Source: an uncultured Caryophanales bacterium
GTDB taxonomy: Bacteria > Bacillota_I > Bacilli_A > Acholeplasmatales > Anaeroplasmataceae
Assembly: GCA_946405105.1 (NCBI GenBank)
Contig: CAMJFY010000013.1
Span: 1-37,136, forward strand
Reading direction: 5' to 3'
Length of the DNA: 37,136 nucleotides
Of this stretch, positions 1-37,136 are shown piece by piece. The position numbers and the translations under genes were made by a program. A model generated the notes under the pieces. That model saw only the letters and a list, made by a program, of their open reading frames with translations. It was not told the DNA's origin and made no database searches. Positions within the stretch are counted from its first letter, which is position 1. Every line of letters begins with the position of its first letter.

Positions 1-3
1 ATA

Positions 4-960
4 TTAAGCTCTTTCCCATTCTACAAAACCATTATAAAGTGCACTATCATATAGTTTAATGAGTTTATTATTATAAACTTCTAAAGATATATTTTTATTT
101 CTATCAATTAATTTGTTTAAATAAACATATGATGGTATTTTATTGTTTTTAGATTCATTACAATGTGAGCAACTAAAAACCAAATTCCATATTTGATCAT
201 CTTTAACAAAACTCCACGGAATAAAATGATCCATATGGCATCCTCTTAATGAAACTGGATTACCGCAATAGAAACATTCAAGTGTATCACCTTTATCAAA
301 TAAACTTTGTTTAAATGATTCTAGAGATTCTCTCTTAGTAGAATTATCAAGTTTAATTGCAAGATTGCCTTCTTCTTTATTTGCAATACTTAAATTATTT
401 TCCATCCACAATATCCATGCATAATAATTTAACTTTTCCAACGCAGATTTATATTTAGTTAAGAAATTATATGATTCTTCACTAAACCAAATTTTCTTTT
501 TTGATTTATCAAATCCATAAATGTTATAATTCAAATCTGAATATAAAGCACCAACAACATTAATACCAATTACATTTTTAGTTCTAGATAAATATTCATT
601 TTGTTCAGTATCACTTAATGAATCAAAATCTATTTCATCTAATAATTGGTTATTATTAATAATGTCATAAATTGCTTTTTCAATTAAACTTACTCTACCA
701 CCATTTTGATATTGTGGTAATTTAAATTTAGCAATTAAATTCCAATACATCTTGGAAAATGAATATGATAAATAATTAAAATCTAATTCTAATTTGTCAT
801 CAACATTAAATAAATTATCTAAAATAGATTTAAAGAAGGCATATTTGTAAGTTGCTGTCTTTTTTGATAAAGAATTCAAAAAATGCATGCAATCAGACAT
901 ATACTTACTATCATCATTATGTACTTGTTTAATTACACCACTTTTGTCATTGAATCCCAT
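4..960 (-). CDS. HNH endonuclease-domain protein, last gene of defence-like unit A
   Basis: A 318-residue protein with a C-terminal HNH nuclease module. The zinc-knuckle cysteines are C229/C232 and C264/C267; between them lie the metal-binding H242-x-D244-H245 and N259. HNH enzymes cut DNA with one metal ion. The first ~225 residues are helical-looking and match no family I recognise, so the target is unknown. ATG at 960 follows AGGAGG with normal spacing. It lies 15 nt downstream of the MazG-like gene and reads as the last visible gene of a five-gene unit, although the left window edge is only 3 bases beyond its stop and more genes could follow. The nuclease fold call is firm; the defence role is inferred from the neighbours. 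Confidence 0.82.
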   Translation of the reverse strand: MGFNDKSGVIKQVHNDDSKYMSDCMHFLNSLSKKTATYKYAFFKSILDNLFNVDDKLELDFNYLSYSFSKMYWNLIAKFKLPQYQNGGRVSLIEKAIYDIINNNQLLDEIDFDSLSDTEQNEYLSRTKNVIGINVVGALYSDLNYNIYGFDKSKKKIWFSEESYNFLTKYKSALEKLNYYAWILWMENNLSIANKEEGNLAIKLDNSTKRESLESFKQSLFDKGDTLECFYCGNPVSLRGCHMDHFIPWSFVKDDQIWNLVFSCSHCNESKNNKIPSYVYLNKLIDRNKNISLEVYNNKLIKLYDSALYNGFVEWERA

Positions 961-975
961 ATCAATTATCCTCCT

Positions 976-1299
976 CTACAACTTATTATATTTAGTAGAT
1001 ACACCTTTAGCTTTATCTACTGGATACTTCTTTTCAGTCTTATCCATTTTCTTATTCATAATGTCTATCGGATCTAATCCTAGAACCATAGACATTTGTA
1101 AACAATAATTCATTACATCAGCTAATTCTTCTTTTACATCTTCTATATTGGCATTATCATTCCATTGATAACATTCTAATAATTCATTAGCTTCTATAGA
1201 TATAGATTTAGCTAAATTAACAGGAGAATGGAATTGATCCCAATCTCTATCTTTATTAAATTTATCTATTCTTTGCATTAATACTTCTAACTTTTCCAT
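976..1299 (-). CDS. MazG-like nucleotide pyrophosphohydrolase, dCTPase (DCTPP1)-like
   Basis: A 107-residue all-alpha NTP pyrophosphohydrolase. The two metal-binding elements are E36-x-x-E39 and E58-x-x-D61. The stretch RDWDQFHSP...NLA, then E..ELLE.YQW, closely follows the pattern of the dCTP pyrophosphatase DCTPP1/RS21-C6, which splits dCTP and 5-modified dCTP into the monophosphate and pyrophosphate. Start choice: ATG at 1299 lies 6 nt after AGAGG; a TTG at 1305 abuts that Shine-Dalgarno and cannot be used. The stop codon of the upstream helicase gene sits inside the same Shine-Dalgarno region, so the two are probably translationally coupled. Activity on dCTP or modified dCTP is inferred from the subfamily. 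It could be a house-cleaning enzyme, but its operon partners are nucleases and helicases. Confidence 0.85.
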   Translation of the reverse strand: MEKLEVLMQRIDKFNKDRDWDQFHSPVNLAKSISIEANELLECYQWNDNANIEDVKEELADVMNYCLQMSMVLGLDPIDIMNKKMDKTEKKYPVDKAKGVSTKYNKL

Positions 1300-1308
1300 A
1301 TACAACCT

Positions 1309-3174
1309 CTAGCAAATATTAAGTTTAGTCTTAATATACTCACTTAATGCTTTATCTTCGCAATAAACAAAACACCCTTTTTGGCCCCTACTCAATAATG
1401 TCTTATATGTATTTCTAATTATTTGAGATGCCTTTTCTTCTGGATTTTTGAATTTATATAATCCCTTTAAAGACTGGTCTGTTTTAGCCCTCGCCTTCGA
1501 GTCAGTCATAACTTGATTATCTTTATAAATTAAGTCTTTTCCGATAATTACACCACAATAATCAAATTCAAGACCTTGTGAGGTATGAATACAACCAACT
1601 TGTTCAAATGAATCTTCATCAATTGCAAATGTATTAGTGTTTGCAAAATTCCATTGTGCTTCAAATCCATTTTCTAATTTAATATCATACAAATTAATAT
1701 CTTTATTGCTAACCCAATTATAACAATAACCAGCTAGCATTCTTGCCTTATTGTTAATTTGATTGATTTTTCTCAACTCATCTCTCATTTGATTAGGATC
1801 ATCAAAAACTCTTATGTCATAGTCAATATCAATCATATTAATATTAGCAGTCTCTCTTATTCCTAATAAGTTATCTAAAAATGCAAGGTAGCCATCACTA
1901 CCACCACATCTAAATTGTGATACTAATTTTAAATCCTCACCAAAATGAACAGTTGAACCTAGTTCATTTGCCCACTTTTTAATTTCGTTAACTGATCCTA
2001 TATCCTTAGTTGTTACAACTTGATCTTCATCAATGAAGAAAACACTTATTTTTGAGGCATTAATAATTTCTTTGATTTGATTTTCACCTTTATTTTGAAA
2101 TAATCCAGATTTCTCATTTAATCTATGTGCCTCATCAACTAATAGGCAATCAAACAAATTAGTTTTCGTATCACAAAATGATCCAGAACCTTTAAATAAA
2201 TTTTCTACATATCTTTTCTTAAAATCATTTCTTACTAATAATGTAGTGAAAACATTTCTAGGAGCTGCATTTTTTGTAACATACTCAACGTTATATCCCT
2301 GATTTATCAGTTGAGACAGTAAATTAACAGCAATAACTGATTTACCAGTACCAGGTCCTCCTTGAACAATAACAGTATGCTTCTTATCACTATCAATTGT
2401 TGATTCCACAAGTTTTTTTATAGTAGCATAAGCTACTTGTTGCTCATCAATCATAGTAAAAACTTCATTACCTTTTAATAGACTTGAAATTGCATCCTGC
2501 AAAGCTATTGAAGGTCTAATTTTACCATTCTCAATTGTATAAAGTATTTCTCCTTTATCAGGTTTTGTAATATATTTTTTTACAAAATCTCTCAATTCTA
2601 TTTGATCTTTTTTTAAAAATAATGGAGCTAATTCAATTGCCTCATTGTATTTAGGATGTCTAATTTGATCCTCATATTCATCCTTATAATTATGACAAAA
2701 AGCACATGGATGTAAATTAATATATTTTTCTCTAACAGTTTCGTTAAAAGATTCAATGGCTTTCGCATAGCTGTAAGCTTGGTATGAAGGATGCGAAACA
2801 GCTCTAACTGCACCACCGACATATGTAGTTACTACATCATCCCTCGATGTAGCACTGCACGATTCCCACTGTTTTAATTCAACAATAACAACATTTTCTT
2901 TATTGTTTTCATCATACCCTGTAATCAAAAAATCAACTCTTTTACTTGTTAATGGTATCTGATATTCAATTGCTATATTAATATCTTGATTAATTCCCGA
3001 ATTATTACATAAAACATTATTCATTACCATTAAAGAATTATTGAAGGCTCTATATTCCGCATCATTATGATGAGAAAACCCTTTTTTTTCAAATTCTTCT
3101 TCAATTCTATCTGCAATGATGCCCATTAAGACATCATTTGAAAATTGTTTCAAGTTTCCAGAATAAACTATCAT
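1309..3174 (-). CDS. DUF2075/Schlafen-type SF1 helicase with N-terminal PD-(D/E)XK-like nuclease
   Basis: A 621-residue two-domain protein. Residues ~65-105 carry a PD-(D/E)XK-like signature (D81, then E99-L-K101-Q102 at the end of a hydrophobic strand). A CxxC-containing linker is seen at C157/C160. The C-terminal ~360 residues are an SF1-type ATPase of the DUF2075 (Schlafen group 3 helicase-like) family: Walker A GGPGTGKS at 272-279, Walker B DEAH at 347-350, DEDQ at 382-385, then SQFRCGG, a motif V-like HTSQGLEFD and a C-terminal motif VI-like segment. The family is frequent in phage-resistance neighbourhoods. ATG at 3174 is preceded by AAGGAGG at a rather long 12-nt spacing, but an in-frame stop just upstream excludes a longer start. 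Nuclease activity is inferred from the motif only. Confidence 0.85.
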   Translation of the reverse strand: MIVYSGNLKQFSNDVLMGIIADRIEEEFEKKGFSHHNDAEYRAFNNSLMVMNNVLCNNSGINQDINIAIEYQIPLTSKRVDFLITGYDENNKENVVIVELKQWESCSATSRDDVVTTYVGGAVRAVSHPSYQAYSYAKAIESFNETVREKYINLHPCAFCHNYKDEYEDQIRHPKYNEAIELAPLFLKKDQIELRDFVKKYITKPDKGEILYTIENGKIRPSIALQDAISSLLKGNEVFTMIDEQQVAYATIKKLVESTIDSDKKHTVIVQGGPGTGKSVIAVNLLSQLINQGYNVEYVTKNAAPRNVFTTLLVRNDFKKRYVENLFKGSGSFCDTKTNLFDCLLVDEAHRLNEKSGLFQNKGENQIKEIINASKISVFFIDEDQVVTTKDIGSVNEIKKWANELGSTVHFGEDLKLVSQFRCGGSDGYLAFLDNLLGIRETANINMIDIDYDIRVFDDPNQMRDELRKINQINNKARMLAGYCYNWVSNKDINLYDIKLENGFEAQWNFANTNTFAIDEDSFEQVGCIHTSQGLEFDYCGVIIGKDLIYKDNQVMTDSKARAKTDQSLKGLYKFKNPEEKASQIIRNTYKTLLSRGQKGCFVYCEDKALSEYIKTKLNIC

Positions 3175-3200
3175 AATCTATATAGTCCTCCTTCAATAAA

Positions 3201-4862
3201 TTAGATTTTAGCTCCTTTAATTCTATTGCACTTCCAACATAATGTTTGAAGATTATCTTCAACTGTTAAACCACCTTTGGCAATTGGAATTATATGATCA
3301 ATTTCTAACAAAAGATTTGGCTCGACATGTGATGAATTACCGCAAATACAACATGTATAATTGTCTCTTTCTTTTATATGTAATCTCAGTTTTGGTGTCA
3401 TAAGAGCACGTTGCTCCTTGGCTAGTGATGCTGAAGATAATTTATTTTGAAGTTGATTAATCAATTCTCCAATATTCTCTTCTGTCATCGAAATAGTAAA
3501 CGAACGTTGTGCCATTCCTCCACCACTTGTATATACAAATTTATATTCAACATTTAATACGTTCTCATCGATAACAGCAAAGCCAAGTCGAGAATAGAAT
3601 CCATCCTCATCATCATCTAAAACAAACGAAGGAACATTTTGCATGTATTTTAAATAATCTTTCTTGTAGTTATCAATAATACATTTAGCATCTTTTAATG
3701 ATTCTAGTTCGTTTAATAAGTTTTTTAATCCTATAATTTGCTCCTTATAGAGTGATTTTTCAGGATAAAAATACTTAATTAAGTATTGCATTGGATTATT
3801 CTCAGCACTACTAAAGACATTTGAAGACAACTCTGCTGTAAAAGGTGATACTGTCTTGTTATATGTTCTTACATAATTATATACATCATCATGTTCGGTT
3901 TCATTTCTCACAATTCTAGTACCAAAAGATTTTGAAATAGATTCTATCTTCTCCTCAATATAAGAATTAAAATCTTTCTGCGAATTTATAAGTAATTCAC
4001 ATGTCTTCTTTAAATCTGAAAAATCCTTTGATCCATAGTAATCACGTAACCTACGATTTTTTTCTTCTATCTCTGTAACATTTTTTTCTATATCATTTAT
4101 TACAATATCAATCAAAACCCACTCATCACTATCAAGTTGCTTTATCTTTTGAATACTATTAACTGTTCTATCAAATAGTTTTGCAATTAAATCATCTAAA
4201 GTTTTACTTTCCTGTTTAGTAATCAAGTTTCTTTTTAAAAGATTGGCTTTTTCAATTATTCCATTTACTCGTGAGTATTTTTCTTTTTTTGTGACATCAA
4301 GCTTTTCCTTCTCTATTTCTTTTATTTCAGCTTTAGTCATATAAAGTTCTGGTGATGATTCAATTTGATTTAATGTATTTATATCTAAAGATAATAATTT
4401 ATTTGCCAAACAATTACCAGCTTTTGTTATATACATGACTTTTATAACAAATACTGATCCAAACCTAATTGCATTTGTTAAGCAGTTATATACAAAAGGA
4501 TACTCTTTTTCTTCCATAAAAGGATTTGTTTTTAAAAAATCCTTTACCATAACAATATACTTATCCTTATCCGCCAATAACTCTCTTATTATTTGAAAAT
4601 AATTTCTATTATCTTTAAAAAACGAAGAATAATCATATTTATCAAGTGTTTGTCGGCTTTTAACAACAACACCTTTATCATACTTTGCGAATAGCTTTTC
4701 AAAATTGGATTTAGAAATCTTCATATATTCAAAAGCATTATTTAGTAGGGCTAATTCTGCCTCGTGTTTCTTTTGTTCCATATATTTATAAACAACATAT
4801 GATACAAGAGCAATCAACAATATTGAGACTACTACTATTATAGGAATATAAATATACCACAT
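3201..4862 (-). CDS. Membrane-anchored coiled-coil protein with C-terminal HNH nuclease domain
   Basis: A 553-residue protein. Residues ~3-27 are one hydrophobic helix followed by KYMEQKK, predicting a membrane anchor with the bulk in the cytoplasm. Residues ~30-480 are charged, largely helical and unrecognised, with likely coiled coil around 170-310. The C-terminus is a canonical HNH module: C504/C507, D522-H523, N537 and C542/C545. ATG at 4862 follows GGAGG at 9 nt. It sits between the RecQ/UvrD fusion (37 nt upstream) and the DUF2075 helicase (26 nt downstream). An HNH nuclease tethered to the membrane suits acting on incoming DNA, but that is inference. The HNH call is firm and the middle region is unknown. 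Confidence 0.8.
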   Translation of the reverse strand: MWYIYIPIIVVVSILLIALVSYVVYKYMEQKKHEAELALLNNAFEYMKISKSNFEKLFAKYDKGVVVKSRQTLDKYDYSSFFKDNRNYFQIIRELLADKDKYIVMVKDFLKTNPFMEEKEYPFVYNCLTNAIRFGSVFVIKVMYITKAGNCLANKLLSLDINTLNQIESSPELYMTKAEIKEIEKEKLDVTKKEKYSRVNGIIEKANLLKRNLITKQESKTLDDLIAKLFDRTVNSIQKIKQLDSDEWVLIDIVINDIEKNVTEIEEKNRRLRDYYGSKDFSDLKKTCELLINSQKDFNSYIEEKIESISKSFGTRIVRNETEHDDVYNYVRTYNKTVSPFTAELSSNVFSSAENNPMQYLIKYFYPEKSLYKEQIIGLKNLLNELESLKDAKCIIDNYKKDYLKYMQNVPSFVLDDDEDGFYSRLGFAVIDENVLNVEYKFVYTSGGGMAQRSFTISMTEENIGELINQLQNKLSSASLAKEQRALMTPKLRLHIKERDNYTCCICGNSSHVEPNLLLEIDHIIPIAKGGLTVEDNLQTLCWKCNRIKGAKI

Positions 4863-4899
4863 AATTGTTATCCTCCATGCTTCATTATTTTATTTACTA

Positions 4900-7800
4900 C
4901 TAATTCTTTTTCACAAAATAAATGTCTGGCAATACTACTGCACACTTTGTTTCGTCTTCTTTATCTAACCAAACAACAACAAACCTAACATTTGATTTAT
5001 AAAATTCATATCTCATATTAAGAATATCATTATATTTCCTATCAAATGCCTGTGAAAACTTAACTAATTTAATATTTCTAGAATCAACTAAATAACCGTC
5101 TTTATAATACAATTCTGTGCCGGGCAATAATTTCGATGCCTCTTTTGTCCTAGATTTATAAAAACTTAATACTACATCTCTATGAGTTAGTTGAATACAT
5201 AAATTCGATGGTTCTGAATAGTCCCTATTATCGTATCTATAATCAATATTTTGCAACTTAGAATACTTAGATAATCCTTTTCCATTTATTTGAATATAAA
5301 GATTATTTTTAGCCCTTGTAAATGCAACATATAGTTTTCTCTTATCTTCAATAGAGAATCTTTCACCATTCTTAATCATAACAAATACGGAATCGAATTC
5401 CTTCCCCTTTGCTTTATGAATTGTTGATACAACAATTTTATTTTTATTGTAATCAACAAAATCTTCCAAATTAGATTCTCTTAAGAATTCCTTAAAGTCT
5501 GATAAATAATATTCATTGTTAATACTTTCGTAAGTTTTAAAGATTGCTTTAATTAAATCTAGATTACTACTTCCGTTGTATCTTTCAAAAAGTTTTATTT
5601 TTGCATTATTCCATGAATCTTTTAAAATAATGTTACATTCGCCTAAATCTTTAAAAAACCAACTAAATTCAATCAAATTTAATATATTAATCTTATCATC
5701 CGCTTGTATCAATTTCGCTTGAATCTTATTTTCTAATAATATACCAAGTACTTTTAAAGCATCCTCATTTGTTTCTGTTAGAAATGCAACTGTACCATCT
5801 GTTTTATTATTAAGATATTGACTAACAAGTGCATACTCTAAATTGTTAGAATTATGTTCTACAATTTCAACGCTTCCTAAATCTTTTCTAACGAAATTAA
5901 TTGGATTAGACTTCAATCTATCTGGGATACTCTTAACAAAGGAATTTGTAAAATCAATGACACGCTTTGTACTACGATAATTTTCAAGCATTTCAAAATC
6001 TTTAGCATTATATTCTGTAATAAAATTAGCTAGATGTTTTGATGATGAATCTCTAAATTCATAAATGTTTTGATCATCATCTCCAACAGCTATTACTCTC
6101 ATATCATCATTTTTTTCAATCAATAATTTTATGAGTTTATATTCTTTTTCAGACATGTCTTGTGCTTCATCAATAACAATTACAGATTTAGTGATTTTAT
6201 TAATTTCAACCTCATCATCTTCAATCATATCAATTGCTTGAGGAATAACATTATCAAATTCGCTCTCTTCACCTAATGTTCCTAGCAAATCAAAACAATA
6301 TGAATGGAATGTCTTTATGTCAACATAATTTGCAGCTGAACCAATTAATTTAATTAATCTACTCTTAAATTCAGTTGCTGCAGCTCTAGAGAATGTTAAC
6401 ATTAATAATTGTTCTGATTTTATATCTTCAAGCAATAGCAAAGAGGCTAATTTATGAACCAATACTTTAGTTTTACCACTACCAGGACCTGCAAGGACTG
6501 CTATATATTGCATAGGTGAATCTATTATTTGCTTTTGTTTTTCTGATAGTGATGCAAATAATTTATTGTATTTAGAAGGTGTTATATTCTTCTGAATTTC
6601 ACCTCTTCTATTTCCTTTAAAATATTTTTTAATAAATCCATCATATTCCAAATTAAAATAATCATTAACAAACTCTAACGCTTCATTATAATCTTTAACC
6701 ATCATGTTTGCATATTCACCAACTATATGAATTTGCTGTATTTTTAAATTATAAAACTCTTCGAATCTCTTATAATCTTCCTTTTTGTATTTAATAGCAT
6801 TATTTGATTCCAATCTCTTAATTTGAAGGGCATTATAAATAACTAAAATACCACCTTCCAAAGCAATCGAATGAATCTTACATAAATATAATAATGCATC
6901 TTCTATTTCTTTAGATGTTGCCCTATCATCTTGCGCGAACAGATTATTGTCACTATATCCCTTCTTTAATTTTAATAGTGAAAATTCTACAACTTCTTTA
7001 TCCCTTGAAGATAATGAACTTGAATATAGATAATTAAGAATATAATCTGTTACATTACTTCTTTTCTCAATTTTTTTCTCTATTTCTTCTTTAGTAAATA
7101 ATAACTCAACCTTGAAGGCATTATCATTATTATCAATATTTTTATTGATGTAGCCTAAAGTAGTCCAATATGAGAAAATAATTTTAATATTTTTAGTAGT
7201 AGAATTTTTTATTCCTTCTTTTATTGCATCATTATTAATTTGCTTAATATTTAAAAGATTAACACCTGGTTCTATTTTTTCTAATATAAATTTTTCAAGT
7301 CTAATAAATTTATCAAGGATACTTGAAGATTTATTATGAGAATCATTTTTAGAAAATGTTGCTATCATATCATTTGAATCAGCTAAAATATTAGCTTCTC
7401 TAAACTTATTTATTATATCAATAACTATTTTCTTTTCGATTCCTAATCTATCAGATATATAATCTACTCTAGATTCTGCATCATCTGATGGTGCACTTGT
7501 CTTCTTTGAAGATATAATTGATGAAAAAATTCTAACGGCATCTTCTATTTCGTCTTTTTCAAACAAAGGAGACTTTTCAATTATATTTCTTGCTTCCATG
7601 GTACTATTTACTAGTATTCCAGTGGCAAACACACGTGGTGAATTCATTCCACGTTCAATATAACCTACGCTCTCAAGAGCCGAAACTGCTGTTCTAACTC
7701 TAGTCTCTATGTCTACTATTTGATCATCCCATCCAGCTTCTCTAGCAAGTTCCAATGCAGAAAGAGAAACAACGCTTCTGTTTTTTGTTATATTTTTTAT

Positions 7801-9645
7801 AGCTTGCCATACCTGCTGAATTTCATTCATATTTAATTTTGTCTGATTTAACATCATGAAGTGAGCATCCAAATCTTCTTCGCAGAACAATACATAACAA
7901 TCGGCTTCAATTTTTTCATCACGACCGGCTCTACCTGCTTCTTGAACATAATTTTCTAGTGAATTGGAAATTTCATAATGTACTACTAAACCAACATTAG
8001 ATTTATCTACTCCCATTCCAAATGCTGAGGTTGCAACCATTACTTGAACTTTATCATATTTGAATTTATTTTGATTTTCAGTTTTTATATTTTTATCCAT
8101 CTTGCCGTGATATGCAAGTGCAGTAATACCATCAGCATTTAAACGTTCCGCAATTTGTTCAGTTGCCCTAGTTGATGAAACATAAACTATCGTTGGGCAA
8201 TTCTTATCCTTTATTATTTCTCGCAATGTTTGATATTTTTCATCCTTACTATTCTTAGGAATAACTTTATAATGTAAATTCTTTCTTGATGCTTTTGTTG
8301 TAAATAATTCAAGTGTAATATCAAGCTTTTCTTTAAAATAATCACAAATATCAGATATTACTTTTGGCTTTGCAGTTGCTGTAAAACATGACACAGGTAT
8401 TCTATCTAGTTCTTTTTTGTTGCAAATACTTTTTATAAAGTCTGCAATATAAAGATAATCAACTCTAAAATCTTGGCCCCAAGATGAAAAACAGTGAGCT
8501 TCATCAATTACAAATCTAGCCACCGATCTAGATACTAATATCTTTTCAATTGTTTTAGATCTTAATGATTCAGGAGCAATATATAAAATGCTTGCCTTCC
8601 CATCATAAAGTTTATCAATAGCAGCCTTTCTTTCAATAGGATTCAATAAACCATTAATAGTAACTGCATCAACAATTCCACGTTCTTCAAGATTATCCAC
8701 TTGGTCTTTCATTAAAGATTGCAGCGGTGAAATGACAACAGTTAATGCTTTTTCTGTTTCTCCTGCAATTAAAGCTGGTAGTTGAAATGTTAATGATTTT
8801 CCGCCACCAGTAGGAAATACTGCTAATAATGACTTTCCTGCAATAGCAGCTTTAACTGCATTTTCTTGTAATGGTTCATTACCATATTTTCTAAAATCAG
8901 GGTAATTAAAAATATCGTTCAACCTTTTTCTAGCATCAAACTTACTTGTGCAATAGGCACACCTACCGCACGAAGCACCTCGTAAATGATGTATTATTTC
9001 TTGTACTTTTGGATAATTTGCTTGCACCCATGCAGGTGTTAATGATTCTTTATCATTAACCGAAATAATAGCTAATGCATATGCTAATTCAACAGGAAAG
9101 TTTGCAATAAACATTTCTATTCTAGAATTTGTACATATCATATTACCAAAATAATCTCTGATATCGCTAGCTAAAAACTTAGTCTTATTAATTGATACAT
9201 ATTCAAAAAAACCTCTAAATTCAGTTGTATCCACTAATAAAGTAGAATATATTTTCTTTAATGCAATTGGAAGTCTATTATATGCTGCGACTTCTTCATC
9301 AAACAATATTTTGCACTTTCTTGAATCATTTAGTGGATTATTTAATTGATCAACAATAATTTTGTCATCTTTAAGCAATTTATGGTATGGTTTTTGAGGA
9401 AACACCAATGGCGATAAAAATAATGTATCTATGAATATATATCTCCAAGGTAATGCCTTTTTAATATATTTAGAATCATGATTAATAATATTATGACCCA
9501 CAATATAGTAACTTTTCTTAATGAAAGCAGAAAAATCGGAAAAATTATTACTATGAAATGCATCTCCTTTTTCCTTTAAGGCACCAATATCTTTAATTTT
9601 TCCAGATTCAGATACTTCTGTATCTATAAAAACAATGCTTTTAAT
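4900..9645 (-). CDS. DEDD exonuclease - RecQ helicase - UvrD-like helicase fusion, probable AUU start
   Basis: About 1581 residues, numbered from the proposed AUU at 9645. Residues 1-~115 form a DnaQ-like DEDD exonuclease: VFIDTEV with D8 and E10, VGHNIINHD at 49-57, and a late Asp at ~107. A Cys cluster C226/C229/C232 precedes a RecQ core: PTGGGKS at 278-284, DEAH at 381-384, then QEAGRAGRD. Residues ~1050-1500 are a second, UvrD/PcrA-like SF1 motor: AGPGSGKT at ~1052-1059, VIDEAQD, GDDDQNIYEF, STIHKAKGKEFD and YVAFTRAK. Exonuclease plus RecQ recalls the WRN arrangement; the added UvrD motor is less usual. It heads unit A, with its own probable promoter. A conventional start would be GTG at 9501, which falls inside exonuclease motif II and would destroy that domain. 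DNA processing in defence is inferred. Confidence 0.85.
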   Translation of the reverse strand: MKSIVFIDTEVSESGKIKDIGALKEKGDAFHSNNFSDFSAFIKKSYYIVGHNIINHDSKYIKKALPWRYIFIDTLFLSPLVFPQKPYHKLLKDDKIIVDQLNNPLNDSRKCKILFDEEVAAYNRLPIALKKIYSTLLVDTTEFRGFFEYVSINKTKFLASDIRDYFGNMICTNSRIEMFIANFPVELAYALAIISVNDKESLTPAWVQANYPKVQEIIHHLRGASCGRCAYCTSKFDARKRLNDIFNYPDFRKYGNEPLQENAVKAAIAGKSLLAVFPTGGGKSLTFQLPALIAGETEKALTVVISPLQSLMKDQVDNLEERGIVDAVTINGLLNPIERKAAIDKLYDGKASILYIAPESLRSKTIEKILVSRSVARFVIDEAHCFSSWGQDFRVDYLYIADFIKSICNKKELDRIPVSCFTATAKPKVISDICDYFKEKLDITLELFTTKASRKNLHYKVIPKNSKDEKYQTLREIIKDKNCPTIVYVSSTRATEQIAERLNADGITALAYHGKMDKNIKTENQNKFKYDKVQVMVATSAFGMGVDKSNVGLVVHYEISNSLENYVQEAGRAGRDEKIEADCYVLFCEEDLDAHFMMLNQTKLNMNEIQQVWQAIKNITKNRSVVSLSALELAREAGWDDQIVDIETRVRTAVSALESVGYIERGMNSPRVFATGILVNSTMEARNIIEKSPLFEKDEIEDAVRIFSSIISSKKTSAPSDDAESRVDYISDRLGIEKKIVIDIINKFREANILADSNDMIATFSKNDSHNKSSSILDKFIRLEKFILEKIEPGVNLLNIKQINNDAIKEGIKNSTTKNIKIIFSYWTTLGYINKNIDNNDNAFKVELLFTKEEIEKKIEKRSNVTDYILNYLYSSSLSSRDKEVVEFSLLKLKKGYSDNNLFAQDDRATSKEIEDALLYLCKIHSIALEGGILVIYNALQIKRLESNNAIKYKKEDYKRFEEFYNLKIQQIHIVGEYANMMVKDYNEALEFVNDYFNLEYDGFIKKYFKGNRRGEIQKNITPSKYNKLFASLSEKQKQIIDSPMQYIAVLAGPGSGKTKVLVHKLASLLLLEDIKSEQLLMLTFSRAAATEFKSRLIKLIGSAANYVDIKTFHSYCFDLLGTLGEESEFDNVIPQAIDMIEDDEVEINKITKSVIVIDEAQDMSEKEYKLIKLLIEKNDDMRVIAVGDDDQNIYEFRDSSSKHLANFITEYNAKDFEMLENYRSTKRVIDFTNSFVKSIPDRLKSNPINFVRKDLGSVEIVEHNSNNLEYALVSQYLNNKTDGTVAFLTETNEDALKVLGILLENKIQAKLIQADDKINILNLIEFSWFFKDLGECNIILKDSWNNAKIKLFERYNGSSNLDLIKAIFKTYESINNEYYLSDFKEFLRESNLEDFVDYNKNKIVVSTIHKAKGKEFDSVFVMIKNGERFSIEDKRKLYVAFTRAKNNLYIQINGKGLSKYSKLQNIDYRYDNRDYSEPSNLCIQLTHRDVVLSFYKSRTKEASKLLPGTELYYKDGYLVDSRNIKLVKFSQAFDRKYNDILNMRYEFYKSNVRFVVVWLDKEDETKCAVVLPDIYFVKKN

Positions 9646-9659
9646 AAGAATCGCCTCCT
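9643..9659 (-). promoter_or_regulatory. Perfect Shine-Dalgarno with AUU start codon for the exonuclease-RecQ-UvrD gene
   Basis: On the minus strand AGGAGG (9659-9654) is followed after 8 nt by ATT (9645-9643). The frame then reads IKSIVFIDTEV straight into the fusion protein. An in-frame TAG overlaps the Shine-Dalgarno, and no ATG, GTG or TTG occurs in frame until 9501. The ATT at 9651 is only 2 nt from the AGGAGG and so unlikely. AUU initiation is established for infC and a few other genes, where it lowers and regulates expression. An ATG mutated to ATT would look the same. Confidence 0.7.
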
Positions 9660-9684
9660 AAATCAATAGGTCTCAGTATAATTT

Positions 9685-9713
9685 ATTTTACCATAATTTT
9701 ATAAAATTATGAA
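9685..9713 (-). promoter_or_regulatory. Probable promoter of unit A with overlapping palindrome
   Basis: On the minus strand, -35-like TTCATA (9713-9708), a 17-bp spacer ending in TGG, and -10 TAAAAT (9690-9685), giving an extended -10. It lies ~40 bp upstream of the AUU start. An exact 18-bp palindrome covers the spacer and part of the -35 (listed separately). The -35 match is only partial. Confidence 0.45.
9693..9710. repeat. 18-bp perfect palindrome across the unit A promoter
   Basis: ATAATTTTATAAAATTAT equals its own reverse complement. It overlaps the spacer and -35 region of the proposed unit A promoter, where a dimeric repressor could bind. In such AT-rich sequence a chance palindrome is possible. 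No regulator gene is visible in the window. Confidence 0.5.
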
Positions 9714-9798
9714 ATATAAGTATTAATAAATATCTTAATTACAGTTTTTTTATCAATTTATTAAAATACTTCCTTTTTCAAATAAATAGTCAACCAAT

Positions 9799-9837
9799 AA
9801 AAAAGATGATTCTAACAATTATAAAATCATCTTTTTT
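9799..9837 (-). terminator. Rho-independent terminator after the PD-(D/E)XK gene (unit B)
   Basis: A 13-bp perfect stem (9799-9811 with 9825-9837) centred on AAAGATGATT, with a 13-nt loop; the outer stem pairs make a T-run at the 3' end. It begins 7 nt beyond the stop of the nuclease gene, closing unit B and separating it from unit A. The arms allow function in both directions. Confidence 0.85.
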
Positions 9838-9843
9838 ATATTA

Positions 9844-11319
9844 TTATCTCTTACTCCATAATAAGAAATCAATTTTCTTTACATTACTAATCCAAGTATA
9901 TTTAGTGAATGTTTTATCAAAGAATGCAATCTCTGCTTTTCCAATATTAGAATTAATTCTATCTGTATACCATTTACAAATAGAATTATATAATTCTATA
10001 GATTTCTTTAATCTTAATTTATTATTCATATATTGTGGAGTTGCTTTTAATCCTAAATTAGCTAGCACATACTGGTCCCAAATTGGCATATTAGGATCTA
10101 TTGTTGATAACAATTTTGATGAGAATGATGCTTCAACTCTTCCTGTATTTTTATAAATAGAGGTTAGAATAAATTCAAAATTAATTTCTTTTGTTCTTGA
10201 TTCTTGCATTAATTTGAAATAATATAATCTCCACTCTGCATTTCTTCTTACTCTATAAAATGCATCATAAATTCTTTGAAAATCAGCACTCTTTGTAATA
10301 TCACTTGTCTTATTATATACATCTAATATTTCAGAATATTTCTTTAATCCGTCACTTATTATTCCAATATCATAATCAGCTGGATTAATTAATTCATATC
10401 CATTTAATACATTTTCATAATCAATAGCTAAATCTTTTGAATATAATAATCTTTCTAATTGTAAAACTGTTTGTAGTGCTTTATCTACTTTTTCTTCATT
10501 TGATTTAAAATCATCACTAAATTTAACTACATCCACATGTTTTCTAATAACTATTGAATCACCTGCAGTTTCTATTTCATTAATTGAAATGCCTTTAGAA
10601 ATAAATGCATTTTTTATATCATTATATTTTTTAGCAACTCTAGGAAACTCTAGGTCAACATTTCCCTGATTAGATTTATAGATTATATTAATTGATTTAT
10701 GATTTGTATGGAAAGTTGGCCAACATGCTTTTGAGCCTTTTGGTCCTCTATCTATGTTAATCTTAAATACTCCATCATCATAAACATCTTCAATATAATC
10801 ATACAAGTCATTCCAAAACTTAGTTACAGCTGTATCTTCTATAACATTATATCCATGTTTAGATTCATCAAGGGCTTTCGTAAAAACAGATTTAGAATAA
10901 TCATCTTTAATATTATTCATTAATTCTTCATAAGAAATACTATTTGGATATTTCTTTGCTTCTTGATTTCCTTCTAAATACTTTTTAGGTGCAATAATAA
11001 AGACAAAGTATTCGTTCACTATTTTATCATCAACTAGTTTTTCGCCTCTAATAGAATACCTAGTAGCTTGTTCGATCATTGCTGGAGCATCAATCTTATC
11101 TTCAATCAATAATGCAATTCTATTCTTTCCGTTATTCAAAATTACAGTGATATCATTTTCACCATATTGATTTTGGAATGAATGCTCCAATAATTCAATT
11201 TTATAGTCTATTCTATTAATCTTTGCTAAGAATAAATCTATTAATAGTCCTTTACTAAAATTATTGATTATTAATAAATCTATATCTCTTTCAAATATCT
11301 TTTCAAATTTAATATCCAT
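9844..11319 (-). CDS. PD-(D/E)XK nuclease superfamily protein
   Basis: A 491-residue protein whose N-terminal ~100 residues carry a restriction-type PD-(D/E)XK core: D56 in ENDITV, then the hydrophobic strand RIALLIEDK with E73 and K75, and Q84 in the next helix. The long remainder (~residues 110-491) is unrecognised and may hold target-recognition or partner-binding surfaces. ATG at 11319 follows GGTGAG, and this Shine-Dalgarno overlaps the last codons of the upstream EVE-HNH gene (10 nt between reading frames). The two are therefore one transcript, possibly coupled, ended by the strong terminator at 9799-9837. Pairing with an EVE-HNH protein suggests restriction of modified or foreign DNA. 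That role is inferred; the nuclease fold rests on the motif spacing. Confidence 0.75.
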   Translation of the reverse strand: MDIKFEKIFERDIDLLIINNFSKGLLIDLFLAKINRIDYKIELLEHSFQNQYGENDITVILNNGKNRIALLIEDKIDAPAMIEQATRYSIRGEKLVDDKIVNEYFVFIIAPKKYLEGNQEAKKYPNSISYEELMNNIKDDYSKSVFTKALDESKHGYNVIEDTAVTKFWNDLYDYIEDVYDDGVFKINIDRGPKGSKACWPTFHTNHKSINIIYKSNQGNVDLEFPRVAKKYNDIKNAFISKGISINEIETAGDSIVIRKHVDVVKFSDDFKSNEEKVDKALQTVLQLERLLYSKDLAIDYENVLNGYELINPADYDIGIISDGLKKYSEILDVYNKTSDITKSADFQRIYDAFYRVRRNAEWRLYYFKLMQESRTKEINFEFILTSIYKNTGRVEASFSSKLLSTIDPNMPIWDQYVLANLGLKATPQYMNNKLRLKKSIELYNSICKWYTDRINSNIGKAEIAFFDKTFTKYTWISNVKKIDFLLWSKR

Positions 11320-11329
11320 ATATACTCAC

Positions 11330-12778
11330 CTAATATAGCATTTCACATTTTTCTAAAACATAGCTCTTATTAATTGTCATTGATCCTTTTGAAGTAAAAT
11401 AAATAGTTACATCTTTATTAGTTATTGCTTTAATAGTTCCAACACCAAATGATGGATGTTTAATTTTGTAGCCAACAACTAATTTTTCTTTAGCTTTTAT
11501 CATTTCTTGTTTTAATTCACCAATACTCAAATATGAATTATTTAATTTCAAATGAAGCATTGCATGACAATTTGGGCAAACAGTAATTAAATCTTCTTCA
11601 GGATTAACAGTATGTTCACCATCAATATCTGAAATAAAATGAATATGATGAACATGGATGTAGTCTTTCGCTACTGGGCCATAAACCCTCTCTAAGTTAA
11701 TGCCACAAACTTGACATACATACCCATATTTTTCTATACATTTTCTTCTTGCCTTCGGGTCTCTTTCTCTTGAAGTCACTAAATGCTCTTTTAGTTGCCC
11801 TTCTACATATTTGTCATCGCTATTTGGTGAATCTAATCGATTTAAAGATTCTCCATCAATTAATTCTTTAATGTACAATTTAATTCGCTCAATTTGATTA
11901 ATAGATTCATTTGAATCAGCATACCAAATATTTGCTCTTCCTATGTTGCCTTTTTTTTCTTCATCGAAATCAAAATTTCTTTCTGAAACATCTAATAACT
12001 TCGAATCCTCAACTTTTGCCTCAAAATAATACCCATCATATTTAGAATTAACACGTTTTTGCATATTTTTGTATACTTTAGCATGATTATAGTATCCAAC
12101 AATTGTTCTTTTAGAATGCGGTCTTGTTGCACACCACACAATAAGAACATCGTCAAGAGTATCATCAAAACATTCACTATCAATTCTATTTAAATTAATT
12201 AGACCATTGGAACTTTGCACAAAGCCATGATAATATCCATCATCTTCTAAAAAGTTTATTTCCTCATGACCAAACTTATTAGTCTTAACATATTCTCCAC
12301 CGCTCGAAACATTTTCTTCTGGACCGGCATATTTTTCCATCCATGCAATTTCACAGCATAATATTCTAGGAAATAAATCATTCTTATTTTCAATGGATAA
12401 TATGTATTCTTCGACTTGAGAATTGACTTTTAATGGTCCTTGTATATTACCAATCAAACCATTTCTTTTGAGATTATCATATGATAGATAATTATTGTTA
12501 TATTTTTTTATCAATTTAATTTGCATATGTTTCTTATAGTTAACATAATTATCAGGGTTAATATAAAATTTACTGTCATCTATTGTAATACAATCCTTGT
12601 CTACTACCTCAACAGAGCACTTATATTTTATACATTTTATGGGATTACTAACATAAATATAAATAGTATCTCCAACACTTGCATTAATTGATTGCTTCCA
12701 ATCAATTCTTTCTAGTGCATTAAATGCATCTATGATATTATAATCTTTAATGCTACATGGAATAATCCAATTTGCCAT
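11330..12778 (-). CDS. EVE-HNH endonuclease, probable modification-dependent restriction enzyme
   Basis: A 482-residue protein. It opens with MANWIIPCSIKDYN, the usual start of an EVE/PUA-like domain (~1-130). A second beta-rich block follows at ~160-260 (GYYHGFVQ, then VLIVWCATRP, VGYYNHAKVY). The HNH module has C355/C358, the H375-x-H377-H378 cluster, N392, C401/C404 and H405. The last ~45 residues (HPSFGVGTI...VTIYF) resemble the small beta-barrel at the end of UvrD/PcrA. EVE domains bind modified cytosine, and EVE-HNH enzymes such as VcaM4I cut hydroxymethylcytosine-containing DNA. Start: ATG at 12778 suits the GGTGG Shine-Dalgarno; a TTG at 12793 lies before it. It heads unit B from the promoter at 12825-12852. 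Substrate is inferred. Confidence 0.82.
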   Translation of the reverse strand: MANWIIPCSIKDYNIIDAFNALERIDWKQSINASVGDTIYIYVSNPIKCIKYKCSVEVVDKDCITIDDSKFYINPDNYVNYKKHMQIKLIKKYNNNYLSYDNLKRNGLIGNIQGPLKVNSQVEEYILSIENKNDLFPRILCCEIAWMEKYAGPEENVSSGGEYVKTNKFGHEEINFLEDDGYYHGFVQSSNGLINLNRIDSECFDDTLDDVLIVWCATRPHSKRTIVGYYNHAKVYKNMQKRVNSKYDGYYFEAKVEDSKLLDVSERNFDFDEEKKGNIGRANIWYADSNESINQIERIKLYIKELIDGESLNRLDSPNSDDKYVEGQLKEHLVTSRERDPKARRKCIEKYGYVCQVCGINLERVYGPVAKDYIHVHHIHFISDIDGEHTVNPEEDLITVCPNCHAMLHLKLNNSYLSIGELKQEMIKAKEKLVVGYKIKHPSFGVGTIKAITNKDVTIYFTSKGSMTINKSYVLEKCEMLY

Positions 12779-12824
12779 AATACTCACCACCAAATAATAT
12801 TTAAAACCGTCGTATACTACCTTT

Positions 12825-12852
12825 ATTGTAGCATGTTTTTACTCATTATCAA
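12825..12852 (-). promoter_or_regulatory. Promoter of unit B (EVE-HNH and PD-(D/E)XK genes)
   Basis: On the minus strand, -35 TTGATA (12852-12847), a 16-bp spacer ending TGC, and -10 TACAAT (12830-12825), an extended -10. The -35 box touches the T-run of the preceding terminator, so a new transcript starts directly after unit C ends. Confidence 0.7.
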
Positions 12853-12881
12853 AACAAAAAGAGCCAGCCTAAACTGACTCT
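12851..12881 (-). terminator. Rho-independent terminator of unit C, overlapping the MATE stop codon
   Basis: On the minus strand AGAGTCAG pairs with CTGGCTCT (8 bp with one G-U), loop TTTAGG, followed by TTTTTGTTTT. The 5' arm contains the last codons of the MATE gene and its TAG falls in the loop, so termination is packed into the gene end. Confidence 0.8.
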
Positions 12882-14224
12882 TCTATTATTACTTCATTCT
12901 TTTCTACGTTTAATATATTTATATGATTTCTTCTTAACAAGAACCAATATGCACCTAAAGATACTATTGTGTCAAATGCATTACCAATACCAAATAATAA
13001 TGCAATACCTATTAATGTAGGATGCCATACACCAGTTATATATAATATGAATGCAATTCCATAATATATTGAATTAGTTACTATTGATTCAAATAGCATA
13101 TAATGTGTTTTACCTAAACCATAGAATGTAGCATCAAACACATTTTGGAGAGCATATAATACATAGAATCCAAATAATACCATTACAAGCTCAAATAGCT
13201 TATTTACATCACTATAGTTTAATACATGAGCCATAAATGGTTTATATAAAGGAATTAATATGCACCAAGCTAATATTGTTATTGTTGTTATTGTAAAATA
13301 TCCTAATGTATTATTCTTAACTGCATTTTTATTTGTAGATATTTCTTGTTTAATTAATTCACCAAGTTGAATTATAGGAAGTAACATCCATCCCCAAATG
13401 AAATTATTAGCAACCCAATATGTACCTTGTTCATTTACTACATTTACCATTCTAGCTATCATTACCATATAAGCTAGATTTCTAACAAATGATTCTAAAC
13501 CAGATATACCACCTACTCTAGCAAATTCCTTTGCCCAAGTAAATGACATCTTCTCTTTGTTAAACACATTTACTCCATTCTTGGCTAATAATAGTAATGT
13601 AGTAGCAAATATAATGAAATTAACAATTATATTGGTTATACCAATACCATTTACACCTAGATTAGCTGAACAAGCAAAATTAGATACTAAAAATAAATCT
13701 AGTACTACACATAATAATAACTTAACACCAGTTAAGATATATACTAATTTATCTTTACCTAATGTAACTAATCCAACCAAAGCAAATTGCGATAATATTC
13801 CAAATACATTCGCAATAGCTTCTATTCTAATATATGTTGCTGAAGCATCTATAATAGATGGATCAGTAGCCATTGCTTTTAACAATGGGTTAGTACAAGT
13901 CATTATAAATATTGATAATAATATATAAATACCTAAAGTAATTAATAAGCCTGTCTTCATTCTATTGGTTAAGTCTTTCTTGTCAGAAATGACTTTACCA
14001 ATGAAATAGAATAAAGGTAATATAATCGCTTCATTAATTACTTCATATATTAGATTAATCCAGGATAATTGACCTGCGATTGAATAAGACCAATCGCCAG
14101 GTAGATTACCTAACCAAAATACTCTTAATGTAGTATATATAGTAGGTACTAATCCCATTACGAGTAATGAGATAAATAATTTATGATTAATATTTAAAAA
14201 TGATGTTTTAAGTTTAGTGAACAT
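12869..14224 (-). CDS. MATE-family efflux transporter
   Basis: A 451-residue polytopic membrane protein with about twelve hydrophobic helices in two similar halves and a short soluble C-terminus, the size and layout of MATE (NorM/DinF-like) transporters that export drugs or metabolites using Na+ or H+ gradients. Start: ATG at 14224 follows AAGGTG at 9 nt; a TTG 27 bases further out lies upstream of that site and is rejected. It is 16 nt downstream of the small 83-residue gene and ends in the terminator of unit C, so it is transcribed with the HEPN/helicase genes. Substrate is unknown. Its presence could be incidental, or it may export something made or released by the operon. Confidence 0.85.
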   Translation of the reverse strand: MFTKLKTSFLNINHKLFISLLVMGLVPTIYTTLRVFWLGNLPGDWSYSIAGQLSWINLIYEVINEAIILPLFYFIGKVISDKKDLTNRMKTGLLITLGIYILLSIFIMTCTNPLLKAMATDPSIIDASATYIRIEAIANVFGILSQFALVGLVTLGKDKLVYILTGVKLLLCVVLDLFLVSNFACSANLGVNGIGITNIIVNFIIFATTLLLLAKNGVNVFNKEKMSFTWAKEFARVGGISGLESFVRNLAYMVMIARMVNVVNEQGTYWVANNFIWGWMLLPIIQLGELIKQEISTNKNAVKNNTLGYFTITTITILAWCILIPLYKPFMAHVLNYSDVNKLFELVMVLFGFYVLYALQNVFDATFYGLGKTHYMLFESIVTNSIYYGIAFILYITGVWHPTLIGIALLFGIGNAFDTIVSLGAYWFLLRRNHINILNVEKNEVIIEESV

Positions 14225-14240
14225 AAAATTATCACCTTCT

Positions 14241-14492
14241 TTATTGAACAATCTTATTATTTAAATCTTCAAAAGATATACGCCTATCATGATAATCGTC
14301 GTATTCTTCTTTAGTACATTCTTCATAAAAATCCTGAACATCGAAAATTTGGTATATAGGATCTACTTCTCTCAATATTTTATCTTCTTGTAATGATTCT
14401 ACTGACTCACCCTTTGCATAACCTTTTACTTCATCAACTATTTGATCAGTTCCTTTAGCTTTTAATATCTGTGTAAATCTAAAATATTTCAT
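14241..14492 (-). CDS. Small acidic protein of unknown function
   Basis: An 83-residue, strongly acidic protein (many D/E, for example EECTKEEYDDYHD) without membrane segment or cysteine pairs that would suggest zinc. I do not recognise it. The ATG follows GAGAGGA, and the TAG of the upstream 477-residue gene lies just before that Shine-Dalgarno, 13 nt separating the frames. This suggests coupled expression. Small acidic proteins in such operons may be inhibitors, adaptors or DNA mimics; nothing in the sequence decides between these. Confidence 0.65.
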   Translation of the reverse strand: MKYFRFTQILKAKGTDQIVDEVKGYAKGESVESLQEDKILREVDPIYQIFDVQDFYEECTKEEYDDYHDRRISFEDLNNKIVQ

Positions 14493-14505
14493 TATTATGT
14501 CCTCT

Positions 14506-15939
14506 CTATTTTTTTAATGTGTCGTACATATTTTTAACTGTTAAATATATGTCATAAAAATATTTAACTTTTTCATACTTGTTATTTAATTGAATATCTG
14601 TCATATCCTCAAGTGCAATATCGTTATGTGCGAACATCTCATTACATAATTTGTTAAACATCTTAACATCTTGATTACTTTGTGGTAATACTTTCTTACC
14701 ATTTTGTCTCAATGCGGAACCAGATATTTCACCAAGCTTACTTTCAATAAATGATTTCTTATTGGCTCTATCCTCTAAATATGCTTTTTTTGTTGCTAGA
14801 TCACTTTCACTCAACAAATCATTATCTATTAGAGCTAATTCTTCTACTGGGAAAAATAATTCATTGTTTATTCTATATATCGTATTCAAATCGTTTGCTA
14901 GAGCATATGTTTTCATGCTTCTTAAAGCATCTATTTCCCAGTTTTTTTCAACACCTGATCTAATTAAACCTAAGCCTACTAAAGCAATCTCTTTGGATTC
15001 TTTTCTATTTAAAATATAATTGATTACATTTTGAGCTAGCATATCATCTACAACTTTAAGCATTGATACTAAAGTCTTAGTTTTAACTTCATTAATTTGT
15101 GAATTATCTTGCATAGATTTAATTGCCATTTCGCAATAAGCCTTATTTGCTTTAACAAAATCTAATCTTTGTTCTCTATAAAAATATAGGCCTACGATTT
15201 CAGCAATCTCTGTCTTCTTTATATAATCATTAGTAATGATATAGTAATTACCATCATTATCAGTAAATGTCTTATTACTACTAAATAATGCATTAAAACT
15301 ATTATCTGTTAATAACACCCAACCTTCTCCATCAGCTTTTGTTTTAATTCTGCCAGGGTATCTTTCAATTTCAATATCACTATGTTTACAATATTTTTCA
15401 AAAGTATCCTGAGACATAGGTTTCCATTCATTTCCTATATTTATTTCAAGACTATTATTTGAAATTCTTACTTTGTAATTATCATATTTATCGTTACTAC
15501 CACGCTCTTCAATAGAGATATTAATAATGTCATATGATATCATTAACATTGTTTTAATTTCATCAAAGCTTAAACCATCAAAGTTTTTATACACTTTGTT
15601 ATTTAAAATCGAAATATCAAAATCAGGATAGTAAGTATATCTATTTGATTTATCTATTTTTGTGATTGGAAACATTGAATCATTTAAGATTTTTTCTTGT
15701 GCATAAAGTTCTAATTCAGATACTTTATCATAAAGTTTCTTAAAATGTTCATTTAAGCTTCCTTTACCAGTTAGTTCATCAATATATTTATATGCTTCTT
15801 TTGGATTCTTACTTCTTAAAGCAATACTTGTTGCAAGGTATTGGTCAAATGTTGCTTTTTCGTAAGTGTTGTATTCTAACACTAATGTGTTGAAAAATTT
15901 AGGCAAATTCAATTGCACGTTTACTTGTAATTGGCTCAT
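14506..15939 (-). CDS. Unrecognised 477-residue protein of the HEPN/helicase operon
   Basis: No family recognised. The protein is soluble and mixed alpha/beta. A helical N-terminus runs to ~100, then a beta-containing middle with WVLLTDNSFNALFSS and DGNYYIITNDY, then helices to the end. No nuclease or nucleotide-binding motif is evident. Start: ATG at 15939 (MSQLQVNVQLNLP) is 8 nt after GGAGG, which lies within the helicase gene, so the frames overlap by 41 nt. A longer frame to 15993 lacks a better ribosome site. The overlap implies tight coupling to the helicase and probably a joint function, perhaps as a partner or sensor subunit. That is inference. Confidence 0.65.
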   Translation of the reverse strand: MSQLQVNVQLNLPKFFNTLVLEYNTYEKATFDQYLATSIALRSKNPKEAYKYIDELTGKGSLNEHFKKLYDKVSELELYAQEKILNDSMFPITKIDKSNRYTYYPDFDISILNNKVYKNFDGLSFDEIKTMLMISYDIINISIEERGSNDKYDNYKVRISNNSLEINIGNEWKPMSQDTFEKYCKHSDIEIERYPGRIKTKADGEGWVLLTDNSFNALFSSNKTFTDNDGNYYIITNDYIKKTEIAEIVGLYFYREQRLDFVKANKAYCEMAIKSMQDNSQINEVKTKTLVSMLKVVDDMLAQNVINYILNRKESKEIALVGLGLIRSGVEKNWEIDALRSMKTYALANDLNTIYRINNELFFPVEELALIDNDLLSESDLATKKAYLEDRANKKSFIESKLGEISGSALRQNGKKVLPQSNQDVKMFNKLCNEMFAHNDIALEDMTDIQLNNKYEKVKYFYDIYLTVKNMYDTLKK

Positions 15940-18406
15940 CGATAATACCTCCATCATATTTAATATATTGGCCATTAATGCGAATGTATTCAATTATATC
16001 TTTGAAATACTTCCTTTCGCTTGTGCCTGTTTTTTTCATTTCAATTCTTGATAATACATGACTATTACCAAAGATAAATAATTTATCTTTTGCTCTAGAC
16101 ATTGATACATTGATTCTTCTAAAATCATTTAAGAAATTTCTCTTAGATGAATCTGCAACTACTGTATTTAATAATACTATATCTGCTTCTTTTCCTTGGA
16201 ATGCATCAACTGTATCTATATCAAATGATTTAAAGATTTTCTTTGCTTCATTGATTAATGTAATATTATTTTTATGAAACTTTGATATCTGAGCTCCATA
16301 CGGGAAAATCGCAGCTACACTAACATGTTCTGGATTAACAACTTCTTTCATCAATCTCTTTAAGATTTCTTTCGTTGCCTCAAGTTCTTCTAGATTAAAT
16401 CTTGAAGTTCCATCCATTGCTTCTTTCCCATTAAATACTTCAATGAAATAAACGTTTTTATTATTGTTAATTGTCTTAGATTCAATTTGAGTAACATTAG
16501 GATTAACTTCCTCACGTTTTCCAATCAATGTATTATCATAGAAAACATTGTAACAAGCTAATACATCTTTAACTGATCTATAGTTCTCATTTAATATAGC
16601 AAGTCTATTACATCTAATTGCCTTATTTAATGTATCTGCAAATACAGATTGTTCGTAAATTTGTTGAAGCTTTTCAAATTTATCTTCATTATAAGATGGT
16701 AAATGCTCTACATCTTCTTTATTGAATTCTAATAATGGTGCAAGCTGATAATCATCACCAACCATTATTATTCTGCTAACATATGGCAAATATCTTAAAA
16801 CTTCTGTTATAGGACATTTAGATACCTCGTCAATAATTAACCAATCATATCCTTCTAAAACTTCTAATCCTTTTTTACCAGCTATAGCACTAGTTGTTGT
16901 TGTAGCACCAATAACTGCATAATCAGATGTATCAGTTTCTTCAGAATACACAAATTGTTTTTGACCATTAAAGTGAGACATATCTTCTAATATTTTTTGA
17001 GCTAGTTTTTCATTTGATACTCTAGCATTATGCTTTTCAAATTTTAAGCCCCATGTCTTATATAAAGTCTTATCTATTTCATCACCACTATATTTATTCT
17101 TTCTGTTTGTAATTCTATTAGGAATAATGGCATCATAATTTGTCATTAATTTATCTAATACATTATCAATAGCAATATGAGTTTGAGATGAAATAATTAC
17201 TTTTTGATTTAATTCTTTAGTTATATATTGAACTATTGCATTAATAACATGCGTTTTTCCTGTTCCTGGAGGTCCCTTTATTAAACTAACTGGAGAACCA
17301 TCAATACATTTCATAAATGCTAATTTTTGGCTTTCATTTAACCCTTCTAAATAAGGCTTAATATCCTTAGTTAATCTACCAGTACCAAAGTCAGGCATTG
17401 GTTCATCACCAATTAAATAAGTTAACAATTGACTTGCCGCACCTGATGCTCCTTGATTGATTAATCTTAGAGAATTATCAATGGACTCAACTTTAATCTT
17501 TTGACCCATATCATAAAGATTTAAATATTGATAATTATCATCATAATTCTTTAATTCACCTGATAATATAATATGATCCTTGTTATTATATGAATTAATA
17601 ACTATAAATTGATTTAACTGCTTAACATCTTTGTCGCCAACATTTCTTATGTTACTAACGTAAATATTATCAGCACCTATAGTTTTAATTCTCTTGATAT
17701 CAGACTTTTCAGCATCAATTTCAATGTCACATAAAAATTGAACTTTATCTTTGATTTCATTTGGAAGTTGCTCATAGATATACTCATCAAAACTGTATCC
17801 GATTAGAATACCATTTAAATCATATACTTCTTCTTTATAATCACTTTCAAATTCCTTGACATCTGTACTTATGAAACAATATTCTTTTGAAATATTTAAT
17901 ATTTCATAAGAAACATTATTATTAAGTTCTGCTGAAAGCTTTTTATAGTATTCAAATATATCCATGAATTCATCAAATTGAGATAGATTAAATACAAAGT
18001 TTTTATTATTAGCAATCTCTTGTAGACGCTCTTTCATAACATCATTAGGTGTACATCCTAAAGGATTTGAGAAATCTATTTCAAATTCAACACCCTTTAT
18101 ATTGTCAAACTGACTACCTTCTTCGATGACTACTTTTTTACAAAAGAATTCGCCACAGAAATTACCAGTATAAACACATCCAATATTACCTAGTAATAAC
18201 ATGCAACCACCATTTTTTAATGCAAATACAAGTTTTACATTTTCTAATGATTTAATGTATCTTGCATCTTTCTTATCATAGATAATCTTTAAAGCGTTAG
18301 TTGTAATTTTGGTGTTTAATGTGCCTTTTGATTTAAGTGCATTGATATATTCCTTTTGTTCTTCAGGCATATCATTGAAATAATTAATATTAAGTGCTAA
18401 ATACAT
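15899..18406 (-). CDS. UPF1/DNA2-like SF1 helicase
   Basis: An 835-residue protein. Residues ~1-340 are an unrecognised N-terminal region, with five cysteines between 68 and 118. The SF1B helicase core follows: Q-motif-like LNESQ at 356-360, Walker A GPPGTGKT at 378-385, motif Ia SQTHIAIDN, Walker B IIDE ending at E527, GDDYQLAP at 550-557, NENYRS, VDAFQGKEAD at 733-742 and VSMSRAKDKL at 768-776. UPF1/DNA2-type motors move on RNA or DNA. ATG at 18406 follows AGGAGG at 6 nt; the TAG of the upstream HEPN-like gene is part of that TAGGAGG, so the two are coupled. Substrate (RNA or DNA) is undecided; the HEPN partner favours RNA by inference. Confidence 0.88.
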   Translation of the reverse strand: MYLALNINYFNDMPEEQKEYINALKSKGTLNTKITTNALKIIYDKKDARYIKSLENVKLVFALKNGGCMLLLGNIGCVYTGNFCGEFFCKKVVIEEGSQFDNIKGVEFEIDFSNPLGCTPNDVMKERLQEIANNKNFVFNLSQFDEFMDIFEYYKKLSAELNNNVSYEILNISKEYCFISTDVKEFESDYKEEVYDLNGILIGYSFDEYIYEQLPNEIKDKVQFLCDIEIDAEKSDIKRIKTIGADNIYVSNIRNVGDKDVKQLNQFIVINSYNNKDHIILSGELKNYDDNYQYLNLYDMGQKIKVESIDNSLRLINQGASGAASQLLTYLIGDEPMPDFGTGRLTKDIKPYLEGLNESQKLAFMKCIDGSPVSLIKGPPGTGKTHVINAIVQYITKELNQKVIISSQTHIAIDNVLDKLMTNYDAIIPNRITNRKNKYSGDEIDKTLYKTWGLKFEKHNARVSNEKLAQKILEDMSHFNGQKQFVYSEETDTSDYAVIGATTTTSAIAGKKGLEVLEGYDWLIIDEVSKCPITEVLRYLPYVSRIIMVGDDYQLAPLLEFNKEDVEHLPSYNEDKFEKLQQIYEQSVFADTLNKAIRCNRLAILNENYRSVKDVLACYNVFYDNTLIGKREEVNPNVTQIESKTINNNKNVYFIEVFNGKEAMDGTSRFNLEELEATKEILKRLMKEVVNPEHVSVAAIFPYGAQISKFHKNNITLINEAKKIFKSFDIDTVDAFQGKEADIVLLNTVVADSSKRNFLNDFRRINVSMSRAKDKLFIFGNSHVLSRIEMKKTGTSERKYFKDIIEYIRINGQYIKYDGGIIDEPITSKRAIEFA

Positions 18407-18416
18407 GTCCTACCTC

Positions 18417-19802
18417 CTATAAAACTGCATCATATACAGATATTCTATTGCCAAATTTCTTTTCATTTTCTAATGAATACTCTGATAAATATCTACCATT
18501 TATTTCATTCGAAAAATCACCATCGATATCTATAGATGCTAATACTAAATTCTTATTATCAGTATGATAATCTCCAATATCAAATCCATCCTCAGATTGG
18601 AATTTTATGATATTAAGTTTATAACATTTAGTCATTCTAGTTGTTTCATCAGCAAACTTGCTTCCACCAACTTTGAATACTATATCATCAGGTTCAATTA
18701 ATTCTCCAGCAAGCTCATAATAATCTAATTTAGCTTTATTAAATCTTTCAAAGGCTAGATTTAAATTTCTAACTCTTGAATCAATTTTATCCTCCGATAA
18801 TAGTCTACTATCTAAAACTTTGTAAGAAACTTCAATTAATCTTAATACATAGAAATTGAAGCATGATATTGCAAAATCATTCAATTCATCAATTACAAGT
18901 TTAAATTCTTCTTCATGATTCATTAAACATCTCTTAATCTTTGTAAATGAAGTAAATATGAATTGATAATCAAGTTTAATTGATTTACCATCAAAATCTA
19001 TTTGTTCATCTAAGCAAAATCCATGAAGCCAACAATTTCTTAATGTAATAATAAGATTATAAACTTCTTCATCAAAATCAAATGCTGATGAATTATTTAA
19101 TATTTTTGACATTGACCAAGTATTATCAAATGATTTATTTGTTTTAGAACAGCATTTTTCAATGCTATAAATGATTCTTGTCATATACTTTTTAAATAAA
19201 TCATTCATAAATTGATAATTGAATTTATCAACATTATTAGGATAGATAGGCTTACCAATACCACATAATTCCTGGACAACATGTTGAGTGTTAACTTGAT
19301 AATCACTTTTTTCTTTTCCAGTCATCTTAGAAATTTCTTTAAAATATTCGAATTTGTAAAATGCTGTCACAAATGGGAAGATATTATATTTTCTTGATAA
19401 GAAATATAGTATATAAGCCTCACCATATACTGTAAGTTTATTATTTACTTCTAATGCATAATCAGGTTGTAATATATAAGTTAAATATTCAATAATGTCA
19501 TCATCTATGAATACTGGTTTTCTAAGATGAAGATGAGCATTTATATCTCTAATGCTTTTAAATACTATTAATAGTCTATTAAATTGTTCTAAAGACATAT
19601 TAGCTAAATATGGATATTCTCTTTTCACCCTATTGTACTCAAATTCATTAATATGATTTGAAACATTTAAATCAAGTTTCAATCTAAAATATCTATCTAT
19701 GTCAGAGCATAGAGCAATAACACTTGATTTAACTCCAATAGTAGTATGATTAATAACTGAATAAGCAACATCCAATGGCATTTCTAAACTTAGTTTTTTC
19801 AT
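18417..19802 (-). CDS. Candidate dual-HEPN protein, first gene of unit C
   Basis: A 461-residue, mostly helical protein that I cannot assign by overall similarity. Two short motifs stand out: R85-D-I-N-A-H90 and R255-N-C-W-L-H260. Both fit the R-x4-6-H active-site pattern of HEPN ribonucleases, and the second has the typical N after R. Each lies in a helical stretch. The C-terminal ~100 residues look more beta-rich. HEPN domains are metal-independent RNases found in abortive-infection proteins, toxins and Cas13. ATG at 19802 follows GGAGG at 6 nt. It is followed directly by the SF1 helicase gene and preceded by a structured ~200-nt leader. RNase activity is inferred from motifs only; such short motifs can arise by chance. 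Confidence 0.6.
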   Translation of the reverse strand: MKKLSLEMPLDVAYSVINHTTIGVKSSVIALCSDIDRYFRLKLDLNVSNHINEFEYNRVKREYPYLANMSLEQFNRLLIVFKSIRDINAHLHLRKPVFIDDDIIEYLTYILQPDYALEVNNKLTVYGEAYILYFLSRKYNIFPFVTAFYKFEYFKEISKMTGKEKSDYQVNTQHVVQELCGIGKPIYPNNVDKFNYQFMNDLFKKYMTRIIYSIEKCCSKTNKSFDNTWSMSKILNNSSAFDFDEEVYNLIITLRNCWLHGFCLDEQIDFDGKSIKLDYQFIFTSFTKIKRCLMNHEEEFKLVIDELNDFAISCFNFYVLRLIEVSYKVLDSRLLSEDKIDSRVRNLNLAFERFNKAKLDYYELAGELIEPDDIVFKVGGSKFADETTRMTKCYKLNIIKFQSEDGFDIGDYHTDNKNLVLASIDIDGDFSNEINGRYLSEYSLENEKKFGNRISVYDAVL

Positions 19803-19899
19803 TTGTATCCTCCGATAATATATTTTTGGAACAAATGTACTACAATTGAAAATATAATTTTCGCGCGTAAAAATATTAAATTACATCTTCTTCGTCTAA

Positions 19900-20008
19900 A
19901 ATAATTATAGTACACTCGTTGTATACTATAGGAATACGATCCTACTCAGATTTACCGGAGTAAACCTTTTTGGGTGGAACCAATAATGTGGTTACCTTCA
20001 TTGTGCAT
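19900..20008 (-). ncRNA. Structured leader or small RNA ahead of the HEPN operon (RNA2)
   Basis: Transcription from the promoter at 20013-20041 should begin near 20007. Three hairpins can be drawn on the minus strand. H1 pairs AACC with GGTT within 19967-19996. H2 is GGTTTAC-TCCG-GTAAATC at ~19948-19966, a 7-bp stem with a cUNCGg-type tetraloop. H3 is TATAGTATAC, loop AACGA, GTGTACTATA at 19906-19930, a 10-bp stem followed by a weak U-rich tract. H2 and H3 each contain a G-U pair that would be an A-C mismatch on the opposite strand, so the minus-strand RNA is favoured. It may end after H3, or continue as the ~200-nt leader of the HEPN gene. No known riboswitch class recognised. Confidence 0.6.
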
Positions 20009-20020
20009 CTAAATAATAAC
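19999..20020. repeat. 22-bp direct repeat, copy 1 (with promoter 2)
   Basis: Matches 20148-20169 at 21 of 22 positions. Read on the minus strand it starts with GTTATTATTTAG and ends in TGCACAATG, so it contains the -10 box and the first transcribed bases of RNA2. Confidence 0.85.
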
Positions 20021-20041
20021 ATTGATTTTTTTTAATGTCAA
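20013..20041 (-). promoter_or_regulatory. Promoter 2: RNA2 / HEPN operon
   Basis: On the minus strand, consensus -35 TTGACA (20041-20036), 17-bp spacer ending TGT (extended -10), and -10 TATTAT (20018-20013). It follows directly after the terminator of RNA1. Expected start near 20007, leaving ~205 nt of leader before the HEPN gene. Confidence 0.8.
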
Positions 20042-20050
20042 TGCATTTTA

Positions 20051-20081
20051 TAAAAAATAAAAGTCGCTAATTAAAGCGACT
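20051..20081 (-). terminator. Rho-independent terminator of RNA1
   Basis: On the minus strand AGTCGCT, loop TTAATT, AGCGACT (7 bp) followed by TTTATTTTTTA. It lies 10 bp upstream of the -35 box of promoter 2. Confidence 0.85.
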
Positions 20082-20157
20082 ATAATATCAAGCTGGGCGT
20101 ATTCCTATATTTTTGCACAATGAAGGTTATACACCCAATGGTTTTTACATTGTGCAC
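20051..20157 (-). ncRNA. Candidate small RNA (RNA1), ~105 nt
   Basis: A stand-alone small RNA gene by its signals: a consensus promoter (20162-20190) and a terminator (20051-20081) with no open reading frame or ribosome site between. The 5' end GGTGCACAATG can pair with CATTGTGCA ~35 nt downstream (9 bp, 20114-20122 with 20148-20156), folding the 5' half into a hairpin. The same CATTGTGCA region is complementary over 14 nt to the start of RNA2, and TATAGGAATACG over 12 nt to a second site in RNA2. It could regulate the HEPN operon by pairing to its leader, or act as a partner RNA. I recognise no known family (not tmRNA, SRP RNA, 6S or RNase P RNA). Confidence 0.65.
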
Positions 20158-20169
20158 CTAAATAATAAC
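20148..20169. repeat. 22-bp direct repeat, copy 2 (with promoter 1)
   Basis: Second copy of the repeat at 19999-20020, 149 bp away, with one mismatch. It contains the -10 box and transcription start of RNA1. The flanking -35 boxes are also TTGACA at the same distance, although the spacers differ. Confidence 0.85.
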
Positions 20170-20190
20170 TTACTTACCTCATTTTGTCAA
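20162..20190 (-). promoter_or_regulatory. Promoter 1: RNA1
   Basis: On the minus strand, -35 TTGACA (20190-20185), exactly 17 bp, -10 TATTAT (20167-20162). Predicted start near 20157-20155. Geometry is identical to promoter 2. Confidence 0.8.
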
Positions 20191-20240
20191 CAATATTACA
20201 AAATAGTTTAAAATCAAAAAAGTAAATGAATGTCGGCAAA

Positions 20241-20277
20241 AATAAAGAAAAAAGACTAGATTTTTGTAATCTAGTCT
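20241..20277 (-). terminator. Rho-independent terminator after tRNA-Ser
   Basis: On the minus strand AGACTAGATT, loop ACAAA, AATCTAGTCT (10 bp) followed by TTTTTCTTTATT. It ends the tRNA transcript ~75 nt beyond the CCA and isolates it from promoter 1. Confidence 0.85.
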
Positions 20278-20353
20278 ATCTTTCTAATAGTATTTCTAAA
20301 ATCAAACATCCATAACCAGCATATAGCTTAGTGTGTTCGACATCATTTACTAA

Positions 20354-20444
20354 TGGCGGAGCAAGAGGGATTCGAACCCTCGCACCAGTTACCCGGTCTA
20401 CTTCCTTAGCAGGGAAGCCTCTTGAGCCTCTTGAGTATTACTCC
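20354..20444 (-). tRNA. tRNA-Ser (anticodon GCU)
   Basis: A 91-nt type II tRNA with CCA encoded. The acceptor stem GGAGTAA pairs with TTGCTCC (one T-G), the anticodon loop CTGCTAA has GCT at 20408-20410, a long variable arm is present, and the T arm contains GGTTCGAATCC. It reads AGC/AGU serine codons. It has its own consensus promoter and terminator. Its 3' end faces the defence-like island, the usual side for integration at a tRNA gene. Confidence 0.95.
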
Positions 20445-20463
20445 ATACCAAGTACGCTATTTC

Positions 20464-20492
20464 ATTATATATTAATTAGACTTTCATGTCAA
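20464..20492 (-). promoter_or_regulatory. Consensus promoter of tRNA-Ser
   Basis: On the minus strand, TTGACA (20492-20487), 17-bp spacer, TATAAT (20469-20464), ending ~20 bp upstream of the mature tRNA 5' end: both hexamers perfect. Confidence 0.9.
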
Positions 20493-20510
20493 TTAAAAAC
20501 TAGCCTTTTT

Positions 20511-20542
20511 GATAATAAAAAGCACGGTTTCTAACCGTGCTT
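20511..20542 (-). terminator. Rho-independent terminator of recA
   Basis: On the minus strand AAGCACGGTT, loop AGA, AACCGTGCTT (10-bp perfect stem) followed by TTTATTATC, starting 8 nt after the recA stop codon. Confidence 0.9.
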
Positions 20543-20549
20543 ATTTTAA

Positions 20550-21530
20550 TTAAATTGCCATTAATTTTTCTTCTATTTCCTTTTCAATTTCAGGATGATC
20601 TAATAAGTATTGCTTAGTATTTTCTCTACCTTGACCAATTTTAACTCCATTGTAGCTAAACCAAGCACCACTCTTATGAATAATATCATATTCAGAAGCT
20701 AAATCAACGATTTCACCTTCCTTAGAAATACCCTTACCATAGATAATTTCTACCTGGCAAGATTTAAATGGTGGAGCAACCTTATTTTTAACAACCTTTA
20801 TGTTAGTAATATTACCTAAAACACTTGAGCCATCCTTAATTGCTTCCCCTTTTCTGATTTCCATTCTAACAGAAGCAAAGAATTTTAATGCTCTACCACC
20901 AGTTGTAGTTTCTGGGTTACCAAACATAACTCCAACCTTTTCTCTAATTTGGTTAATAAAAATCGCAACACAATTTGTCTTAGAAATTAAACCAGACATC
21001 TTTCTCATTGCTTGACTCATTAATCTAGCATGTAAACCTACATGGTTATCACCCATTTCACCATTTAGCTCTGCCTCTGGAACTAGGGCAGCAACAGAAT
21101 CGATAACAATAATGTCAACACTACCAGATTTAATTAATGCTTCAGCGATTTCTAATGCTTGCTCGCCTGAATCAGGTTGAGATAAGATTAAATTCTCTGT
21201 ATCTACTCCTAAATTCTTAGCATAAACAGGATCTAGGGCATGCTCTGCATCAATAAACGCAGCATAGCCGCCTTCCTTTTGTGCATTTGCAATAGCGTGT
21301 AATGCAAATGTTGTTTTACCTGATGATTCAGGTCCATAAATTTCGATAATTCTTCCCTTAGGGTAGCCTCCTACTCCAAGAGCCTTATCTAAGGAAATTG
21401 AACCAGTAGGGATAACCTCAACCTTTCGGTCGATATTATCGCCAAGTCTCATTACTGAGCCTTTGCCAAATTCCTTTTCAATTTGCTTCATTGCCGCCTC
21501 TAGGGCAGCTTTTCTATCAATATCAGCCAT
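20550..21530 (-). CDS. recA: Recombinase RecA
   Basis: A 326-residue RecA, the ATP-dependent strand-exchange protein that also triggers LexA self-cleavage. Seen: N-terminal helix region, Walker A GPESSGKT at 66-73, the catalytic-Glu and Walker B segments ([11 protein letters not shown]), the [20 protein letters not shown] segment around DNA-binding loop 2, and a C-terminal domain ending in a short acidic tail. Start: ATG at 21530 ([10 protein letters not shown]) follows GGAGG at 11 nt, matching other RecA proteins; an in-frame start 33 bases upstream would put that Shine-Dalgarno inside the gene. It is separated from pgsA by 60 bp with no terminator seen, so co-transcription is likely, as in many Bacillota. 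It ends in the strong terminator at 20511-20542. Confidence 0.98.
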
Positions 21531-21590
21531 ATTAATATATACCTCCAATATAATATTAGTCAAAAAATTCTAAAATTTTGGAAAAAATTT

Positions 21591-22199
21591 TTAAATTGAT
21601 TCAAAAATTACCTTTCTAGCACGATAAACATACCTAAAACCAGAAATAACAGTAAATAAAATACCTACATACATTAATACCATTCCGATATATCCAAATA
21701 ATAAAAGGCCCTCACCATTTAAGTCAATTTGCCATAGGAATAAGAATACTAGAGCGAACATTGTAACAAATGTTTTAATCTTACCAAACATATCTGCCGC
21801 AATTGTTTCACCCTTGCCTGCACAAATAAATCTAACACCATCTACTATTAAATCTCTACATAGAATTAATATTAAGCCCCAAGCTGGCATAAACCACCAA
21901 TATTTAGTGTTTGCCATTTGTAAGCATAAAATAACCATTGCACTTGTTACTAGCATTTTATCAGCTAAAGGATCAGCAAATTTACCAAATGTAGTAACCA
22001 AATTATATTTTCTTGCAATCTTACCATCTAAGAAATCAGTAATTGAAGCTACTGCGAAGATTATAAGATTAATAAAATTAGCCATTGTTAATCCACAATT
22101 AAACATATAATGATTGTTTAAATAAGGAATAAAAGCTACTATTACCATTGCTGGTACTAATATTATTCTTAACAATGTTAATTTATTAGGTAAAGTCAT
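21591..22199 (-). CDS. pgsA: CDP-diacylglycerol-glycerol-3-phosphate 3-phosphatidyltransferase
   Basis: A 202-residue integral membrane enzyme making phosphatidylglycerophosphate from CDP-diacylglycerol and glycerol-3-phosphate, the committed step to phosphatidylglycerol. The CDP-alcohol phosphotransferase signature is complete: D55-x2-D58-G59-x2-A62-R63-x8-G72-x3-D76-x3-D80. Several hydrophobic helices surround it. The start is the first ATG; its Shine-Dalgarno is weak (GAAAGAA). It has a good promoter 40 bp upstream (22240-22269) and lies directly upstream of recA on the same strand, the common Bacillota pgsA-recA arrangement without cinA between. Confidence 0.95.
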   Translation of the reverse strand: MTLPNKLTLLRIILVPAMVIVAFIPYLNNHYMFNCGLTMANFINLIIFAVASITDFLDGKIARKYNLVTTFGKFADPLADKMLVTSAMVILCLQMANTKYWWFMPAWGLILILCRDLIVDGVRFICAGKGETIAADMFGKIKTFVTMFALVFLFLWQIDLNGEGLLLFGYIGMVLMYVGILFTVISGFRYVYRARKVIFESI

Positions 22200-22239
22200 A
22201 AAAATTCACATTCTTTCTACTAAATCAAATAACAAAAAT

Positions 22240-22269
22240 ATTATAACATATATGATACTAATTTATCAA
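22240..22269 (-). promoter_or_regulatory. Promoter of pgsA(-recA)
   Basis: On the minus strand, -35 TTGATA (22269-22264), 18-bp spacer ending TGT, -10 TATAAT (22245-22240), an extended -10. Confidence 0.75.
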
Positions 22270-22308
22270 ATAAATTAGCCTAATGATATTAACGTATTTT
22301 TATCTATT

Positions 22309-23613
22309 TTAATTAATATTAATATAACTACTATTTTCTATATATACCCTACTATCAAAGCTATCCTTAAAGCTATCATCTACATTTAATTCAAAATGAT
22401 TTACATTAATATTTTTAGCACCATTAAAATAAATTCCTGAAGCCTTTCTTTTAATTAAATATTCATCCTTAAAATAAGGTCTTAAATCATAATTGCCTCT
22501 TTCAAATGTAGTAATAGATTTTAAATTTAGCTTTATATCATTAAATATAATATTTGATATATTATTTTCTCCATATATAAATATTCCATTTTCAGCTGTC
22601 ATATTTATATTATCGAATTTAATATCTTTAATATATCCTAGCTTAGTGTCTTCTCTTCTTCTTACGCTTGTAATGAAGATTGGCTCTCCCTTTCCCCACC
22701 ATTCAAGCGGATGAAATCTTTGAGTTTGAATTGTAATATTAGAAAAATTAATATTATAAATATTACCTTGATCTCTTAATTGGAATGATAATCCTCTATT
22801 TGTGTTATGAATATTGATATTTCTTACAGTAATATCATGCATATCTGAACATGATTCACTACCGAATTTAACACCAGCACTTGTTGATACAAATTCACAA
22901 TTTTCAACTAATATGTTTTCTGTATCTCCATATTTCATATTGTTTTCTGTAGTCTTAAAGACAACACAATCATCTGCAGATTCAATATAACAATTTCTAA
23001 TTACTAAATTCTTTGAATGATCAGGATCTATTCCATCTGTACATGCGAATTTTCTATTATTTTTAATGCTTATGTTTTCAATTAATCCATCACTACAGCC
23101 AATTAAGTGGATTGTCCAAAATCCACTTCTTTGAATATTAATTCCAGTAATTGAAAAATTATGACAATCTTCTAAATATAATAATGGTACTCTAGGGTAA
23201 AATTTACCATCAATATGATGATCATTTTGCTTACCATAAAATATTTCTTCATTACCATCTATAATACCTTCACCACTAATTTTTATATTATTTAGCTTAT
23301 ATCCATATAAAAAGAATTTAGAAGGTAGACCATTATAGCTACAATCCTTATATGTAGGAATCTTTATTTCTTCAAATTCTTTATTATCTAGATAATTAAA
23401 ATCAGATAAATTAGATGATGCCTTAAGCATTGAATTCTTTTCAAAATATAATTCAATATTATCCTTTAAAATAATCATTCCACTAACATATGTTTTATTA
23501 GCACTAAAAACTAGCCTTCCACCGCCATTTTTGTTAAGCTCAGAGATAGCCTCGTTTATAGCTTTAGTAGTATTTTCGTATTTATTTAAATAAGAATCTA
23601 GCTCTATAATCAT
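22309..23613 (-). CDS. GH28-like polygalacturonase family protein, probably intracellular
   Basis: A 434-residue parallel beta-helix protein of the glycoside hydrolase 28 type. The acidic residues of the family are present in C191-TDGID-196 and S212-ADDCVVFKT. The usual HG motif after them is replaced by SAGVKFGSES, and the RIK motif by RGLSFQLRD, so this is a divergent branch. GH28 enzymes hydrolyse galacturonan (pectin) or related linkages. There is no signal peptide: the protein begins MIIELDSYLNKYENTT, so it probably acts on imported oligosaccharides. AAGGAAAGGA precedes the ATG. It is not in an operon and no sugar transporter or regulator is adjacent. Family firm, substrate not determined. 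Confidence 0.85.
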   Translation of the reverse strand: MIIELDSYLNKYENTTKAINEAISELNKNGGGRLVFSANKTYVSGMIILKDNIELYFEKNSMLKASSNLSDFNYLDNKEFEEIKIPTYKDCSYNGLPSKFFLYGYKLNNIKISGEGIIDGNEEIFYGKQNDHHIDGKFYPRVPLLYLEDCHNFSITGINIQRSGFWTIHLIGCSDGLIENISIKNNRKFACTDGIDPDHSKNLVIRNCYIESADDCVVFKTTENNMKYGDTENILVENCEFVSTSAGVKFGSESCSDMHDITVRNINIHNTNRGLSFQLRDQGNIYNINFSNITIQTQRFHPLEWWGKGEPIFITSVRRREDTKLGYIKDIKFDNINMTAENGIFIYGENNISNIIFNDIKLNLKSITTFERGNYDLRPYFKDEYLIKRKASGIYFNGAKNINVNHFELNVDDSFKDSFDSRVYIENSSYININ

Positions 23614-23663
23614 ATATTTTTCCTTTCCTTAAAAATTAATTTTTAATATGATAAATTTTTTAC

Positions 23664-23692
23664 TTGCACTTAAATACATTATTTGTTATAAT
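23664..23692 (+). promoter_or_regulatory. Promoter of rpsT
   Basis: TTGCAC (23664-23669), 17-bp spacer ending TGT, TATAAT (23687-23692): an extended -10 promoter ~32 bp upstream of the rpsT start. Confidence 0.85.
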
Positions 23693-23723
23693 TGTTGTTG
23701 CATGCGATAGCGGAGGTGAAATC

Positions 23724-23987
23724 ATGGCAAACATTAAACAACAAATCAAGCGTATCCGTACAAATGAAAAGGCTAGACAAGCTAACCAATCATTTAAATC
23801 ATCATTAAAGTCTGCAATCAAGGCTGTATATGCTGCTGTTGAAGCTAAGGACGTAGAAAAGGCTACTACTGCTTTAAATTTAGCTTATAAGAAGTTAGAT
23901 AAAGCTGAAGCTAAGCACATCGTTCACAAAAATTATGTTGCAAGACATAAAGCTGAATTAGCAAATGCTGTAAATACACTTAAGTAA
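23724..23987 (+). CDS. rpsT: 30S ribosomal protein S20
   Basis: An 87-residue, lysine/arginine-rich, three-helix protein (MANIKQQIKRIRTNEKARQ start) that binds 16S rRNA early in 30S assembly. Start: the ATG at 23724 follows GGAGGTGA at 6 nt; the frame is open further upstream, but that part includes the promoter -10 and has no ribosome site. It is monocistronic with its own promoter and terminator, on the strand opposite to both neighbours. Confidence 0.97.
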   Translation: MANIKQQIKRIRTNEKARQANQSFKSSLKSAIKAVYAAVEAKDVEKATTALNLAYKKLDKAEAKHIVHKNYVARHKAELANAVNTLK

Positions 23988-23998
23988 TATTATAGATT

Positions 23999-24027
23999 AA
24001 AAGAGATTGATGCCAATCTCTTTTTTT
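23999..24027. terminator. Bidirectional terminator between rpsT and the membrane-protein operon
   Basis: AAAAGAGATTG, loop ATGC, CAATCTCTTTT (11-bp stem) followed by TTT. The A-run on the 5' side lets it serve the convergent minus-strand operon as well. Confidence 0.88.
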
Positions 24028-24030
24028 ATT

Positions 24031-24438
24031 TTATATTTGGTGTTCTGCTTTTTTTCTGTTCTCTTCTCTCATTATTGCAATTAATCTTAAAATTGCGCCA
24101 ACAAGACCAATTCTAGACATAACAGCACCTAATATTATTAATACAATAGTAAAAGCCTTTGATTCTGATGTTGAACCAACGAAACAAAATACTCCATATA
24201 AAACACTTAGGAATGCGAATACAAAGACGACAATCGCGACTACTCTATATATCGATAATAATAATTCTGCTTCTAAGAATACAAAGCTTGGTGCTCCTTC
24301 TGCTTCAAGGTTCTCTATGAAATTAATAAATACTGAATTAAAAATCAGTAAAAACAAACCAGATAATAAATATTCTACGCAAGCTATGACACATAATGCG
24401 CCTGAAACTATTAATAATATTTGACTAGCCTTTTTCAT
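24031..24438 (-). CDS. Small four-helix membrane protein, paralogue 1
   Basis: A 135-residue protein with four hydrophobic helices (about 5-35, 55-80, 80-90 onward to ~92, and 95-125) and a basic C-terminus (REENRKKAEHQI). I do not recognise a function. It starts MKKAS like the next gene upstream, and the bases before both ATGs (GAGGTAAAATT) are the same, so the pair looks like a tandem duplication. It is last in the rimM-trmD-malQ-holA transcript, 28 nt downstream of its paralogue, and ends at the bidirectional terminator. Confidence 0.75.
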   Translation of the reverse strand: MKKASQILLIVSGALCVIACVEYLLSGLFLLIFNSVFINFIENLEAEGAPSFVFLEAELLLSIYRVVAIVVFVFAFLSVLYGVFCFVGSTSESKAFTIVLIILGAVMSRIGLVGAILRLIAIMREENRKKAEHQI

Positions 24439-24466
24439 AATTTTACCTCACATTAATACATTAAAT

Positions 24467-24799
24467 TTATTTATTCATTTCTTCCTTTGGAATAGATAAA
24501 CCTAATATACTTCCAATAATTCCACAAATTGATACTGCTGCCAAACTTAATAATAGTGTAAAACAATATAATACTTTATTAGTCTTTCTAGAGGCAGCTC
24601 CACATATTTGAGCACATATTAAATTAAGCACCAACAAAGCGAAGAAAACTATACATAATGTCTGTAAAAAATCAATATCTGCATTTGGTGCTTGATTTGC
24701 AATAATAACTAATGAAATTGCTACTATAAAATAGCTGGCAGCACTAACATAACATAAAATCATTGCGATAAACATAAAAACACTACTCGCCTTTTTCAT
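24467..24799 (-). CDS. Small four-helix membrane protein, paralogue 2
   Basis: A 110-residue membrane protein with four hydrophobic helices (about 7-35, 42-66, 75-98 and a shorter fourth) and no recognised motif. The start MKKASSVF follows GAGGTAAAATT; the holA stop codon TAA lies inside this site, 4 nt from the ATG, so translation is coupled to holA. Same start motif and upstream sequence as the following gene. Function unknown. Confidence 0.75.
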   Translation of the reverse strand: MKKASSVFMFIAMILCYVSAASYFIVAISLVIIANQAPNADIDFLQTLCIVFFALLVLNLICAQICGAASRKTNKVLYCFTLLLSLAAVSICGIIGSILGLSIPKEEMNK

Positions 24800-24803
24800 A
24801 ATT

Positions 24804-25733
24804 TTACCTCAACAAATATAATTCCAAGCCTAAGTTGGCATCAATTTTTCCGCTTTTAATATTGTAATCTAGATTGATTAGCTCATCTAGATTTCTTTTT
24901 ATTTCTTCTATTGATACCTGCTTAGAGTTTTTCATCATATAATATGCTTTTCCATTACTAACATTAAATAAATTAATAATAGATTGCTGATCAGCTCCAC
25001 CCTTTACTAGAATGCTTACATCATACATTTCTTGAAATTTATTTAATAACATACTAATAATAAATGTAGGCTGAATATTTTCGATTTTAAAATCGCTATA
25101 TATTTTGAATATAGCTTTTTTATTTTTATTAAGCACCATATCGATTAATGAATATATATTATCATCTAATGGCTGCTTAATCATATTTGTTACATCTGAT
25201 ACTGAAATATGCTTTTTATCATATTTAAATGAAATTAATATATCTAAATTATTTCTTAGATTAGCCATATTAACTGAATAATTAATTAATTGAGTTAATG
25301 CTTGCTCATCTATTGTAAATTCATTTTTAGTTAAATAATCCATTGAATATTTATCTAATGGAATATTTTTAATTCTAATATCAAAGAAGATACAATACTT
25401 CTTTAATCTAGATATATTATCATCCTTTAAATCTAATTTATTTATTTCTGTAAAGATTACAACATTATTTGAATCCTTGTCATTTAATACCTTTAATAGC
25501 TCTGTAACCTTCTTTTCAGAAGCCTTTGCTAGATTATTTGTAGATTTAACAACAACAAATTTAGGGTTATCAAATAATGATATAGTTGAGATATCATCAA
25601 TAATGCTATAAATATCATCATCTTCTAGATCATATTTGATAACATCAAAATCTAATTTATAGCTATTATTAATTTCTATTATTTTATCATTTAATGCTTC
25701 AATATCATCTGAAGAGATTAGATAATTATACAT
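24804..25733 (-). CDS. holA: DNA polymerase III subunit delta
   Basis: A 309-residue clamp-loader subunit that opens the beta sliding clamp. Recognised by the family pattern: an N-terminal ATPase-like fold without Walker A (normal for delta), the PLDDNIYSLIDMVLNKNK segment in the middle, and the C-terminal DYNIKSGKIDANLGLELYLL signature. Length is slightly below the usual ~340. The ATG follows AAAGGAG, overlapping the malQ stop (2 nt between frames). A holA within a trmD/malQ transcript is unusual relative to its common comEC-rpsT setting; here rpsT is nearby but on the other strand. Confidence 0.9.
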   Translation of the reverse strand: MYNYLISSDDIEALNDKIIEINNSYKLDFDVIKYDLEDDDIYSIIDDISTISLFDNPKFVVVKSTNNLAKASEKKVTELLKVLNDKDSNNVVIFTEINKLDLKDDNISRLKKYCIFFDIRIKNIPLDKYSMDYLTKNEFTIDEQALTQLINYSVNMANLRNNLDILISFKYDKKHISVSDVTNMIKQPLDDNIYSLIDMVLNKNKKAIFKIYSDFKIENIQPTFIISMLLNKFQEMYDVSILVKGGADQQSIINLFNVSNGKAYYMMKNSKQVSIEEIKRNLDELINLDYNIKSGKIDANLGLELYLLR

Positions 25734-25735
25734 TA

Positions 25736-27187
25736 TTAGCTCCTTTTAATACTTTTTATATAATCAATTAATTCTTTAGAAAAATCAGTTTTTCTAGCCA
25801 TATATCTCCAGTTTCCAGTTGGAGTGGCAGGAATATTCATTCTTCCATCAAAATCAGTTAATCCTAAATAATCCTGTAATGGAACAATGACATATTTAGA
25901 ATTTTGCTTCATTGCAAATTCAATAATCTTTAAATTAGGTCTATCTAAGAATTTAATATTACAAATCTTATCTACAAGCAGTTTAGCTTCATAGCTAAGC
26001 TCATAATAAAATGACATTATTGTTTGGTTATCATGAGTTCCTGTATAAAATACATTATTTTCAGGATAGCCCTTCTTTAATGGTACCTTCTTTAAATCTC
26101 CTAATTCAAATTGGAATATATTCATTCCGGGGTAATTACAATCCTTTAATAGCTTATTAACATCTGGTGTTAAGAAGCCTAAATTTTCAGCTATAATCTC
26201 AGCATTAGGGCATTCCTTATTAATTGCTTTAAATAAAGAATAGCCAGGGCCCTTAACCCAAACACCATTTCTCGCATTTGGCATACCATATGGAATTGAA
26301 TAATATCCGGCAAAGCCTCTAAAATGATCTATTCTTAAAATATCAAATAGCTTAAATGAATGCTTTACCCTCTTAATCCACCATGAATATTTATCATGCT
26401 TCATATATTCCCAATTATATAAAGGATTTCCCCATAATTGTCCATCAGCATTGAAATAATCAGGTGGGCAGCCAGCTACATTAACTGGTGTTAAATTAGG
26501 ATTTAATTCAAATTGAATTGGTGCTGACCAAACATCAACTGAATCATATGCACAATAAATTGGCATATCACCTACTATTTTAACATGCTTCTTATTAGCA
26601 TATTTCTTTACATCAAGCCATTGCTTGAAGGCAATGAATTGAATGAATTTATATTCTAATATTCTATTAGCATATTCACCCTTAACCCAATCAAGTGATG
26701 AAGGATTTCTATATTTAAAATCATTGTACCAATCATACCATGCTTTACTCTCTTGTTCATCCTTTAATACCATATACATAGCATAATCATCTAGCCAATA
26801 ATCATTTTCTGCAATGAATTTTTCAAATTCTTCTTTATATTTATCCTTCTTTTCAAATGCCTTATGTAGCATTATAAATACATAATTATTGATATTTTCA
26901 AATTCACACTTATTTGTATTTCTAACAGGAGGTAGGTCAGATTCTTCAATTAGTCCTTCTAAAACTAATAAATCAGGATCAATAAAATAAGGATTTAAGG
27001 CAAATGCGCTTAATGCTGAATATGGACTATCACCATAAGATGTAGGACCTAATGGTAATATCTGCCATAGCTTAACGCCTGACTTAGATAGGAAATCGAT
27101 GAAATCATATGCTGATTTGCCAAATGTTCCACAGCCATATTTTCCTGGTAAGCTTGATACATGTAATAAGATTCCAGACTCTTTCAT
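25736..27187 (-). CDS. malQ: 4-alpha-glucanotransferase (amylomaltase)
   Basis: A 483-residue GH77 enzyme that transfers alpha-1,4-glucan chains between maltodextrins, releasing glucose. Catalytic residues are in place: nucleophile D287 in RIDHFRG, acid/base E334 in IIAENLG, and D386 in GTHDN. N-terminal SGILLHVSSLPGKYGCG and WQILPLGPTSYGDSPY are GH77 signatures. The ATG overlaps the trmD stop (ATGA), after GAGGAGG. No other maltose genes are adjacent, so the link to translation genes may be for constitutive expression. Confidence 0.96.
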   Translation of the reverse strand: MKESGILLHVSSLPGKYGCGTFGKSAYDFIDFLSKSGVKLWQILPLGPTSYGDSPYSALSAFALNPYFIDPDLLVLEGLIEESDLPPVRNTNKCEFENINNYVFIMLHKAFEKKDKYKEEFEKFIAENDYWLDDYAMYMVLKDEQESKAWYDWYNDFKYRNPSSLDWVKGEYANRILEYKFIQFIAFKQWLDVKKYANKKHVKIVGDMPIYCAYDSVDVWSAPIQFELNPNLTPVNVAGCPPDYFNADGQLWGNPLYNWEYMKHDKYSWWIKRVKHSFKLFDILRIDHFRGFAGYYSIPYGMPNARNGVWVKGPGYSLFKAINKECPNAEIIAENLGFLTPDVNKLLKDCNYPGMNIFQFELGDLKKVPLKKGYPENNVFYTGTHDNQTIMSFYYELSYEAKLLVDKICNIKFLDRPNLKIIEFAMKQNSKYVIVPLQDYLGLTDFDGRMNIPATPTGNWRYMARKTDFSKELIDYIKSIKRS

Positions 27188-27906
27188 TTTACCTCCTCCA
27201 TTATTTCTTTCATTAATTTTTTATCTTCTTCGCTAAATTCATAATTATCTAATAGCTCAGGTCTCTTTAAATATGTCTTCCTTAAAGCTTCTTTTCTTCT
27301 AAATTTAGCTATTTCCTTATGATTTCCTGATAATAATACATCAGGTACTCTCATACCCTCGAAATCAATAGGTCTAGTGTATTGTGGATATTCTAATAAT
27401 CCATTAGAAAATGAATCATCCTCATGTGATTCCTCTCTAATAGCACTATCTAATAATCTAATAATAGAATCAGATATAGCCATAGCTGGAATCTCTCCGC
27501 CAGTTAACACAAAATCACCAATAGATATTTCTTCATCAACAAAAGATCTTATTCTTTCATCAAATCCCTCATAATGACCACAAAGAATAACTAATTCTTC
27601 ATATTCTCTTAGCTCATATGCCTTCTTTTGGCTATATTTTTCTCCCTGTGGAGTCATCATAATAACATGAGATTTTTCATTTGTATTAGCTCTTAATGCT
27701 CTTACTACAACATCTACAGCTAAAACCATTCCAGCTCCACCACCACATGGTGTATCATCAACGTGATGATGCTTTTCCAAAGAATAATCTCTAATATCTA
27801 CACATTCAATTTCACAAATTCCTTTATCTATTGCCCTTTTAATAATAGATTCATTAATAAATCCATTAAACATCTCAGGGAATAGGGTTAATATTTTTAT
27901 TTTCAA
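27184..27906 (-). CDS. trmD: tRNA (guanine-37-N1)-methyltransferase
   Basis: A 240-residue SPOUT enzyme that methylates G37 next to the anticodon, preventing +1 frameshifting. Trefoil-knot motifs: DDTPCGGGAGM at 50-60, CGHYEGFDERI at 109-119 and SIGDFVLTGGE at 128-138. It starts with TTG at 27906: the sequence reads TTG-AAA-ATA with GAGGG 6 nt upstream, and no ATG is in place. The TTG overlaps the rimM TGA by the pattern TTGA. It ends in TGA overlapping the malQ ATG. Confidence 0.97.
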   Translation of the reverse strand: MKIKILTLFPEMFNGFINESIIKRAIDKGICEIECVDIRDYSLEKHHHVDDTPCGGGAGMVLAVDVVVRALRANTNEKSHVIMMTPQGEKYSQKKAYELREYEELVILCGHYEGFDERIRSFVDEEISIGDFVLTGGEIPAMAISDSIIRLLDSAIREESHEDDSFSNGLLEYPQYTRPIDFEGMRVPDVLLSGNHKEIAKFRRKEALRKTYLKRPELLDNYEFSEEDKKLMKEIMEEVK

Positions 27907-28400
27907 AATAATCCCTCTATTTCATTGATTATTATTCTATCCTCTAATACTTCCTTAATGAATTCATTCATAATGATTGGAATTAAAACTCTTTTGCCCT
28001 TCTTAGTAATAACTACTAAGCATTTATTCTTTGGATATTCTTCAATATCTCTACAGGTACCTTTTAATTCTCCTTTTTCATTATAAACATCCTTATCTAT
28101 AAGCTCGTTATAATAATATTGTCCCTCAGGAAGCTTTTCTCTATCTAATTCAGATACACATAAATAGTCACTATGGTATTTTTCTATTAAATTGATATCA
28201 TTCATACCCTTAAAGCATAAAAGATAATATTCGCCAAATTCACGAACATTTTCAAGCTCTACCTGGATATATTCATCGTTATGTAATATATATAGCTTGT
28301 TGCCGTTATAAAAACGATCAAAATCAGTCAATGATTGAATTTTCATATCGCCCTTAATTCCGTGCGGCTTTAAAATTTTTCCACATTTAAAATATTTCAT
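27903..28400 (-). CDS. rimM: Ribosome maturation factor RimM
   Basis: A 165-residue 16S rRNA processing factor that helps 30S head assembly by binding S19. Seen: N-terminal barrel CGKILKPHGIKGDMKI, the linker GQYYYNELIDKDVY, and the PRC-barrel end KKGKRVLIPIIMNEFIKEV, in the usual order and length. ATG at 28400 follows GAGGT at 7 nt. First gene of the rimM-trmD-malQ-holA operon, with a promoter just upstream at 28423; separated from rpsP-khpA by a terminator. Confidence 0.95.
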   Translation of the reverse strand: MKYFKCGKILKPHGIKGDMKIQSLTDFDRFYNGNKLYILHNDEYIQVELENVREFGEYYLLCFKGMNDINLIEKYHSDYLCVSELDREKLPEGQYYYNELIDKDVYNEKGELKGTCRDIEEYPKNKCLVVITKKGKRVLIPIIMNEFIKEVLEDRIIINEIEGLF

Positions 28401-28422
28401 AAATTCGACCTCATATAGTAAA

Positions 28423-28451
28423 ATTATATCATAATTTTAGACGAAAATAAA
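28423..28451 (-). promoter_or_regulatory. Probable promoter of the rimM operon
   Basis: On the minus strand, -10 TATAAT (28428-28423) preceded by TGA (extended -10), 22 bp before the rimM start. The -35 position, 17 bp upstream, reads TTTATT and lies in the T-run of the khpA terminator, so it is weak; the extended -10 probably carries it. Confidence 0.55.
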
Positions 28452-28478
28452 AGGATTATGACTAAATTGTCATAATCC
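28444..28478 (-). terminator. Rho-independent terminator of rpsP-khpA
   Basis: On the minus strand GGATTATGAC, loop AATTTA, GTCATAATCC (10-bp perfect stem) followed by TTTTATTTT, 8 nt after the khpA stop. Confidence 0.88.
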
Positions 28479-28485
28479 CTCGTTA

Positions 28486-28728
28486 CTACTTTTCTAGAAT
28501 ATCTAAATGTATTCTCTTTCCTTCTTTAGAAGCTGCAGCATATAATACTGTTCTAATAGCCTTGGCAGTTTGACCGCCCTTACCGATAACTCTTCCTAAG
28601 TCGTTAGAATTTACATAAGCTTTATAGCTTAAGCTCTCATCACTTGAAATATTTTCAATTGTAACATCACTAGGATATGCCACTAAAGGAAGAATTAAAT
28701 TTTTAATTAACTCTTCAAAATTAATCAT
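28486..28728 (-). CDS. khpA: KH-domain RNA-binding protein KhpA
   Basis: An 80-residue single KH-domain protein with the RNA-binding GxxG loop GKGG at 49-52 (GRVIGKGGQTAKAIR). KhpA partners with KhpB/Jag in other Bacillota, affecting cell division and mRNA regulation. The ATG follows AGGAGG, and the rpsP stop codon TAG is part of that site, so the genes are translationally coupled. Position after rpsP is conserved across Bacillota. Confidence 0.93.
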   Translation of the reverse strand: MINFEELIKNLILPLVAYPSDVTIENISSDESLSYKAYVNSNDLGRVIGKGGQTAKAIRTVLYAAASKEGKRIHLDILEK

Positions 28729-28739
28729 TGTAGCACCTC

Positions 28740-28985
28740 CTACTTAGAAATAACTTTATTAGCAATTAAAATATTTTTTACAGTGATAGTAGGTTGAGCA
28801 CCCTTAGCTAACCATGCTTGAATCTTTTCAGCATCTAATGTTACTGTAGCAGGCTCAGTTGTAGGAATATATGTTCCTAAAATTTCTAAGAATTTACCAT
28901 CTCTAGGAGATCTAGAGTCAGCTGCAACAATACGATATTTAGGAGCTTTATGAGCACCAAATCTTTGTAATCTAATTTTAACCAT
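28740..28985 (-). CDS. rpsP: 30S ribosomal protein S16
   Basis: An 81-residue S16 ([19 protein letters not shown] start; [13 protein letters not shown] in the middle), which stabilises the 5' domain of 16S rRNA. ATG at 28985 follows AAGGAG. Transcribed with khpA from the strong promoter at 29021-29048. Confidence 0.97.
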
Positions 28986-29020
28986 TGTGATACACTCCTT
29001 TTCTTAATTAATACAAAACA

Positions 29021-29048
29021 ATTATATCATATAAAAATATGGTGTCAA
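29021..29048 (-). promoter_or_regulatory. Promoter of rpsP-khpA
   Basis: On the minus strand, TTGACA (29048-29043), 16-bp spacer ending TGA, TATAAT (29026-29021): both hexamers perfect. The TTGACA is also one arm of a 7-bp inverted repeat (TGTCAAG with CTTGACA, 29043-29064 region), which may weakly terminate the gene upstream. Confidence 0.88.
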
Positions 29049-29067
29049 GTATTTTTTCTTGACATCT

Positions 29068-29388
29068 TTATAATTCTATTGAAATTGATTTTTTTATATC
29101 CTCAAAATCATTTTTTAATATTTCATCAAGCTTTGCTTGAATAGCTAAATATTCTTTTACTTCTTCTTTATTATATAATTCCTTTTTAGCATCTAAATAT
29201 TTATTTCTTATACCATCCTTATCAGGATAATATTTATTATTTTTAGATTCTAAATATAATTCTTCTATTCTTTTAAAATTTTTTATTTCTTTCATATATT
29301 TATCATCTATTATTTTCTTTAATTCTAATAATCTTTTAAAATCAGATGATTCCTTTAATTCATTAAAATATTTTTCTGAATATTCCAT
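29068..29388 (-). CDS. YlbF/YmcA-family protein (DUF964)
   Basis: A 106-residue, all-helical, highly charged protein. The pattern of an N-terminal helix with ESSDFKRLLELKKIID, a middle with KYLDAKKELYNKEEVKEYL and a C-terminal helix ending in alternating hydrophobics matches the YlbF/YmcA family. In Bacillus these proteins form the Y-complex that helps RNase Y mature polycistronic mRNA. Start: ATG at 29388 after AGAGG; a longer frame runs to 29457 through the promoter region and is rejected. Divergent from def. Assignment is by pattern only; which paralogue it is cannot be said. Confidence 0.75.
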   Translation of the reverse strand: MEYSEKYFNELKESSDFKRLLELKKIIDDKYMKEIKNFKRIEELYLESKNNKYYPDKDGIRNKYLDAKKELYNKEEVKEYLAIQAKLDEILKNDFEDIKKSISIEL

Positions 29389-29422
29389 AATAACAACCTC
29401 TTTTTTTATTATACAATATTTT

Positions 29423-29451
29423 TTGCAATAAAGGTATTTATATGCTATAAT
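29423..29451 (+). promoter_or_regulatory. Promoter of def
   Basis: TTGCAA (29423-29428), 17-bp spacer ending TGC, TATAAT (29446-29451), an extended -10, only 18 bp upstream of the def ATG, so the 5' leader is very short. Confidence 0.82.
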
Positions 29452-29469
29452 TTGCACTGGTGATTATTT

Positions 29470-30078
29470 ATGTATTTAGAGTGTAACATTGTTAAAGAAG
29501 GCACTCCTTCTTTAAATGAAAAATGTGAAAAAATAAGACTCCCATTATCTGATGATGAAAAATCTTGTATTAAACAAATGTATGAATATTTAATTGTATC
29601 TGAAAATGAGGAGTTATCTAAAAAATATGGTATTAGACCTGGTGTAGGTATTGCCGCACCTCAGGTTGGTGTAAATAAAAGAATGTTTTGTATGAACGCT
29701 ACAGATTTCTTAGATGAAAAGAAAAAGAAATATATGTATGCGATCATTAATCCACAAATTATTGGAAATACTGAAGAAATGACATACCTACCTGATGGTG
29801 AAGGCTGTCTTTCAGTAACAAGAGATACTGAAGGTTTAGTTACACCAAGATATTATGGCATTAAAGCTAAAGCTATAATCTTTGATTATAAAACAGAAAA
29901 ATGTAAGAATGTAACAATGGAATTATATGGCTATCCTGCCATTGTGTTCCAACATGAATATGACCATTTAGATGGTATATTATATACTTCTAAAATGTAT
30001 AAGGTAGATGAATTACCTGTTAAGGCTATTCCACTATATACTGTTGAAGATGATGAAGAAAACGAAGAGGACGAATAA
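29470..30078 (+). CDS. def: Peptide deformylase
   Basis: A 202-residue metalloenzyme that removes the formyl group from nascent proteins. All three motifs are present: GVGIAAPQ at 58-65, EGCLS with metal ligand C113, and QHEYDH with H162, E163 and H166. The insertions fit the type II deformylases of Gram-positive bacteria. The Shine-Dalgarno is weak (GGTGA) and the leader is very short. Monocistronic; the terminator stem begins inside the last codons (acidic tail EENEEDE). Confidence 0.96.
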   Translation: MYLECNIVKEGTPSLNEKCEKIRLPLSDDEKSCIKQMYEYLIVSENEELSKKYGIRPGVGIAAPQVGVNKRMFCMNATDFLDEKKKKYMYAIINPQIIGNTEEMTYLPDGEGCLSVTRDTEGLVTPRYYGIKAKAIIFDYKTEKCKNVTMELYGYPAIVFQHEYDHLDGILYTSKMYKVDELPVKAIPLYTVEDDEENEEDE

Positions 30079-30098
30079 TCGTCCTCTTCTTTGTTTTT
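30064..30098 (+). terminator. Terminator overlapping the def stop codon
   Basis: GAAGAGGACGA, loop ATAA, TCGTCCTCTTC (11-bp perfect stem) followed by TTTGTTTTT. The 5' arm encodes the last residues of def and the TAA is in the loop. It also touches the end of the convergent ABC transporter gene. Confidence 0.9.
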
Positions 30099-33000
30099 AA
30101 TTTGTACTATTTCTTATTGCATCTATTGGCTTCTTTCTAGCAATTCTAGATACTGGAAGTGCACTTGCAATTATAGCAACTAATACACTTATTCCAAGCA
30201 TTAAGCCAATTTGTCTAATACCAATATTTAATAATGTCATCTTAAATCCGGTATTACTTCTAATAACCATATTTAAGATCATACATATTGCAAATGCGAT
30301 TGCGAAAGATATTACGAAATTAATAAATGATATAATAAATGCTTCATTAAAGAATATCTTAAATACATCAAATCCTCTAGCTCCAATAGCTCTTAAAATA
30401 CCTATTTCTCGCTTTTTATAAGAAATTGATATAGATATGAAGTTCATTAATAAGAACGCTGCAAATACGGCAAATCCTATACCTATATACAAGAATACTT
30501 GGGCAAGTATCTCTACTAAGTTATTAACAAATTCAAAATTTGACATAACTGCATTTCTTAATCTATAAGATGTATAATTTCCAACTGAGTTAGTACCTTG
30601 CTTATTAGTATATGATAATTTAACTGCTTGTTTTACTAATGAATCAGTATCCATTTTAAATATTGCATATGAATATGGTTTATTTCTATCTGGATCAGAT
30701 TGCTTAGCTAGATCTTCATATAATTTATCATTAATACAATATCTTACCCAATCTTCTGACGATGAAGCAATATAGAATCCAACTACAGTATAAGTATCTT
30801 CAATTTTTTTGCCATTATTATAATAATCAGTAACAATTTCGTATGGTTCCATACTAACTGTGAATGCTATATACTTCATAAAAGATTCATATTTTACTTT
30901 AGTAAGTGGAGATTCATAATTATATAAGAATGAATAAATGGAATAATCACTGCTAGTTTTTCCGGTAGATAATAAATAATCATTATAGTCTTGTTTTATT
31001 CTAGACTCAGTATATTCAGATAAAAATTTTCTATATAACGTAAATTTACATGGCCTATTATCATAAAAATTATCTATAAATGACTCAAATTCAGTTTTTA
31101 ATGCTTGATTTCCAGAAATATTTGGATAACTTCCTTCATTACTCCAAGGTTCCTTTTCCAAATTATAATCACCCCATGAATATACTCTTGCATAGGCGTC
31201 AAAAATGCCATCCATAGAACCATTATTTTGGTAATATTCAAATAATAATGGGTAATTATTCTTATCTTCTACAGATATATTGGCAAATACTTCATTAAAA
31301 TCTAATCCCTTATTAGCAATGCCATCAACACTTTCATATTCACCATATTTTAAAATTGAAGTATTAAAACTTGAAGTATTAACATTATATTTATCAAATG
31401 AAAGTATTATTTCATTAGACGCTAATGATGTTTTTGTATTATCAAAGAAATATACGTTTTCCATATTTTGTTTATATTTCATTAATCTATCAGCTGAAAA
31501 ATTAATATTATGGATATCATCTCTAAAATTAACATATCCATAAATCCAATCAGCCACATCACCTTTGCTCATATTTCTAGAATAATAACCATTATTTAAG
31601 AATATTAAAGTGTGAACACCATATTTTCTATCATCTTCAAATTGATTTTTAATTAATAAATTACTGATATTAGAACTTGAATCTTTCTTGTCTAATACTT
31701 TTGAATACTCAGATGTATCAAAATTTGTATCTAATATACCAGAAATAGTAAACTTTTGACCACCTAAATTAATTGTTTTGTCCACTAATTCGGTTCTATT
31801 AGAAACATTAGAAGGATCGCTTGATTGATGTGATTCACCTTCAATTTTTAAACCAAATTTTACAAATGAATCCGCTACATATGATGTTAGCATTATTTTA
31901 TTATCGCTATCTGGATAGCTACCAGCTACAACATTACCAAATTGTTGAACACTACCTGAATCCATTTCAACAAATCCATTTATTCCATTTGCGTATGTAG
32001 TATATTCACTAGAACTATATGACTTGTAAAAATTATCACCAATAGAAAATGAACTCCAATCGTAATTGTTATTATCAATATAATAAACCGGATATACATC
32101 TTTACCGAATTTATCTTTTAAAGCCTTGATATCTTCGTCATCCATCTTTGTTATTTGATCATAATTACTATTTTTTAATCTATATGTCTTTTGGAATGTT
32201 GCAACATTAATATGATTATCTCGAATTGATTTAATTGTATTTCCAACTTTTTCATAAGATGCCATTGTATCAGCTAATCCAAATAGTGCGAACGCAATAG
32301 ATGATAATAATATTGTCATAAATAATCTAAACTTTTTAGATTTTAGACCACTAGCACCCATTTTAAATGAATCTTTAAATGGTAATTTAGATCTAATTAA
32401 TTTAAAATCTTTAGGGTCATAATCTTTAATGTCTAAATCTTCTTTTGTAGTATCCTTAAATGATTCTTTATTACCTTCATCATCTATTTTAGCAAATGCT
32501 TTAAATTTTTTATTTGCATCTAGGTCTGTAGATATAATAATATCTTCATCCTTAGAAGATAAGAATTCATTTAATTTATCTAACTTTTCAGCATCTAGCT
32601 TAGTACCCTTTTTAATTGTTAATATCTTATCATCAACAATTTCAAAGCCATCACTCTTTTTAGGTTCAGATTTATATTTATAAATATCACTAATGATTTT
32701 ACCATCAGCTAGCTCTACTACTCTATCTCCATATATTTCAGCAAATTCTCTATCATGTGATACAACTATTACTAATTTTTCTTTAGATAATTTCTTTAAT
32801 GTATCAAATACTTGCTTACCTGTATTAGAATCTAGGGCACCTGTAGGCTCATCGGCCATGATTATTTCTGGGTTTTTAACTAGAGCACGGGCAATTGCGA
32901 CTCTTTGTTTTTGTCCACCTGATAAGGTATTAGGCTTTCTTTTACCAAGACCTTCTAGGTCTACTTGTTTTATTAATTCTTCTATTCTTTCTTTATCAGC

Positions 33001-33345
33001 CTTTTTACCTTGAAGTTCTAGTGCTAAGCCTATATTCTTTTCTACAGAATATCCATCTAAAACATTATAATCTTGGAAGATAAATCCAATAAATGTATTT
33101 CTATATGAATCAAAATCTGCTTGAGAGAAATCTTTAGAAGATTTACCTTTAACCTCAATAACACCTTCATCATATGTATCAAGTCCACCTAATACATTTA
33201 ATAACGTAGATTTACCTGAACCTGATTTACCTAAAATAAAAACTAAACCTTTTTCTTCAAATTCAATCGATACATCATCTAGGGCGTGTACCTCTTGTCC
33301 TTTTTTGGGCTTATAAGTTTTCTTTAAATTATATGCCTTTAGCAC
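30097..33345 (-). CDS. Fused ABC transporter ATPase/FtsX-type permease (MacB-like)
   Basis: A 1082-residue protein combining both functions. The ATPase is at ~1-225: Walker A GKSGSGKS at 39-46, signature LSGGQ at 141-145, Walker B IIMADE at 161-166, then SHD. A linker leads to one membrane helix at ~340-360, a large (~590-residue) external domain, and three helices at ~955-1075 with the FtsX/MacB permease pattern. Such type VII ABC proteins work by mechanotransmission in peptide-antibiotic resistance or lipoprotein/envelope handling. Start is GTG at 33345 behind AAGGAAG; an ATG two bases earlier is out of frame. No two-component system is adjacent. Substrate unknown. Confidence 0.9.
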
Positions 33346-33367
33346 ATCAATCCACTTCCTTTCTATC

Positions 33368-34063
33368 TTATTTTAATTCATACATTAAAATAGATCCTGC
33401 AACAGTGACATTTAAGCTTTCTGTGTTTTCTAAAGGAATATAGATATTCTTTTCTATTACAGAATCAACTTCTCTTGAAATACCATTGCCTTCATTGCCT
33501 AAAACTAAGGCAATCTTTTTATTTTTTTCACATTCACTAACACTTATACCTTTTTTTACATTTGTTCCATAAACTATATAATCTTTTAGGTTAGGAATAA
33601 AAGTAGTTAAATTTGCATTAATGAAATTTAATTTAAATATAGCACCTTGGCTTGATCTTATAACCTTATCATTATATATATCACAACAGCCATTACCTAA
33701 AACTATTGTGTTAAATCCAAAAGCTTTAGCGCTTCTCATTAAAGAACCTAAATTACCTGGATCTTGAATAGAATCTAATAATAACATCTTATTAGAATAA
33801 TCTTTTTTATCTATTAGCTTACATACACCAATTTCAGATACTACAGTATCAGTGTGGCATATCTTTTTCATTGCAGATTCACTAATTTGAATATATCCTT
33901 CCTTTTCGTGGATAGAATATGCTTCAATTAATAAATTAGCATTTTTGGCTTCTTCTACTAAATGTTTACCTTCAACTATAAACATTTGTAATTTTTTTCT
34001 ATATTTTGACATGTTTAATTTTTCAAGTTCTTTAATCTTTGAATTATTATCAGAAATAATCAT
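33368..34063 (-). CDS. TrmH/SpoU-family RNA 2'-O-methyltransferase
   Basis: A 231-residue protein with an N-terminal substrate-binding region (KLQMFIVEGKHLVEEA) and a SPOUT knot domain: DPGNLGSLMRSAKAFG, LVLGNEGNGIS and PLENTESLNVTVAGSI, the three SpoU motifs. These enzymes 2'-O-methylate ribose in 23S rRNA or tRNA; the exact site cannot be told. The ATG follows AAAGGA at 10 nt. 22 bp upstream of the ABC transporter gene, possibly co-transcribed with it. Confidence 0.92.
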   Translation of the reverse strand: MIISDNNSKIKELEKLNMSKYRKKLQMFIVEGKHLVEEAKNANLLIEAYSIHEKEGYIQISESAMKKICHTDTVVSEIGVCKLIDKKDYSNKMLLLDSIQDPGNLGSLMRSAKAFGFNTIVLGNGCCDIYNDKVIRSSQGAIFKLNFINANLTTFIPNLKDYIVYGTNVKKGISVSECEKNKKIALVLGNEGNGISREVDSVIEKNIYIPLENTESLNVTVAGSILMYELK

Positions 34064-34085
34064 AATATATAATTCCTTTCATTAT

Positions 34086-34117
34086 ATAAAAATAAAAACT
34101 AGGGATTTCCTAGTTTT
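34086..34117 (-). terminator. Rho-independent terminator of the suf operon
   Basis: On the minus strand AAAACTAGG, loop AAATC, CCTAGTTTT (9 bp) followed by TATTTTTAT, starting 3 nt after the sufB stop. Confidence 0.88.
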
Positions 34118-34120
34118 ATT

Positions 34121-35530
34121 TTAGCCTATAGAGTCAGTCATTTCAAGTTTTATTAATCTATTAAGCTCAACAGCATATTCCATTGGAAGCTCTCTAGAGA
34201 ATGGTTCAATAAATCCCATTACAATCATTTCAGTGGCTTCTGCCTCTGTTAAGCCTCTAGACATTAAATAGAATAATTGATCTTCATTTACCTTAGAAAC
34301 TGTTGCCTCATGCTCGATATACATATCTCCATTTTTACCACTATTTTCTGGAATTGTATCAGATGTAGATATGTCATCTAATATTAAAGTATCGCATTCT
34401 ACATGGCTTCTAGCACCAACTGCCTTATTAAGACAAGCTACCTTACCACGGTAATTAACTTTTCCTCCACCTCTACAAATAGATTTAGAAATAATTGTAG
34501 ATGTAGAATTTTCACCAATATGAATCATCTTAGCTCCTGTATCTTGAAGCTGCCCTTCTCCTGCAAAGGCAATTGAAATTGTAGTGCCCTTACTACCTTT
34601 ACCCTTTAAAATACATGCAGGATATTTCATATTTAGACCAGAACCAACATTACCATCAATCCATTCCATATGTCCATTATCATCAACTAATGTTCTCTTT
34701 GTTACTAAGTTAACAATGTTATTAGACCAGTTTTGAACTGTTGAATATCTACAGTGAGCATTTTTACCAACAAATATCTCAACTACAGCCGCATGTAATG
34801 AATCTTTTGAATATTGAGGTGCTGTACATCCTTCTACATAATGGATATCAGCATCGTCATCAACAATAATTAATGTTCTTTCAAATTGACCCATTCTTTC
34901 AGTATTAATTCTAAAATATGATTGAACAGGCTTAGTTAGCTTTACACCCTTTGGAACATAAATGAATGAACCACCACTCCATACCGCACTATTTAAGGCA
35001 GCATATTTATTATCAGATGGTGGAACTAATGTTCCAATATATTTTTTAACTAATTCAGGATATTTTTTTACTGCGGTATCAGTATCACAAAAAATTACGC
35101 CTAAATCTTCTAATTCCTTTAAGTTATTATGATAAACTACTTCTGATTCAAATTGAGTAGATGTACCAGCTAGATATTTAGCTTCTGCCTCAGGAATACC
35201 TAATTTATTAAATGTATCTCTAATAGCTTCAGGTACCTCATCCCAGCTTTGACCAACGTTTTTAGATGATTTTATATAATAAATATATTCTTGAAAATCA
35301 ATACCTGAAAGATCTGGTCCCCAGCTTGGATTTTTTAATTCCATAAATGAATCATATGATTTTAATCTAAAATCTCTCATCCAATCTGGTTCGTTCTTAG
35401 CTTTAGAAATAAATTCTATTACTCCTCTATTTAATCCTTTTCCAGATGAAATAATAGTTTCGGCATCAGTTGTAAATCCATATTTGTAATCGCCAACGAT
35501 TTCAGATACTTCTTTTTTATTATCTGCCAT
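34121..35530 (-). CDS. sufB: Fe-S cluster assembly scaffold SufB
   Basis: A 469-residue SufB, core of the SufBCD scaffold where Fe-S clusters are built. Seen: the N-terminal [11 protein letters not shown] region, [16 protein letters not shown], the beta-helix core and [15 protein letters not shown] with SDTIPEN near the end. Start: ATG at 35530 (MADNKKEV) follows GAGGTGG inside the sufU end; frames overlap by 11 nt. A start 15 bases upstream lies on the ribosome site and is rejected. Last gene of the suf operon; sufC and sufD are not in the window and probably lie beyond the right edge. Confidence 0.97.
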
Positions 35531-35960
35531 TTTCTTCCACCTCACTTATCGCCTTTTCAATTGCTTTCCATGAAAGTGTTGCACATTTAATTCTTGCAGG
35601 GAAATCCTTAACGCCCATATAAGCAATAGCTTCACCTAATTCTTCCTCATGCTGTGGTGCTTTTCCCATTACTAATTCATAGAATTCATAAATTAATTCT
35701 TTAGCTTTATCTACATCCATACCCTTTAATGTTTCAGACATTACAGAGGCAGATGAACAACAAATTGAACAGCCATGACCATCGTGATGAACTTCTTTAA
35801 TTTTTCCATCCTCTATTAGGATTTCAACATTCATATCATCACCGCATGATGGATTATTTAAATGTACAAAATGATATTTATCACTACCAACAAGGCCCTT
35901 ATTCTTTGGATTTTTATAATTGTCCATAATAACAGCTCTGTATAAAGTATTTAAATCCAT
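35520..35960 (-). CDS. sufU: Zinc-dependent sulfurtransferase SufU
   Basis: A 146-residue SufU that accepts persulfide sulfur from SufS. Key residues: C39 and D41 in NPSCGDD, C64 in [10 protein letters not shown] and C126 in RIKCATLSW. The insertion between the second and third cysteines and the Gram-positive suf context distinguish it from IscU. ATG at 35960 follows AGGAGG. It sits 17 bp after sufS and overlaps sufB. Confidence 0.95.
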
Positions 35961-35977
35961 AAAATACCTCCTAGGTA

Positions 35978-37136
35978 TTAAAATCCACCAAAGAAATCCT
36001 TTGCTTCTTTTACACCTTTAATAAATTTATCTATATCTTCCTTTGTATTATAAAAATAGAAAGACGCTCTTACAGTACCAATTGTATTTAACCATGTAGT
36101 TATTAATTGAGCACAGTGATGTCCAGCTCTAATACAAACATCATGATTATCAAATACAGATGCTGCATCATGTGGATGAACTCCATCTAAATTAAAAGAT
36201 ATAATACCAGTTTCTGCAGTTTCGTTATAAATTTTAACTCCAGGAATCTTTTTTAATTCCTTAACTGCTTCACATTTTAATTCATATTCATATTTAGAAA
36301 TATTATCAAGACCAATTTTTTCTAAATATTTACAAGCTTCAGCTAAACCAATAGCTCCTGCAATAATTGGAGTACCTGTTTCAAACTTATATGGAGTAGC
36401 TTTATATGTTTGAGAATCTCTTCTAACTGTATCAGCCATATCTCCACCAAATTCAATTGGCTCCATATTATCTAATAATTCCTTTTTGCCATATAAAACA
36501 CCAATACCTGTAGGTCCACATAGCTTATGACCAGAAAATGATAAGAAATCACAATCTAATTCCTTAACATCAACTTTCATATGTGGAACTGCTTGTGCAC
36601 CATCTAAAGATACAACAGCACCCTTTTCATGAGCTAGCTTAATTATTTCTCTAATTGGTGTAATATATCCCATTACATTAGAAACATATGTAATAGCTAC
36701 TACCTTAGTTTTATCAGTTAATACACTTTTGAATGCTTCTACTGTAATTCTTCCTTCAGAATTTAAAGGAATATATTTAATTGTTGCCCCTTTTATTTTA
36801 GCAACATTAAACCATGGCATATGGCTAGAATGATGTTCTAGCTCTGATGTAATAATTTCATCACCAGGCTTTATATTATTTAAACCATAAGATGAGGCAA
36901 CTAAATTTAAGCTTGCTGAAGAGCCTCTAGTAAATACTACCTCTTCAAATTTAGCATTTATAAAATCAGCAATTTCTTGTCTTGCCTTTTCATACATATC
37001 AGTTGCTTCATAAGATAATTTATATACGCCTCTATGAACATTACAGCCATATTTTCTATAATAATTATCAACAGCGTCAATAACACAATCAGGCTTTAAT
37101 GCCATAGCGCCGTTATCTAAATATGCTAAATTGGGA
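35978..37136 (-). CDS. sufS: Cysteine desulfurase SufS (5' end cut by window edge)
   Basis: PLP-dependent enzyme releasing sulfur from cysteine for Fe-S assembly. The frame is open through the right edge: upstream of the first visible ATG it reads PNLAYLDNGA, the normal N-terminal SufS motif, so the true start is outside the window and the gene is partial. Counting from that internal ATG (37105), the PLP lysine is K194 (SFSGHKLCGPTG) and the catalytic cysteine C331 (IRAGHHCAQL). First visible gene of sufS-sufU-sufB. Confidence 0.96.
   Translation of the reverse strand, partial: PNLAYLDNGAMALKPDCVIDAVDNYYRKYGCNVHRGVYKLSYEATDMYEKARQEIADFINAKFEEVVFTRGSSASLNLVASSYGLNNIKPGDEIITSELEHHSSHMPWFNVAKIKGATIKYIPLNSEGRITVEAFKSVLTDKTKVVAITYVSNVMGYITPIREIIKLAHEKGAVVSLDGAQAVPHMKVDVKELDCDFLSFSGHKLCGPTGIGVLYGKKELLDNMEPIEFGGDMADTVRRDSQTYKATPYKFETGTPIIAGAIGLAEACKYLEKIGLDNISKYEYELKCEAVKELKKIPGVKIYNETAETGIISFNLDGVHPHDAASVFDNHDVCIRAGHHCAQLITTWLNTIGTVRASFYFYNTKEDIDKFIKGVKEAKDFFGGF

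Follow-up and report, generated by a model that had tools for sequence, protein, structure and literature searches.

Two mutually complementary RNAs upstream of a putative defense operon encoding an SF1 helicase and an undescribed protein family: a candidate strand-displacement switch

The window analyzed here is a stretch of 37,136 nucleotides that constitutes contig C13 of a 1.43-Mb draft genome. Its minus strand carries an operon with two core genes. The first, P0002 (15899..18406), encodes an 835-aa protein identified by profile matches as an SF1 helicase of the IGHMBP2/Upf1 type, and the second, P0003 (14506..15993), encodes a protein of about 480–495 aa (495 from the first TTG). The latter represents an undescribed family, with no match at E 0.001 among Pfam, PADLOC, NCBIfam or PHROGs models, nor in a fold search against the PDB at the same threshold. 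Upstream of both lies an accessory gene, P0001 (18417..19802), whose 461-aa product is termed HEPN-like on account of two R[ND]xxxH motifs (RDINAH at 85 and RNCWLH at 255). Its assignment as a tandem HEPN protein is by motif alone, and at least two such motifs occur in 90 of 20000 shuffles. P0001 showed neither a Pfam HEPN match nor a PDB sequence match, and it was dropped as a search handle in favor of the helicase and P0003, since no relatives were found in genome contigs, viral contigs, plasmids or the remaining 159 genomes in the order sample. Elsewhere in the window, a 1533-aa protein (4900–9501) combines a DpdF-like DEAD helicase half with a UvrD helicase half, and two proteins (4–960 and 3201–4862) contain HNH regions that weakly match IscB/Cas9d models, with a gene showing ATPase-type matches between them.

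Directly upstream of the operon, the minus strand holds two putative promoters of identical geometry (TTGACA-17-TATTAT; 20162..20190 and 20013..20041), 149 bp apart and each with 11 of 12 promoter matches. Both had been pointed out in an earlier sequence-only reading of this DNA, as had a 22-bp repeat that indeed accompanies them (19999–20020 and 20148–20169, 95% identical). The first would drive RNA1, about 105 nt in length (20051..20157), for which a terminator search found the anticipated terminator-like hairpin (20081–20062) followed by a T tail. The second precedes RNA2, a structured domain (19906..20007, start at about 20007) that forms the 5' end of the operon leader. Both are predicted to fold better than shuffled sequences, with z-scores of -3.63 (RNA1) and -2.59 (RNA2). 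The UNCG hairpin described for the leader folds at 19967–19948. The 10-bp hairpin that was also described (hairpin 3, 19906..19930) is possible in its full form (19930–19921 with 19915–19906), but in RNA2 alone only 7 pairs (minimum energy) or 9 (centroid) are predicted, because a neighboring stem occupies its first bases. At gathering score, Rfam 15 yielded a tRNA as its sole match in the whole window and none to RNA1 or RNA2; a search of three related loci with the limit at E = 1 gave one weak match, far from the RNAs. A short open frame noticed by eye in the RNA2 of the window was rejected, because the other loci compared show no ATG at the corresponding position. The 5' neighbors of the RNA region are recA and tRNA-Ser(GCT). 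A genus mate (G007) is 94% identical from the tRNA flank to about 20206, where the match stops; hence, an island seems to start just ahead of RNA1, going by this alignment. The interval 20206–20444, downstream of tRNA-Ser(GCT), has the appearance of an island junction, the flank being common to genus mates before the match stops.

Two exact complementarities had been claimed between the RNAs, and both are present: 14 nt (19994–20007 with 20114–20127) and 12 nt (19927–19938 with 20098–20109), the latter block overlapping the 5' arm of the 10-bp hairpin by 4 nt, also as claimed. A 14-nt run was obtained in none of 2000 dinucleotide shuffles of both RNAs, the longest being 12. What the first reading missed is that RNA1 and RNA2 share their 9-nt 5' end, TGCACAATG (hereafter X), and that its complement (rcX) lies inside RNA1, so that RNA1 can pair either with itself or with RNA2. 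The copy at the 5' end of RNA1 (20148..20156) has its partner within the same molecule at 20122–20114. Three potential intermolecular helices can be distinguished. Helix A joins CCTTCATTGTGCA of RNA1 (20114..20126), the last 9 nt of which may alternatively pair with the 5' X, to TGCACAATGAAGG of RNA2 (19995..20007). Helix B joins TATAGGAATACG (20098..20109) to CGTATTCCTATA (19927..19938); the strands of helices A and B were assigned by complementarity and by the pairing test described below. Helix C joins GGGTG of RNA1 (20132..20136) to CACCC of RNA2 (19972..19976, from the pairing test and cofolding), with CGCCC of RNA1 itself as the alternative partner. Between the RNA2 strands of helices A and C lies hairpin 1 (AACCA/TGGTT, 19978..19993), as obtained by cofolding, and an alignment across loci places the most conserved core of RNA2, CCAAAAAGGT-hairpin 2-TCTGAGTAGG, at 19941..19973.

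Searches with P0003 and the helicase N-terminus recovered 30 distinct operon loci including the window, in records labelled as Bacilli, Clostridia, Mycoplasma, Bacteroidales, Gastranaerophilales and others. A further locus, L036 (G269), stands outside this set; its contig starts within the P0003 gene. The genes of two loci labelled Mycoplasma (L039 and L062) appear split because they were translated with table 11. RNA2 is present in 14 of the 30 loci and RNA1 in 13 of those 14, which bears out the expected co-occurrence of both RNAs with the operon. Model R1 was built from 13 RNA2 loci, including the window, spotted by eye and with a regular expression, and model R2 from 13 RNA1 sequences, including those of the window and L086. 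By construction their own sequences score 40–83 bits (R1) and 57–74 bits (R2), and nothing else exceeds 14.6 bits in 30 sources or 18 bits in 31 sources, respectively; therefore the other loci lack the RNAs. The 14th RNA2 locus (L086), found via P0003 and not part of R1, gives a partial R1 match of 20.6 bits and has the full pair by sequence. In an 82% complete genome (G149) RNA2 is present and RNA1 was not found by pattern or by model R2, three two-mismatch matches to the RNA1 pattern being set against 2 in a reversed control. Among 395 genomes of the class R1 gave 6 matches, of which the two strong ones are both at the operon; the four weak ones (23.6–28.8 bits), two of which (G155 and G188) keep the TGAGTAGG end, are read as chance. 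Six matches to the RNA2 core in viral contigs were judged to be chance from their sequences.

A DNA search of 55 genomes of the family recovered a 67% identical copy of the RNA1–RNA2 region (G044), situated directly ahead of a 64% identical helicase and without the HEPN-like gene. This full homologue in another genus, and the presence of the pair at 13 operon loci, contradict a circumstance named beforehand as a refutation, namely that the region is an insertion-element remnant. We give next to no credence to such an origin, or to a chance repeat beside tRNA-Ser: the region does begin near a tRNA-Ser flank common to genus mates, but in seven genomes searched RNA1 has a single match in five and none in two.

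Across these loci the two RNAs show a common anatomy. RNA2 runs from X-AAGG through hairpin 1, CACCC (or CACTCC), AAAAAGGU-hairpin 2-UCUGAGUAGG and block B to hairpin 3, and its core (CCAAAAAGGT...TCTGAGTAGG) is better conserved than its pairing arms. RNA1 runs from X through a spacer, GGGTG (or GGAGTG), CCTT-rcX and the complement of block B, fused with a CRCCC copy, to the terminator; the multi-locus script returned no terminator for the window and L039, the former coming from the separate search mentioned above and the latter being assigned by eye. The middle of RNA1 (GGGTG...CCTT-rcX) thus has alternative partners, either the 5' X and 3' CRCCC of RNA1 itself, which would give a pseudoknot, or X-AAGG...CACCC of RNA2, and the pseudoknot strands are copies of the very RNA2 strands that would displace them. 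Helices A and C are nested around hairpin 1 of RNA2 as a three-way junction, and cofolding of the pair from the window gives both helices along with hairpins 1 and 2. Helix B crosses helices A and C; it was scored in 6 of 9 distinct loci and in L086 by reading, and it is absent in the L048–L057 clade. As the MAFFT alignment of hairpin 1 is one column off in places, this hairpin was judged locus by locus, the longest-stem rule having picked other stems in the window, L030 and L086. For hairpin 3 a best-stem rule was applied to each of the 14 loci, and the stem it chose in L048, L039 and L086 is no clear equivalent of the others. A promoter score of at least 9/12, located a few nt before the X block, accompanies 20 of the 24 RNA1 and RNA2 starts of 12 loci, as against 7.3% of shuffled upstream stretches; RNA2 of L038 and L046, scored 0 by the promoter rule, has TTTAAT as its -10.

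Predicted pairing is better between cognate than between non-cognate RNAs. After dropping three of 12 loci as near-identical and leaving out L086, helix A has on average 11.44 of 12 positions paired in cognate combinations against 8.07 in non-cognate ones. Of 100000 permutations, 16 pair helices A and C together as well as this, and for helix B 2 of 720 do so (6 loci); helix C alone (4.89 of 5 cognate, 4.64 non-cognate) barely discriminates. The predicted RNA1:RNA2 binding energy is -18.5 kcal/mol for cognate and -9.4 for non-cognate pairs in the 10 distinct loci left after dropping three of 13 rows, this time with L086 included, and the cognate RNA2 ranks first for 6 of the 10 RNA1s, second for 3 and third for 1. 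The pseudoknot of RNA1 has 96.1% of its cells paired and both-side changes in 7 of 13 pairs, neither value being reached in 500 shuffles that ignore relatedness, while its further pair types show no excess (483 of 500 shuffles as high). Hairpin 2 has 95.1% of its cells paired (none of 500 shuffles as high, again ignoring relatedness) and no excess of pairs with both-side change (227 of 500 as high). In the GC-richer L086, which was reached through P0003, the pairing blocks are rewritten yet complementary, with some G-U pairs. Between loci the letters of the pairing blocks change while their complementarity is retained, and the comparison shows that compensatory change has kept both predicted states of RNA1, the one paired with RNA2 and the one paired with itself. 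By sequence, RNA1 would be a separate RNA with conserved pairing to an mRNA leader, as in trans-acting sRNAs.

As X lies across the start of each promoter and is found in direct as well as inverted orientation, X, rcX and X might alternatively be DNA operators bound by a repressor at the two promoters. The data make this a most improbable account: G-U pairs are kept (columns 10–41 are GU in 5 rows and columns 52–76 in 11), the AAGG/CCTT extension lengthens the RNA1–RNA2 match alone, helix B lies away from the promoters, and in L022, L039 and L086 no regulator gene stands between the RNAs and the helicase.

The sequence-only reading had linked the RNAs to the HEPN-like gene, and this was not borne out. 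The gene adjoining the RNAs differs between loci, being HEPN-like, the helicase, or a 100–151-aa protein (followed in two loci by a pVip-type gene), and hence the helicase and P0003 emerge as the constant partners. In L030 and L031 a prokaryotic viperin-type gene lies within the RNA2-headed operon beside the 151-aa protein of unknown family; the pVip match was tested in L031 and extended to L030 by clustering. Of ten chosen neighbor and accessory proteins compared with PADLOC, six gave clear matches, one a weak match and three none, with matches in L031 to TmtA, AbiEii, AbiEi and pVip and in L022 to a UvrD/GajB-type helicase and PDC-M33A. Further accessory genes encode HNH, macro and NYN/OST-HTH domains, an RNase_T exonuclease, Fic and a ThiC family radical SAM protein. 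The last is found with a 185-aa partner beside the helicase and P0003 genes in L035, L054 and L063 (by Pfam for the first and by clustering for the other two). This gene company suggests that the operon is probably of the defense type. The helicase domain is related to that of the SF1 helicase MkoA of the PADLOC Mokosh models (helicase 247–810, model 517–1099). Mokosh systems combine a helicase with kinase or PLD partner domains; unlike these, neither P0002 nor P0003 contains a kinase or PLD domain at E 0.001.

tracrRNA and crRNA are transcribed separately, next to an operon with nuclease/helicase genes, and their pairing is conserved. By analogy, the RNA1:RNA2 duplex might be a working part of the machine itself, with the helicase or P0003 binding the RNA2 core and the duplex acting as scaffold or sensor. 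The conservation of the core above that of the pairing arms is what a protein-binding site would lead one to expect, and both strong R1 matches in the 395 class genomes are at the operon. Nevertheless, in at least nine loci that lack the RNAs the helicase and P0003-type genes are both complete, which indicates that these proteins do not need them. Unlike tracrRNA:crRNA, no array, spacer or variable guide segment was seen near the RNAs (19800–20700), and RNA1 also pairs with itself, whereas a fixed duplex would need no second, self-pairing X copy in RNA1. Among the operon genes the helicase alone matches a Cas-linked model, and weakly (typeIV_DinG, E 0.00088). We therefore consider this a rather unlikely role for the duplex, if one still to be reckoned with.

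The nearest described system is the AbiF RNA of C. difficile (RCd22; Rfam RF03085), a single RNA of about 100 nt that lies upstream of the gene for an Abi_2 protein, is co-transcribed with it by read-through and neutralizes that protein, according to the accessible part of PMC12373285. The present RNAs resemble it in being structured, of about 100 nt, with promoter-like sites of their own and directly upstream of a putative defense gene with presumed read-through; they differ in being two and mutually complementary, and in that the core proteins are a helicase and P0003 rather than Abi_2. Following this precedent, RNA2 could be an antitoxin of the AbiF or type III kind that silences a toxic operon protein until RNA1 invades RNA2 and frees it, and some accessory genes do look nucleolytic (HEPN-like motifs, HNH, exonuclease). 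This is an unlikely explanation, in that the accessory gene varies while the RNA stays, the abiF RNA motif has no match in the whole window at gathering score, and a comparison of P0001 with Abi_2 gave no match even at E 10. Nor does 19800–20700 contain the repeated RNA units or repeat array that mark type III toxin-antitoxin systems.

To what the RNAs owe their place is suggested by the 16 loci without RNA2. Eight of these (L035, L041, L045, L047, L049, L054, L058 and L063) have two genes, c4 and c5; two (L042 and L044) have a WYL-cluster gene directly ahead of the helicase, with WYL and WCX Pfam matches in L044 and assignment by clustering in L042; two (L055 and L060) have upstream sequence with neither replacement; and four (L040, L052, L062 and L064) are on contigs cut upstream. 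L035 is cut inside the operon, such that RNAs further upstream on its contig are possible, and model R2 finds none in that genome. The c4 model (pLDDT 75) matches CARF proteins in Foldseek (Csx1-Crn2, E 1.7e-7, TM 0.57; also Csm6 and Csa3), and c5 shows weak matches, below the Pfam cut-offs, to sigma-70 region 3 and HTH domains. No member of the c4 or c5 clusters occurs in the RNA-bearing loci clustered. The motif GTTAAG-N13-22-CTATA, which was defined after inspecting these same leaders, has 14 matches spread over 7 of the 8 c4/c5 loci. All lie 18–141 nt ahead of a gene, in six loci directly ahead of the helicase; the motif is absent from the plus strand of the other 22 of the 30 loci, and where found it is expected 0.03–0.17 times per locus from shuffles. 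We read it as the putative promoter of c5.

CARF and WYL proteins have been predicted to control defense operons (Makarova et al., PMC4012209, in the part accessible). Since such proteins stand in the place of the RNAs in relatives, the position taken by the RNA pair is most likely that of a regulator, and since 10 of the 12 RNA2-less loci with upstream sequence have either CARF plus sigma-like genes or a WYL-type gene there, a regulatory role can be inferred for the RNAs. The regulator would here be an RNA, unlike the CARF and WYL regulators, which are proteins. In the accessible part of PMC7790460, the RtcR-controlled RNA repair operon couples a CARF domain to sigma-dependent transcription. 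The CARF protein and sigma-like factor of the eight RNA-less loci resemble a split analogue of RtcR, with the same coupling of CARF and sigma but, unlike RtcR, as separate genes. On the helicase tree (27 rows, L086 left out) the RNA label requires 3 changes against a shuffled mean of 7.8. It appears on either side of the midpoint root, so that possession of the RNAs may be the ancestral condition; replacement of the RNAs by proteins rests on few tree events.

The earlier suggestion that RNA1 controls the operon by altering the leader fold agrees with the comparative pattern, but its two obvious outputs did not emerge as general ones. When the RNA1-bound blocks were made unavailable for folding, the Shine-Dalgarno sequence was not freed in the predicted folds of most of 13 loci, and control of translation by Shine-Dalgarno masking was accordingly set aside as a general output. 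Predicted exposure rose clearly in L048 (0.34 to 0.63), L050 (0.25 to 0.40) and L051 (0.26 to 0.38), stayed level in the window (0.19 to 0.18) and fell in L030 (0.41 to 0.20). In L030, where RNA2 occurs without RNA1 (8785–8867), the predicted fold has block B paired close to the first gene's Shine-Dalgarno region; blocking it gave no rise in exposure. The leaders share no common terminator, and therefore no common attenuator: the hairpins beside their T-runs have -1.4 kcal/mol in the window, -0.2 in L022, -3.5 and -4.0 in L039, -4.0 in L031 and -4.3 to -7.8 in the L048–L057 clade (at a T-run about 138–150 nt into the leader). The leader of L030 has -10.0 kcal/mol beside a T-run, mostly from a hairpin further upstream, and those of L038 and L046 lack a T-run of 5 at the place tested.

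Taken together, we favor the interpretation, with a probability of roughly 0.6, that RNA1 and RNA2 together make up a strand-displacement switch by which the output of the helicase and P0003 operon, of defense type, is set. RNA1 would be held closed as a pseudoknot until some condition, such as infection or RNA damage, favors its capture of RNA2. The middle of RNA1 would then form the three-way junction with RNA2 around hairpin 1, assisted in some loci by helix B, and this might change how strongly the operon mRNA is expressed or how stable it is, or protein binding at the conserved RNA2 core; termination with other factors is another candidate output. A more specific and only tentative version is that RNA1 is an infection sensor, in which a product of phage attack opens the pseudoknot and RNA1 captures the RNA2 leader, thereby switching the defense operon on. 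If true, this would make RNA1 an RNA counterpart, evolutionarily exchangeable, of the CARF plus sigma and WYL regulators.

No report of such an RNA pair was found in the literature searched, which was largely without subscription papers and bioRxiv and is weak evidence of absence. The accessible part of the CoCoNuT paper discusses UPF1-like helicases and CARF proteins, and the terms 'noncoding RNA' and 'ncRNA' do not occur in it (PMC11090510); what was accessible of a BREX paper (PMC12839542) has no bearing on the pair. That the pairing is kept despite changes of letters, and that protein regulators occupy the same place elsewhere, suggests that the pair is an undescribed RNA switch for the operon. 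It would define an RNA class without an Rfam match in the sequences searched, and it points to an undescribed system of helicase and P0003, accompanied by viperin-type (pVip), HNH and HEPN-like genes. Most dedicated regulators known for bacterial defense operons are proteins, and a conserved two-RNA device in the place of CARF/sigma and WYL regulators would open the sensing of infection by RNA to direct testing.
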